Positions 1-49,915 of a DNA stretch of 49,915 nt are shown here, one piece after another. The first letter of the stretch is position 1; each line of letters begins with the position of its first letter. A program made the translations under genes and the position numbers. Below the pieces are notes generated by a model. That model searched no databases. It was not told where the DNA came from and saw only the letters and a program-made list of their open reading frames with translations. The DNA comes from Cytophagaceae bacterium (GTDB lineage: Bacteria > Bacteroidota > Bacteroidia > Cytophagales > JAIYAX01). The DNA lies in contig JAIYAX010000008.1 in assembly GCA_027488815.1 (NCBI GenBank), forward strand, positions 1 to 49,915, in the 5' to 3' direction.

Positions 1-380
1 GGTAAAACGCTATCATTTCCAAATTGCCTGCTGTCCCGGTAGGGACAGAACCTTAAGAGAACGTAGTCTAGCCAAACCAGGAGTCAGATTTCAAGAAATA
101 AAGATCATTAGCTATTCTTTTACCCAAGACAATTGTCCTCACCTGCCGTTTTAACTGCATTCTACGTACCCACACTTGGAAGATGTACCCATCGAAACTT
201 GTGTCAGGTGGGTACACCTGCAACGGGAAAGGGAAGTACCTACACTTGGTAGATGTAGTCATCGAAACTCGTATCAGATGGGGACACCTGCCACGGGAAA
301 GGCATTTAGATCAGAATCATTCAGGGATTTTTGCAACTTTGGTAATTCAATAGCTTTTGTCCCTTTCCAATCATGAAAAG
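1..380. other. Gene-free left end with hairpins and tandem repeat
   Basis: No convincing gene is seen in this stretch. It contains a small perfect hairpin at 31-48 (CTGTCCC, loop GGTA, GGGACAG), a second hairpin with the same GGTA loop at 205-220 (CAGGTG / CACCTG) and a two-copy 70-bp tandem repeat listed separately. Short reading frames here run through the repeat and look non-coding. The stretch lies downstream of fabI, which ends at 381 on the minus strand. Confidence 0.6.
167..306. repeat. Two-copy 70-bp imperfect tandem repeat
   Basis: Copy 1 is 167-236 and copy 2 is 237-306. Shared blocks include ACACTTGG, AGATGTA, CATCGAAACT, GACACCTGC-like and ACGGGAAAGG. Copy 1 contains a perfect hairpin (CAGGTG-GGTA-CACCTG, 205-220), which is degraded in copy 2. 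The unit may be a REP-like intergenic element, but that is inference; I only see the two copies here. Confidence 0.75.
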
Positions 381-1181
381 CTATTTAAGCAACGCCTCCG
401 ATATCCCCATACTGGAGAAACCTCCATCATGAAACAGATTTTGCATGGTGACCATGCGGGTGTAGTCGGAGAATAAACTCACCACATAGCGGGCGCAATC
501 CTCTGAGCTGGCATTTCCAAGGGGAGACATTTTATCGGCATAGCTGAAAAACTGATCAAACCCGCTCACCCCTGAACCCGCTGTGGTCATGGTAGGGCTT
601 TGGCTGATGGTGTTTACCCTGATTTTCTTCAACTTACCCAGGCGCTCACCATAGCTGCGTGCGATGCTCTCCAACAAAGCTTTGGCCTGCGCCATATCGC
701 TATAATCGGGGAACACCCGCTGCGATGCGATGTAAGACAAGGCTACGATGGAGCCCCACTCGTTCATGGCATCCAGCTTCTCCGCAACCTGCATCACTTT
801 ATGGAATGAGAGGCCGGAGATGTCCAAAGTCTTTAAAAACCACTCGTAGTTCAGGTCTCCATACGATTTTCCTTTACGCACATTGGGGCTCATGCCGATG
901 GAGTGCAGCACAAAGTCAAGCTTGCCACCCAGATGTTCGGTGGATTGTGCGAAAAGCTTTTCCAAATCTTCAACCGAAGTGGCGTCGGCTGGTATCACAA
1001 TGGTTTTACAGGTTTCTGCCAGTTTGTTGATTTCACCCATACGTAAGGCGATAGGCGCATTAGTAAGGGTAAATGATGCTCCCTCAGCATGGGCAAATTC
1101 TGCCACTTTCCAGGCGATGGAGTTTTGATCGAGTGCTCCGAAAATGATCCCTTTTTTTCCTTTGAGTAAGTTGTTAGCCAT
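381..1181 (-). CDS. fabI: Enoyl-[acyl-carrier-protein] reductase (NADH), FabI
   Basis: This cytoplasmic enzyme catalyses the last step of each fatty-acid elongation cycle, reducing trans-2-enoyl-ACP with NADH. The 266 residues match the usual FabI length. The N-terminal dinucleotide-binding region has the FabI-type GKKGIIFGALDQNSIAW, not the classical SDR TGxxxGIG. The catalytic Tyr-x6-Lys is visible in the segment DYSDMAQAK, about ten residues after SYIAS, which is the FabI arrangement. SPTMTTAGSGV follows as the substrate-loop region. It is a single gene on the minus strand with its own promoter upstream (1247-1276). Triclosan-type inhibitors target this family, but the sequence alone cannot predict susceptibility. 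Confidence 0.95.
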   Translation of the reverse strand: MANNLLKGKKGIIFGALDQNSIAWKVAEFAHAEGASFTLTNAPIALRMGEINKLAETCKTIVIPADATSVEDLEKLFAQSTEHLGGKLDFVLHSIGMSPNVRKGKSYGDLNYEWFLKTLDISGLSFHKVMQVAEKLDAMNEWGSIVALSYIASQRVFPDYSDMAQAKALLESIARSYGERLGKLKKIRVNTISQSPTMTTAGSGVSGFDQFFSYADKMSPLGNASSEDCARYVVSLFSDYTRMVTMQNLFHDGGFSSMGISEALLK

Positions 1182-1246
1182 ACGATTGATGATTCAAGTT
1201 TTTCTCATTTACCCCCTCAGGCCGTCCAAAGGCCTCAGCCGGGGCT

Positions 1247-1276
1247 TAAATATAGGCAAATGTAATAGCTGACAAA
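1247..1276 (-). promoter_or_regulatory. Putative fabI promoter (Bacteroidota -33/-7)
   Basis: Read on the minus strand, TTTG at 1276-1273 is followed after 18 bases by TATATTTA at 1254-1247, seven of eight bases matching TAnnTTTG. It lies about 65 bp upstream of the fabI ATG, in the gap between recN and fabI. Confidence 0.55.
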
Positions 1277-1297
1277 CGATATCGCTTGCGCAAGACG

Positions 1298-2980
1298 TTA
1301 ATCTGCTTTGTTTGTTGGTGCGCCTTTTCCGTTAGCTAGCAGTTCCTCTGCGCTTTGGATGGCTGCTGCTGATGGCCTAGCTCCACCGATCATCACGGCA
1401 ATTTCCTGAAGCCTTTCCTGCCCTGTCAACAAGCGTATGGCCGACACACTTTGGTCTGCACCATGATCTTTATAAACAAAATAATGTTGCTCTCCGGCTG
1501 CGGCCATCTGCGGTAGGTGTGTGATGCAGATGACCTGATGCTTTTGAGACATGGTTCGGATCAGACTTGCCACTTGCAGGGCGACTTCACCGGAAATTCC
1601 AGCATCTATTTCATCAAATATCAGCGTTGGAAGGGATGTCTTCTCAGCCAGGATCAATTTAACCCCAAGCATTAATCGACTGAATTCCCCACCCGAAGCC
1701 ACTTGACGTAAGGGTCCCGGCCGGTGACCTTTGTTGGCACTGAAAAGAAAACTGACCTGATCGATCCCCTTTGCCGAAGGATCTTTTGAGCTGAAATTGA
1801 TACTCATTTGCCCAAAGGGAATGCCTACTCGTTGAAGGATTGGGATAAGTCGGGAAGTAAAGAGTTCAGCATTTTTCTTCCTTTCCAGACTTAAGGCTTC
1901 CCCTTTGGCCTTAAGTGCAACCTCCAGAGACTGGAGCTTTTGAAATCCTTTTTCCAGTAATTCATCCAGATGTTCACGCTCATAAAGGCTTTGCTCCAAT
2001 GATTGCCTGATCTGCACCAGTGCTGCAATTCCATCGACCTGATGCTTTTTTTGCAATCGGTACAATCGGCTGAGTTCCTGCTGCAAGAATAGCATACGTT
2101 CAGGGTCAGGCTCAATGCCGGCAGCCTTGCGATCGAGCTCTCCTTGAATGTCCCTGACTTCGGTCATACTGGCTTGCAATCGATCATGTAATTCATCCAG
2201 GTCATGGCTTACTTTTCTGATGTGCTGCAGGCTTTGAAGAGCAGTTGCCAGACTGTTTTGGGCATTGGATTCTCCCTCGCCGAGGGCTTGAATGGCTTCC
2301 TCCATTTTCATCCGAATCATCCCAGCATTTTCCTGCACACGGAGCTCTTCTTCCATGGCCGACTGATCCATTTGATCCAGTTTGATCTCCAGAAGTTCAT
2401 CCAAAAGAAATTGGTTGTAGTCCGCCTCTTTTGATTCTTGATTTTTACGTTGCTGCAAACTTTCCAGTTCTTTTTCCAAAGCCTTGAATTCTGAAAAGTA
2501 GCTCCTGTAGTCTTGTAAAATGCCGGGTTGATCGCTCAGTGCATCCAGCAAATCAATCTGTTCCTCTTCCTGACCAAGGCTTAGGGTCTCATGTTGGGAA
2601 TGAACATCAACCAATTGAAGCATTATGGATTTGAGTACTTCAAGGGTCACAGGAGTGTCATTCACAAAGGCTCTGCTTTTCCCTCCAGGTGCAATCTCAC
2701 GACGAACAATGGTTTCCACCTCTGCATCCAGCCCTGCATCCTCCATCAGGTCCAGCAATTCCTTTTTTTGAATTCGAAAAAGAGCCTCTATAACGCATTT
2801 CTTTTGGCTGTCCAGCAAAACCCGGGTTTCAGCCCTTTGCCCCATAAGCAACTGCATCGCACCAAGCATGATGGATTTACCTGCGCCCGTTTCTCCGGTA
2901 ATGGTCGTAAGTCCTGATGATGGCTCCAGACGCAGCGAAGAAATCAAGGCATAGTTTTCAATCCTTAAACTCAACAGCAT
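1298..2980 (-). CDS. recN: DNA repair protein RecN
   Basis: RecN is an SMC-like ATPase that acts early in double-strand-break repair. At 560 residues it has the family length. An N-terminal Walker A (TGETGAGKS, about residues 28-36) is followed by a long coiled-coil centre rich in Glu, Gln and Leu. Near the C-terminus lie the ABC signature (VASGGEFSRLML) and Walker B (LIFDEIDAGISG). The start follows the stop of the 73-codon gene by two bases, so it is the last gene of the tlpA-like/73-aa/recN operon. No defect is visible. Confidence 0.96.
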   Translation of the reverse strand: MLLSLRIENYALISSLRLEPSSGLTTITGETGAGKSIMLGAMQLLMGQRAETRVLLDSQKKCVIEALFRIQKKELLDLMEDAGLDAEVETIVRREIAPGGKSRAFVNDTPVTLEVLKSIMLQLVDVHSQHETLSLGQEEEQIDLLDALSDQPGILQDYRSYFSEFKALEKELESLQQRKNQESKEADYNQFLLDELLEIKLDQMDQSAMEEELRVQENAGMIRMKMEEAIQALGEGESNAQNSLATALQSLQHIRKVSHDLDELHDRLQASMTEVRDIQGELDRKAAGIEPDPERMLFLQQELSRLYRLQKKHQVDGIAALVQIRQSLEQSLYEREHLDELLEKGFQKLQSLEVALKAKGEALSLERKKNAELFTSRLIPILQRVGIPFGQMSINFSSKDPSAKGIDQVSFLFSANKGHRPGPLRQVASGGEFSRLMLGVKLILAEKTSLPTLIFDEIDAGISGEVALQVASLIRTMSQKHQVICITHLPQMAAAGEQHYFVYKDHGADQSVSAIRLLTGQERLQEIAVMIGGARPSAAAIQSAEELLANGKGAPTNKAD

Positions 2981-2982
2981 AA

Positions 2983-3204
2983 TCAGGCCAGTTTTTCGTA
3001 ATCCATTTGATAAACCTCCAAGGGCTTCAGCTTTCTTACGTGTCCAAAAGTGTCTTTAAATACCCAAAGCTCCGGCAGGATTTCCACAGGCTTGAGCAGG
3101 TAAACCAATCCGCTATACAGATGGACATGGAGCCATTTTCCCCGGAGGTTCATCCATTGTGTTGTCAGTTCTTCTTTGCTAAGCCTTACGATCCTGCTGG
3201 GCAT
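2983..3204 (-). CDS. Small conserved-looking hypothetical protein upstream of recN
   Basis: A 73-residue cytoplasmic protein without signal peptide or membrane segment; I do not recognise the family. It is rich in Leu, Val and aromatic residues (for example WLHVHLYSGLVYLL) and seems to be a small compact beta-rich domain. The start ATG overlaps the stop of the tlpA-like gene (TAATG), and recN starts two bases after its stop. This tight packing makes it very probably a real translated gene and suggests translational coupling. The function is unknown, and the link to RecN is positional only. Confidence 0.75.
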   Translation of the reverse strand: MPSRIVRLSKEELTTQWMNLRGKWLHVHLYSGLVYLLKPVEILPELWVFKDTFGHVRKLKPLEVYQMDYEKLA

Positions 3205-4436
3205 TATTCCTTTAGTAAGGCGGCTATTTTGTTGTCAAAGCTCTCTTTCCACTCTTCAAAATACTTTCCGGTTCCCGGTCCGCTGAAACCGGTATGTAGG
3301 TACCTGATTTTCCCTTTTTTATCCAGAATGATGGAAGTAGGGTAGGCCTTTATTCTGGAAATCATCGGTAGCTTGGCAGAGGCAGTGCTATCGGGTACAC
3401 CAGCTATGGCGATGGCATAAGGAATTTGTAAACGCTCAGCCATTCGTTTCACCCTTTCGGAGGCTTTGCTGAAATCTTTGTCATATTCAAAGGCCAGTCC
3501 GATCACTTCTACATCCTGGTAGTTTCGTTCCTTCAACCAGTCTCTGAGAAAGATGGTCTCATCCATACAATTCGGGCACCAAGTACCCAAAATTTGGACG
3601 ATAACTACCTTGTTTTGATACGCTGTTGAGGGGTATTCCAGATTTCCACCCCTGTATTCAGGGAAGCTAATCTGAAAACTTGAGTCGGCTGACGCAATAC
3701 GAGTTAACGTGTCCGCCAAAGGCAAAGTCGCCAATTCATTCCGTTTTGCTTCCCATCGGCGGTATCCTGTTTTTCCACTCCAAAATTCACCTCTCAGCAC
3801 ACTATCGGCAAGGAATGATGCCTGAAACAGGAAGGCATGATCTCCATCAAATGCTGATAAAAACAAAGTATTGCCACTTACCTGCCCTTCCAGATATCTG
3901 TAATCCCCTGTGCTGGTCAGAAAGGTACCCTTGATATATTGGTCTTTTTGATCAAACAGACCGATGGCAAGGCTGCTGTCGCCATTTGATTTGTAGAAAG
4001 TAGTGGCCCATTTCCCGCTCAGGTTGACCTCCGCAGCATAGCTGGTGGGGCTAAATCGGTACTTTTTGCTGGCCTCTGCCTTAAAGGGAAGGGAAACAGT
4101 TTTCTCAGGAAGGTACTTGTTGAAAGTTCCGATCAGTAAGCTGTCACCTGAGAGATAAGCTCTGATGTCATTGTTGAAAATGTGCATCGGTAGCACAAGG
4201 GTGTCTCCTTCACGCTTTATATCATCGATCAGAATTCTTTCTTCGGCATTGATTAGATACGCTTTCAGCCGATCTCCGGAAGGGTCAATCTCAAGTCCGA
4301 AAGGCAACTCTCCGGCCTCCATTTCAAGAGAAGCACGCCAGACACCTGCCCTTGGTTGCTTTGGTTGAGGTGAACTGCATGAAAAAAGAAAGCAGAACAG
4401 CGACAGTGTAAAAAGAGCCGGTAAATTGCGAATCAT
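3204..4436 (-). CDS. TlpA-family thioredoxin-like lipoprotein
   Basis: A 410-residue exported protein with a lipoprotein signal (lipobox LFSC, Cys20). It is therefore predicted to be anchored on the periplasmic side of a membrane. Residues ~30-250 are a beta-rich domain of a type often seen ahead of thioredoxin modules in Bacteroidota. Residues ~255-400 form a TlpA/ResA-like thioredoxin domain with the redox motif WCPNC at 286-290. A cis-Pro region follows (KAYPTSIILDKKG). The expected role is thiol-disulfide reduction of periplasmic proteins or cytochromes; the substrate is unknown. It heads a minus-strand operon with the 73-aa gene and recN. Its start lies 29 bp from the divergent CoA-transferase start, so its promoter (possible -7 TAGCTTTG at 4476-4469) must overlap that gene. 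Confidence 0.85.
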   Translation of the reverse strand: MIRNLPALFTLSLFCFLFSCSSPQPKQPRAGVWRASLEMEAGELPFGLEIDPSGDRLKAYLINAEERILIDDIKREGDTLVLPMHIFNNDIRAYLSGDSLLIGTFNKYLPEKTVSLPFKAEASKKYRFSPTSYAAEVNLSGKWATTFYKSNGDSSLAIGLFDQKDQYIKGTFLTSTGDYRYLEGQVSGNTLFLSAFDGDHAFLFQASFLADSVLRGEFWSGKTGYRRWEAKRNELATLPLADTLTRIASADSSFQISFPEYRGGNLEYPSTAYQNKVVIVQILGTWCPNCMDETIFLRDWLKERNYQDVEVIGLAFEYDKDFSKASERVKRMAERLQIPYAIAIAGVPDSTASAKLPMISRIKAYPTSIILDKKGKIRYLHTGFSGPGTGKYFEEWKESFDNKIAALLKE

Positions 4437-4448
4437 TGGCGTTAAAAA

Positions 4449-4456
4449 AAGGAGGA
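4449..4456 (+). promoter_or_regulatory. Ribosome binding site deciding the CoA-transferase start
   Basis: The segment AAGGAGGA stands ten bases ahead of ATG 4466. Such a clear Shine-Dalgarno site is uncommon among the genes here, and it argues for 4466 over the upstream TTG at 4436. Confidence 0.7.
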
Positions 4457-4465
4457 TTACAGAGC

Positions 4466-5650
4466 ATGCAAAGCTATCAAATATTTCAGGGCTTAAAAGT
4501 GCTTGAACTGGCTGGCGTGCTGGCAGGGCCGGCCGTAGGTCAGTTTTTTGCAGAGCTTGGTGCGGATGTAGTCAAGGTTGAGAGCCGGCAGGGAGGAGAT
4601 GTGACCCGCAGCTGGAAATTGCCTTCTGAAAAGCCGGAGGAGCCTGTAAGTGCCTATTTTTCGGCTGTGAATTGGGGCAAACGCTCTATTTGTCTCAACC
4701 TGAGGGATCAACCTGATGTGCATCTCTTGTCAAGACTGATTGAAGAGGCTGACGTAGTGTTGGTCTCTTTCCGTCCCGGCGACGAGCGGCTTAGGGGTCT
4801 TGATCCGGAAAGCCTCTTGCATCGATTTCCGAAACTGCTGATCGGTGAAATTCGTGGTTATCCTGAACCAGACCAAAGGGTAGGATACGATGCTCTGCTA
4901 CAGGCAGAAAGTGGGTTTATGTACCTTAACCGTGAGCCTGGACAGCTTCCTGTGAAAATGCCGGTTGCTCTGATTGATTTACTGGCAGCCCATCAGCTGA
5001 AGGAAGGTTTGCTGGTAGCCATGCTGAACAAGATGAAAACGGGTAGGGGAGCCATCGTTTCGGTAAGTCTTTTGGAAGCTGCTTTGGCTTCTTTGGCCAA
5101 TCAGGCTACCAATTACCTGGTTGCAGGCGCTGATCCTGAGCCCATTGGCTCTTCTCATCCCAACATCGCTCCCTATGGCACGCTGTTTCTTACCAAAGAT
5201 GAGCGCTATGTCGTCCCGGCCATTGGTAATGACCGACAGTTCAGGGATTTTTTAGAGGTGCTTGGTCTTGAGGAATGTATAACGCAGCCTGAATTTCAAC
5301 GAAATGCGGACCGGGTGACCCATAGGGAACGCCTGAATGCAACTCTTGCCAAAGCCATCGCCACATTCAGCTCGGATGAATTGCTTGCTGCCTGTGTTCA
5401 AAAGTCAGTTCCCCTTGGTGTAGTGAAAAGAGTTGGAGAAGCTTTACGATCTTCTCTTGCAAAAGATGTTTTTCACCAATCGCTCTTTGGGATCGGTCTC
5501 CGTCAAACGGTTTTTAAGATCAATGGATCAAAAGGTCATCATTTGCCACCTCCACCCACACTCGACGCAGAGGCTACGGCAGTATTGACAGGTTGGCTTG
5601 GAATGAGACCCGACGAGGCAGAGGAGTGGAGATCAGGAAGGATTTCCTAA
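4466..5650 (+). CDS. CaiB/BaiF-type class III CoA-transferase
   Basis: Class III CoA-transferases move CoA between carboxylic acids through an aspartyl-CoA thioester. The N-terminus has the family pattern (LKVLELAGVLAGPAVGQFFAELG, here split only for description) and continues ADVVKVE. The catalytic Asp is probably in RVGYDALLQAESG, about residue 142. About 394 residues fits the family. I chose ATG 4466 because a strong AAAGGAGG ribosome site ends ten bases before it; an in-frame TTG at 4436 would put that site inside the gene. The donor and acceptor acids cannot be read from sequence. The gene is divergent from the tlpA-like gene, and its last 18 bases overlap the convergent lipoprotein gene. 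Confidence 0.85.
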   Translation: MQSYQIFQGLKVLELAGVLAGPAVGQFFAELGADVVKVESRQGGDVTRSWKLPSEKPEEPVSAYFSAVNWGKRSICLNLRDQPDVHLLSRLIEEADVVLVSFRPGDERLRGLDPESLLHRFPKLLIGEIRGYPEPDQRVGYDALLQAESGFMYLNREPGQLPVKMPVALIDLLAAHQLKEGLLVAMLNKMKTGRGAIVSVSLLEAALASLANQATNYLVAGADPEPIGSSHPNIAPYGTLFLTKDERYVVPAIGNDRQFRDFLEVLGLEECITQPEFQRNADRVTHRERLNATLAKAIATFSSDELLAACVQKSVPLGVVKRVGEALRSSLAKDVFHQSLFGIGLRQTVFKINGSKGHHLPPPPTLDAEATAVLTGWLGMRPDEAEEWRSGRIS

Positions 5651-6220
5651 TTGGAAAACAGCTCTCTTGCCTTTGGCGATGGAAGCCTTAAATTCCTCAT
5701 GACCAGAGCTGCTCATTTCTTTGAAAAGATCGTTGCACCGAAATGCCGCACGATCATAATCCATCCTCATGAAAATAACTCGCTCATCCAGTGTTTTAAT
5801 TTCGGTATACAGATCATTCAAAACGGAGTACTTTTCCCAACCTTGTTGCTGGCTATGGAGGCCGTTTACCTGATTAATGATTTCCTCGGTTTTTGCATCA
5901 TACCGGTCGATGAGGCCTTCTTCAGCGATGGAACCTGGGCTATAAGGTATCGCTTTTACTTCTTCCAGCTTTTGGCGTAGCGTAAAAATGGAGCTAGTGT
6001 CAAGCAGGTTAAAATACTCCAGCTCATCAGCCAGTCTTTTGACCATGAACCATTTGCGTGTCTCTACCTTCAGCATGGTGTCAAAAGACTGATCGGCAGA
6101 ATCAGCAGCCTGAGAAAATTGTAAGATCAAACTGTCTCGCTGTGCTTTTTCTTTGGTTTGATCACAGCTCCAAATAGTAAGAGCGACCAACAAGAAAAAG
6201 AGATTTGATTTGTTAAGCAT
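5633..6220 (-). CDS. Predicted lipoprotein at the end of the paa operon
   Basis: A 195-residue protein with a lipoprotein signal peptide (LTIWSC, lipobox Cys19). The rest is mostly predicted helix and rich in Glu, Asp and Lys. I do not recognise the family. It starts two bases after the stop of paaD, so it is likely cotranscribed with the phenylacetyl-CoA epoxidase genes, although a link to that pathway is only positional. Its 3' end overlaps the 3' end of the convergent CoA-transferase gene by 18 bp. Confidence 0.75.
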   Translation of the reverse strand: MLNKSNLFFLLVALTIWSCDQTKEKAQRDSLILQFSQAADSADQSFDTMLKVETRKWFMVKRLADELEYFNLLDTSSIFTLRQKLEEVKAIPYSPGSIAEEGLIDRYDAKTEEIINQVNGLHSQQQGWEKYSVLNDLYTEIKTLDERVIFMRMDYDRAAFRCNDLFKEMSSSGHEEFKASIAKGKRAVFQLGNPS

Positions 6221-6222
6221 GT

Positions 6223-6720
6223 TTAAACCGGTTTGAATTGTTCAAATGCTTGTTTGCAGTTGTCACAATAGTGCAATGAGCGACACAAGGTAGGTCCAAA
6301 GGGTGACTTAAGCAATGTGTTTTTTGAATGGCAGTAGGGGCATTCAACATGCTCTAGTAAGTCAAGATCGATGACCTGCCCATGCTTGGGCGGAGGAGCT
6401 AATCCAAACTTTAAAAGGGCTTCTCTGCCTTTTTCTGTCAGGCGGTCTGAACTCCAGGGTTCCTCAAAGCTGATAATGACTTGTTTGTTCCGGATACCAT
6501 TTTTATCAAGCACTTCCTCCACATTCTTTTTCATGGCTTCCATCGCAGGGCAACCCACAAAGGTTGGTGTCATGTGTACCGTCACCTTACCCTCATCGGA
6601 CATTTCCATACGGGTGATTACGCCCATGTCCAATAAACTGAGTACTGGTATTTCAGGATCTTTGACTTCTTCCAGCCAGCCTTTTATTTGATCAATATCA
6701 GGGTTTTGGTGGATTACCAT
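6223..6720 (-). CDS. paaD: 1,2-phenylacetyl-CoA epoxidase subunit PaaD
   Basis: PaaD is a DUF59/MIP18-type protein thought to help assemble or insert the metal of the PaaABC(E) epoxidase. The 165 residues carry the DUF59 domain near the N-terminus (EVKDPEIPVLSLLDMGVI). A C-terminal zinc ribbon-like part has CPYC, then LC and CDNC. Both fit PaaD. The start overlaps the paaC stop by seven bases, showing translational coupling inside the operon. No truncation is visible. Confidence 0.93.
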   Translation of the reverse strand: MVIHQNPDIDQIKGWLEEVKDPEIPVLSLLDMGVITRMEMSDEGKVTVHMTPTFVGCPAMEAMKKNVEEVLDKNGIRNKQVIISFEEPWSSDRLTEKGREALLKFGLAPPPKHGQVIDLDLLEHVECPYCHSKNTLLKSPFGPTLCRSLHYCDNCKQAFEQFKPV

Positions 6721-7472
6721 TCGGCTGTTGGATCAACTTTAAAGACCTCAGTCATTTCATCGAGCAAGGGCTGTAAAAACTCGGTATGCTGTCCGTAGCG
6801 ACCTCCTAGTTCAGGACTGATCAGGGATACATCTCCCAAGACCAATCGGGTTTTTGAGAGGGTCTCCTGTATTTTTTCGAGCCATAACGATTTCAGATGG
6901 ACTTCGCCTGCAAAAATTTTTTCATCTGCCAGGGATTGCTCATAAGGTCCCTCTTCAAAAATCCCAAGCGCAAAAGGCAGCGCAACATCCAGGGCATATT
7001 GCATGCGTTGAAAAGCCTCCTCATCTTCTACACTTCCCAACTGCTTAATCCAGGTATTCGCATGCATGGTATGGTATTTCAGCTCACCCTTGATTTTAGT
7101 AGCCAATTGAGCCAAAGGAGTGTAGCTGGAGCGGCTGAGCAAGTCAAAACGCAATAGGTCTGCCGTGTCAAAGAGAAAATGCCTTACGAGACTAAAATCG
7201 TATTCACCGATGGGCAACTCCACAAATTTGCAGGAGTGGAACTGAGGAGCGTTGCGGGTGAATGCCACCGTATCCGGTTCCTGCTCTCCAAGCACTTGCA
7301 GCATCTTGTAAAGTGCCCAGCTTTGACCCACTTTATCCTGCGCCATGGAGGAAAATGCAATATCCTCTTCTAAAATAGGCCCGATCCCTGTCCATTCTGA
7401 ATTTCGATGGCCAAGGATCAACAGGTCGTCGGCCATTTTGTAAAGCAATTCTTTAATTGCCAGCTCTTTCAT
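6714..7472 (-). CDS. paaC: 1,2-phenylacetyl-CoA epoxidase subunit PaaC
   Basis: PaaC is the ferritin-like structural subunit that pairs with catalytic PaaA in the phenylacetyl-CoA ring epoxidase. The 252 residues match the family. Typical features are LILGHRNSEW near residue 20, a helix-rich body, and the segment ELKYHTMHANTWIKQLG in the middle. The gene sits six bases after paaB and overlaps paaD. It acts in the cytoplasm as part of the aerobic hybrid pathway in which phenylacetate is handled as a CoA thioester. Confidence 0.93.
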   Translation of the reverse strand: MKELAIKELLYKMADDLLILGHRNSEWTGIGPILEEDIAFSSMAQDKVGQSWALYKMLQVLGEQEPDTVAFTRNAPQFHSCKFVELPIGEYDFSLVRHFLFDTADLLRFDLLSRSSYTPLAQLATKIKGELKYHTMHANTWIKQLGSVEDEEAFQRMQYALDVALPFALGIFEEGPYEQSLADEKIFAGEVHLKSLWLEKIQETLSKTRLVLGDVSLISPELGGRYGQHTEFLQPLLDEMTEVFKVDPTAEW

Positions 7473-7478
7473 AAGATT

Positions 7479-8105
7479 CTATTGTTTAGCTGTACGCTCT
7501 TTGTAAGCGTTGATTTTATCAGATGATTTGTAGGCGATGGCATCCCTGTATTTTTTCTCCGGAAGGGTAAACCAGATATCCTTATCAGCCTCATCAGAAA
7601 AAAGCAGGTCCTGAGAGCGTATCACCCAAACCTGAAGGGCAGGCTCAGTACCAAAATGTTCCGACGCCTGCTTAAAGGCATCATGGTATCCTTTAGCCTG
7701 CACACGACCCATATGTACCTGCTGACGACCTCTTTTTTTCAGGTGAAATACCTCAAAATGGCTTAGCTCATTAAGCTCTGTTTCAGCAAGACGATGGTCT
7801 AGCAAGTCATAGGCACTCTGCTCATGATCTGTAATAGGAGAGGTGATCACCTGATGGGTTTTGACGATCCACATCCCTGTGCAGGTGTAGCGTCGACTGA
7901 ATTGCTCTTTGCCGAACAAAAAAGCCATATCCTCATTGGGAGCATGCACTATCCCGGCGTGTTCGTATGGTTTGCCCTCTTTCATCTGAAAGAAGACCTC
8001 ATACGTTTCAAATTGATCCAAACTCGATTTGGCCTCAAGATGTCCCTCTACAGTGACCCCTAGTCGATTGATACGGGGATCCAGTGATTGAAAAACGTCA
8101 TTCAT
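7479..8105 (-). CDS. paaB: PaaB subunit with two tandem PaaB-like modules
   Basis: PaaB is a small subunit of the phenylacetyl-CoA epoxidase complex, about 95 residues in Escherichia coli. This protein has 208 residues and shows two related modules. One is at about 32-89 (YEVFFQMKEGKPYEHAGIV, ending MWIVKTHQVITS). The other is at about 115-170 (FEVFHLKKRGRQQVHMGRV, ending VWVIRSQDLLFS). Both follow the same order of beta strand, basic loop, His/Gly pair, helix and final strand ending in a Ser. It lies 11 bases after paaA and 6 before paaC. The duplicated form may be normal in this phylum; I cannot check this here. Confidence 0.88.
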   Translation of the reverse strand: MNDVFQSLDPRINRLGVTVEGHLEAKSSLDQFETYEVFFQMKEGKPYEHAGIVHAPNEDMAFLFGKEQFSRRYTCTGMWIVKTHQVITSPITDHEQSAYDLLDHRLAETELNELSHFEVFHLKKRGRQQVHMGRVQAKGYHDAFKQASEHFGTEPALQVWVIRSQDLLFSDEADKDIWFTLPEKKYRDAIAYKSSDKINAYKERTAKQ

Positions 8106-8116
8106 TTCAGCGAAAA

Positions 8117-9103
8117 TCAGGCGAGTGGAGTCACGTAAGTAGCCTTGGGGCTCAGCAAGGCTTTCCTTACCCAGGCACCACGCTCTTCTGCTGTACGCCT
8201 TACCGCCAGCCTTTCAGCATTGCAAGGGCCATCACCGTTGATCACTCGTTTGAATTCTTCCCAATCCGGTTCTGTGTATTCCCATTCACCTGTTTCTGCG
8301 TTTTTATGGAGCTTGGGGTCAGGCAGGCTGAGGCCCAATTCCCAAATCTTTGGAACGTACATGTCAAGAAACTGCTGCCTGCACTCATCATTGGTTGCCA
8401 TCTTCACTTTCCACTTCACCAGAATTTCAGTGTGTACACTCATTTTATCCGGTGGACCAAAGAAATGCATCAATGGTGTCCACCAGCGGTTAAGTGCTTC
8501 CTGGAGCATTTTTCTTTGAATGGGTGTGCCGGTAGCCAGGTGCACGACCGCATCATGACCATACTTGAGGTGGAACGATTCTTCAGCGCAGATACGGTCA
8601 AGGGCACGGCAGTAAGGGCCATAGCTTCCCTTGGCATTTGCAATCTGATTGACAATGGCTCCTGCATCCACCAACCAAGAAATAACGGTACTGTCAGCCC
8701 AAGTGAAGGCAGGGTAGTTGAATATGTTTGAATACTTGGATTTACCGTTGATCAGGTCGGTGATCATATCTTCTCTTGATTTACCCAAGGTCTCTGCTGC
8801 ACTGTACAGGAGCTGAGCATGGCCAACTTCGTCCTGCACCTTGGCCATTTGGGCCAATTTACGTCGAAAGCCCGGTGCACGAGTGATCCAGGTACCTTCG
8901 GGTAAAGCTCCAATGATTTCTGAGTGTGCATGCTGCTCGATCATTCTGATCAATTGCTTGCGGTAAAGGTTGGGCATCCAATCCTGTGGTTCTATTTTTT
9001 CCCCTCTTTCGATTCTCGCTTCAAATTCAGCCAGTTTAGCCGGATCTTCCATCTCTAATCCGGTAGCCTTGATGGGTTCAAAAGTATTTCCTCCTCCGTA
9101 CAT
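8117..9103 (-). CDS. paaA: 1,2-phenylacetyl-CoA epoxidase catalytic subunit PaaA
   Basis: PaaA is the di-iron oxygenase subunit that epoxidises the ring of phenylacetyl-CoA using O2. The 328 residues match the family. The N-terminus has [19 protein letters not shown]. The iron-binding E-x2-H motifs are visible as DEVGH (91-95) and EESFH (174-178). The C-terminal [18 protein letters not shown] is characteristic. It is the first paa subunit gene of the operon, 28 bases after dps. No reductase gene (paaE) lies nearby, so electrons must come from a protein encoded elsewhere. Confidence 0.96.
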
Positions 9104-9131
9104 GTTTGATTGCAGTTTATGTGTTGATGAT

Positions 9132-9611
9132 TTATTTCAAGTAGGCACTGTACATCCATACGAGCTTTTCCTGCTCACGTATGTAGTCACTCATGAGGGC
9201 ATTGCTGCCTTCGTCTCCGGCTTCAGCAGAGAGAATTAAGAGGTCTCGTTGCAAAATCATAACGACTGAGAAAGCATCCAGAATGTGTTGAATGGCTTTT
9301 TTACCCTCGTTGACGTTTTTGGCTTCTTTTACTTTCGAAAGTTTCAAATAGTCATGGTAAGAATGTAGCGGGGTAGTTCCCAGTGTTAACACCCTTTCCG
9401 CAATCTCATCGATTTTCAAAATCAGATTGTTGTACAACTCCTCAAATTTTAAATGAAGTTCGAAGAATTTCTCGCCGGTAATGTTCCAGTGAAATCCCCT
9501 CACATTCATATAAAACAATGAATAATTGGCCAGGAGTTCATTTAGTTTTTCGGCCAATTCTTTTGATTGAGCAATATCAAGACCAATAGGACTGAGTTGT
9601 TTTTTTACCAT
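9132..9611 (-). CDS. dps: Dps-type ferritin-like DNA/iron protection protein
   Basis: Dps dodecamers oxidise and store iron with peroxide and so protect DNA. At 159 residues it has the family length. The intersubunit ferroxidase ligands are all visible: His41 (FHWNITG), His53 ([10 protein letters not shown]), Asp68 and Glu72 (DEIAER). This is the spacing known for Listeria Dps (31, 43, 58, 62). The N-terminal tail is short with two Lys, so DNA binding may be weak. It starts three bases after tetR and precedes paaA by 28 bases, so it appears to belong to the phenylacetate operon. It may protect against peroxide or iron released by the oxygenase (inference). Confidence 0.92.
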
Positions 9612-9614
9612 AAC

Positions 9615-10202
9615 TTAAATTCCGTTTTTTAATCCACTCAGGACCAGGCTTGAAAGCTGATTTCCGATTTGAGTAGGATCAAGCTTTCCATAGTTTTTGT
9701 ACCAATTGGGGATCCAGTTAAGGGATGAAAGCAAGGTGAGGACAGCAAACTTTTCGTCCATGTATTTGAACTCTCCATTGCGTTGACCCTCAAGGACAAT
9801 CTCCCTGAACCGATGTTCATACGTATCCCTCATTTTGATAAAATCGCTGAGGTAGGGTTCGCTGAGGTGTTTCCATTCATTCAAAAACACGATAGAGGCA
9901 TTGGTGTCTTCAGTGAGTACTTCAACGTGGGCGATGATGGACTTTTTAAGCTTTTCAGTAGTCGTTTCTGTTTCCTGATCGATGTCGTTGATCGCCAAAA
10001 AGAAATTCTCAGCCATCCTGAAGCATACCTTGTGAAGGATCTCTTCTTTTGATTTGATGTGAGAATAAAGACTTGCAGCTTCAATGCCCAATTCGGCTGC
10101 CAGATCCCTCATAGAGGTGGCAGGGTAGCCTTTTTCACGAAACAAACGGGTGGCTTCACGTGCGATCTCTTCTTTGCGGGAGATTTTCTTTTCGATTTCC
10201 AT
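9615..10202 (-). CDS. TetR-family regulator of the paa/dps operon
   Basis: A 195-residue repressor-type protein. Residues ~8-55 form a TetR helix-turn-helix (EIAREATRLFREKGYPATSM, then LAAELGIEAASLYSHIKSKEEIL). The remainder is helical and would bind the ligand. It is the first gene of the operon tetR-dps-paaABCD. A perfect 33-bp palindrome sits inside its promoter at 10214-10246, so autorepression is likely. By analogy with PaaR of Thermus, whose known sites resemble CTAACG-like dyads, the inducer is probably phenylacetyl-CoA; that is inference. The start ATG is four bases from the predicted -7 box. Confidence 0.87.
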   Translation of the reverse strand: MEIEKKISRKEEIAREATRLFREKGYPATSMRDLAAELGIEAASLYSHIKSKEEILHKVCFRMAENFFLAINDIDQETETTTEKLKKSIIAHVEVLTEDTNASIVFLNEWKHLSEPYLSDFIKMRDTYEHRFREIVLEGQRNGEFKYMDEKFAVLTLLSSLNWIPNWYKNYGKLDPTQIGNQLSSLVLSGLKNGI

Positions 10203-10206
10203 GCTG

Positions 10207-10237
10207 CAAAATAAACTAACGTTTGTTAGCCTAACAA
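10207..10237 (-). promoter_or_regulatory. Promoter of the tetR-dps-paa operon
   Basis: On the minus strand, TTG at 10237-10235 is separated by 20 bases from TTATTTTG at 10214-10207, seven of eight matching TAnnTTTG. CAGC-ATG follows immediately, predicting an almost leaderless transcript. The spacer is occupied by the palindromic operator. Confidence 0.6.
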
Positions 10238-10246
10238 ACGTTAGTT
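10214..10246. promoter_or_regulatory. 33-bp perfect palindromic operator, likely TetR site
   Basis: Two 16-bp arms (AACTAACGTTTGTTAG and its exact complement) flank a single C at 10230. Each arm is itself a dyad (CTAAC-GTTT-GTTAG), so the region offers two overlapping or adjacent TetR half-site pairs. It covers the spacer between -33 and -7 of the tetR promoter, the position expected for simple repression. Confidence 0.85.
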
Positions 10247-10272
10247 AAAAATTCTTTGAAAAATGAAATAAA

Positions 10273-13200
10273 TTATTTGATAAGTTGAATCCAGCCGGTG
10301 AATTCAAGCTCTCGCTCTCGTTCAACAAGATGGTAATAGTAAGATCCTGCGGGTTCATTCTGCCCGGCCCAACTGTAGTCGTATTGGTCGCTGCGGTACA
10401 CAGGGCGGCCCCAGCGGTTGTAAATTACAACTTTGAAAGTGGAGAGTTGTGCCTCAAATTTGAAAGTATCATTTTCCCCATCACCGTTTGGGGTCACAAC
10501 ATTGGGGATAAGGAAGTAGAAACCCTCGACATAAATTGTATCACGATCGATGCAGGATGAGCCAGGAATAAAGCCGGTAACAATGATCGGATACTTGCCT
10601 GATTTGTTGTAAATAAGGCTCGGAGACCTCAGATCAGAAGTATCACCGGTATGAAACTGCCAGCGGAAGTTATCCCCGTCAACTGTGTTGTTAATAAACT
10701 GAGCCTGAAAAGGGACATAGGCTTTTTCTGGATTGGCACTGATATCAAGTTCAAAATCTGTTCGAATAAATACGGGTACCGTTCGATCTACAAAACAGTT
10801 AAATTCATTCCGTACCCTTACCATATAGATGGTGCTGGAAGTAGGATAGACCAAAGGATTAGGGATGTTGATCGCACTGATGTTTTGACTTGGTGACCAT
10901 TGGTAAGAGGTGCCTCCGCTGGCTTGCAGCCTCACGGTATCTCCAATGCAAAGAGTAACCGGAAGAGAAACAGTCGCCTGGGGAGTTGGGCGAATGCGAA
11001 TTTGGCGAAAAGCAGTATCATAAAGCTGGCAGGTGATCGGGTCCCTGGCTATCAACCGAATGGTGACAATTCCTGTATCGGTGTAGGTATGTGTGGGATT
11101 GAATGAAACAGAACTGTCGCCATCGCCGAAGTTCCAGAAAAATTCTGTGCCGCTGACAGATACATTTTCAAAATTGATGGTGAGCGGCTGGCAACCCTCA
11201 GGTATGGCAGGAGGAATTCCCACCACTCCGGGAATATTGAAGCGGGCGTCAAGGAAGGAGAGGTCGTATTTGAATACGGCCTGATTGCAATTCAAAGCCC
11301 CGTTGGTAGTTGACCAAACGCCTGCGGTTGTAGGGAAACTTGAAAACCCACCACAACCTGCGCAGACGGCCTGATAGACAGAGCCTTTTTTGTCGAAACG
11401 AGAGGTTCCCCCATCCACATGTTCCCCTGATCCACCGATTGTGCCCTGGTTGCCGCCCAGGTAAGTTCCAAACAAGACCTGAGTGGCATTGCGGTCAATA
11501 ATGCATAGGTAGAAATCCCTGTTATCTGTATTGGCCTGTGTGGCATTAGGTAAAGGTAAGCCGGTGATGTTGCCACCGTCAATGTTAAATGAATAGGCAT
11601 TTCCTCCTACGTTTCCACCCCAACCACTCAGGTAGATCAGGTTACATTCGTTGACAAGGAAAGCCGTGGGAACAAAATTGGGTCGGTTTTGAATAGTTCC
11701 CAATACAAATGAGTAATTGCTAGCGGTTAAAGCAGGATTAAGACTATGCACAAATTGACCTGCATTGGAAGTGGTGAGTTTTCCGGGTGTTTTGGGGTAA
11801 TTTCCCATGGTTTGGCCCATTACATAAATCTGCCAGCTGCTGTCTTGTTGAATGAAAAAGGATTGGTCGTAATCAGGAGTTCCTAAAAAGGTTGAGCCCT
11901 CTAAGGTTAAACCGTTGGCTGAAAGTCTGCAAACAAATCCGTCGATTGCTCCTCTTTCCGTTGGGATATAGGCTCCCGCTGTGGTTGGGAAATTATTGGT
12001 TGCGAAAAAATTTGGGTTTCCTCCGGTGCCTCCGGTAATGTAAATCCGATCGGTCAAGTCACCCGGTATTCCGCTTTTGCCAATGATAATTCCAAAGGCT
12101 GCATCGTCCAGCAGGCCGCCGATACGAGCAGACCATATCAGCTGGCTTAAAGAAGAATTGAATTTGGCTACAAGGGCATCCTGACCAATGTTAAATCCAG
12201 TATTATAGGCAGTGATGGGGATATTGCTTGAAAACGTTGATGATGCTATGAAAATATTACCCTGTGCGTCCAAATTTACTTCCCCTCTGAATTCATCTCC
12301 GTAGTTATACACGAGGCGTTTTCCGGTATTGTGTTTTGAAAGGTTCACACCGTCATTGCGGCTGCCACCAAAATAAGTTGAACCTATGAGATTTGAGCCG
12401 GAAGCTGAAAAATGGGTTATGACAATATCCACTCCTGCCCCGTATCGAATACCGCCGATGACATCCACAGAGTCGCCACCATTGAAAGAGTTATCAAAGG
12501 CGCCTATGGTGGTCGGGAAGTCTATGGATGAGGTAGTGGCCAAAACGATCAGTTCGCCTGCTGAATTAACAATCATGCTGGAAGGATTTTCCATCCCAAT
12601 TCCACCCAGATAAGTAGAGTAGATCAGTTGGCTGGCGGTAGCGTTGAATTTGGTGATGGAAATATCACGAAGGCTGCTGAACGATACATCAAATGCTCCC
12701 AATGTGAGCGGATAGCCAGTGCCAGCCACATTGCCCCCGGCGTAAGCATTCCCTAGGGTATCAGTGGCAGCAGTAAAGCCCCAGTTATCAGCACCTGAAC
12801 CTGTAAACGTTGAAAAGACCAGAACAGGATCGATGTACAAAGTCAGCGATGAATCATAGCCATTGGGTAGCTCAAAGCTAAGCTCATTGCCACGGAGTTT
12901 AAATCTACAGGAAACTGCAACTTGTTCATCACCATGATACTGCCAGGCGGTAGGGGCTTCCTCCCGAAGAGTGCCCAGGCTGGTTTCAATGAGCAATTTT
13001 CCTTTGGAAAGTCGTAGGCTTTCGGCACCCAGAATGGTCAAAGCAACCTGGTTTAGTGAGGCACCCGGATGAATCAATACATCGTATTTGGGTAGTGGGC
13101 CCTGGCTGTAGTATTGCACATCTACACCGGGATACAGGTTAGTTAAGGTCACTGAAGTGTAGCCAAATACATCAGAAGCCCAGCGCTTTGGGTCATTGCC

Positions 13201-13587
13201 TATGAAATAGTTCCTATGATAGCTGGTTCTGCCTTCTACGGTAGGGGTTGGGGATTGAAGCGCATTTTTCCATTGATACTGAAGGGCATGGCAATGGAGT
13301 TGGTCGTTGTGGAAGTATTCATCTTTTCCTTTTGGAATGGAATCAAGATGGTGCATTCGCTTGATCTTCGCTGCATCTTGAAGCAAAAAGGTGAATTGAT
13401 TTTTTTCAATAAACCAGGCTCCAGAGCCGGTTTCAGTTTTATACAAGATGTGCTTCTCCCATTGACCTTTGTTCTCAAAAAATTCCAGCTGCCTGAGTCC
13501 TGCAAAGGATGGCATGCATAATCCTGCCATCAGGCTGAACATCACCCAAAGCTTTATGGCTAATCTGGCCGGGAATAGAGTTGCCAT
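10273..13587 (-). CDS. Large secreted protein, SBBP/PKD with T9SS type B sorting domain
   Basis: About 1104 residues from ATG 13587; I chose this start because a signal peptide (LWVMFSLMAGLCMPSFAG) follows at once and the longer frame would run into the pirin gene. After the signal comes a module beginning FENKGQWEKHILYKT. Next are many beta repeats of the SBBP type (for example STYLGGIGMENPSSM, YSTYFGGSRNDG-like) to about residue 800. A PKD domain follows at ~810-870 (FFWNFGDGDS). The C-terminal ~82 residues (NVVTPNGDGENDTFK, YNRWGRPVY) are the gliding-associated/type IX secretion type B sorting domain. It should be exported across the outer membrane and displayed or released; the substrate is unknown. 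No T9SS core gene is in the window. Confidence 0.88.
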   Translation of the reverse strand: MATLFPARLAIKLWVMFSLMAGLCMPSFAGLRQLEFFENKGQWEKHILYKTETGSGAWFIEKNQFTFLLQDAAKIKRMHHLDSIPKGKDEYFHNDQLHCHALQYQWKNALQSPTPTVEGRTSYHRNYFIGNDPKRWASDVFGYTSVTLTNLYPGVDVQYYSQGPLPKYDVLIHPGASLNQVALTILGAESLRLSKGKLLIETSLGTLREEAPTAWQYHGDEQVAVSCRFKLRGNELSFELPNGYDSSLTLYIDPVLVFSTFTGSGADNWGFTAATDTLGNAYAGGNVAGTGYPLTLGAFDVSFSSLRDISITKFNATASQLIYSTYLGGIGMENPSSMIVNSAGELIVLATTSSIDFPTTIGAFDNSFNGGDSVDVIGGIRYGAGVDIVITHFSASGSNLIGSTYFGGSRNDGVNLSKHNTGKRLVYNYGDEFRGEVNLDAQGNIFIASSTFSSNIPITAYNTGFNIGQDALVAKFNSSLSQLIWSARIGGLLDDAAFGIIIGKSGIPGDLTDRIYITGGTGGNPNFFATNNFPTTAGAYIPTERGAIDGFVCRLSANGLTLEGSTFLGTPDYDQSFFIQQDSSWQIYVMGQTMGNYPKTPGKLTTSNAGQFVHSLNPALTASNYSFVLGTIQNRPNFVPTAFLVNECNLIYLSGWGGNVGGNAYSFNIDGGNITGLPLPNATQANTDNRDFYLCIIDRNATQVLFGTYLGGNQGTIGGSGEHVDGGTSRFDKKGSVYQAVCAGCGGFSSFPTTAGVWSTTNGALNCNQAVFKYDLSFLDARFNIPGVVGIPPAIPEGCQPLTINFENVSVSGTEFFWNFGDGDSSVSFNPTHTYTDTGIVTIRLIARDPITCQLYDTAFRQIRIRPTPQATVSLPVTLCIGDTVRLQASGGTSYQWSPSQNISAINIPNPLVYPTSSTIYMVRVRNEFNCFVDRTVPVFIRTDFELDISANPEKAYVPFQAQFINNTVDGDNFRWQFHTGDTSDLRSPSLIYNKSGKYPIIVTGFIPGSSCIDRDTIYVEGFYFLIPNVVTPNGDGENDTFKFEAQLSTFKVVIYNRWGRPVYRSDQYDYSWAGQNEPAGSYYYHLVERERELEFTGWIQLIK

Positions 13588-13594
13588 GGAACGC

Positions 13595-14488
13595 TTAACT
13601 GGTTTTTTGAAGAAGCATGGGAGGCAAAGGAATATAATCATGCTCTCCTGGAACCATAGTGAAACGCCGGTCCTTCCAGTTTTGTCTTGCCTGAGCAATT
13701 TTTTCCTGCGAGGTAGCTACAAAATTCCATTCGATAAACCTGGGCTCTGGGAATGCTTCTCCACCAAACACCAACACTCTGGATCCTTTTGTAAGTTCAA
13801 AACCACAGTTTTTAAGCTCTTTGGCCACGAGCATGTTTCCTGCTTCAATGGTTTGACCACAAGCCTTGATTGAGCCATTGACGACACTTATACCCAGTTC
13901 TCCGAAAAGGCTCTCATCGTATTCAAAAACACTGTCATCTTCTGCCTCCAGGTCAATCATAAAGAGGGGACTGTAGATGGGTACGGCAGAAGATTTGCCA
14001 AATGCACTTCCGGCTACCAAGGTGATGTTTACTCCTTTTTGCTTCCAACGGGGCAGGCCTTCTGCTGCTACATGAAAGAATTCAGGCTCCATGTCTTCCT
14101 TATTCGCCGGCAATGCCACCCAAATCTGATAGCCATGGATCCGATGCTGATTTCCATTCCTTAATTCCTCTGGAGTACGCTCTGTATGAACAACTCCTTT
14201 GCCGGCGTTCATCCAATTCACGCTGCCGGGTGTGATTTTTTGAACAGACCCAATACTGTCACGATGCAGTATCTCTCCTTCAAACAGATAGGTGAGCGTT
14301 GAAAGACCGATATGAGGATGCTGGCCTACATCAAGGTAGTGCTCTGGAGCAACCGTTGAGGGGCCCATATGGTCTATGAAAATAAAAGGTCCGACCATTC
14401 GCTTTTCCCGGAAAGGTAGAATTCTCCCAACGATGAAGGACCCGATATCGCTGCTTCGTTCGGGAATGATCAGGTCAGTGTTGCTCAT
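13595..14488 (-). CDS. Pirin family protein
   Basis: Pirins are bicupin iron proteins; some bacterial members have quercetinase activity and others are regulators. The 297 residues have the four metal ligands of the N-terminal cupin in the classical arrangement: His57 and His59 (QHPHIG), His101 and Glu103 (VHTE). The C-terminal cupin follows from about residue 155. It starts with MSNTDLIIPERSSDIG and needs no signal, so it is cytoplasmic. The stop lies seven bases before the start of the large T9SS protein, though a functional link is doubtful. The actual reaction is unknown. Confidence 0.9.
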   Translation of the reverse strand: MSNTDLIIPERSSDIGSFIVGRILPFREKRMVGPFIFIDHMGPSTVAPEHYLDVGQHPHIGLSTLTYLFEGEILHRDSIGSVQKITPGSVNWMNAGKGVVHTERTPEELRNGNQHRIHGYQIWVALPANKEDMEPEFFHVAAEGLPRWKQKGVNITLVAGSAFGKSSAVPIYSPLFMIDLEAEDDSVFEYDESLFGELGISVVNGSIKACGQTIEAGNMLVAKELKNCGFELTKGSRVLVFGGEAFPEPRFIEWNFVATSQEKIAQARQNWKDRRFTMVPGEHDYIPLPPMLLQKTS

Positions 14489-14557
14489 GCTTGCTGTTCG
14501 ACAAGCTAAAAATAAGCAGAATTGACTTAACTCGTATGAAACCTTCGGATGCCGGAC

Positions 14558-15208
14558 TCAAATTTCCAACAGACGTAAGGCTTTTTCGGGTAGGAAAAAG
14601 AACTGTAATCCGTCCCAGCTAAAGGCAGGTTGCTGTTTGTTTTGAGTTACAATAAGGTCGCTTTCAGGCATAGCTATCAAGGACATAAGTTGGCTCAGGT
14701 GATTCCAGGGCAATGGCTTAGTGGATTGATCCTTAAGGCTTAAAACCAGTCTTTTTTCGGCAAAAACGGCTTCCAAAAGGTACATCACTCCTTTGTACCT
14801 GATCAGGAGTTGCATGGGATCTTCTGCCCCGGCCAGTTCCCGAATGGCTTGAATGAAGGACTGGATTCGCTCTTCTTTCTTTTGATCAAAGGGGAGATAC
14901 CCGGTTGGTAATTCTGCACCCCAGTTCAGGTGGTGAGCAGCGGTCACTTGTTGTTTAGTTTCCAGCTTCCAATTTTTCCAATCTTTCAATTCCTCTTGCC
15001 ACACCTGAGGCAGTGATCCTGACCAAGCCCAGTCAAAAGTGGGGTTAAGCCCGGCTTCGACCCATTCTTCTTCTTTGAGTTGATCTGCCCCCGGGTAGCT
15101 GATCTTTACTTTGATTTGGTTAACATCTTCAGCCCAATCCAGGTGCAGGCGGTATGCATAGGGTGGGGGCAGGTCTTCTCTGCTGAGGGTAAGTGATTGA
15201 TTGCTCAT
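14558..15208 (-). CDS. Unknown protein translationally coupled to menE
   Basis: A 216-residue soluble protein that I do not recognise. It begins MSNQSLTLSREDLPPPYAYR, has several Trp-rich stretches (for example WAWSGSLPQVWQEELKDW) and no membrane segment or signal peptide. Its start overlaps the menE stop in an ATGA junction. That suggests co-translation with the menaquinone gene, but menaquinone enzymes of this size (MenH, MenG) have motifs I do not see. It is a good candidate for a lineage-specific gene carried along with the operon. Confidence 0.75.
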   Translation of the reverse strand: MSNQSLTLSREDLPPPYAYRLHLDWAEDVNQIKVKISYPGADQLKEEEWVEAGLNPTFDWAWSGSLPQVWQEELKDWKNWKLETKQQVTAAHHLNWGAELPTGYLPFDQKKEERIQSFIQAIRELAGAEDPMQLLIRYKGVMYLLEAVFAEKRLVLSLKDQSTKPLPWNHLSQLMSLIAMPESDLIVTQNKQQPAFSWDGLQFFFLPEKALRLLEI

Positions 15209-16311
15209 GCCGTAATGCCCAAAGATTTTAAGGTGTTGATTCGGTCTATTTTACCGGAGTTGGTTATTGTCATTTTTTCTACCCATAGCAGTTGTTTGGG
15301 TCGGCGAAGTTTGGGAAGTACGCTTAAGGCCATCTCCAGAAGGGGTAAATGATGGGTCGGATTATGGCTTTGAACAACCATGATCAGTTTCTCTCCCAGA
15401 ATTTCATCCCTCAATCCATAATAAAAAAACAAAAGGTCCAACTGTGCGGCATGGAGCAGGTTCGCTGTTTCCTCTTCCAACAAATCAAGATTAATTTTTA
15501 TACCTCCAGAATTGATGACACGGTCCACACGACCACTCCATTTAAATTGTCGTTCATCCAACAGTTCCACCAGATCGTTGGTTACTACCCGACCCTCATG
15601 GCATACTTCTCCTTCAATCACCAGGCACCCCCTTTCATCGGTACTAAGTTTAACTCCCGGTAAGACCTGATAGTTTTCCTGTGCTGAGTCGCCATTTAGT
15701 TTTTTCAGGGCAATGTGAGAGCAGGTTTCGGTCATTCCATAGGTATGCCAGATGGCAAACGGCACCTTTTGGACTTTGCGTAGTAGTTCACCTGAAACTG
15801 GAGCACCACCGAGCAGCAGATCTTTTAAGTGCCTGGCACTAAACAAGAGTTCAGGACTTTGCTTTAGGATGCTTTCCAACTGCAAGGGCACCATGGCAGC
15901 GACGGAGATCACTTGCAGCAACCTTGCGGGCAGGTTCATTAAGGGGTTAACATCAGGCTCGGTTGCGATTAGCAGCATACCGGCTTCTAAGGCTCGTACC
16001 ACCATCATTTTACCTGCAATAAAATCAGTATGAACACATAGCAATGCCGTATCCAGACCGGTCCAATTCAATGTCTGAAGAGTAGTATGGGCACTTTTCA
16101 GCATCATGTTTCTATTCAGCCTGATGGATTTGGGTAGCCCTGTGGAGCCGGAGGTCAATTGGTTAAAGGCTTCCTGACCGGACCGCCATTGATACATGAA
16201 ATCAAAAAGGGATTGTTCAAAGGTCGTTTTTGCAACACCCTGTGAGATGAGGTCTGGCAGTTCCTCAAAAAATACTTTGTGTTCGTTAAGAATGAAGTAT
16301 CTGCCTTCCAA
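15205..16311 (-). CDS. menE: o-Succinylbenzoate-CoA ligase MenE
   Basis: MenE activates o-succinylbenzoate to its CoA thioester in menaquinone synthesis. The 368 residues are short for an AMP-binding enzyme but usual for MenE of Bacteroidota. The ATP loop is LTSGSTGLPK (52-61). The adenylate region is HTYGMTETCSH. A hinge/C-terminal part with SGGIKINL and a final segment TNSGKIDR, carrying the catalytic Lys, completes the enzyme. Context (menB, menD, menF) supports MenE over other acyl-CoA ligases. It follows the second TerB-like gene by eight bases. Confidence 0.9.
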   Translation of the reverse strand: MEGRYFILNEHKVFFEELPDLISQGVAKTTFEQSLFDFMYQWRSGQEAFNQLTSGSTGLPKSIRLNRNMMLKSAHTTLQTLNWTGLDTALLCVHTDFIAGKMMVVRALEAGMLLIATEPDVNPLMNLPARLLQVISVAAMVPLQLESILKQSPELLFSARHLKDLLLGGAPVSGELLRKVQKVPFAIWHTYGMTETCSHIALKKLNGDSAQENYQVLPGVKLSTDERGCLVIEGEVCHEGRVVTNDLVELLDERQFKWSGRVDRVINSGGIKINLDLLEEETANLLHAAQLDLLFFYYGLRDEILGEKLIMVVQSHNPTHHLPLLEMALSVLPKLRRPKQLLWVEKMTITNSGKIDRINTLKSLGITA

Positions 16312-16319
16312 ACTGCGCT

Positions 16320-16679
16320 TTAAATAGTTTTAAGGTCTTCTTTAAATCGTTCAATTAGAAATTCTTCTCGTTCGTCCATACCCCCACAAGCCATTGCCAT
16401 TTTATACAGCACATTGGCATATCGGGCTTTCAGTTCAGGTGAAATTTCAGATTTATTGATCCTTAAAATATGAAAAACATTGTTGTAGGCTTCTTTGACG
16501 GTAGGGACAGCCTCCTTGGAAATGATTTCAAACCAATCGGTGGCCATCCATGAGTCCTGGCCAAACTCTTCCTGCATGACTTCACGGAAGGTTTCGATTT
16601 CTTTGCCTTGTATACGTCCATCAGCTTTGGCAATGGCATAGGCAAGCTCTGCAAATTCACGGTAGAGAAACTGGTTCAT
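16320..16679 (-). CDS. TerB-like helical protein, copy 2
   Basis: A 119-residue protein, predicted wholly helical. It has the acidic pattern seen in TerB-like domains (EFAELAYAIAKADGRIQGKEIETF). It is a paralogue of the neighbouring gene at 16689-17057: both share FxEFAEL, A.ADG, FREVM/FNKVM, PTV.EA.NV.H.LR.NK and IERFK. TerB-like domains bind divalent metal in some members, but the function of this pair is unknown. It lies inside the menaquinone operon between menB and menE. Confidence 0.75.
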   Translation of the reverse strand: MNQFLYREFAELAYAIAKADGRIQGKEIETFREVMQEEFGQDSWMATDWFEIISKEAVPTVKEAYNNVFHILRINKSEISPELKARYANVLYKMAMACGGMDEREEFLIERFKEDLKTI

Positions 16680-16688
16680 TTGGAGTCC

Positions 16689-17057
16689 TTAAAGTCTGTT
16701 GATTTCATATTTGAAACGCTCGATGATGAAGTCTTCCATTTCTTCCACACCTCCGAAAACTTCAGCAATCCGACGCAGGACAAACACATATTTGTCTTTC
16801 ATGTCTTGCGTCAAATCATCCTTGTTCAGCCGGAGCACATGAATGACATTGGTAAATGCTTCATTGACAGTTGGGGTTCGGGTACCGGTGAGCATATCGT
16901 ACCTGTCGTCGCTGGGGAACCAATCTTTGCCGGAAAATTCCCTGCGCATGACCTTGTTAAATTCTACTACCTCAAGAGGTTCAGTGCTACCATCAGAGCG
17001 GGCAAGTGCAAAACAAAGTTCTGCAAACTCCTGAAATAGAAATCGTTCTGCAAACAT
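16689..17057 (-). CDS. TerB-like helical protein, copy 1
   Basis: A 122-residue helical protein and a tandem paralogue of 16320-16679, separated by nine bases. The N-terminal pattern FQEFAELCFALARSDGSTEP keeps the A..DG motif. Both proteins have the same order of motifs and end with IERFK. There is a 94-bp gap to menB upstream, so it may have its own promoter. No signal peptide is seen. The TerB-like family label is tentative, based on the acidic helix pattern and size. Confidence 0.75.
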   Translation of the reverse strand: MFAERFLFQEFAELCFALARSDGSTEPLEVVEFNKVMRREFSGKDWFPSDDRYDMLTGTRTPTVNEAFTNVIHVLRLNKDDLTQDMKDKYVFVLRRIAEVFGGVEEMEDFIIERFKYEINRL

Positions 17058-17151
17058 GTTATAGGCTCAAATCTGTTCCCAAATTAGCTAAAAATAGAGA
17101 CAGCCTGAAAGCCGGTGTAAGGAATACCCAAAGATCGAACCTCCAGACTGG

Positions 17152-17967
17152 TTATGGGAATTTGGGGAACTTGGAAAAGTCCGGTTTTCTTTTCTCGAGA
17201 AACGCATTTTTGCCCTCTTTCGCCTCTTCGCTGAGGTAATACAAGAGGGTGGCATTCCCAGCAAGTTCTTGTATGCCAGCCTGGCCATCGAGTTCTGCAT
17301 TGAAGGCACACTTGAGCATACGAAGAGCCAGAGGGCTTTTTTCCAGCATTTTACGGCACCAGTTCAACGTTTCTTCCTCCAGCATTTCCAAAGGCACCAC
17401 TTTGTTCACCAAGCCCATGTCCAGGGCTTCCTGAGCATTGTATTGATCGCAGAGGAACCAGATCTCCCTCGCCTTTTTTTGACCCACAATTCTGGCCAGG
17501 TAGGAAGCTCCGAAGCCTCCGTCAAAGCTACCGACCATTGGGCCTGTCTGCCCGAAGCGTGCATTTTCAGCAGCGATGGTCAGGTCACAAACCACATGTA
17601 AGACATGTCCGCCTCCGATGGCCCAGCCGGCCACCATAGCTACCACAGGCTTGGGAATAGAGCGGATTAGTTTCTGCAAATCGAGCACATTTAGGCGGGG
17701 CACTTCATCACTTCCGACGTACCCACCATGTCCTCTCACACTTTGGTCGCCTCCACTGCAAAAGGCCTGGCCTCCTTCGCCGGTGAGAATGATGACGCCA
17801 ATCTCAGTGCTTTCTCTACAATAATTCATGGCATCAATCATCTCCTTCACGGTGAGGGGTGTAAATGCATTATGAACCCTTGGTCGGTTGATACTGATTT
17901 TTGCGATGCCTTCAAATTGGCTAAACAAGATTTCTTCGTACTCTTTTATGGTTTTCCAGACTGTCAT
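17152..17967 (-). CDS. menB: 1,4-Dihydroxy-2-naphthoyl-CoA synthase MenB
   Basis: MenB closes the second ring of the naphthoquinone head group from o-succinylbenzoyl-CoA. The 271 residues match the family. MenB-specific motifs are [32 protein letters not shown], the bicarbonate-site [17 protein letters not shown] and [18 protein letters not shown]. It starts in an ATGA overlap with the menD stop. It acts in the cytoplasm. Confidence 0.97.
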
Positions 17968-19652
17968 GGACTTGGATTTAGTGATGCTTTGAAATGGGAA
18001 AAGGCTTTCGCTGATTGCTCAGATGAGACAAAAACTTCAAGCAAAGCCATTTGTTTACCGGCGTTTTGTAAATGAGTTATCCCTTTGGCAAGTTCTTGTT
18101 GGTCATGGGCTGCAACGTAGGCCATTCCAAAGGATTGAGCGATAGGTTCAGCCTTAAAGCTTTGTCGGGTGACAAAATAATCTTCAAGTTCAGGTAGCGC
18201 AGCAGCCTCAGGTAACATCCGGAAGATGCCTCCACCTTGATTGTTGATCAAGATGATACGTAAATTGGGTACCGGATAGTCATGCCAAAAGGCGTTTTTG
18301 TCATACAGAAAGGCCATGTCACCGGTAATCAGCCAAACTTGCTCATCAGGGCAGGCCAAAGCCCAGCCCAGAGCAGTAGAGTTTGTTCCATCGATACCGG
18401 AAGTGCCACGATTGGTGATGATCTTAAACTCTTGCTTCAATTGATTACCTAAAAAATTGGCATACCTCACCGGCATACTGTTGGCGAGCACCACTGTGGA
18501 TCCTTTGGGAATCGAATGCCATATCTGATCAGTGATGGAAAACTCATGAAATACCGAATTTTCACTCTTTATAGTGCCCAGGCTTTTGGCAATTCTTTCA
18601 TTTTCAGAACGCCATTTTTGGGTAAAGGCGATTTGCTCTGCTGAGGGACTTGTTTTGGTCATAAGCTCCAGGAAGGAGTGTACTTCAACATCCAAATGGA
18701 TCCGAAGTTTTTGATACACGTCAGCTGCTTCCTTCCCAACATGGATATGGATCAATCCCGGTACTTTACGAAGGAAGAGTTTCAGGTTCTTTGATAGTAC
18801 AAATTCACCGAAACTAACCAGTACCTCAGGCCCAAATTGATCGATAAACTGAGGATCGCCATGCTTACAAAACAAGTCTTGATGCACAATGGCATCTTCA
18901 TGCCAGATTTGGCTTCCCACTTCTGTAATCACAGGATAGCCAAGACGGCTTAACCTCGCAAAAGAGGATCGTTCGGTTTCATCAGCTCTGTTTTGCTGAG
19001 CCACAAGAAACAGCACTTTTTTCGAGCTGAGCAGGGTTTCAGGCAGTTTTTCAAGCTCGATTTTGCCCTGATGTTTTTTGATCATCATTGGCTGAGCGGG
19101 AAAGTCGATTTTCTCCGAAGCAAGAGGATAAAAGGGCTCCCGGAAAGGGATATTCAAATGAACCGGGCCGGGTTTTCTGTCGCAACAAAGGATCAATGCC
19201 TCATTGAACAGCCGTGAGGCATGCCAGATTTGCTCAGGATGAGAAGGAGCAGCGGGAAGGTCAAATGATGCTTTTACATGGCGTCCAAACATACCTGACT
19301 GACGAATTGTTTGACCGTCTTGTTGGTCAACCCACTCCGGTGGACGATCAGCGGTGAGCACCAGTAAAGGAACTCCTGTGTAAAATGCCTCGGCCAGGGC
19401 GGGTAAATAATTCAGCCCTGCTGAGCCTGAGGTGCAAAGCAAGGCTACCGGCGAGTTCTGACTTTTAGCGATCCCCAGGGCGATAAAGGCTGCTGATCGT
19501 TCATCGGAGATCACCCATTTTTTGATCGAAGCAAAACGGGCAAAGGCAACAGTAAGTGGGGCAGGTCTGGACCCTGGCGAAAGAACCACATGCTGGATAC
19601 CATGAGCATGGCAAATGGCTACCCATTCAGCAGCCTGTTGAAGCAGCGTCAA
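17964..19652 (-). CDS. menD: SEPHCHC synthase MenD
   Basis: MenD is the thiamine-diphosphate enzyme that joins 2-oxoglutarate to isochorismate. Motifs include [13 protein letters not shown] near the N-terminus, [23 protein letters not shown] and the thiamine-binding [16 protein letters not shown] with [12 protein letters not shown] place the start at TTG 19652: it overlaps the menF stop as TTGA, matching the ATGA junctions elsewhere in this operon, and gives about 562 residues with the usual short N-terminus. The longer ATG start at 19700 would overlap menF by 52 bases. Confidence 0.93.
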
Positions 19653-20773
19653 GGGAGCAAGGATCGTAATGTATTGAGTTTGTATTCGGTTTCCTGCCAC
19701 TCTTTGTTGACTTCAGAAGCTTCTGTAACTCCACCACCTGCAAACAACTCCCAGCTTCCCGCCTGAACCTGCATGCACCTGAGGTTTACAAAAAGGGCAC
19801 TACGGCCGGCCAGGTTTAGGGGGCCCAGATAGCCGGTATAATACCGTCGGGAATAGCCTTCTTCCCGGAGAAGAAATTCAAGAGCTGTCTGCTGTGGCAT
19901 ACCACATACCGCTGAAGTAGGATGAAGCAATGGAAGCATAACCGACATCAGGTGTTCACGTTGCAAAGCCTGAGTGTCCACTTTATAGGTTGTTTTGAGA
20001 TGAAGCAGATGCCCGGCAGTAACCGTATGGGGTCCATCTTCTTCAAACTCTCGTAGTCTGATGGCTTTAAAACAATTGATGATGTGCCTGCAGACCATTG
20101 CCTGTTCTTCAATCTCTTTGGCGCTCCAAAGGGCCTTTCCTTCCGGCAGATTATCGGTAGCTGGCTGGGTGGCAGCAAGAGCGACCGTTTCAAACTGGCC
20201 GTTTTCTTCCTGTTTCATCAGAAGCTCCGGGCTGGCTGTGATCCAGGTGCCGCAAAGAGGGCTACTGACCAAGGATACAAAGGCTTTGGGGTAACTTGAG
20301 CATAGATTAAAAAACATTTCCGGCAAAGAAGCCATTGGGTTTCTAGGAACCTCAATCACTCTTGAGCTCACAATTTTTTGCGCACCCGTCGATTGAATGA
20401 AGTGCATAGCTTTGTTTACCAGTTGTTCATAGGCCTTTCTGCCACTGTCATAACCAGATTTGATTGCAGATGGACCAGTATAGAATGGGAGAGCAGTTTG
20501 ATCGCCAGAAGGATCATTCTCCTGATCCAAATGTTCACAAGGAATCCAAACCGTGGGAGTAGACAAATCAGGATGGAAAGGAGCCATCAAAAACCCTTTT
20601 TCTTCGGACCTGATCAGTTCTTCAACATTTAGAATGGTTCTGGCATTACCAGAGATATATGTTACCGCTCTTCCCGGTTCACGAAACAGCGCAAAAGAGA
20701 GACCCTTATGCAGCGCATTTTGGATCAATCGTTGATGCCTTCCGGTTTCCTGAGTTCCGGTGGCTGGTTTCAT
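19649..20773 (-). CDS. menF: Isochorismate synthase MenF
   Basis: MenF converts chorismate to isochorismate, the entry step to menaquinone. The 374 residues contain the chorismate-binding domain: AQKIVSSRVIEVP near the middle, a C-terminal LHPTSAVCGMPQQTALEFL and the family motif RRYYTGYLGPLN. Siderophore isochorismate synthases look alike, but the menD and menB neighbours settle the role. The start overlaps the menI stop as ATGA, and the stop overlaps the menD TTG as TTGA. Confidence 0.92.
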   Translation of the reverse strand: MKPATGTQETGRHQRLIQNALHKGLSFALFREPGRAVTYISGNARTILNVEELIRSEEKGFLMAPFHPDLSTPTVWIPCEHLDQENDPSGDQTALPFYTGPSAIKSGYDSGRKAYEQLVNKAMHFIQSTGAQKIVSSRVIEVPRNPMASLPEMFFNLCSSYPKAFVSLVSSPLCGTWITASPELLMKQEENGQFETVALAATQPATDNLPEGKALWSAKEIEEQAMVCRHIINCFKAIRLREFEEDGPHTVTAGHLLHLKTTYKVDTQALQREHLMSVMLPLLHPTSAVCGMPQQTALEFLLREEGYSRRYYTGYLGPLNLAGRSALFVNLRCMQVQAGSWELFAGGGVTEASEVNKEWQETEYKLNTLRSLLP

Positions 20774-21192
20774 TTATCGAGTATCATGAGGGTGATTCTG
20801 CTGATGCAGACCAATTCAAGAGCTTCATTACGAATATCAATCTGCCAAAGCTGGGTTTTTCTGCCTATATGAATTGGGAATGCTTTGCCGGTTACAAAAC
20901 CTTCCCGGGCACTTTTTATATGGTTTGCGTTTATTTCCAGACCTACACAATGCTGTTTGCTCATGTCCAAAGTTCCATAGGCAGCCACACTACCAAGTGT
21001 TTCGGCCAGGGCAACCGAAGCTCCTCCATGTAACAATCCCAATGGTTGGCGGGTTCGGTGATCCACCGGCATTTTTGCTGAAATAAAGTCTGGGCCCACC
21101 TCTATAAACTCGATACCCAATTGCTCAGCAAGGGTACCATTGTTCATATTGTTTAAACTTTCGGTTGTGTAGCGGGGGTCAAACAGGCTCAA
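20770..21192 (-). CDS. menI: Hotdog thioesterase, probable DHNA-CoA thioesterase MenI
   Basis: A 140-residue single hotdog domain of the PaaI/YdiI type. It has the family motif HRTRQPLGLLHGGASVALAET, with the catalytic acid in ALAET, and the following AANH-like strand INANHIKSAREG. As the first gene of the menFDB operon it is most likely the thioesterase that releases 1,4-dihydroxy-2-naphthoate from its CoA form; the specificity is inferred from context. The start is TTG 21192, giving the usual N-terminal helix; an internal ATG at 21147 is an alternative. It is divergent from the histidine phosphatase, with 32 bases between starts. Confidence 0.82.
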   Translation of the reverse strand: MSLFDPRYTTESLNNMNNGTLAEQLGIEFIEVGPDFISAKMPVDHRTRQPLGLLHGGASVALAETLGSVAAYGTLDMSKQHCVGLEINANHIKSAREGFVTGKAFPIHIGRKTQLWQIDIRNEALELVCISRITLMILDK

Positions 21193-21224
21193 AGGCGTAT
21201 TTTTGACCGAAAATTAAAGACAAA

Positions 21225-21863
21225 TTGAAGAGTAAAAAAATATACCTCATCCGGCATGGAGAGACCGAGTACAATCGAAAGGGCATCGTTCAAGGCTCCG
21301 GTGTGGATATTGGACTTAACGAACGTGGGAGATCACAAGCGCAGGCTTTTTATGAAGCCTATAGGCATATTCCCTTTGACAAAGCCTACAGCTCTAATCT
21401 GCTTCGAGCAAAAGAGAGTTTGGATCCTTTTAAAAAGTCTGGTCTGGAGCTGGCTTCCTTTGCGGGTTTGAACGAAATCAATTGGGGAAATAAGGAGGGG
21501 CAGGAGATTGACATGACTGAAAATACCTACTACCTGCACATGCTTAAAAGCTGGCGTGAAGGTCAGACAGATATTAAGATCGAGGGAGGGGAAAGCCCGG
21601 ATGAAGTGCAGCGAAGATTAAAACCTGCGATCACAGAAATACTGGAAGATCAAAGCACCTCAACTATCCTCATTTGTATGCATGGCCGCTCGATGCGCAT
21701 TTTGCTTGCAACCCTGTTGAATTACCCCTTGAGGTATATGGATTTGTTTGCTCATGAAAATTTATGTCTTTACACCCTCTATGCCACAGGACAGCTTTGC
21801 AGAATTGAGGACTACTGCTCGACCAAACACTTGCCGGATGCGCTTCGCAGACATTTTCGATAA
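21225..21863 (+). CDS. Histidine phosphatase family protein
   Basis: A 212-residue phosphoglycerate-mutase-like phosphatase. The catalytic motif LIRHGETEYNRKG near the N-terminus carries the phosphorylated His. GLNEINWGNKEGQE provides the usual Glu region, and MHGRSMRILLA the second His. The substrate is unknown; members range from sugar phosphatases to alpha-ribazole phosphatase. The start is TTG 21225, the only start before the first beta strand. The 3' end overlaps the start of the next gene by 26 bases. Confidence 0.87.
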   Translation: MKSKKIYLIRHGETEYNRKGIVQGSGVDIGLNERGRSQAQAFYEAYRHIPFDKAYSSNLLRAKESLDPFKKSGLELASFAGLNEINWGNKEGQEIDMTENTYYLHMLKSWREGQTDIKIEGGESPDEVQRRLKPAITEILEDQSTSTILICMHGRSMRILLATLLNYPLRYMDLFAHENLCLYTLYATGQLCRIEDYCSTKHLPDALRRHFR

Positions 21864-23994
21864 GGTTTTTAGGTTAGGGCATTTCCTGGTGTTGCCAATG
21901 CTTCTTTCGGGTTATGTGTTGGCACAAGATCAACCCATTGTTTCGCTCAGCATCTTAAACAACGATACGGCATCGGTCTTTTATCCGGGACAACTGGAAA
22001 TCATCAATGGTCAGAAAGTGCTACCTGTGGAAGTTCAGGAACTGAATGAACAAATCAGGCTCATCATTAAACTACAGGAAGATGATCAATGGGAATCGGT
22101 AAGGATCGTGGATGATCCTGCTTTTCAGGTAATCAGCCAGCCCCTGTTCACCGATGACCATTATACTGCCCTGATCCGGCTCAGCGACCCGGTGAGTTAT
22201 AGTTTTGTCTCCATGCGTTTTGATGTTTCCATCAATGACAGCATCAAGATCAGGCAAACCATCCCATTGTTTTTTCATCTAAGCCCTGTCATCGTATACG
22301 AAAGGGAAGCAGTGGAACTCTACCAGGAAGAGGAGCGGACTATTGAGCTCTACACCCCCATTCCCTACAGTATAAAAGTGGATGGACGATGGAATACCAC
22401 CAAGGACTATGATTACAGGCTTACTTATGGACTTAATGCATTGATTTTACAAATCAAGGGGCATAGCTTGGGTACTAAAACGCTAAGGCTCAACCTTAAA
22501 ACCAATGCACCTATGCTTCTTGGAAAGCAAAATTTGAGCTACGATCTCCCTCCGATAGAAGTGCAAATGCTGGTGAAGCCCAATCGTCTGGAGTTTTTGA
22601 ATGTGGACCAAAGCTCGGTTTATTTCAACAATGACTACAAGTATTCTCAAGAGTTGCTCATTGACAACAGCAGGAACATTGGCCTTCAAAGAACCTACCG
22701 GATTGAAGATGCCCAAGAGGGTGGGGGAAACCTCATTGCAGAGTTATTTACGGTATCTCCGGTGGCAAATGGGAAGGTGCTTTGCAAGCTGAGAACTTTT
22801 GCTTTGCATAAAATGGGTGAAGGATATCTGTACCTGAAGGAGAACGACCGCACCCGATTTATAACCAACTTCAACATCATTGAAAAGCCCAGAATTGATC
22901 GGCTGCAAATTTTACCTGAGGGTGCTGACTGGACCAATAGCCTGGTGGTATACCCGGGGCAGCGATTTGAAGCTAAATTAGAAGGAAAGGGTTTTGATGA
23001 AAGTGCGATCACTTTTGACGGAGTGACAGGGCTACGGTATGATAGCCTTAAGTCGACTGCTGAGGTAGCCTACTATACCATGACGGTTCCGACAACAGCA
23101 AGCAAAAAGAACATTGAACTGTTTCTGAACCGTAAGCCTTCCGGGCATTACCTGAGCGTACGTGAGTATCAAAAGCCATCTGACTTTGATTTTGTTTATA
23201 TCAACTATGGTGATGGCTACACAGCGCTGAATAACCAGCGATTTGATAAACCAGTATTTTATGAAAGCAGCATTCAGGAGATCAACCTGGTATTTGATGC
23301 CCAGAAAGTAGATAAAGGAGACCGGTTTTACGGAAAGCAGTATCTGAAAATGGAAATACGATTGATCAATAGTCGCAATGCTTTGCTGGATATTGTAAAC
23401 CTGAACAATATCGTGGTATGCCCAGACGAAAATAGCTTACGGGGCAATTACTACAGCCGGAATGATTGCCGATCGGCTAGTCTCGCATTAAATGAATACT
23501 TACGCCAAAAAACCTTTGATCTGGAGCCCTTTTCGCAGATTTTGATCACCCTATCTCATGATGAAAGCCGGTATGGAGGCCATTCCGGTTATACCCGTAA
23601 AGTGAGTTTGGTGCTTAAAAGAAAACTCAATTTTGATATTCAATTTTCCTTTCCTGCCGGTTTGTATCTGTTGCAGTTTATCCCCAATGATAATGAGGTG
23701 ATTGATCGACTTACCGGTGTGAGCACAACAGTCTTGGCCCAGTTAAATTTTTATGACCCCAACCGAATAGGCCGTTTGAAACCCTACTCTGTGGGTGTGG
23801 GATTTCTTGGTCTTAATGCTTTGAATTTTAATAATGAGGCACAAAGAGATATTGGAGTGGTCATTTTAGGTTCATTGGTACCCATTCGAAGAGACATCAG
23901 GTTTTTTGTCCCATTGTACCTGGGTGGTGGCTATCTGATTGATGCGGAGCGTTTCTTTCTGGTCTTTGGGCCGGGTGTGCAGTTTAGGTTTTAG
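21838..23994 (+). CDS. Large exported protein of unknown function, likely envelope
   Basis: About 718 residues from ATG 21838, chosen because a signal peptide (VLPMLLSGYVLAQDQ) follows and the longer frame lies inside the phosphatase gene. The protein is beta-rich with many Tyr, Asn and Asp residues. From about residue 630 onward (for example FPAGLYLLQFI, PYSVGVGFLGL, FFVPLYLGGGYL) it looks like alternating strands of an outer-membrane barrel, ending GVQFRF with a terminal Phe. I do not recognise the middle repeats. A surface or outer-membrane location is inferred. Confidence 0.75.
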   Translation: MRFADIFDKVFRLGHFLVLPMLLSGYVLAQDQPIVSLSILNNDTASVFYPGQLEIINGQKVLPVEVQELNEQIRLIIKLQEDDQWESVRIVDDPAFQVISQPLFTDDHYTALIRLSDPVSYSFVSMRFDVSINDSIKIRQTIPLFFHLSPVIVYEREAVELYQEEERTIELYTPIPYSIKVDGRWNTTKDYDYRLTYGLNALILQIKGHSLGTKTLRLNLKTNAPMLLGKQNLSYDLPPIEVQMLVKPNRLEFLNVDQSSVYFNNDYKYSQELLIDNSRNIGLQRTYRIEDAQEGGGNLIAELFTVSPVANGKVLCKLRTFALHKMGEGYLYLKENDRTRFITNFNIIEKPRIDRLQILPEGADWTNSLVVYPGQRFEAKLEGKGFDESAITFDGVTGLRYDSLKSTAEVAYYTMTVPTTASKKNIELFLNRKPSGHYLSVREYQKPSDFDFVYINYGDGYTALNNQRFDKPVFYESSIQEINLVFDAQKVDKGDRFYGKQYLKMEIRLINSRNALLDIVNLNNIVVCPDENSLRGNYYSRNDCRSASLALNEYLRQKTFDLEPFSQILITLSHDESRYGGHSGYTRKVSLVLKRKLNFDIQFSFPAGLYLLQFIPNDNEVIDRLTGVSTTVLAQLNFYDPNRIGRLKPYSVGVGFLGLNALNFNNEAQRDIGVVILGSLVPIRRDIRFFVPLYLGGGYLIDAERFFLVFGPGVQFRF

Positions 23995-24094
23995 CACATT
24001 TCCCCCTTACTGATTTTGTGCTTTATCACATGTAATCTCCATTGGGAGCATATGAACAACTGAATTCAACTTCATTAACCAGTTCAAACAAGAT

Positions 24095-24132
24095 AAAAAA
24101 GCTACCTGCGCATGTTGCATCAATGTGCAGGT
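24095..24132 (-). terminator. Rho-independent terminator of the minus-strand operon
   Basis: Read on the minus strand, ACCTGCACAT and ATGCGCAGGT form a 10-bp stem with one wobble pair and a 9-base loop (24132-24104), followed after AGC by six T (24100-24095). It lies 85 bp downstream of the DUF2807 gene stop at 24218 and would end transcription of that gene and anything upstream. Confidence 0.75.
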
Positions 24133-24217
24133 GAGCTGGATGATATCATCAGGGAAATGAATGGAATACTCGTTGAAGCCAGAATTTACGAGTAAGAATC
24201 CATCGAAAAGAGCAGAC

Positions 24218-24940
24218 TTAGTCCTTTGGGACCTTATTCAGCTTTTTAATTTTACCAGAGCCGCTGGTTTTGATATCGAGTGTTGCTGGGTCACCTACAT
24301 AAAGGATATCGCCTGAGCCACTTACACGGCCATTTAGCAACTTTGATGGCCTGGTTTCAATTGTTCCGGAGCCACTTACGCTGGCTGTCACCGTTTCAGC
24401 CGCTAACTCAAATGCCTCCACTTCACCTGATCCACTTACATTGACCAGGAGGCTTTCGGTTTTGCCTTTAAGCTCTATTTCAGCACTGCCGGAAACAGAG
24501 GCTTTCACATCTTTACAGATCACATCCAGCTCTATTTCACCTGAGCCTGAGGCGCTGATATCGAGTTTGTCGGAGTTGAGGGGTTCTTCGTTGCTGATTT
24601 CACTTGAGCCGGAACTGCTAAGGGAATTAAGTTCCTTGTACCAAACAGTGATGGTGATGCCTTTTTTGCCGGATGACCAGTCTTTTCCATCTGTTTTTTC
24701 TCTGATGCTGAGTTGATCTCCGTTTACTTCGGTGATCACACGGTTCACCTGCTCCTCAGGCCCGATCATTTCAACTTTCTCTTCGGACGATTTTTTCAAC
24801 AGGATCGTATAGTTGCCTGATGTTTTAAGACCTGTAAATGATCCTATTTTCCTTGTTTCTGTTTTAAGTGCCTGGGCTTCGGCTTGAAAGCTGAGGCCCG
24901 CTGTGAAAAGGGCTGCAATTGCAAAAAGGGAGGTTTTCAT
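24218..24940 (-). CDS. Head-GIN domain (DUF2807) secreted protein
   Basis: About 240 residues from ATG 24940, chosen because the signal peptide (LFAIAALFTAGLSFQAEAQA) starts there. The mature part is a right-handed beta structure built from repeated GSG-containing turns (SGSGEIELD, SGSAEIELKG, SGSGEVEAF, SGSGTIETR), the DUF2807 or putative auto-transporter adhesin head pattern. It should be periplasmic or surface exposed; its ligand is unknown. It ends the minus-strand cluster, with a terminator at 24095-24132, and lies 57 bases after the TPR gene. Confidence 0.88.
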   Translation of the reverse strand: MKTSLFAIAALFTAGLSFQAEAQALKTETRKIGSFTGLKTSGNYTILLKKSSEEKVEMIGPEEQVNRVITEVNGDQLSIREKTDGKDWSSGKKGITITVWYKELNSLSSSGSSEISNEEPLNSDKLDISASGSGEIELDVICKDVKASVSGSAEIELKGKTESLLVNVSGSGEVEAFELAAETVTASVSGSGTIETRPSKLLNGRVSGSGDILYVGDPATLDIKTSGSGKIKKLNKVPKD

Positions 24941-24997
24941 GTTCAGTTTTTGTCCAAAGATGGGTTTTGAAACCAAGGGTTGCATCAAATGTCGAGA

Positions 24998-26482
24998 TTA
25001 ATTCTGAAGTAGTCGTTTCTTCAACTTATCAGCCCTCTTCAATATGCTCTTTTGATATGGGTAATGTTTAAATTTACGGAGAGCCTTGAGCTGCTCAAAG
25101 GCTTCTTTGTTTTTTCCCTCTGATGCATACAGTTGTGCAGCAAGCAGGCATGAATTGGGGCCCTGATACAGGTTTTTTCTTGGACATTTTTGAATTGCTT
25201 GCAAATAGCTTGTAAGTGCCAGAGTGTAATGTCCTTTTTGCTCTTGCAGCCTTCCATGTCGATAAGCCCATTCCAGCTGGTCAAAAGGGGAGAGGGTTTC
25301 TTGTGGGGTGGCTTCTAAAAGTTGAAGCGCCTGTTCCAGATAGCCTCCATCTATTAAATACCTGGCTTTGAGGAGCGGGAGTGAATTGATGCTACGGGTG
25401 GCAAGGCTGTAGGCAGCATATCGGTCAGCATCTGTATGGGTATAACCGATACTGGATGCCATCTCCCACTGCTTTTCCTGATCGATTTCGTTGCCTTTAG
25501 CCCAGGCACAAAGCCCGGATTTAAAATGGGCATCTTTTGATAAATCAGCAGTAGGGCAAAATCTCAGAAACAGCTGGTAATGATCGTAGGCCTTATTCCA
25601 TTGATTTGATCTCAACAAAAGCTCCGCCTGGAGGTAGTGAAGCAAGGGGATAGTACTTCTGACCCGATCGTCAGCCTGCTCGATGATGCGCAGGGCAGTG
25701 GAGTCTCGGTGCTCCCTCATGGCTTGCCTCACCAGCATGAGCAAGCTGAGTGGATTTTCATCCAGATCGATGAAAAGCTGTTTTTCCTCTTGCTTTAACG
25801 GTGTTTTTTCTTTTTCAAGCACATCCTCGAGCAGCTTTGAAAGCAATACAGACTCAGTAAAAAAGACATCATTTGCAGGGATGGATTTGAGCAAGGCCAT
25901 GCCTTTAGCATAGTCACCCTTCATACCCAGAAAGGAAGCCAGTCCGGCATAGTCTTCAGGAATGGCTGATTGTAAGACCTCAAGTGTTCCCTTCATTTTG
26001 ATGTTTCCTGAAAAATTCGGGTAATTTTTAAATGCAGATTTGTTCAATGCAATGGCTTCACGAAAGGTCCAAAAAGCTGACCAATATTGGTGATAGCGGG
26101 CTTCAAGGAGCATTTTTTGCATCCGGTTTTCTGCAAGCGCATAGCTTTTCCATGGCTCTGCTGAAGATTGCTTTTTAACTTGACGGTACGCATTATCCAG
26201 GAAGTCAAGGGCCAGGTGTAAGCCATCACGGTCTTCGAAAAAAAGAAGGGAAAGTGAAAGACGGTAGCCGTTAATCCAATAATTGAATACGGGGTGTTCT
26301 GACTTGCTTAGCGAAACAGGGGCCTTGTAGGATTGTTGCAACTTAAGGGCCTTTTGGTATTCCTGAAAGCTGCTGTAGCTTAGCTCAAGGTTGGCCTGAG
26401 CAGAAAGGGATAATCCCACACATAAAAAAAGGAAGATCAAAACGATCCTCCTTCTGTATTTCGTTGAAGAGCCGAAGCCCAT
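24998..26482 (-). CDS. Exported TPR-repeat protein
   Basis: A 494-residue protein with an N-terminal signal peptide (RRRIVLIFLFLCVGLSLSAQA). The rest is predicted helical with TPR-like pairs, including LLRSNQWNKAYDHYQLFLRF, GGYLEQALQLLEATPQ and GHYTLALTSYLQAIQKCP. Its start overlaps the stop of the zinc-ribbon gene (TAATG). It is presumably a periplasmic scaffold or partner-binding protein; I cannot name a function. There is no LPXTG or T9SS sorting signal. Confidence 0.8.
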   Translation of the reverse strand: MGFGSSTKYRRRIVLIFLFLCVGLSLSAQANLELSYSSFQEYQKALKLQQSYKAPVSLSKSEHPVFNYWINGYRLSLSLLFFEDRDGLHLALDFLDNAYRQVKKQSSAEPWKSYALAENRMQKMLLEARYHQYWSAFWTFREAIALNKSAFKNYPNFSGNIKMKGTLEVLQSAIPEDYAGLASFLGMKGDYAKGMALLKSIPANDVFFTESVLLSKLLEDVLEKEKTPLKQEEKQLFIDLDENPLSLLMLVRQAMREHRDSTALRIIEQADDRVRSTIPLLHYLQAELLLRSNQWNKAYDHYQLFLRFCPTADLSKDAHFKSGLCAWAKGNEIDQEKQWEMASSIGYTHTDADRYAAYSLATRSINSLPLLKARYLIDGGYLEQALQLLEATPQETLSPFDQLEWAYRHGRLQEQKGHYTLALTSYLQAIQKCPRKNLYQGPNSCLLAAQLYASEGKNKEAFEQLKALRKFKHYPYQKSILKRADKLKKRLLQN

Positions 26483-27228
26483 TACTTCATTTTTACTTCA
26501 ACTTCTTTATCTTCTACATCAGCCAGAATGCGTCCGCAGTGTTCACAAACGATGATTTTCTTCTTCTCACGAATATCTGCCTGACGCTGAGGAGGTACAG
26601 TATTGAAGCATCCTCCACAGGCATCTCTTTTCACTTTCACCACGGCGAGACCGTTTACCGCATTTTTACGCACTCTCTCATAAGAATGGTAAAGGCGATC
26701 ATCCAAGTTCTTTACAGCTTTCTCACGCTCTTTCTGGATTTTGCTCTCTTCTTCTTCACCCTCAGAAACAATGCTTTCCAACTCAGACTTTTTATTCAGA
26801 AGGTCTTTTTGACGCTCATCTCGGGTATTCTGAGTGGCTTTAATCTCTTCGTTTTTCTTTTCAATTCTGGCCTTTGATTCTTTGATTTTCTTTTCAGAAA
26901 TCTGAATGTCCAGCTCCTGAAGTTCTATTTCTTTCGAAATGGCGTCAAACTCACGGTTGTTACGCACGTTCATTTGCTGCTCTTTGTACTTCCCAATCAG
27001 TTTTTCAGCATCCTTTATTTTGAGTTTGAAGGAGTCAATATCTGAGTCTGTTGCTTTGTTTTCTTCTTTGAACCTTGAGATACGAGTTTCATACCCCGCA
27101 ATTTCATCTTCAAGGTCCCGTACTTCCTCAGGCAAATCTCCCCTTACCTTGCGTATTTCATTGAGCTTGGTGTCGAGTATTTGTAGTTTCAGCAGTGCTT
27201 CCAGTTTTTGTGATACTGTACTTTCCAT
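26482..27228 (-). CDS. Coiled-coil protein with C4-type zinc ribbon
   Basis: A 248-residue cytoplasmic protein. Residues ~5-180 are a long charged coiled coil (Glu/Lys heptads). The C-terminal part has a zinc ribbon with CGGC at about 201-204 and CEHC about 22 residues further. This layout matches the zinc-ribbon family known from Helicobacter HP0958 and Chlamydia CT398. Members have been tied to secretion, sigma-factor and RNA partner proteins; the exact role here is unknown. It is one base after the NIF3-like gene, a pairing common in bacteria. Confidence 0.88.
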   Translation of the reverse strand: MESTVSQKLEALLKLQILDTKLNEIRKVRGDLPEEVRDLEDEIAGYETRISRFKEENKATDSDIDSFKLKIKDAEKLIGKYKEQQMNVRNNREFDAISKEIELQELDIQISEKKIKESKARIEKKNEEIKATQNTRDERQKDLLNKKSELESIVSEGEEEESKIQKEREKAVKNLDDRLYHSYERVRKNAVNGLAVVKVKRDACGGCFNTVPPQRQADIREKKKIIVCEHCGRILADVEDKEVEVKMK

Positions 27229-27229
27229 T

Positions 27230-28336
27230 CTATCGATTTAGATAATTGCGTACCGGATTGGTATCCGTTTTTGAAAAATTGACCGCAATATTAGGGAATT
27301 TCCGGGACAAATAATCCTTGATCAAAAAGCGAGTGGCTGTTTCGCTTTGGTGATGACCCACATCTACAAGGGTAATTTTTCCCAAAGCATCAAAGTATTC
27401 ATGGTACTTGATATCAGCAGTCAGAAATACCTGTGCCCCGCTGCGAATTGCATCCTGAGTTAAGAAAATACCTGAGCCTCCGCAGATGGCTATTTTCTGT
27501 ACTTGCTGGAATGCCGGAGGGCTGTGCCTGAAGGTTTGCAGACTCAAGGCTTTGCTGACATGTGTTAGCCAATCTTCCCATTGCATTGCTGTCTTTAGCT
27601 CACCCACCATGCCTGCGCCTACCTCCTGATCCACATTTTGTAATGGAAGAAGGTAATAAGCGATCTCTTCGTAGGGATGGCTGTCCCGAAGGGCCCTGAG
27701 TACAGAACTTTGCAGATTTTGCTGAAAGATGACCTCGATTTTGTCTTCATTGACCTCTTCCGCTTTGCCTATTTCGCCAATACTGGGCTGTGCACCCTGA
27801 GCCGGAGTGAAAGAGCCGGTGCCACTGCTTCTGAAGCTACAGTTTTTGTAATTCCCGATCTGTCCTGCCCCTGCATTTCCCAATGCATCAAGAACCCGTT
27901 GGGTGTGTGAGGAAGGAACAAATACCTCCAGTTTAACAAGATGATCCGTTTTAGGACGAAGAATTCTTAACTTCTCTAACCCTAATAGCTCTGCAAGTTT
28001 TGCGTTGACACCTGTATTAACCGAGTCCAGATTGGTATGCAAGGCATAAATAGCCACTTCGTGCTTAATTGCGATCAGGAGAATTTGCTCCACCTCATTG
28101 GCTCCGGTGATTTTTTTTAAGGGTTTAAAAATCAGTGGGTGATGTGCGACAATCACATTTGCTCCTGAGTCTATGGCCTCTTTCAATACCTCTACCGTGA
28201 CGTCGAGGGTAGTCAGCACCCCTTTGATTACCATGTCCTGCTGACCGCACTGTAGCCCGCAGTTATCATAGCTTTCTTGCAAAGCCGGAGGCGCCCAGGC
28301 TTCCAGTACCTCGATAAGCTGTTTCAACCTGATCAT
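27230..28336 (-). CDS. NIF3-like dinuclear metal-centre protein
   Basis: A 368-residue member of the Nif3/YbgI family, which form hexameric toroids with a two-metal centre and have been annotated as GTP cyclohydrolase 1 type 2. Metal ligands are visible in VAHHPLIF (His65, His66) and near the C-terminus in VDVGHHQSE. The length fits the long form with a PII/CutA-like inserted domain in the middle (KLEVFVPSSHTQRVLDAL, DSHPYEEIAYYLLPL). The biological role is not settled. It is divergent from lpxK, with 55 bases between starts. Confidence 0.9.
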   Translation of the reverse strand: MIRLKQLIEVLEAWAPPALQESYDNCGLQCGQQDMVIKGVLTTLDVTVEVLKEAIDSGANVIVAHHPLIFKPLKKITGANEVEQILLIAIKHEVAIYALHTNLDSVNTGVNAKLAELLGLEKLRILRPKTDHLVKLEVFVPSSHTQRVLDALGNAGAGQIGNYKNCSFRSSGTGSFTPAQGAQPSIGEIGKAEEVNEDKIEVIFQQNLQSSVLRALRDSHPYEEIAYYLLPLQNVDQEVGAGMVGELKTAMQWEDWLTHVSKALSLQTFRHSPPAFQQVQKIAICGGSGIFLTQDAIRSGAQVFLTADIKYHEYFDALGKITLVDVGHHQSETATRFLIKDYLSRKFPNIAVNFSKTDTNPVRNYLNR

Positions 28337-28379
28337 GCAGCGAAGTTAAGCCTGAAATGCCGCATGCCAATCCATTCCC

Positions 28380-28387
28380 TAACTTTG
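28380..28387 (+). promoter_or_regulatory. Putative -7 box of lpxK, four bases before ATG
   Basis: TAACTTTG matches TAnnTTTG perfectly and is followed by CCCG-ATG, so the transcript would begin at or near the start codon. A clear -33 TTG at the normal distance is not visible. Confidence 0.45.
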
Positions 28388-28391
28388 CCCG

Positions 28392-29432
28392 ATGCATTTT
28401 TTCGCTCCTCTGCTTTTTCCCCTTGCCTGGCTTTGGCAAATGATTACAGCCATCAGGGCAAGGATTTATGCGTCCGGCTTACAGCGAAGGATACAATTTG
28501 ACATACCAACGGTTGTGGTTGGAAATTTGCAGGCAGGCGGCTCAGGCAAAACACCCATGATCGAGTACCTCATCAGGCAGTATAGTTCACGTCGCCCGGT
28601 TGCGGTGATCAGCAGGGGTTATGGTCGCAAAACGAGAGGATTTATACTCGCCGGAGAGCAGTCAACTCCCGATCAGATCGGAGATGAACCATTTCAAATG
28701 TTTCATAAGTTTGGCGAGAAGGTCCCATTTGCAGTAGGAGAAGAGCGAATTCTTGCGATACCTTCTCTGCTGGCTGAGCGCCCGGAAACTGAATTGATAT
28801 TTCTGGATGATGCCTTCCAGCATCTTCCTCTTCAAGCTAAGACGTATATCTTACTGAGCGAGTTTTCCAGACCCTTTTTTAAGGATTATCCATTCCCTGT
28901 AGGATATCTACGAGAGGGCAGAGGAGCAGCTAAACGAGCCGATTTGCTGATTTTCACAAAATGTCCGGAATACCTGGGTGAGTTGGAACAAGCTGATTTC
29001 TGCAAAAAAGCTCAGGCCTACCTTCGTCCAGGTACCTGGATAGGGTTTACCTGTATCGAATACCATTGGACTTTAGAAGAGGTTGATACTTACTGGTTAG
29101 TCAGTGGCCTGGCTAACCCTGCTTATTTCAGCGAAGCTGCAAAAGCAAAAGTGAATGTGATCGGAGAAAGTCACTTTAGCGACCATCATGATTACAATGA
29201 GCAAGACGTGTTATGGATAACAAACCAGGTGAAAAGCAAGTCAAATGGAAAATCCACTTCCATTCTTACCACAGAAAAAGATTACCACAAGCTAAACAAG
29301 CCTGAGTTTAAACATCTATGGGCTGAAATTCAAATTGCAAGAGTAGAGAGCCGGTGTCGTTTTTTGAATTCCGGTATGGAGAAGGAGTTTTTGGAAAAGC
29401 TCAACAGCCTGGTAGAAGCTAAGTCGGCATGA
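28392..29432 (+). CDS. lpxK: Tetraacyldisaccharide 4'-kinase LpxK
   Basis: LpxK phosphorylates the lipid A disaccharide on the cytoplasmic face of the inner membrane, giving lipid IVA. The 346 residues begin with a membrane-associated helix (FAPLLFPLAWLWQMITAIRA). The P-loop VGNLQAGGSGKTP (43-55) and the family motifs VISRGYGRKTRGF, GDEPFQM and FLDDAFQHLPL follow. It overlaps the putative porin gene by four bases (ATGA). It shows that the organism makes lipid A and so has an asymmetric outer membrane. Confidence 0.96.
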   Translation: MHFFAPLLFPLAWLWQMITAIRARIYASGLQRRIQFDIPTVVVGNLQAGGSGKTPMIEYLIRQYSSRRPVAVISRGYGRKTRGFILAGEQSTPDQIGDEPFQMFHKFGEKVPFAVGEERILAIPSLLAERPETELIFLDDAFQHLPLQAKTYILLSEFSRPFFKDYPFPVGYLREGRGAAKRADLLIFTKCPEYLGELEQADFCKKAQAYLRPGTWIGFTCIEYHWTLEEVDTYWLVSGLANPAYFSEAAKAKVNVIGESHFSDHHDYNEQDVLWITNQVKSKSNGKSTSILTTEKDYHKLNKPEFKHLWAEIQIARVESRCRFLNSGMEKEFLEKLNSLVEAKSA

Positions 29433-31297
29433 TCACCAGAAGATTTTTTTTGAGTTTTTTCATTGGAATGATTTGCCTGAAAGGGACTCAGGTGTCTGCT
29501 CAGATTTTGGATGACAGTACCAAAATGGTTTATGGGGTAAAAACTTCCCCTTACCAATTGTTGAGCGATGTGAAGCTTGCTTCAAACCGAATTCGTACCG
29601 TCGATACCTTGCTTGAAGGGATTGAAAACTACCAGTTCAACCTGATTGAAGGGGTACATTATCAGGATCTGGGATTGTTGTTTACTGCCATTACTCCTAC
29701 TTTTCGATGGGCTGATCACCGCCCCGGGACAGGCATTGGACAAACAACACTGGACCTTTATGCATTTCAGCCTGAAAACGTGAGGTATTTCGATACCCGA
29801 TCACCCTTTTCAAGAGTGAGCTACGTGCAAGGCGGTAAGCAGCAAAACATACTGACAACTGAATTCTCCAGGCCCATCTTGCCCAACTGGAATTTTACTT
29901 TCCTGTACCGAAGATCGACAGCCGCTCGCCAGGTAGCCGCCCGGTCCAACAGGGAAAGACAAACAGATCATCATTCACTTGCACTTAACAGCCATTACAT
30001 CAGCAAAGACAAAAGCTATAAGATATACGGCGGATACTATCACCTGCGGCACAAAATGTTTGAAACCGGAGGGATACGGCCTGGGCCAAATGATACAAGA
30101 GACAGCCTGTTTGATTACAAACTGGAGAGAGTACGACTGGCGGATACTGCAATCAATATTGAAACCCGGCATCAATGGCATGTATATCAGGAATGGAGGC
30201 CTGGAGGAAAGCTCTTTTTTCTTTTTCATGAGTTTTCACGCAGCCGGCAGCTTAACTCATACGACGAGCGCAACCTCAGGCAAAATGTAGGGTTTTACCC
30301 TCTGGCCAATGTTGGGAGGGACAGCCTTGGTGTGCCATTGGCAACCAACAGTCAATTTTACCACCACTATTCCCTCATGGAAAATCAACTGGGCATAGGT
30401 CTGCAACTGAATGAAGCCTGGCGGTTGAGGGCAGGATTGAAACTACGATCAGGAGCGCTTAGGTATCGGTTTGAGCAAAAAGGCCCGTCTTTTCGTGAAC
30501 AGTTTGTGTATGCAAAATTATCCCGGGCAAGAGAAAATTCTCAGGCGGAGGCCTCAGGGGAGTTGGGTAGTAATGGGGATTTTAAGCTCGGAGCCGAGTT
30601 TCAAACAGATCGCTGGCTTCTTGAAATCCAGCAATCCAGCGTGAGCCCGGCCCTGTTTGAGCGCTTTTTTGACAGCGACCTGATCGCCTGGAACAACAAT
30701 TTCAGTAAGAAGAACAGCAGCTCTGTTTCTGCCAAAGGGCGTTTTCGATGGGGTAGAACCAGCCTGATCCCCGGCCTTAGGCTTCAACTGCTTGACAATA
30801 TGATCTATTTTGATACCCTCAGTCAAATCAGACAATGGGATCCGACCGTTAGCATATGGCAGGCAGGCGTACAGGCAAAAACCAATTTGGGTAATTGGCA
30901 ATTTCACCTGTATGGACAGGCTGCCGGGAGCAGCACCTTGCAGGTTTTGCGAATACCATCTATTTTAACTCATGCCAGAATTTTCTATGCCAACAAAGTT
31001 TTCAAAAAGACACTGAGTATTGAGACAGGCGTAAGTTTGAGATGGATGTCAAGCTACCAGGGATACCAGTACATGCCCGCAACGATGCAGTTTTACTTAC
31101 AGAACAGCTTTGACATTCAAGGCTACCTGCTGGCTGATGTTTTTCTGAATTTCCGTGTGAGGAGCAGTACGATTTTTTTCAAGGTCTGCCATGCAAATCA
31201 AGGATTAATGGCTGAGAGAGGTTATTTTGTAAGTCCTTATTATACCGGGCAGCAAAGGGCCTTTGAATTTGGGTTTAACTGGCTGTTTTTTGACTAA
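29429..31297 (+). CDS. Putative porin, outer-membrane beta barrel
   Basis: A 622-residue protein with a signal peptide (RRFFLSFFIGMICLKGTQVSAQ) and a C-terminus ending with a hydrophobic/aromatic strand (EFGFNWLFFD). The body has many amphipathic beta strands with Tyr, Phe and Arg and Asn-rich turns. The early motif RYFDTRSPFSRVSYVQGGKQQ is typical of the putative porin family of Bacteroidota. Substrate and channel type are unknown. Its start overlaps the lpxK stop (ATGA), so expression is tied to lipid A synthesis. Confidence 0.82.
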   Translation: MITRRFFLSFFIGMICLKGTQVSAQILDDSTKMVYGVKTSPYQLLSDVKLASNRIRTVDTLLEGIENYQFNLIEGVHYQDLGLLFTAITPTFRWADHRPGTGIGQTTLDLYAFQPENVRYFDTRSPFSRVSYVQGGKQQNILTTEFSRPILPNWNFTFLYRRSTAARQVAARSNRERQTDHHSLALNSHYISKDKSYKIYGGYYHLRHKMFETGGIRPGPNDTRDSLFDYKLERVRLADTAINIETRHQWHVYQEWRPGGKLFFLFHEFSRSRQLNSYDERNLRQNVGFYPLANVGRDSLGVPLATNSQFYHHYSLMENQLGIGLQLNEAWRLRAGLKLRSGALRYRFEQKGPSFREQFVYAKLSRARENSQAEASGELGSNGDFKLGAEFQTDRWLLEIQQSSVSPALFERFFDSDLIAWNNNFSKKNSSSVSAKGRFRWGRTSLIPGLRLQLLDNMIYFDTLSQIRQWDPTVSIWQAGVQAKTNLGNWQFHLYGQAAGSSTLQVLRIPSILTHARIFYANKVFKKTLSIETGVSLRWMSSYQGYQYMPATMQFYLQNSFDIQGYLLADVFLNFRVRSSTIFFKVCHANQGLMAERGYFVSPYYTGQQRAFEFGFNWLFFD

Positions 31298-31299
31298 GC

Positions 31300-31896
31300 A
31301 TGGAGTTGACAACCACCCTTGGACTACAGCTACCAACTGACCCTCGTTGGGTAGATATCGCATCTATGAACCTGCATGACAAATTGATTGATCATGCCTA
31401 TTGTGAGCAGAAAGCAGCTAGTGCCTGTATCTCGCTGATTATCATGTATCCGGAGTATGAATTGGTTACGGAGCGACTTACGCCGGTAGTAGCGGAAGAG
31501 TGGGCACATTTCGAGAGGGTGATGGAAGAGCTGAAAGCCAGGGGATTGCCCTTTGGCAAAGCCCGGAAAGATGAGTACGTGGTCAAATTGAATCAACTTG
31601 AAATCAAAGGGGGAAATCGGACACATCAACTAACCGAGAAGCTGTTAATCAATGCTTTGATTGAGGCCAGAAGCTGTGAACGCTTCAAGTTACTTGCCAC
31701 CCACTTACCGGATCAGAAACTTCGCAGTTTTTACTATGAGCTGATGGTATCAGAGGCTGGCCATTACAAAAACTTTATAGAATTAGCAGAAACGTATCAA
31801 CCTCAGGAGCTGGTTCGGAAAAGGTGGAAAGAGCTCTTGAAGGCTGAAGCCGGGATCATGAAATCGCTCGAACCTAGAGCGGATCGCATGCATTAG
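31300..31896 (+). CDS. miaE: tRNA-(ms2io6A)-hydroxylase MiaE
   Basis: MiaE is a di-iron oxygenase that hydroxylates the ms2i6A modification at tRNA position 37. The 198 residues form a ferritin-like four-helix bundle. Candidate iron ligands lie in EEWAHFERVMEEL, IEARSCERF and SEAGHYKNF, the E-x2-H pattern. It starts two bases after the putative porin gene. The last 48 codons are duplicated as a fragment at 33016-33162. MiaE needs the MiaA/MiaB products, which are not in this window. Confidence 0.9.
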   Translation: MELTTTLGLQLPTDPRWVDIASMNLHDKLIDHAYCEQKAASACISLIIMYPEYELVTERLTPVVAEEWAHFERVMEELKARGLPFGKARKDEYVVKLNQLEIKGGNRTHQLTEKLLINALIEARSCERFKLLATHLPDQKLRSFYYELMVSEAGHYKNFIELAETYQPQELVRKRWKELLKAEAGIMKSLEPRADRMH

Positions 31897-32306
31897 GCCT
31901 CAGTTTAGCACTATGGCACTTTTTTATTTGTTAATTTTTAATTGCTGGTTTGCAAAGTCAATAGTTTGACTATTTTGCGCAGAAATTCATGTTGTAAATA
32001 GTTAACTAATCTCAGGCTTATCAAATCATGCGCAGCCCGTCAAAAACACCCCAGTTCTGGATCATTTGTTTTTTTATACTAGCTAACGCTTCATGGCTTC
32101 AGGCCCAGAGTTTTGATACTTTGGTATTGAAGAATGTCGAAAAGAAGTATGTAACAGGTAGTTTGATCTCAATGCAGAAAGACTATATCGTGTATTTTCG
32201 TCAGAACCTTCCAAATGGCCCTGAATTTAGAATGAGCAAGCAAAATGTGAGGTGGATTATCACGAAGGATAATGAGATTATTGAAGTTTCTGAAAAATTT
32301 AATTCT
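31750..32306 (+). repeat. Segmental duplication, copy A
   Basis: From TCAGAGGCTGG inside miaE through the 131-bp intergenic stretch to about codon 93 of the next gene, this block reappears at 33016-33571 with only scattered changes. The offset is 1265-1266 bp, implying one small indel. The left edge is sharp: the bases before TCAGAGGC do not match. Confidence 0.92.
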
Positions 32307-32822
32307 GAATATAAGATAATTGATGAAGTCGATAGCTCTAGGGCTAAAACAGTAACTGAAAGTGTTCAACCAACTTCTTCCTCTGCACCCAATAGTAATT
32401 CGCAGGAATATTACACCAACCCAGTCACCAGAACAAATATAAGTCCGCAGGAGGATATTAGTAGGGAAAAAAAGAATGAAACTACTTCTTTCAGTTCTCA
32501 ATCAAGTGGCGACCTTTATGTTTTAGGGTTAAGAGATGCTTCAATGTATTATAAAGGCTATAGAGGTGCAGGAACAGGTACATTACTAGTAGGACTATTA
32601 TCGCCTCTTGTGGGCTTAATACCTGCAATTGTTTGTTCATCAACACAACCACAAGAGATAAACTTAAGTTATCCCAAAGCGGACTTGATGAAAAACTCTC
32701 AGTATTACAATGGTTATACCTACAAAGCTAAAAAAATTAAACAAGGAAAAGTTTGGGCAAATTGGGGGATCGCATTTGGTGTAAATTTAGTTGCCATATT
32801 ACTATTAACATCAGGGCAATAA
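32028..32822 (+). CDS. Secreted/membrane paralogue A: N-terminal beta module plus two TM segments
   Basis: A 264-residue protein with signal peptide (CFFILANASWLQAQ). Residues ~27-93 form a small beta module (DTLVLKNVEKKYVTGSLIS, FRMSKQNVRWI) of the kind often annotated only as hypothetical in Bacteroidota. A Ser/Asn/Gln-rich linker follows. Residues ~175-264 begin YYKGYRGAGTGTLLVGLLSP and carry two hydrophobic segments (LVGLLSPLVGLIPAIVC and WGIAFGVNLVAILLL). The N-terminal 93 residues are nearly the same as in paralogue B (33293-34414), while the rest is unrelated. Function is unknown. Confidence 0.8.
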   Translation: MRSPSKTPQFWIICFFILANASWLQAQSFDTLVLKNVEKKYVTGSLISMQKDYIVYFRQNLPNGPEFRMSKQNVRWIITKDNEIIEVSEKFNSEYKIIDEVDSSRAKTVTESVQPTSSSAPNSNSQEYYTNPVTRTNISPQEDISREKKNETTSFSSQSSGDLYVLGLRDASMYYKGYRGAGTGTLLVGLLSPLVGLIPAIVCSSTQPQEINLSYPKADLMKNSQYYNGYTYKAKKIKQGKVWANWGIAFGVNLVAILLLTSGQ

Positions 32823-33015
32823 GGTCAATCCATTTAAGACGTAGTTGTCGTTAACTTGTCGTTTACAGATGAAGCTCACTGTAGTTTCACCCTAATCTTA
32901 CGGATACATTCATAATTAACGCATTGATTTAAAACTGAAGTTGTAGGAGTTTTAAACTACATTACACCACCTGACTGATTAGAGGTTGGAAAAGTTTTGC
33001 CAAAAGCACAAGGTT
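32823..33015. other. Intergenic sequence without recognised features
   Basis: The 193 bases between paralogue A and the miaE fragment hold no open frame, hairpin or promoter that I can support. Together with the fragment and the duplicated promoter region they make up the 470-bp gap 32823-33292. Confidence 0.5.
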
Positions 33016-33162
33016 TCAGAGGCTGGCCACTACAAAAACTTTATAGAATTAGCAGAAACGTATCAACCTCAGGAGCTGGTTCGGAAAAGGTGGAAAGAGC
33101 TCTTGAAGTCTGAAGCCGGGATCATGAAATCACTCGAGCCAAGAGCGGATCGAATGCATTAG
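33016..33162 (+). pseudogene. Duplicated 3' fragment of miaE
   Basis: The fragment reads in frame from SEAGHYKNFIELAETYQPQ to the MiaE terminus EPRADRMH and its stop. It matches codons 151-198 of the intact gene, with one Ala-to-Ser change (LLKSEAG for LLKAEAG) and a few silent changes. It has no start or upstream part and is almost certainly not expressed as an enzyme. Confidence 0.93.
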
Positions 33163-33571
33163 ACACTAGTTTGGCGCCAATAGACTTTTTATTTGTTAAT
33201 TTTTAGTTCCTGGTTTGCAAAGTCAATAGATTGACTATTTTGCACTGAAATTCGTGTTGTAAATAGTTAACTAATCTCAGGCTTATCAAATCATGCGCAG
33301 CCCGGCAAAAACACCTCAGTTCTGGGTCATTTGTTTTTTTATACTAGCTAACGCTTCATGGCTTCAGGCCCAGAGTTTTGATACATTGGTTTTAAAAAAC
33401 ATTGAAAAAAGATATTTGATAGTGAAAGTCTTAAGTATTCAGGCGGATTATGTCGAGTATTTTCGTTATGATTTCCTAAATGGCCCTGAATTCAGGATGA
33501 ATAAGCAAAATGTAAGGTGGATCATTACTTCGAGCAATGAGATTATCGAAGTCTCTGAATCTTTTAACCCT
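33016..33571 (+). repeat. Segmental duplication, copy B
   Basis: Second copy of 31750-32306: miaE 3' end, promoter-bearing intergenic DNA (GGTTTGCAAAGTCAATAG-like block, then GACTATTTTGC) and the first ~93 codons of the paralogue. Most changes in the coding part lie beyond the signal peptide. Confidence 0.92.
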
Positions 33572-34414
33572 GCATATAGATTCACAGACACTACTTCAAA
33601 TACACAACCCACTTTAAATCAAAATATTAAAGCCCCAGCATCTAACCCAGAGAGTACCAAGGAATATTATACAAGATCTAGACCCAGACCGGTCATTTCT
33701 GAGCCGCAACTGCAGAGCAGTAAGATTACCATAATACAAGAAAACAGATATAAAGCTCGACCTAAAAATAATTTTTTCACGTTCACATTTTTGATAGGTG
33801 TTTCTACCCAGCGATTTCAAAACTATCCAGGTTATAAAAATTTTCCAGGAGTATCGGCAGGTTTAGAATTAGGTTATATCGGTATCAAAGAAAAAATTTA
33901 TATTAGCCCTTCAATCAGAGTTGTCTATAAAAACATAAGGTTTGACTATTCAGTTATCGATACATCAGCCAATCTTAATTTAAAGCAGCTTCAAACATTT
34001 ACTTATATCGATTTTTCATTAGCAATAGGCTATGTTTTTTCTGGAAAAAATGGGAATAGAAACGTATTTTTCATTGGCCCTTACTTTGGGTCATTCATTA
34101 AAGGAAACTATCGGGTAAAGTTTGAAGGAATAAGAGTAGGCTACGGTTATGTGGAAGGCGAGTATGGGGGTGATTTGTTGCCAGGAGAATGGGACCCAAA
34201 CGTTCCTTCATTGACGCAATACCGTCGCCCATTTGAAGTTGGTATATTAACGGGATTAAGGTTTCAGGCAAGTCCGAGATTAACAGTAGGTCCGGATATA
34301 AAGTATGGTCTTACCGATATATACCCGCAACTTCGAAATGTTTCAGGAGTTGCAGGTTCTTTACCTCAAATCAGGTCCCTTGCCATTTACTATAGCGTTT
34401 GCTTAATGTTCTAG
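33293..34414 (+). CDS. Secreted paralogue B: same N-terminal module plus outer-membrane beta barrel
   Basis: A 373-residue protein with signal peptide (CFFILANASWLQAQ). The N-terminal module (~27-93) is shared with paralogue A. After a linker rich in Pro, Ser and Arg, residues ~160-373 form a beta-rich region with alternating strands (FFTFTFLIGVSTQRF, VSAGLELGYIG, YIDFSLAIGYVFSG, FEVGILTGLRF), ending SLAIYYSVCLMF. The terminal Phe and strand pattern suggest an outer-membrane beta-barrel domain. The G+C content is lower than in the neighbours. Function is unknown. Confidence 0.8.
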   Translation: MRSPAKTPQFWVICFFILANASWLQAQSFDTLVLKNIEKRYLIVKVLSIQADYVEYFRYDFLNGPEFRMNKQNVRWIITSSNEIIEVSESFNPAYRFTDTTSNTQPTLNQNIKAPASNPESTKEYYTRSRPRPVISEPQLQSSKITIIQENRYKARPKNNFFTFTFLIGVSTQRFQNYPGYKNFPGVSAGLELGYIGIKEKIYISPSIRVVYKNIRFDYSVIDTSANLNLKQLQTFTYIDFSLAIGYVFSGKNGNRNVFFIGPYFGSFIKGNYRVKFEGIRVGYGYVEGEYGGDLLPGEWDPNVPSLTQYRRPFEVGILTGLRFQASPRLTVGPDIKYGLTDIYPQLRNVSGVAGSLPQIRSLAIYYSVCLMF

Positions 34415-34468
34415 TTTCTGAGTCCTAGACTTGGAGACGTAACGTTTTATACCTAGGTTCAACTATAG

Positions 34469-34497
34469 TTGTCTAACAAACAATTTGCTTAACTTTG
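34469..34497 (+). promoter_or_regulatory. Promoter of the metal-handling operon
   Basis: TTG at 34469-34471 and TAACTTTG (perfect TAnnTTTG) at 34490-34497 are 18 bases apart. The ATG at 34503 comes five bases later, predicting a leaderless transcript. The perfect inverted repeat CTAACAAA (34473-34480) / TTTGTTAG (34494-34501) overlaps the -7 box and could be an operator. Confidence 0.6.
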
Positions 34498-34502
34498 TTA
34501 GT

Positions 34503-34916
34503 ATGAAGTCCTTCCACCTGTTCATCATAATGCTTTACACGCTGGGTCAGCTCGGCTTCAGTGTAAGCAAGCATTACTGTATGGGTATGGTGAAAGAGGT
34601 TAGCTTGTTCAAATACTCCAATATCAATTGTTGCTGTCCTCGAAGCTGGCATCAGAGCGAAGAGCAACCAACCAGAAAATGCTGCCATCAGGAGCAAGAG
34701 TACATCCATGTTGGAGCTGAACAATTAAGCAGTGGCTTAGAAATCAACTTAAGTGCAAGCGATTTTTTAATTTTTGACACCGGGATTATCGTCTTTTCTG
34801 ATGGACTTGCAAATACGTCAAACGCAATCCATCCACCTTGGGATTCATCACAGCATAAGTGGCGGAGGCTTCCTCTCTACTTGCTTTTTCATGAGTTAAA
34901 ACTACCGCAGGCCTGA
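34503..34916 (+). CDS. HYC_CC_PP-type small cysteine-rich exported protein
   Basis: About 137 residues from ATG 34503, chosen over the upstream TTG because the hydrophobic leader (FHLFIIMLYTLGQLGFSVS) starts there and the -7 box lies just ahead. It shows HYC at 24-26, CCC at 43-45, CC at 60-61 and PP at 111-112, the signature that names the HYC_CC_PP family of Bacteroidota. The Cys/His clusters suggest metal binding, probably copper, in the periplasm; the role is undescribed as far as I know. It is the first gene of an operon with two HMA-domain proteins and a TonB receptor. Confidence 0.8.
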   Translation: MKSFHLFIIMLYTLGQLGFSVSKHYCMGMVKEVSLFKYSNINCCCPRSWHQSEEQPTRKCCHQEQEYIHVGAEQLSSGLEINLSASDFLIFDTGIIVFSDGLANTSNAIHPPWDSSQHKWRRLPLYLLFHELKLPQA

Positions 34917-34964
34917 TTGGCGTTCGCTCAGTTTTAATCATTTCATCAATCCTCAACATTTTTC

Positions 34965-35684
34965 ATGAAAAAGACCTATGCCATTACCGGCATGCACTGC
35001 ATGAGTTGCATTGCCAAAGTGGAGAAATCCATCTACCAATTGGGTGGGATACGTAAAGCCTCAGCAGAGCTGGAGACCCATTCACTCCACATCGAGGCTG
35101 ATCAATTACCATCGGAAGATCAAATTCGTAAGGCACTATCAGAGGCCGGAGATTATGCTATTTCCTCCCAGGCTGAACCAGTGATATCATTGCGTAAATC
35201 GGGGTTTTGGTTGACCTACAAGCCCCTATTGCTGATCGCAGCTTATCTTTTAGTTCTGTCGATGCTGCTTTCCCTTCGATCAGAGACGCCGCTAGAGACC
35301 GGTATGATGGTGTTTATGTCCGGATTTTTTCTGGTGTTTTCTTTTTTTAAGATGCTGGACCTCAAAGGTTTTTCACAGTCCTACCAGATGTATGATTTAC
35401 TCGCTAGCAAATGGCCGACTTATGGATTGATGTATCCTTTTATTGAAGCTTTGCTGGGGCTGGGATATGTTTTGAATCTGGACCCTGTTGCTTTGAATTC
35501 GATTACCTTAATCCTCATGCTTTTTGGTGCAGCCGGAGTGGGGCGGAGCCTTCTACAAAAGAAGGCCATCCAATGTGCCTGTCTGGGAACGGTTTTCAAC
35601 TTGCATATGAGTAAAGTAACGCTGGTAGAAGATCTGTTGATGGCTGCTATGGCAGCATACATGCTTTTCATTCATATCCTTTAA
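34965..35684 (+). CDS. HMA domain fused to MauE/DoxX-like membrane protein
   Basis: A 239-residue protein. Residues 1-70 are a heavy-metal-associated domain with the metal loop GMHCMSC (Cys12, Cys15). After a short linker come four membrane segments (about 85-105, 115-135, 155-170, 175-235 region) of the MauE/DoxX type, with WPTYGLMYPFIEALLGLGY and a CAC motif before LGTVFNLHMSKVTLVED. The fusion suggests delivery of a soft metal or reducing power across the inner membrane. It is 48 bases after the HYC gene and 12 before the periplasmic HMA gene. Confidence 0.85.
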   Translation: MKKTYAITGMHCMSCIAKVEKSIYQLGGIRKASAELETHSLHIEADQLPSEDQIRKALSEAGDYAISSQAEPVISLRKSGFWLTYKPLLLIAAYLLVLSMLLSLRSETPLETGMMVFMSGFFLVFSFFKMLDLKGFSQSYQMYDLLASKWPTYGLMYPFIEALLGLGYVLNLDPVALNSITLILMLFGAAGVGRSLLQKKAIQCACLGTVFNLHMSKVTLVEDLLMAAMAAYMLFIHIL

Positions 35685-35696
35685 TTTTTGATCCTT

Positions 35697-36059
35697 ATGA
35701 AACTTTTCCTAAATGTTTCCTCCATTATACTATTTCTGTTGCTCGGCAGCAGCTCCATTTTTGCTCAGTCTACCTCTAAAAGTGGCTTTACTGAGGCCAG
35801 GTTTGTGGTAAAAGGGGTTTGCAACATGTGCAAAGAACGAATTGAAACCACCCTGGATGTAAAAGGGGTTAAGTATGCCGAATGGAATCTGGTGACCGAT
35901 ACGCTTTTTGTGGTCTACCATCCTGCAAAGATTAGCCTGGAACGAATTCACGAGTTATTGGCTAACGCCGGTCATGATACCGAACTCAAAAAAGCCTCAG
36001 ACGAAAGCTATCGAAAGATAGATGACTGCTGCAGGTACCGTGAGTTGGAAAAGCACTGA
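35697..36059 (+). CDS. Periplasmic HMA-domain metallochaperone-like protein
   Basis: About 120 residues from ATG 35697; the signal peptide (FLNVSSIILFLLLGSSSIFAQ) begins there and the upstream TTG adds nothing. The mature part is one HMA domain with the metal loop GVCNMCKERIE. A C-terminal tail with DDCC adds two more Cys. It probably binds Cu(I) or a similar ion in the periplasm. The TonB receptor starts two bases after its stop, so the two proteins are likely made together and may exchange metal. Confidence 0.87.
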   Translation: MKLFLNVSSIILFLLLGSSSIFAQSTSKSGFTEARFVVKGVCNMCKERIETTLDVKGVKYAEWNLVTDTLFVVYHPAKISLERIHELLANAGHDTELKKASDESYRKIDDCCRYRELEKH

Positions 36060-36061
36060 CC

Positions 36062-38326
36062 ATGAAGGCTATCCGAGTATTTCCTGCCCTTTTTTTAGGG
36101 GCATGGCAACTGTTTCATTCCCCTCAGGTTCATGCTCAGCAAGTTCGGGGATTAGTTCTTGAGCAAGATGACAAAGGAAAATTGAGCCCTTTGCAAGGGG
36201 TGAATGTATATTGGCTGGGAACCCAAGAGGGCACTTCCACAGACAGCCTTGGTTTTTTTGAGATTCCTACACTAGCAGGAAGCAAGCAACTTGTTTTCTC
36301 CTACATAGGCTACAAGGCTGATACCCTTTATGCAAAACCCACCAAGGAATTGCAGGTGGTTTTGAAACAGGTTCGGGAACTGGATGAAGTTACCGTCATG
36401 TACCGAAGCAAGGCCACCGAAATATCATCCCTTGATGTTCAAAAGATACAGGTCATGTCTGAGAAAGAGCTTTTCAAAGCAGCCTGTTGCAATCTTTCCG
36501 AGAGCTTTGAAACCAACCCATCCATAGATGTCTCCCTTACGGATGCAGTGACCGGCACCAGGCAGATACAAATGCTAGGCCTTGGCAGCCCATATATGCT
36601 GTTTAGTCAGGAAAACATGCCCACCATTCGTGGATTGGCGGCCAATCAGGGATTTGGTTTTATACCGGGAACATGGATTGAGAGCATTCAAGTCAGTAAG
36701 GGTACCGGCTCTGTAGTGAACGGATTTGAAAGCATGACCGGCCAGCTGAATCTGGAATATCAGAAGCCGGAACAAGGAGACCGATTGTACCTTAATGGCT
36801 ATTTCAATGAAAGTGGGCGCATGGAGGGCAATGTGGTCTCATCCTACAAATTGGGAAAGAAAACAGGCAACACCACCTTTTTGCATTACAGCCAAAGGCC
36901 CTGGGAGGTTGACAACAATGGTGATCGTTTCGTTGATCTTCCTCGAGGAACGCAATTGAACCTGATGAATCGAATGATGTTTGCCGACCCCGCCAAAGGG
37001 GTAGAGGCCCAGCTTGGTTTTCGACTCATCCAGGATGTTAAAGTAGCTGGAAACCTGGGTTATGATCCAAGAAGAACAGTATCAAACGTTTACGGTATGC
37101 AATTCCTCATTCAAAGAGTGGAAGTGTGGTCAAAGATTGGATATGTGTTTCCCAATCACCGTTACAGGAGCGTTGGCTTTCAGTCCTCCTTTCTGACTCA
37201 TGCTCAATCTGGATCATTTGGCCGTACCGACACCAGGAGCAGCCAGCATGGTATTTATGCCAACCTCATATATCAGACCATTGTCGGTAATACGTATCAT
37301 GTCTTGAAAACAGGACTGTCCTATCAGGGGGATCGTATGTTTGAAATACTGGCTCCTTTTGAGTTTTTCAGAGAAGAGCATGTTCCCGGAGCTTTTACCG
37401 AATACCAATGGACGATAAGTCCCAAGGCAAGTATAGTAGCAGGGATGAGGGCGGATTACCACTCCCTTTTTGGATGGTTTGCCACTCCACGCCTTCATGC
37501 CCGTTGGGAGATTGCTCCTAAGACTGTGCTCCGATTTTCTTCAGGCCAGGGTCGGCGCTCCGCCAATCTGATTGCAGAAAATGAAGGCCTGCTTTTTTCC
37601 TCAAGGCAATGGAGAATTCAACCCACTCAACAAGGAGGAATTTATGGTTTCCAGCAGGAACTTAGCACCAATGCCGGCTTGAGTCTTACCCGCAACTTCA
37701 GGCTCGACTATCGGGATGGGTTTTATTCCATCGAGTATTTCCATACCCGTTTTCAAAGACAAGTGGTGGTTGATGTAGATGCCAACAGCAGAGAAGTCAA
37801 TTACTATGCTCTGCAAGGCGAGTCTTTTGCTCATGCATTTCAGGCAGAGGCTGAGTATGAACTTTTCAAGAGGTTTGACCTTCGCCTGGCCTACCGACAG
37901 TATCTGATACAGACAGATTTTCAGCAGGGGAGGTTAGAAAAAGCACTGGTAGCTCGCCATCGGGCATTTGCCAACATTGCTTACGAAACAAGAGGCAAGC
38001 TTTGGAACATTGATTTTACCGTCCAGTACATTGGATCCAAAAGACTGCCACAGACAAGGGATAAGCCGGTTGAATTTCAGCGAGAAGCCCGCTCACCCGG
38101 CTATTTCATTGCCAATGCACAAGTGACACGGTTGATTACAAAAAGCTGGCATGCCTATCTGGGCATCGAAAACATCACCGGCTTTGTGCAAAGGAACCCC
38201 ATCATCTCCGTTGACTCACCTTATGGTCCACACTTTGATGCAACTATGGTATGGGCTCCGATCTTTGGGCGCATGTTTTATGTCGGATTTAGGTATCGCT
38301 TGAAAAAGGAAAAGGAGAAAAGGTAG
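36062..38326 (+). CDS. TonB-dependent receptor of the metal-handling operon
   Basis: A 754-residue outer-membrane receptor. After a signal peptide (ending VHAQQ) comes a CarboxypepD_reg-like domain (~25-105, ending VVLKQVRELDEVTV). A plug domain (~110-240, with KELFKAACCNLSESFETNPS and SIQVSKGTGSVVNGFESMTG) and a 22-strand-type barrel follow, ending in YVGFRYRLKKEKEKR. The CC pair in the plug is notable beside three Cys-rich partners. It is likely to import a metal or metal complex; copper is my guess from the HMA neighbours. It ends the operon. Confidence 0.9.
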   Translation: MKAIRVFPALFLGAWQLFHSPQVHAQQVRGLVLEQDDKGKLSPLQGVNVYWLGTQEGTSTDSLGFFEIPTLAGSKQLVFSYIGYKADTLYAKPTKELQVVLKQVRELDEVTVMYRSKATEISSLDVQKIQVMSEKELFKAACCNLSESFETNPSIDVSLTDAVTGTRQIQMLGLGSPYMLFSQENMPTIRGLAANQGFGFIPGTWIESIQVSKGTGSVVNGFESMTGQLNLEYQKPEQGDRLYLNGYFNESGRMEGNVVSSYKLGKKTGNTTFLHYSQRPWEVDNNGDRFVDLPRGTQLNLMNRMMFADPAKGVEAQLGFRLIQDVKVAGNLGYDPRRTVSNVYGMQFLIQRVEVWSKIGYVFPNHRYRSVGFQSSFLTHAQSGSFGRTDTRSSQHGIYANLIYQTIVGNTYHVLKTGLSYQGDRMFEILAPFEFFREEHVPGAFTEYQWTISPKASIVAGMRADYHSLFGWFATPRLHARWEIAPKTVLRFSSGQGRRSANLIAENEGLLFSSRQWRIQPTQQGGIYGFQQELSTNAGLSLTRNFRLDYRDGFYSIEYFHTRFQRQVVVDVDANSREVNYYALQGESFAHAFQAEAEYELFKRFDLRLAYRQYLIQTDFQQGRLEKALVARHRAFANIAYETRGKLWNIDFTVQYIGSKRLPQTRDKPVEFQREARSPGYFIANAQVTRLITKSWHAYLGIENITGFVQRNPIISVDSPYGPHFDATMVWAPIFGRMFYVGFRYRLKKEKEKR

Positions 38327-38408
38327 CTTTTTTACCTGTTGCAGCAGATATTGCCGGGATTGTCTAGAGATCGAATGCCCAAGTCTGGGAACTTGAGCCT
38401 TTGTACAC

Positions 38409-38440
38409 TTGCAATCATTCCGCATAGCCCCCTATCTTTG
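38409..38440 (+). promoter_or_regulatory. Promoter of the THX gene
   Basis: TTG at 38409-38411, 21 bases, then TATCTTTG at 38433-38440 (perfect TAnnTTTG, followed by C). The ATG of THX is at 38469, leaving a leader of about 20 bases. Confidence 0.65.
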
Positions 38441-38468
38441 CCTGAACAATAAATCAAAGACAGACCGC

Positions 38469-38633
38469 ATGGGAAAAGGAGATAAAAAATCAAAAAGAGG
38501 TAAAATCGCCATTGGTAGCTACGGAGTAAACAGGAAGCGTACTGACAACAAGGTGAGCATAAGCAAACCGGCTGCTGAAGCTGTGGCTAGCCCTGAGGCC
38601 GCAAAACCAGTTAGAAAGAAAAAGACCGCTTAA
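38469..38633 (+). CDS. 30S ribosomal protein THX
   Basis: A 54-residue basic protein starting MGKGDKKSKRGKIAIGSYG, the THX signature; the rest is an Ala/Pro/Lys tail. THX sits in a pocket at the head of the 30S subunit. The start at 38469 is set by the family N-terminus and the promoter at 38409-38440. It is convergent with the exonuclease gene, one base apart. Confidence 0.9.
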   Translation: MGKGDKKSKRGKIAIGSYGVNRKRTDNKVSISKPAAEAVASPEAAKPVRKKKTA

Positions 38634-38634
38634 A

Positions 38635-39441
38635 CTACTTCCGGTTAAATCCCCGAAGTTTGAGCTCAGTGAGTTTTCGCTTGGTATCCAGCGGAAACTC
38701 ACCTTTCATCATCCAGTCATAGTACGAAGGGTCTTTGCCTAGCACTTCGCTCACAGGCTGGTCTTTGTATTTGCCGAAATTAAAAATCTCAATTCCTTTT
38801 TCGTTTAGGATCATGCGTCCGGCATAATCCACCATGTTGCTAGCAGATAGCTGATGCAGGTGAGCCATGTCGTTTTTCACGGGCACAAGTACATTCCCAT
38901 CCATATCTTTCGTCTCAACTCCCTCATATCGCTCGATTTGTGCTTCAAGGACAGCCAGGGTTGCCAGCGTATCGGCTTCTGCACTATGCGCATTCTCAAG
39001 TGCGGCATTGCAGTAAAATTTATAAGCGGCTGAAAGCGTTCTTGGTTCCATCAAATGAAAGATCCTTTGAGCATCAATGATCTTGCGATGACTCATGTCC
39101 AACACAATATCAGCACGCAGAAATTCCTCAATCAACATGGGTATGTCAAACTTAAGCACGTTGAAACCAGCCAGGTCACAGCCATCCAATAGTTGCAGAA
39201 GGCTTTTGGCCACCTGCTTAAATGTGGGCATCTCGGCCACGTCTGCATCCGTAATGCCATGTACACGGGTGGCCTCGGCCGGAATGGGTATAGTGGGATT
39301 AATCCTTCTTGTATGAGTACTCCGACTGTTATCAGGTAATACTTTTACAATGCTTAGCTCGACGATCCGGTCACGGGTGATATTGGTACCGGTGGTCTCC
39401 AGATCGAAAACAGCCAGAGGTTTTTTCAAATTTATCTTCAT
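38635..39441 (-). CDS. DEDDh-family 3'-5' exonuclease
   Basis: A 268-residue protein with an N-terminal exonuclease domain of the DnaQ/RNase T type. Visible motifs are FDLETTGTN (first Asp and Glu), HGITDADVAEMPTF, AGFNVLKFDIPML (second Asp) and HSAEADTLATLAVL (His and final Asp). The C-terminal ~80 residues (KFGKYKDQPVSEVL-like, YYDWMMKGEFPLDTK) are the extension often found in Bacteroidota polymerase III epsilon-like exonucleases. It probably proofreads or trims nucleic acid. It is four bases downstream of mpl. Confidence 0.9.
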   Translation of the reverse strand: MKINLKKPLAVFDLETTGTNITRDRIVELSIVKVLPDNSRSTHTRRINPTIPIPAEATRVHGITDADVAEMPTFKQVAKSLLQLLDGCDLAGFNVLKFDIPMLIEEFLRADIVLDMSHRKIIDAQRIFHLMEPRTLSAAYKFYCNAALENAHSAEADTLATLAVLEAQIERYEGVETKDMDGNVLVPVKNDMAHLHQLSASNMVDYAGRMILNEKGIEIFNFGKYKDQPVSEVLGKDPSYYDWMMKGEFPLDTKRKLTELKLRGFNRK

Positions 39442-39445
39442 ACAC

Positions 39446-40801
39446 TCAATTTCTGCTTCCTCCGGATAGTTCTGTTAGGGATTTGCCATTGAAACTGCCT
39501 GAGCTCATCATGAGGATGACGGCTTCCGACTGGCTAAGTTCTTTTATTTTTTCAAACAGCAGGTCAGCGGAATCAAATACGCTCATATCTGCTCGCCCAA
39601 AAGCCTTGATAACTTCTTCGTTTGTCAAAGGGGGCAATTTTTTAATCGCCAGAGTATGCGGATCAAAATAGACCAGGGCCACATCGGCCTCCTGCAGGCT
39701 GCCTTGATATTCCTGAATAAAATGCCGGTTGAGACTTGAATAGGTATGCAGTTCCAGGCAAGCGATCAGTTTTTGATCCGGAAACTGCTCCCTTACCGCC
39801 TGAACAGTAGCCCTTACTTTTGAAGGAGCATGTGCAAAATCTCTGAAAATCAACGGATTCCCATTCACTTTCTCCAATCGGTTTTTGGCACCCTTATAGC
39901 TGCTGATGGCTTTGTAGAAATCTTCCTCCTTTACCCCGATACGAGTACACACCTGTCGGGCACATTCTATATTTCTGAGGTTATGCTTGCCAAACACATT
40001 AAGGGCTACCTCTCCGTTTTTATGCATCAAAAAGGTAACTCCCTGCCGGATCTGATACTTTGGTAAGCCATATTCAATCGCCTGCACATCCTCCCGCTCT
40101 TTACGGCCCACGATAGTGGCAAAGTCATCGTCTTCTGTGAAAATGAGTGAGCCTCCTTTGGGTGTAGAGTCAGCGAATTTGTCGAACTGCTGAACATACA
40201 CATCCACATTCGGATAGGCATTGATATGATCCCAGGCAATCCCGCTGATCACACCGATATGATGGTGGTAATGAAGAAATTTCGGTGTCGGATCCAAAGG
40301 GGAGGAGGGGTATTCATCACCTTCGATCACAATCAAAGGGGATTCATCTTCCAGCTTCACCATAAACTCAAAACCATCCACCTGAGCCCCCAACACATAG
40401 TCAAATTTACGACCCAGAGTTTTCAGCACATGGGCAACCATTCCTGTGATGGTGGTTTTACCATGACTACCACCAATGACTACCCGATGCTTATCCAGGC
40501 ACTGCTGATAAATGAACTCAGGAAATGAAAGTACGGTAACACCCAGTTCTTTTGCTCTTAGAAGTTCAGGATTGTCTGCTTTGGCGTGCATACCGAGGAT
40601 CACCGCATCCAGACTTTGGTCAATACGCTCAGGATACCAGCCCAGCTTATCGGGAAACAACCCGGCTTGTTTGAGCCTGCCAGCCGAGGGCTCAAAAATA
40701 TCATCATCCGACCCGCTCACTTGTACCCCTTTTCGTTGAAGCATCAATGCGATATAGTGCATGACAGCGCCTCCAATGGCGATCAGGTGTACTCTCTTCA
40801 T
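39446..40801 (-). CDS. mpl: UDP-MurNAc:tripeptide ligase Mpl
   Basis: Mpl reattaches recycled murein tripeptide to UDP-N-acetylmuramate. It is a Mur ligase: the N-terminal MKRVHLIAIGGAVM is the UDP-binding start, GSHGKTTITGMV the ATP loop, EGDEYPSSP and KFLHYHHHIG typical Mpl segments. The ligand region NVFGKHNLRNIE and the C-terminal FRDFAHAPSKVRATVQA complete it. I start at ATG 40801, where the family begins; an adjacent ATG lies at 40804 and a longer frame reaches 40849. The gene is divergent from dnaB. Confidence 0.91.
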   Translation of the reverse strand: MKRVHLIAIGGAVMHYIALMLQRKGVQVSGSDDDIFEPSAGRLKQAGLFPDKLGWYPERIDQSLDAVILGMHAKADNPELLRAKELGVTVLSFPEFIYQQCLDKHRVVIGGSHGKTTITGMVAHVLKTLGRKFDYVLGAQVDGFEFMVKLEDESPLIVIEGDEYPSSPLDPTPKFLHYHHHIGVISGIAWDHINAYPNVDVYVQQFDKFADSTPKGGSLIFTEDDDFATIVGRKEREDVQAIEYGLPKYQIRQGVTFLMHKNGEVALNVFGKHNLRNIECARQVCTRIGVKEEDFYKAISSYKGAKNRLEKVNGNPLIFRDFAHAPSKVRATVQAVREQFPDQKLIACLELHTYSSLNRHFIQEYQGSLQEADVALVYFDPHTLAIKKLPPLTNEEVIKAFGRADMSVFDSADLLFEKIKELSQSEAVILMMSSGSFNGKSLTELSGGSRN

Positions 40802-40906
40802 CATTCGTGGATTATATGACCGCTTCAAAAGTAGGGATAAATCAGGCATACTACATGCCCATTTTCAAATCCCCTTTGCGTGTGGAAACCTGAGTTTTTA
40901 TGTGGA

Positions 40907-40936
40907 TTGTCAGCGGGCTATATTCGGTCATCTTTG
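40907..40936 (+). promoter_or_regulatory. Promoter of dnaB
   Basis: TTG at 40907-40909, 19 bases, then CATCTTTG at 40929-40936 (seven of eight matching TAnnTTTG), followed by TCAG-ATG at 40941. The short distance predicts a leaderless transcript. Confidence 0.6.
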
Positions 40937-40940
40937 TCAG

Positions 40941-42500
40941 ATGAACAGCGAGGATAATCTTACCCGTACAGTCTTGAGCAATAAGAAAAACACCAGAGAT
41001 TTAATCCATGGACTGGGGAAAATACCTCCTCAGGCAGTAGAGCTTGAAGAAGCTGTGCTGGGAGCGCTCATGCTGGAAAAAGATGCCATGACGGCGGTAG
41101 TAGATATCCTGCGTCCGGAAAGCTTTTATGTAGAGGCCAATCAAAAGATCTATTCTGCGATTTTAAGACTTTTTGCTAAGACCCAACCCGTGGACCTGCT
41201 CACCGTCACCCAGGAGCTTCGCCGTTCAGGAGAGCTAGAGCTTGTGGGTGGGGCCATCTATGTGACACGGCTTACCAACCACGTAAACTCTGCTGCCAAC
41301 ATTGAATACCATGCCCGGATCGTTTCTGAGTATGCCATCAAGCGAGAGCTGATTTCCATCTCCAGTGAAGTGCAGACGGATGCCTTCGAAGACACAACAG
41401 ACGTATTCAAATTGCTAGACGATACCGAACATAAGATTTTTGCCATCGCTGAGAAAAACATCAAAAGACCTTATAAAGACATGATGAGTCTCTTCAAGGA
41501 GACGATGAATGAGCTAGAGGCACGCAAAAACTCTGACGGTGGCCTCTCAGGTGTCCCCAGTGGATTCTTGCATATCGATCAGATCACCGGAGGATGGCAG
41601 AAATCAGACCTTATCATTTTGGCTGCACGGCCGGGCATGGGTAAGACAGCCTTTGTTGTGAGTGCCTTGCGCAATGCCGCTGTAGACCACCGCCGTCCGG
41701 TAGCTATTTTTTCCCTTGAGATGTCCAGTATCCAGTTGACGGCCAGGATGCTCTCCGCCGAAGCTGAAATCAGCAGCGAGAAAATCAAAAAAGCAGACCT
41801 GCTGGATTACGAATGGGAAACGCTGTATCAAAAAGGAAAACGGCTTAGTGAGGCTCCTATATTTATCGACGATACCCCTGCCTTGTCCGTGATGGAGTTC
41901 AGGGCCAAATGCCGCAGACTCAAAGCCCAGCATGATATTCAGATGATTGTGGTGGATTACCTTCAGCTCATGGAGGCCAGCGCTGTGGGCAAATCCAATA
42001 TGGGCAACCGGGAGCAGGAAATTGCAACCATCTCCAGAGCCTTGAAAAACGTTGCCAAAGAGCTGAGTGTACCTGTGATTGCACTTTCCCAGCTCAGCCG
42101 TGAAGTGGAAAAAAGAGGGAACAACAAAAAACCCCAGCTCTCCGACCTTCGAGAGTCCGGTTCAATCGAGCAGGATGCCGATATGGTGTTATTTATCTAC
42201 CGGCCAGAGTATTACAAGATCACTGAGTTTGAAGATGGCCAGCCCACGCATGGCGCTGCTGAAATCATCATTGCCAAAAACCGACATGGCGGTCTACAGG
42301 ATGTGCGCCTGAGGTTCCGCTCAGAGTTCACCCGATTCGAAGACTGGGAGTTTAGCGATTACATCCCTTCCGGAGGCCTCAGCACAGCTACGGGAATGGC
42401 TTTTTTTGATGGTGAAAAAACCTTACCCAGCAAACTCAATCCTAAAGAGGAGGGCGGCTTCCGTATCCAGGATGATTTTGGAGGAGAGGTTCCATTTTAA
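40941..42500 (+). CDS. dnaB: Replicative DNA helicase DnaB
   Basis: DnaB is the hexameric 5'-3' helicase at the replication fork. From ATG 40941 it has 519 residues. The N-terminal primase-binding domain (PPQAVELEEAVLGALML) is followed by a linker and the RecA-like motor with Walker A ARPGMGKTAF (229-238), Walker B MIVVDYLQLM and the motif SQLSREVEKR. The frame is uninterrupted and there is no intein. ATG 40941 was chosen because the family starts there and the promoter lies just upstream; the longer frame overlaps mpl. The stop overlaps the convergent TPR gene. Confidence 0.96.
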   Translation: MNSEDNLTRTVLSNKKNTRDLIHGLGKIPPQAVELEEAVLGALMLEKDAMTAVVDILRPESFYVEANQKIYSAILRLFAKTQPVDLLTVTQELRRSGELELVGGAIYVTRLTNHVNSAANIEYHARIVSEYAIKRELISISSEVQTDAFEDTTDVFKLLDDTEHKIFAIAEKNIKRPYKDMMSLFKETMNELEARKNSDGGLSGVPSGFLHIDQITGGWQKSDLIILAARPGMGKTAFVVSALRNAAVDHRRPVAIFSLEMSSIQLTARMLSAEAEISSEKIKKADLLDYEWETLYQKGKRLSEAPIFIDDTPALSVMEFRAKCRRLKAQHDIQMIVVDYLQLMEASAVGKSNMGNREQEIATISRALKNVAKELSVPVIALSQLSREVEKRGNNKKPQLSDLRESGSIEQDADMVLFIYRPEYYKITEFEDGQPTHGAAEIIIAKNRHGGLQDVRLRFRSEFTRFEDWEFSDYIPSGGLSTATGMAFFDGEKTLPSKLNPKEEGGFRIQDDFGGEVPF

Positions 42501-42817
42501 TCCTCCCATTCGATCTGGCTCAGGAGTGCTTTAAGCTCATTTAACGTCTTGGTTTCCATTTGCTTCTCCGCTAGCTCAATCCCCTGCCGCAGGTATTCTT
42601 TGGCCTGATCCGTCTGCTCCTTCTCAAGAGACAGCAAAGCCAGCTGATAGTAAGCAGGAAGGTACTCCGGGAAAAGCTTTTTGGTTTCTTCGAAGTAATG
42701 AAGTGCCTGTTGCCGGTTACTCATGATGAACTCCATCCCCAAAGCAAAGGGAAAGAAGGGGTCTGAGGGTTGTTCCTCCCACATTCTGATAAGCATGGCT
42801 ACACGGTTGCTGTTCAT
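42497..42817 (-). CDS. Small TPR protein
   Basis: A 106-residue soluble protein with about two TPR units (PFFPFALGMEFIMSNRQQAL, YYQLALLSLEKEQTDQAKEY). It has no signal peptide. Small TPR proteins like this act as protein-binding adaptors, and I cannot name the partner. The stop overlaps the dnaB stop by four bases in convergent orientation, so the two transcripts overlap. Confidence 0.85.
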   Translation of the reverse strand: MNSNRVAMLIRMWEEQPSDPFFPFALGMEFIMSNRQQALHYFEETKKLFPEYLPAYYQLALLSLEKEQTDQAKEYLRQGIELAEKQMETKTLNELKALLSQIEWED

Positions 42818-42947
42818 TTTTTTCTTTCAGCCTTTAAGTCGTAATTTTCGCCCAAAATCAAGACAAATATGTCGACTGCAATGAACCAAATTTTGTCTGA
42901 TTTCCTTTAGTTTTTGTGAACACATTTTAACCAGCCCCGGATCAAGC

Positions 42948-43685
42948 ATGAAAATACTAGTTTGCATTACGCACGTTCCTGACACGACAACCAAAATCAC
43001 TTTTACCGATCAAAACACTAAGCTTAATACTGCCGGTGTACAATATGTCATCGGGCCTTATGATGAATACGCCTTGTCAAGAGCGATTGAATTGAGGGAT
43101 GCCTCCGGTGGGTCGGTTACTGTGCTTCATGTAGGTGATGCCGAAGCCGAGCCTACCATTCGCAAAGCACTTGCGATCGGTGCTGACGACGCCATCAGAG
43201 TGAATGCCGAAGCGAAAGATGCCTTCTTCGTTGCGGAGCAGATCGCCCATATCGCTAAGCAAAATCAATACGACCTCATCCTCATGGGGAGGGAGTCGAT
43301 CGACTTCAATGGAGGTCAGGTGCATGGAATGGTAGGAGAATTATTAGGATGGCCTGCTGTATCGCCGGTTATGAAGTTGGACATCAATGGAGGTACTGCT
43401 ACCCTCGCCAAAGAGATCGAAGGAGGGAAGGAATACCTTGAAGTTGCTCTCCCTCTCGTGGCCGGTTGTCAGGAACCGATCGCTGAGTGGCGTATTCCAA
43501 ACATGAGGGGCATCATGAGTGCCAGAACGAAACCTCTTGCCGTCGTTGATCCTGTTGGCAGCGATGCCGGCACCACAGTAGCTGAATACCAGCTTCCTCC
43601 GGCAAAAGGCAGTTGCAAAATGGTCGATGCCGCCAACATCAAAGAACTGGTAGACCTTTTGAAAAACGAAGCCAAAGTATTGTAA
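42948..43685 (+). CDS. etfB: Electron transfer flavoprotein beta subunit EtfB
   Basis: EtfB pairs with EtfA to carry electrons from acyl-CoA dehydrogenases to the quinone pool. The 245 residues start MKILVCITHVPDTTTKI. AMP/FAD-site motifs include YDEYALSRAIELRD, ALAIGADDAIRV and LILMGRESIDFNGGQVHGMV, and the recognition loop ends RGIMSARTKPL. It precedes etfA by 25 bases. It would serve beta-oxidation; together with menaquinone and PaaABC it fits aerobic degradation of organic acids. Confidence 0.95.
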   Translation: MKILVCITHVPDTTTKITFTDQNTKLNTAGVQYVIGPYDEYALSRAIELRDASGGSVTVLHVGDAEAEPTIRKALAIGADDAIRVNAEAKDAFFVAEQIAHIAKQNQYDLILMGRESIDFNGGQVHGMVGELLGWPAVSPVMKLDINGGTATLAKEIEGGKEYLEVALPLVAGCQEPIAEWRIPNMRGIMSARTKPLAVVDPVGSDAGTTVAEYQLPPAKGSCKMVDAANIKELVDLLKNEAKVL

Positions 43686-43710
43686 TCCACCATTAAACAG
43701 ATTGAACAAC

Positions 43711-44676
43711 ATGTCAGTACTCATATACGCAGAGGGGTTTGAGGGGAAAATTAAGAAATCATCACTGGAAGCACTGGCTTACGGAGCCGCCCTTGCTTCA
43801 AAACTGAACACCAGCGCCATTGCCTTAGCGACAGGTACTTTTCAGGCATCTGAATTATCAGCACTGGGCAAGTACGGAGCCTCTAAAGTGCTGCACGTCT
43901 CTGACCAGCGTATGGACGAGACGCCCGTAGCTGCCATTGCCAGTGCTATCGCTGCTGCTGCCAATGCCGGTGCCGCTCAAGTGGTCATTATGCCCAAATC
44001 AGCATTAACCGATAGTGCCTCTTCAAAAGTGGCAGTGAAACTGAAAGCAGGGGTGGTGAACAACGTAGTCGAATTGCCGGATTTGACCTCCGGCTTCAAA
44101 GTCAAAAGGGCGATCTATACCGGTAAAGCCTTTGCCGTAACAGAGATCAACACCCCCATCAAGGTGCTTCTGTTGCGTAAAAATGCCATGAATGCCATCG
44201 CAAATGGCAATGATTGTCCGGTTGAAGCTTTCCAACCCAGCTTTGAAGCGACAGATTTTGGTCTTAAGCGGCTCAAGGTAGAAAAAGCTGAAGGGGAAAT
44301 ATTGCTTCCTGAAGCCGAGATTGTGGTCAGTGGCGGCAGAGGCCTGAAAGGTCCGGAAAACTGGCATCTCATCGAGAGCCTGGCGAAAGCCCTGCATGCA
44401 GGCACAGGTTGTTCCAAGCCCGTTTCTGATATGGACTGGAGACCACATCACGAGCACGTAGGTCAGACGGGGGTTAAAGTAAGTCCGAACTTATACATTG
44501 CCGTTGGCATCTCCGGAGCCATTCAGCACTTGGCCGGGGTGAACTCCTCCAAAGTCATTGTGGTGATCAACAAAGACCCGGAAGCTCCCTTTTTCAAAGC
44601 GGCTGACTATGGAGTAGTTGGCGACGCCTTTGATGTTCTCCCTCAGTTGACGGAGGCAGTCAAAGCGTTGAATTAA
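43711..44676 (+). CDS. etfA: Electron transfer flavoprotein alpha subunit EtfA
   Basis: Alpha subunit that binds FAD. From ATG 43711 it has 321 residues; a TTG at 43702 is in frame but less likely. The C-terminal FAD domain has VVSGGRGLKGPENW, VGQTGVKVSPNLYIAVGISG and INKDPEAPFFKAADYGVVGD. The gene follows etfB closely and its own downstream neighbour starts about 15 bases later. Confidence 0.95.
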   Translation: MSVLIYAEGFEGKIKKSSLEALAYGAALASKLNTSAIALATGTFQASELSALGKYGASKVLHVSDQRMDETPVAAIASAIAAAANAGAAQVVIMPKSALTDSASSKVAVKLKAGVVNNVVELPDLTSGFKVKRAIYTGKAFAVTEINTPIKVLLLRKNAMNAIANGNDCPVEAFQPSFEATDFGLKRLKVEKAEGEILLPEAEIVVSGGRGLKGPENWHLIESLAKALHAGTGCSKPVSDMDWRPHHEHVGQTGVKVSPNLYIAVGISGAIQHLAGVNSSKVIVVINKDPEAPFFKAADYGVVGDAFDVLPQLTEAVKALN

Positions 44677-44691
44677 TTACTATTTTTGGGA

Positions 44692-45312
44692 GTGGATAAG
44701 ATCAAGTTGGATATATTGGGGCTTTCCAACAGCCAGTCCCATACCGGTTCGTTTGCATTAGTTTTAGGAGAAAGTAACGGTAATCGCCGCCTCCCCATCA
44801 TCATCGGAATGTTTGAAGCTCAGGCGATTGCGATTGAGATTGAGAAAATAGTGCCCAACAGGCCCATGACTCATGACCTCTTTAAGTCCTTTGCCGACTC
44901 CTTTACCTACACTGTGGATGAGGTCGTCATTTCTGACCTGGTTGAAGGCGTATTTTTCGCACGAATTCGATGCACCAACGGCATGCAGAAAGTAGAAATT
45001 GATGCACGTCCATCCGATGCGATTGCCATCGCCCTCCGGTTTGATGCGCCTATTTTTACCTACGAAACCATCCTCTCTGAAGCCGGAATTATCACCGATG
45101 ACAAAGAGGAAGAGCCCGAGAAAAAGACCAAAGCTGAGCCGGTAAGCAAAGATATGTCCGTTGCCAAGGAGAGTAAGTCAAAATCCAAGAAAGGTACCAA
45201 CATGGAGGACTTCAGCCTTGAACAACTCCAAAAGATGCTGGAAGATGCGCTCAACCGGGAGGACTATGAAAATGCTGCCCGAATTAGGGATGAAATGAAC
45301 AGGAGGAACTAA
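44692..45312 (+). CDS. Bifunctional nuclease family (DUF151) protein with UVR-like tail
   Basis: About 206 residues. The first ~140 residues match the DUF151/bifunctional nuclease domain (FALVLGESNGNRRLPIIIG, RPSDAIAIALRFDAPIF). After a Lys/Glu/Ser-rich linker, the C-terminus has a UVR-like motif (LEDALNREDYENAARIRDEM). I prefer GTG 44692 as start; TTG 44686 is two codons upstream. Its true cellular substrate is uncertain. It is immediately downstream of etfA, perhaps read through from that operon. Confidence 0.85.
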   Translation: MDKIKLDILGLSNSQSHTGSFALVLGESNGNRRLPIIIGMFEAQAIAIEIEKIVPNRPMTHDLFKSFADSFTYTVDEVVISDLVEGVFFARIRCTNGMQKVEIDARPSDAIAIALRFDAPIFTYETILSEAGIITDDKEEEPEKKTKAEPVSKDMSVAKESKSKSKKGTNMEDFSLEQLQKMLEDALNREDYENAARIRDEMNRRN

Positions 45313-45329
45313 ACCCTCCGGATTTACAC

Positions 45330-46640
45330 ATGGAAATACTCCGATCCCTGGCCGGGTTGCTATTTTTTATCGGCATTGCCTGGCTGTTTTCAGCCGATCG
45401 CAAGCATATCGACTGGAAGCTGGTGGGCGTGGGATTTCTACTTCAACTCCTGTTTGGCTGGCTGGTAATCAAAGTGCCGGTGGTCTCAGCCGCCTTCAAT
45501 TACATCAGCAGCGGATTCGTTACCTTTTTAGATTTTTCCCTGGCGGGCTCGGCTTTTTTGTTTGGCGACCTGGCCCGAAACTCCGACTCCGTTCCCGGAA
45601 CCAAGCATCAGCTCGGTTTTATCTTTGCCTTCCAGGTACTGCCTACGGTGATCTTCTTTTCGACGGTTTCGGCAGGATTGTATTACCTGGGCATTTTGCA
45701 AAAAGTGGTTTATGGCATCGCTTGGGTGATGTCCAGAACCATGAAACTTTCAGGCCCGGAGAGCCTTTCGGCTGCTGGAAACATTTTTCTGGGGCAGACC
45801 GAAGCCCCACTTCTGGTAAAGCCCTACATCAAAAACATGACACGCTCAGAACTGCTCTGCCTAATGACGGGAGGCATGGCCACCATTGCAGGCGGGGTTT
45901 TGGCCGCTTATGTGTCCTTCTTAGGAGGGAATGACCCGGTGCAAAAGACCCTTTTTGCTGCCAGTCTGCTGTCTGCTTCCGTCATGAATGCACCGGCAGG
46001 GATTGTTTTTGCCAAAATACTCTATCCCGAAAGAGACCGAAGCCGCTTAAACAACAACCTGCAAATCGCTGAAGAGAAAATAGGTGTAAACCTGATTGAT
46101 GCCATGAGCAGGGGAGCCGCCGACGGCTTGAAACTGGCGTTGAACGTTGGCGGTATGTTGCTGGCCTTTATTGCAGTCATTGCCATGCTCAACTACTTGC
46201 TGCAGGATGTCATTGGCGAGCTAACCGGCCTAAACACCTGGATTGAATCCCAAACCAAGGGCCGATTTAGCGGATTGAGTCTGCAGTACATTTTGGGCCA
46301 GATTTTTAGGGTGTTTGCCCTGGCCATGGGGATCGACTGGTCGGAGTCCCTGGCGGTAGGCAGTCTGCTGGGGCAGAAGACGGCCATCAATGAATTTGTA
46401 GCCTACCTGGATTTGGCCAAGCTCAAGGCCTCCGGACAACTTAGCGAGCGATCCGTCATTCTTGCGACCTATGCCCTTTGCGGCTTTTCAAACTTCAGCT
46501 CGATTGCCATACAACTGGGAGGCATAGGCTCCATGGCACCTGAGAAACAAAGTGAACTCAGCATTTTGGGCTTCAGAGCCCTTTTCGCAGCCTCCCTGGC
46601 CTGTATGGTGACGGCTACCATCGCAGGATTATACATTTAA
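45330..46640 (+). CDS. Concentrative nucleoside transporter (CNT/NupC family)
   Basis: A 436-residue inner-membrane protein with about ten hydrophobic segments and the CNT motifs: GNIFLGQTEAPLLVKPYI, TGGMATIAGGVLAAYVSFL, NAPAGIVFAKIL, GAADGLKLALNVGGML, and ILATYALCGFSNFSSIAIQ at the C-terminus. It imports nucleosides with Na+ or H+; the ion and the specificity are not readable. It starts 17 bases after the bifunctional nuclease gene. A probable terminator follows at 46659-46685. Confidence 0.93.
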   Translation: MEILRSLAGLLFFIGIAWLFSADRKHIDWKLVGVGFLLQLLFGWLVIKVPVVSAAFNYISSGFVTFLDFSLAGSAFLFGDLARNSDSVPGTKHQLGFIFAFQVLPTVIFFSTVSAGLYYLGILQKVVYGIAWVMSRTMKLSGPESLSAAGNIFLGQTEAPLLVKPYIKNMTRSELLCLMTGGMATIAGGVLAAYVSFLGGNDPVQKTLFAASLLSASVMNAPAGIVFAKILYPERDRSRLNNNLQIAEEKIGVNLIDAMSRGAADGLKLALNVGGMLLAFIAVIAMLNYLLQDVIGELTGLNTWIESQTKGRFSGLSLQYILGQIFRVFALAMGIDWSESLAVGSLLGQKTAINEFVAYLDLAKLKASGQLSERSVILATYALCGFSNFSSIAIQLGGIGSMAPEKQSELSILGFRALFAASLACMVTATIAGLYI

Positions 46641-46658
46641 ACATGCTTTAAGGAAATA

Positions 46659-46685
46659 GAAAACAGCCTTTGGGCGGGTTTTTTA
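46659..46685 (+). terminator. Probable terminator after the nucleoside transporter
   Basis: AAACAGCC-TTTG-GGCGGGTTTTTT forms a short GC stem with a mismatch followed by a T tract ending at 46684. The stem is weak but the position, 19 bases after the stop, is appropriate. Confidence 0.45.
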
Positions 46686-46753
46686 TGAGCTATACTTGTT
46701 CGGCTAAGTCCGATTCATCAATTTAAAGGGTTTTGGACCCGTATTGAGAAACC

Positions 46754-47107
46754 TTGAGCCATGGCCTGCCCGACGTTTTCCAGGCCAGGCTGACCAATGG
46801 CCTTTCCTCTCCGAAAAAAAAGATTTGGTTTAAAGGAGGTAAAAAAGAAAAATATACTAAATTAGCCCAAAAGATCAGCACCTTGACCACTGAATACCGT
46901 TTTGAGTTCAAAACTAATGATGGGCTTTTTGAAGGCTTACGGAAGGAATTCTGCTCAGACAGGAGTGTGAAAGCTATTTTGAAAGGGGTAGAGGAGAAGG
47001 CCAAAGCCTATATAACGGAGAAGGCCGGCAACCAAATCAAGAGCTCTCTGGATCACTTGGGCCTCGGCGATATGGGAAATAGGCGAAATGATTCGGATAC
47101 GGAGTAG
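46754..47107 (+). CDS. Doubtful 117-codon frame, possible gene remnant
   Basis: The frame opens at TTG 46754 with no ATG near its start and an in-frame stop at 46745. The protein is Lys-rich (SSPKKKIWFKGGKKEKYTKL) and ends in a helical part (SVKAILKGVEEKAKAYITEK). I do not recognise it. The rest of 46641-47153 holds nothing else I can support. It could be the tail of a broken gene at the edge of the acquired segment, or a small real gene. Confidence that it is expressed is low. Confidence 0.3.
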   Translation: MSHGLPDVFQARLTNGLSSPKKKIWFKGGKKEKYTKLAQKISTLTTEYRFEFKTNDGLFEGLRKEFCSDRSVKAILKGVEEKAKAYITEKAGNQIKSSLDHLGLGDMGNRRNDSDTE

Positions 47108-47153
47108 TTATGCGTCATTCTAAAACGACATCCACAACAAAACCTGACAGCTT

Positions 47154-47516
47154 CTAACAATCTTCTTCATCGACATCTTTTTTAAATTGGCTAATCATTT
47201 TTTTCATCTGTTTTAGTTGCTTTATCCTTTCATCAATAGACAACAATTTCTCATCTAAAACGGCTAACTTTTCAGAAACAGTCATTTTATTATTGTACCA
47301 AGCGTCCATCAATTGACCAATTTCACTAATTGTAAAACCAACAGACTTGGCATCTCTAACTAATTCTAATTTTTCAACAGCTTCTTCATCATAATGAAAA
47401 TATTTATTCGACTTGATGCTTTCATCTCGTTTACCTTTTATCAATCCCGATTTTTCATAAAACCGAATAGTATGGGCGGTAATGCCTGTTCGCTTTGACA
47501 ATTCGTTTATTAACAT
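47154..47516 (-). CDS. MerR-family transcriptional regulator
   Basis: A 120-residue regulator. The N-terminal winged helix has LSKRTGITAHTIRFYEKSGL, the MerR signature. A C-terminal coiled coil of Glu/Lys/Leu follows from about residue 75, ending DVDEEDC. There is one Cys at the very end, so a typical metal-sensing set of three Cys is absent. It is divergent from the SDR operon, with 109 bases between starts and a 15-bp dyad in between. The ATG is four bases after a -7 box (TATCTTTG). Confidence 0.92.
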   Translation of the reverse strand: MLINELSKRTGITAHTIRFYEKSGLIKGKRDESIKSNKYFHYDEEAVEKLELVRDAKSVGFTISEIGQLMDAWYNNKMTVSEKLAVLDEKLLSIDERIKQLKQMKKMISQFKKDVDEEDC

Positions 47517-47520
47517 TTGA

Positions 47521-47551
47521 CAAAGATAATGTGTTTAAAAATAAAATACAA
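47521..47551 (-). promoter_or_regulatory. merR promoter
   Basis: On the minus strand, TTG at 47551-47549 and TATCTTTG at 47528-47521 are 20 bases apart, followed by TCAA-ATG. The -33 end touches the 15-bp dyad at 47551-47565. Confidence 0.6.
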
Positions 47552-47565
47552 GTATAGACTATACT
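47551..47565. promoter_or_regulatory. 15-bp dyad, candidate MerR operator
   Basis: AGTATAGACTATACT is a perfect 7+1+7 inverted repeat between merR and the SDR gene. It overlaps the -33 of merR and lies just upstream of the -33 of the SDR promoter, so one bound dimer could act on both. Confidence 0.65.
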
Positions 47566-47571
47566 CTAATG

Positions 47572-47602
47572 TTGTATGTTTAAATTTATTGGTTTACTTT
47601 TG
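47572..47602 (+). promoter_or_regulatory. Promoter of the SDR operon
   Basis: TTG at 47572-47574, 20 bases, then TACTTTTG at 47595-47602, a perfect TAnnTTTG, followed by C. The SDR ATG is 23 bases further on. Confidence 0.65.
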
Positions 47603-47625
47603 CAGTAAATTAATATAATTACAAC

Positions 47626-48408
47626 ATGGCAACAGCATTAATCACAGGAGCATCCAACGGAATTGGTTTAGAATTGGCAAAGGTACACGCTTCAAAAGGT
47701 GGCGATTTAGTCTTAGTAGCAAGAAACAAAACTAAGTTAGACGAACTAAAATCAGAATTAGAAAGTCAATATAAAGTTTCTGTTTATACAATAGGTAAAG
47801 ACCTTTCAGCCAATAATTCAGCCCAAGAAGTATATGACGAAACTACAAAACAAAATATTCAAATTGACTATTTGATTAACAATGCAGGTTTTGGCGACTT
47901 TGGAATGTTTGTAGAAACAGAATGGAACAAAGAGTTACAAATGATAAATTTGAACATCACGACTTTGACACAATTTACCAAACTCTATTTACAAGATATG
48001 GTAAAACGTGGAAGTGGAAAAATAATGAATGTGGCTTCAACTGCCGCTTTTCAATCTGGACCAACAATGGCAGTTTATTATGCAACAAAGGCTTATGTTT
48101 TAAGTTTTTCAGAAGCGGTGGACAATGAAGTAAGCGACAAAGGAGTAACCGTTACCACACTTTGCCCAGGTGCGACCGAAAGCGGTTTTCAAGCAGCAGC
48201 AGCAATGGAAGAAAGCAATTTAGTAAAGGGTAAAAAACTACCAACTTCAAAAGAAGTTGCTGAATATGGATATGCTTCTATGATGAAAGGCAAAACAATA
48301 GTCATTCACGGACTAATGAATTATTTAATGGCAAATTCTGTTCGGTTTACGCCAAGAGCATTGGTAGTTAAATTGACACGGAAAATTCAAGACAAATCAA
48401 ATTCATAA
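47626..48408 (+). CDS. Short-chain dehydrogenase/reductase (SDR)
   Basis: A 260-residue NAD(P)-dependent oxidoreductase with the classical SDR motifs: TGASNGIGLELAK (cofactor loop), NNAGFGDFG, the Ser of NVASTAAFQSG and the Tyr-x3-Lys in YYATKAY. The Arg after VLVAR suggests NADPH preference. The substrate is unknown. It is the first gene after the MerR dyad and uses AT-rich codons like its neighbours. Three membrane-protein genes follow, the first 30 bases away. Confidence 0.92.
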   Translation: MATALITGASNGIGLELAKVHASKGGDLVLVARNKTKLDELKSELESQYKVSVYTIGKDLSANNSAQEVYDETTKQNIQIDYLINNAGFGDFGMFVETEWNKELQMINLNITTLTQFTKLYLQDMVKRGSGKIMNVASTAAFQSGPTMAVYYATKAYVLSFSEAVDNEVSDKGVTVTTLCPGATESGFQAAAAMEESNLVKGKKLPTSKEVAEYGYASMMKGKTIVIHGLMNYLMANSVRFTPRALVVKLTRKIQDKSNS

Positions 48409-48438
48409 AATTTCATATTCACTAAAACATTTAAAAAC

Positions 48439-48912
48439 ATGTACGGACTTACAATTCTTGGAATTTTTCATACCGCAATTAGTTTAATTGCTGTTGCATC
48501 AGGTGCTATCTCACTAATCAAAAAGCGTAAGATTAATGGTGACACAACCTTAGATAAAATCTATATTATTACTACTGTTATTGTTTGCCTTACAGGTTTT
48601 GGCATTTTTCAGCATGGCGGATTTGGGGTAGCTCATGTTTTAGGTATCATTACTTTAATAGTTTTAGGCATAGCACTATTTGCACATAGATTGAAAAAAA
48701 CATACATCGCAACCGTTGCGTTTTCGATGACTTTTTTGTTACACCTTATTCCTGCAATAAATGAAACAATGACAAGACTTCCGTATGGTGCACCTATGGC
48801 AAAATCACCCGATGACCCTAGAATTAAAACGTTTATCGGAATATGTTTTATTCTTTTTCTGATAGGTGCAACATTGCAAGTAATTTCCATTAAAAAAACT
48901 AAATCCAAATAA
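48439..48912 (+). CDS. Four-helix membrane protein, family unknown
   Basis: A 157-residue inner-membrane protein with about five hydrophobic segments, among them ILGIFHTAISLIAVASGAIS, IYIITTVIVCLTGFGIF and TFIGICFILFLIGATLQVI. Several His (GIFH, QHGGFGVAHV, LLHLIP) lie at membrane ends, which recalls heme or metal ligands but proves nothing. The downstream gene begins two bases after its stop. Confidence 0.8.
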   Translation: MYGLTILGIFHTAISLIAVASGAISLIKKRKINGDTTLDKIYIITTVIVCLTGFGIFQHGGFGVAHVLGIITLIVLGIALFAHRLKKTYIATVAFSMTFLLHLIPAINETMTRLPYGAPMAKSPDDPRIKTFIGICFILFLIGATLQVISIKKTKSK

Positions 48913-48914
48913 AT

Positions 48915-49274
48915 ATGAACAAAACATCATTTTCAATTCGTATTTACAGTTTCTACCTTTTTTTAATGGGTTCAGGAATGGTATTTATACCAAATTTTCT
49001 TTTAAATGTTTTTGGTTTTGTGGAAACTACAGAAATATGGATAAGAATGTTAGGACTTTTTACTTTTACAACGGGTATCTATTATTTTTATTCATCATCG
49101 CACAATCAACAAGCGTTTTATAAAGCTACAATTGTAGGGCGGCTTTTCTTTTTCTTAGTGACAGTTATTTTTGTATTTACATTTCATCAATCTTCAATGT
49201 TAGCATTAATTGGAAGCATAGATTTAATTGGTGCATTATGGACATTTTCAACACTAAAAAAATTTAAAAAATGA
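48915..49274 (+). CDS. Small four-helix membrane protein
   Basis: A 119-residue protein almost entirely made of hydrophobic helices (YLFLMGSGMVFIPNFLLNVF, FTFTTGIYYFY, LFFFLVTVIFVFTF, LIGSIDLIGALWTF). No catalytic motif is visible. It overlaps the next gene (ATGA). Its role is unknown, and it is probably part of the MerR-controlled set. Confidence 0.8.
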   Translation: MNKTSFSIRIYSFYLFLMGSGMVFIPNFLLNVFGFVETTEIWIRMLGLFTFTTGIYYFYSSSHNQQAFYKATIVGRLFFFLVTVIFVFTFHQSSMLALIGSIDLIGALWTFSTLKKFKK

Positions 49275-49759
49275 ACCAAATCACAAAGTATTTTAATGCC
49301 GAAAAATACGAAAGTATTGTATTCGTTTTAGTTGGCATTGTTGCCATTTGCTTTGCTACTTACTTTTTCATAAAAGTAAAACAACCATTTTATAATGGAA
49401 TGGCTTATCCGTTAATTGTAATTGCACTCATTCAATTGACAGTTGGCGGTTCGGTATATTTAAGAAGCCCAAAAGACATTGAAAGGGTTAACCAAATAGT
49501 GCAAACTGACAAATCAAAAATTCAAGCAGAAGAAATTCCAAGAATGATAACTGTAATAAAAAACTTTGCAATTTATAAATGGGTAGAAATAGCATTAATT
49601 TTAGTTGGTATAATTATGTTTTTCTTCTTCCAACCTATGACAATTTGGAAAGGCATTGGACTTGGACTTTTTATTCAAGCAAGTTTTATGTTACTGCTCG
49701 ACTTCTTTGCTGAAAGTAGAGGGAAAACCTATCTTGAATTTTTATATGCATTAATTTAA
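49271..49759 (+). CDS. Four-helix membrane protein, last gene of the acquired operon
   Basis: A 162-residue protein with two hydrophobic pairs (IVFVLVGIVAICFATYFFI and YPLIVIALIQLTVGGSVYL; then WVEIALILVGIIMFFFF and GIGLGLFIQASFMLLLDFF). A charged loop (SPKDIERVNQIVQTDKSKIQ) separates them. No known motif is seen. The start overlaps the previous stop by four bases, indicating coupling. Confidence 0.8.
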   Translation: MNQITKYFNAEKYESIVFVLVGIVAICFATYFFIKVKQPFYNGMAYPLIVIALIQLTVGGSVYLRSPKDIERVNQIVQTDKSKIQAEEIPRMITVIKNFAIYKWVEIALILVGIIMFFFFQPMTIWKGIGLGLFIQASFMLLLDFFAESRGKTYLEFLYALI

Positions 49760-49797
49760 GCCGACAATGAGCAAAGAAGAACGAACGCATAACACGG

Positions 49798-49823
49798 GTA
49801 ACTGTTGCACAACTAGCCGTTAC
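49798..49823. repeat. Imperfect stem-loop after the acquired operon
   Basis: GTAAC (49798-49802) pairs with GTTAC (49819-49823), and inside it GTTG (49804-49807) pairs with CAAC (49810-49813) around CA, with one unpaired base on one side and five on the other. It lies next to the right inverted-repeat end and may be part of a folded recombination site or simply a transcript end. Confidence 0.45.
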
Positions 49824-49915
49824 TTGGGCAAACCGTTGTTTTGAAGTAAAAAATGGCCTTCATAGAGCACTTATAGGAGTGGCTGTGTTTTCTTCCGGGT
49901 TTTTTATCTGTAAAA

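Follow-up and report, generated by a model that had tools for sequence, protein, structure and literature searches.

A probable copper-sensing leader ORF at the head of a TonB receptor and HMA operon in Bacteroidota

A metal operon of four genes, with all ORFs on the + strand and gaps of 48, 12 and 2 nt, is encoded by a Cytophagaceae bacterium (Table 1). The window, meaning the whole stretch of DNA analysed, comprises 49,915 nucleotides of contig JAIYAX010000008.1. The first gene of the operon encodes a small protein of the HYC_CC_PP family (HYC hereafter). On balance, we favor the reading that HYC is a copper-sensing regulatory leader, heading an operon for the acquisition of copper or of a Cu/Ag-like soft metal, and that it probably has no part in the transport machinery itself. 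The comparison with leader ORFs like CruR and CutF is based on three features: a fixed 5' position, a motif spacing, and a hairpin predicted to sequester the start of the next gene.

Table 1. Positions of the operon genes, conserved motifs and predicted RNA hairpin in the window.
Feature	Position	Strand	Properties
HYC_CC_PP, candidate leader ORF	34503..34916	+	137 aa; ATG start; NF047658 match, no Pfam match
H24-Y25-C26 motif	34572..34580	+	109 relatives: C26 invariant, H24 nearly so
C60-C61 pair	34680..34685	+	both nearly invariant (109 relatives)
P111-P112 pair	34833..34838	+	nearly invariant (109 relatives)
Predicted start-sequestering RNA hairpin	34884..34973	+	fold energy and pairing prediction
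HMA-MauE membrane protein	34965..35684	+	239 aa; Pfam HMA 4e-11, MauE 4e-12
Exported HMA protein	35697..36059	+	120 aa; Pfam HMA 3e-6
C-terminal Cys-Cys of HMA protein	36027..36032	+	conserved: CC in 69/89 relatives
TonB-dependent receptor, CCNLSESF plug subfamily	36062..38326	+	754 aa; Pfam Plug, TonB barrel
Plug C142-C143 pair of receptor	36485..36490	+	invariant columns, HYC-seeded alignment

The preliminary description had recognized the four genes and their spacing, and all ORFs and profile matches were confirmed. It had also named joint occurrence of the genes in other genomes as a test, and they do occur together. When named loci were retrieved through the receptor only, 71 of 80 had HYC beside it (69 of the 74 for which 1 kb or more of sequence was available upstream), 60 had an HMA protein and 12 an HMA-MauE protein. 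This co-occurrence exceeds chance. A TTG-started ORF at the HYC gene begins at 34485. An Rfam scan of the operon retrieved no known RNA family, and a promoter scan gave nothing useful. Terminator-like sites were somewhat commoner than in shuffled sequences, with none on the + strand at the HYC/HMA-MauE junction. A literature search found no paper on a receptor-HMA operon of this kind.

The gene order around HYC is conserved. The gene 3' of HYC is directly adjoining and co-directional in 122 of 126 loci, and in all 60 held-out loci, while its upstream neighbor is co-directional in only 66 of 121. HYC is also the first metal gene in 96 of 97 receptor arrays, although the HMA and TonB genes swap their order. 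The cargo directly downstream varies between TonB, HMA, HMA-MauE and RND genes. On the HYC tree, which is weakly resolved and was used only for counting these exchanges, the cargo changed at least nine times, six of them forced by supported branches. HYC was present in 41 of 59 sampled genomes of the window's order, and in 59 of 198 from the phylum Bacteroidota. The arrangement thus recurs throughout this phylum, the major bacterial one in gut, soil and sea.

The first ORF of the window matches the NCBIfam model NF047658 (HYC_CC_PP) with 32.2 bits, at a cut-off of 28. Throughout the family, conservation is confined to the HYC motif (H.C), a C, the CC and PP pairs, and the last ~17 residues with the tail motif F[LR]I-stop, and a linker of 50 residues varies freely. 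The spacing is conserved as well, with ~56 residues between CC and PP (mostly 54–60; 51 in the window by the same count) and ~16 between PP and the stop (mostly 15–17; 25 in the window member). With its long tail after PP and a score near the cut-off, the window HYC appears divergent and may have drifted. The N terminus carries a hydrophobic helix (residues 2–16) both in the sequence and in the model, which may be an export signal. AlphaFold predicts, fairly confidently, a small unit of three strands built around the HYC hairpin and the strand that follows CC, and much of the chain has low confidence. Neither a sequence search against solved structures nor a fold search with the model retrieved a relative, and a Pfam scan of 109 HYC proteins gave weak, scattered matches only (DUF6769 in four).

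Exported-looking, Cys-rich and always found with metal genes, HYC could instead be a stable periplasmic metal-binding protein, one of four proteins that pass the metal on between receptor and inner membrane, and the hairpin would be incidental. The fairly confident three-stranded unit would fit such a role, yet much of the chain is of low confidence and no known fold was matched. Moreover, nothing would require a relay partner to stand always immediately 5' of the gene that it serves, to keep a fixed ruler from CC to PP to stop beside a freely varying linker, or to have its stop codon base-paired to the following start. We consider this role improbable. Of the four-protein relay in the preliminary description, the operon and its metal theme stand, whereas HYC as a structural partner is disfavored by its fixed position, its spacing and the hairpin.

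An inverted repeat, absent from the preliminary description, links the 3' end of ORF 1 with the beginning of ORF 2. In the predicted hairpin, an outer helix of 11 bp pairs the leader codons at 34884–34894 with 34963–34973, covering the HMA-MauE start codon (34965–34967), and an inner helix pairs 34895–34903 with 34930–34938. The region 34870–35000 has a minimum free energy of −30.5 kcal/mol (z −3.54; none of 200 shuffles equally low), and the HMA-MauE start codon is predicted to pair with the leader end with a probability of 0.999. Across loci, the predicted pairing of the HYC stop with the next start reaches 0.414, as compared with 0.183 in 499 control junctions (p = 2.7e-30) and 0.173 in a gap-matched control. 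The held-out set behaved similarly (0.38 vs 0.06, p = 6.2e-10; second p-value from its RNA tests 4.4e-9). Pairing is strongest at the stop codon of HYC (0.46 vs 0.06). The junctions are too unlike in length and sequence for a formal covariation count on one aligned clade, and the arms of each locus were instead compared with arms swapped between loci. Own arms paired better than swapped ones (p = 1.6e-12), with p = 0.94 in the controls. The stop-start pairing at HYC junctions is thus non-random, with matched arms. A clear hairpin score was obtained for roughly 60–70% of the HYC loci, not for all. TGA is the stop codon in 64 of 126 HYC genes, versus 217 of 1408 controls.

The position of the 5' arm, on the last HYC codons and the stop, is also the seat of a terminating ribosome. 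The hairpin might therefore serve plain translational coupling, tying the next gene to the completion of HYC and setting stoichiometry without any metal sensing. This would leave the His/Cys motifs, the PP, the fixed spacing to the stop and the restriction to metal genes unexplained, and it seems to us quite unlikely.

In the copper-sensing leader that we favor, HYC would be sensor and switch at once, an exported nascent chain with a metal-binding His/Cys cluster. As CC lies ~73–76 residues from the C terminus, roughly the span of tunnel plus translocon, metal would be bound at the periplasmic face of SecYEG once the ribosome has reached, or nearly reached, the ORF's end. The mRNA of the last leader codons and the stop would pair with, and so hide, the region where the next gene starts. 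A ribosome held at the leader end would overlap the 5' arm, open the hairpin and allow translation of the next gene, while a ribosome leaving quickly, or held upstream at PP, would let the hairpin close. Metal binding would alter the dwell time of the ribosome at the leader end. The read-out would be a ribosome on or off the last leader codons, which also form an arm of the start-hiding hairpin. Bacteroidota make little use of Shine-Dalgarno signals. Similar leaders stand before genes of the uptake type as well as of the efflux type, so that the sequence alone does not give the sign of the control.

The receptor, the periplasmic HMA protein and HMA-MauE would form the effector part. HMA-MauE has an N-terminal HMA domain with GMHCMSC and a MauE domain with CACLGT; CACLG is kept in every Bacteroidota relative seen, and the glutaredoxin fusions have CACVG. 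The exported HMA protein has a CNMC motif and ends in ...DDCCRYRELEKH. The receptor also matches CarbopepD_reg_2 in Pfam, and its AlphaFold model matches TonB receptors in a fold search. Its Cys pair is present in 109 of 109 readable rows, a count biased by the many rows fetched with a pattern containing the motif. Placing the pair in the receptor model was not interpretable, as the surrounding region has a pLDDT at or below 50. A relay from the TonB receptor to HMA and on to HMA-MauE is plausible. We infer that the metal would enter through the outer membrane, pass between paired cysteines in the periplasm, and be delivered at the inner membrane or carried across it.

The metal of the operon is most likely copper, judging from the company its genes keep. 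At other loci, HYC precedes CusA-type pumps (the CusA Met triad is present in 17 of 18 RNDs downstream of HYC) or sits beside CopA/CopZ (two loci), and relatives of MauE sit in copper islands. These neighbors support the metal theme proposed in the preliminary description, with copper as the best guess. Another metal, such as mercury, silver, zinc or a further soft metal, is conceivable, as HMA domains bind several metals and MerTP models match the HMA part. The match is confined to that part, though, the Mer membrane module is absent, and the neighbors of the relatives are copper genes, which makes a metal other than copper unlikely.

The same neighbors bear on whether the operon serves metal uptake or defence. 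The receptor and the HMA proteins could be part of a regulon for copper stress that also holds Cus-type efflux, Csp-like proteins and multicopper oxidases, and this would be compatible with HYC as a leader. Such a role is suggested by HYC before Met-triad RND pumps and by MauE kin in copper-resistance islands. Further, RND/CopA, receptor and DUF326 loci are all accompanied by an AraC-type regulator whose N terminus resembles HMA, and one array (L054) joins the receptor with a 1445-aa gene of unchecked type. TonB receptors, however, are importers. A search of the window's own genome by family revealed a single P-type ATPase, adjoining a cbb3-type oxidase cluster, and a single HME-RND, with E-A-E instead of the Met triad. 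Placed and built in this way, they leave no clear CopA or CusA for the operon to assist. We regard defence as a possible, but less likely, function.

P. distasonis is anaerobic, and little need for copper is known in it. It has HYC before an RND, and a small unnamed ORF lies ahead of a receptor-HMA pair; we count this against the copper-sensing leader.

The preliminary description knew of no mechanism for HYC_CC_PP. A literature search by this name indeed found no paper, whereas leaders of the same design have been described (PMC9426467, PMC9973294). The nearest precedent for a leader before a TonB gene is CruR (Bp2923, DUF2946) of the crtA/bfrG operon in Bordetella pertussis, the Cys motif of which is required for copper control (PMC9426467, PMC12914433). 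CruR, which is exported, and HYC, which looks exported, are both small Cys-containing first ORFs before a TonB-dependent transporter gene, with a C-proximal PP and a fixed Cys-PP spacing. CruR has RAPP three residues before its end, a CXXC-PP spacing of 45 and Rho-dependent termination. In contrast, HYC has no RAPP, its PP lies ~16 residues before the end at a spacing of ~56, and it has the start-hiding hairpin. Near the C terminus of the window HYC, RAPP was not found; the sequence there is IHPPWDSS..., with 25 residues after PP. None of the 25 families listed in a scan of 109 HYC relatives is DUF2946 (PF11162), and none of 59 related genomes holds it; 41 of these genomes carry HYC.

For the hairpin, the closest precedents are CutF-cutO of Rhodobacter capsulatus and the CutF-like proteins of Ozturk et al. 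(PMC9973294). CutF is an exported leader, and HYC looks exported; they have in common a Cys motif, a C-terminal Pro motif, and a stem-loop, predicted in the case of HYC, that hides the next start. Like CutF-like proteins, HYC is encoded directly upstream of co-directional metal genes, with a predicted start-hiding stem-loop. The CutF stem-loop masks a Shine-Dalgarno sequence, whereas the predicted HYC hairpin lies over the start codon and its surroundings, with a 5' arm made of the leader's last codons and stop. The published filter takes PP at most 15 residues from the C terminus (PMC9973294), and the window HYC falls outside it. As the published set includes many Bacteroidota, HYC members may lie there unrecognized (PMC9973294).

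The effector proteins also have described counterparts. OprC, a TonB-dependent copper receptor with an essential plug Cys (PMC8610252), is among the fold matches of the receptor model, with several iron and B12 receptors ranking above it in Foldseek. The OprC site is CxxxM-HxM, whereas the window receptor has the invariant CC (C142-C143-N-L-S-E) and no CxxxM there, and TIGR01778 is not among its profile matches. MauE/DoxX proteins of copper islands occur as glutaredoxin-MauE in Salinimonas and Phaeobacter plasmids, and Bernardetia encodes HMA and MauE in separate genes. They share the CAC[LV]G motif and the MauE domain with the window protein, but the window has an HMA-MauE fusion, encoded behind the leader and beside the receptor.

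Whether HYC_CC_PP represents a Bacteroidota class of co-translational copper sensors, distinct from DUF2946 and with a switch reused several times before importers and exporters, we regard as about an even chance. A recent survey found copper-related RAPP/RGPP leaders missing from Bacteroidota (PMC12992588), and HYC, if the reading is true, would stand in their place. The hairpin formed from the leader's own end would then be a distinct coupling of nascent-chain sensing to expression. For a family under whose name no paper was found, this gives a testable function: its members would be regulators, not transport parts, and the uncharacterized receptor subfamily next to them would be a likely copper importer.

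The preliminary description proposed a relay of four proteins moving copper or a similar metal from the outer to the cytoplasmic membrane. Its plus-strand arrangement, with gaps of 48, 12 and 2 nt, was confirmed in the window, as were its domains: HMA and MauE in the second ORF, HMA in the third, and a plug and TonB barrel in the fourth. The first ORF, hereafter HYC, matched the HYC_CC_PP profile NF047658 (32.2 bits, cut-off 28). Pfam gave no match for the window protein, no relatives were found among solved structures, and our literature search found no paper using the family name. Two adjacent co-directional ORFs with a near-identical N terminus (MRSP[SA]KTPQFW.ICFFILANASWLQAQSFDTLVLKN.EK), divergent beyond it, form a tandem duplication directly upstream of the operon. 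Downstream of the receptor, a small basic ORF (MGKGDKKSKRGKIAIGSYGVNRKR...) looks like ribosomal protein bTHX.

Coordinates of the features discussed; L numbers denote neighbourhood loci
Feature	Sequence	Position
HYC gene (+)	window	34503-34916
HMA-MauE gene (+)	window	34965-35684
Exported HMA protein gene (+)	window	35697-36059
TonB receptor gene (+)	window	36062-38326
Predicted 5' hairpin arm, in leader	window	34884-34894
Predicted 3' hairpin arm, with HMA-MauE start codon	window	34963-34973
Duplicated ORFs	window	32028-32822; 33293-34414
bTHX-like ORF	window	38470-38633
Back-to-back HYC genes, one per strand	L101	2222-2596; 2731-3117
ORF before multicopper oxidase gene	L088	9554-9943
AraC-type regulator with HMA-like N terminus	L034, L037, L043, L054, L062, L066, L071, L072, L081	

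HYC was present in 41 of 59 related genomes, and a phylum-wide sample of 198 genomes yielded 59 with it. In 14-kb neighbourhoods it precedes genes of two kinds, those for receptors of a single TonB subfamily and those for heavy-metal RND pumps. The expected co-occurrence also held with the receptor as seed: among 80 loci from named genomes, HYC lay beside the receptor in 71 (69 of the 74 with at least 1 kb of upstream sequence), the HMA protein occurred in 60 and HMA-MauE in 12. Pooling both sets, the orders were HYC-HMA-TonB (35), HYC-TonB-HMA (26), HYC-TonB (21) and HYC-(HMA-MauE)-TonB-HMA (9), with HYC first in 96 of 97 arrays. Every receptor in the HYC-seeded alignment A1 has the plug Cys pair, 69 of 89 HMA proteins keep the C-terminal CC, and HMA-MauE proteins keep both CACLG and the C..C HMA site. 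One locus, L101, carries two divergent HYC genes. Two P. distasonis "plasmid" records (NZ_OY725753.1, L033; NZ_OY725762.1, L085) hold the housekeeping genes metF, ftsK, trxB and smpB and are probably chromosome pieces.

The role of HYC as a relay partner does not fit two facts, its polarity and its conservation pattern. The following gene, at a median distance of ~80 nt, runs in the direction of HYC in 122 of 126 cases (60 of 60 in held-out loci), the preceding one in 66 of 121. This cargo varies between TonB, HMA, HMA-MauE and RND, changing at least nine times on a weakly resolved HYC tree. The conserved elements of the protein are the HYC motif, one Cys, CC, PP and its C-terminal residues, right up to the stop. 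The linker varies freely, yet spacing is fixed (CC-PP mostly 54-60, PP-stop mostly 15-17). Of 126 HYC proteins, 81 have Ile as their final residue, and TGA ends 64 of 126 HYC genes vs 217 of 1408 control genes.

RNA pairing between the HYC end and the next start region averaged 0.414 vs 0.183 at 499 other co-directional junctions of the same loci (p=2.7e-30; this and the following p-values are optimistic, because the first ATG served as start codon throughout and the loci include related, hence non-independent, sequences). Gap-matched controls gave 0.173, and folding was stronger after HYC than at control junctions (mean z -2.5 vs -1.5). Pairing had two maxima, one at the stop codon of HYC (0.46 vs 0.06) and one between -24 and +5 relative to the next start, and was found with every cargo type. 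Swapping partners between loci weakened the pairing of HYC arms (p=1.6e-12) but not that of control junctions (p=0.94). With zones fixed beforehand, 60 held-out loci gave 0.377 vs 0.058 (p=6.2e-10; matched vs swapped p=4.4e-9); a few of their genomes were already represented in the first set, by the same HYC locus or by another one. The pairing claim rests on the size of the effect and on the held-out loci. In the window, the two arms of the predicted fold (z -3.54) are perfectly complementary.

By analogy, the HYC locus has the anatomy of leader ORFs that sense copper. One of these, CruR (DUF2946), is the first gene of a TonB transporter operon in B. pertussis, with CXXC as copper sensor and RAPP for ribosome arrest (PMC9426467), an arrest demonstrated in vitro (PMC12992588); the transporter takes up copper in chelated form, which serves respiratory oxidases (PMC12914433). 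A stem-loop that covers the ribosome-binding site lets CutF control cutO in R. capsulatus (PMC9973294). HYC would apply this logic with different components. A ribosome standing on the stop codon of HYC would cover the 5' arm; judging from footprint size, one at PP, ~16 codons earlier, would fall short of it. Counted from the C terminus, the CC sits ~73-76 residues in, which roughly matches the combined length of tunnel and SecYEG; the Cys cluster should therefore enter the periplasm just when the ribosome reaches the arm. Copper may either open or close the gate, as the sequence is compatible with both directions. Unlike CruR, HYC lacks RAPP, and profile testing gave no DUF2946 membership; the likeness to that family would be one of function. 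Copper RAPP/RGPP leaders were reported as not found in Bacteroidota (PMC12992588), and a published CutF-like list with many Bacteroidota proteins (PMC9973294) may already contain HYC members. An ORF on a Salinimonas plasmid (L088), annotated merely as hypothetical, has a Cys-rich DCCEDGCLC cluster followed by the end ...STPPYRPPIA and is a probable CopL/CutF-like leader.

Several neighbours bear on the metal. When aligned to E. coli CusA, 17 of 18 RND proteins downstream of HYC (exception L060; not counting the additional RND that L046 has upstream of HYC) have Met at 573/623/672, the positions that bind Cu(I)/Ag(I) in that pump. CopA and CopZ genes lie immediately upstream of HYC in L034 and L037. 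The closest plasmid relatives of the MauE part sit in copper islands, which also hold DUF305, heavy-metal P-type ATPase, CopC/CopD and multicopper oxidase genes. A regulator of the AraC type (~190 aa), whose N terminus bears an HMA-like KNMVC.RC motif and which may sense metal directly, accompanies RND, receptor and DUF326 arrays. In the window's own genome, the single P-type ATPase adjoins an apparent cbb3 oxidase cluster and the single HME-RND lacks the Met triad, which favours copper supply to respiration over defence. Anaerobes such as P. distasonis also hold such genes, which cautions against a single role for all operons.

This study links copper-leader logic to HYC_CC_PP, adding a predicted hairpin formed from the leader's own end, a conserved spacing ruler in the HYC tail, and a receptor subfamily that, with its invariant plug Cys pair, is a likely copper importer.
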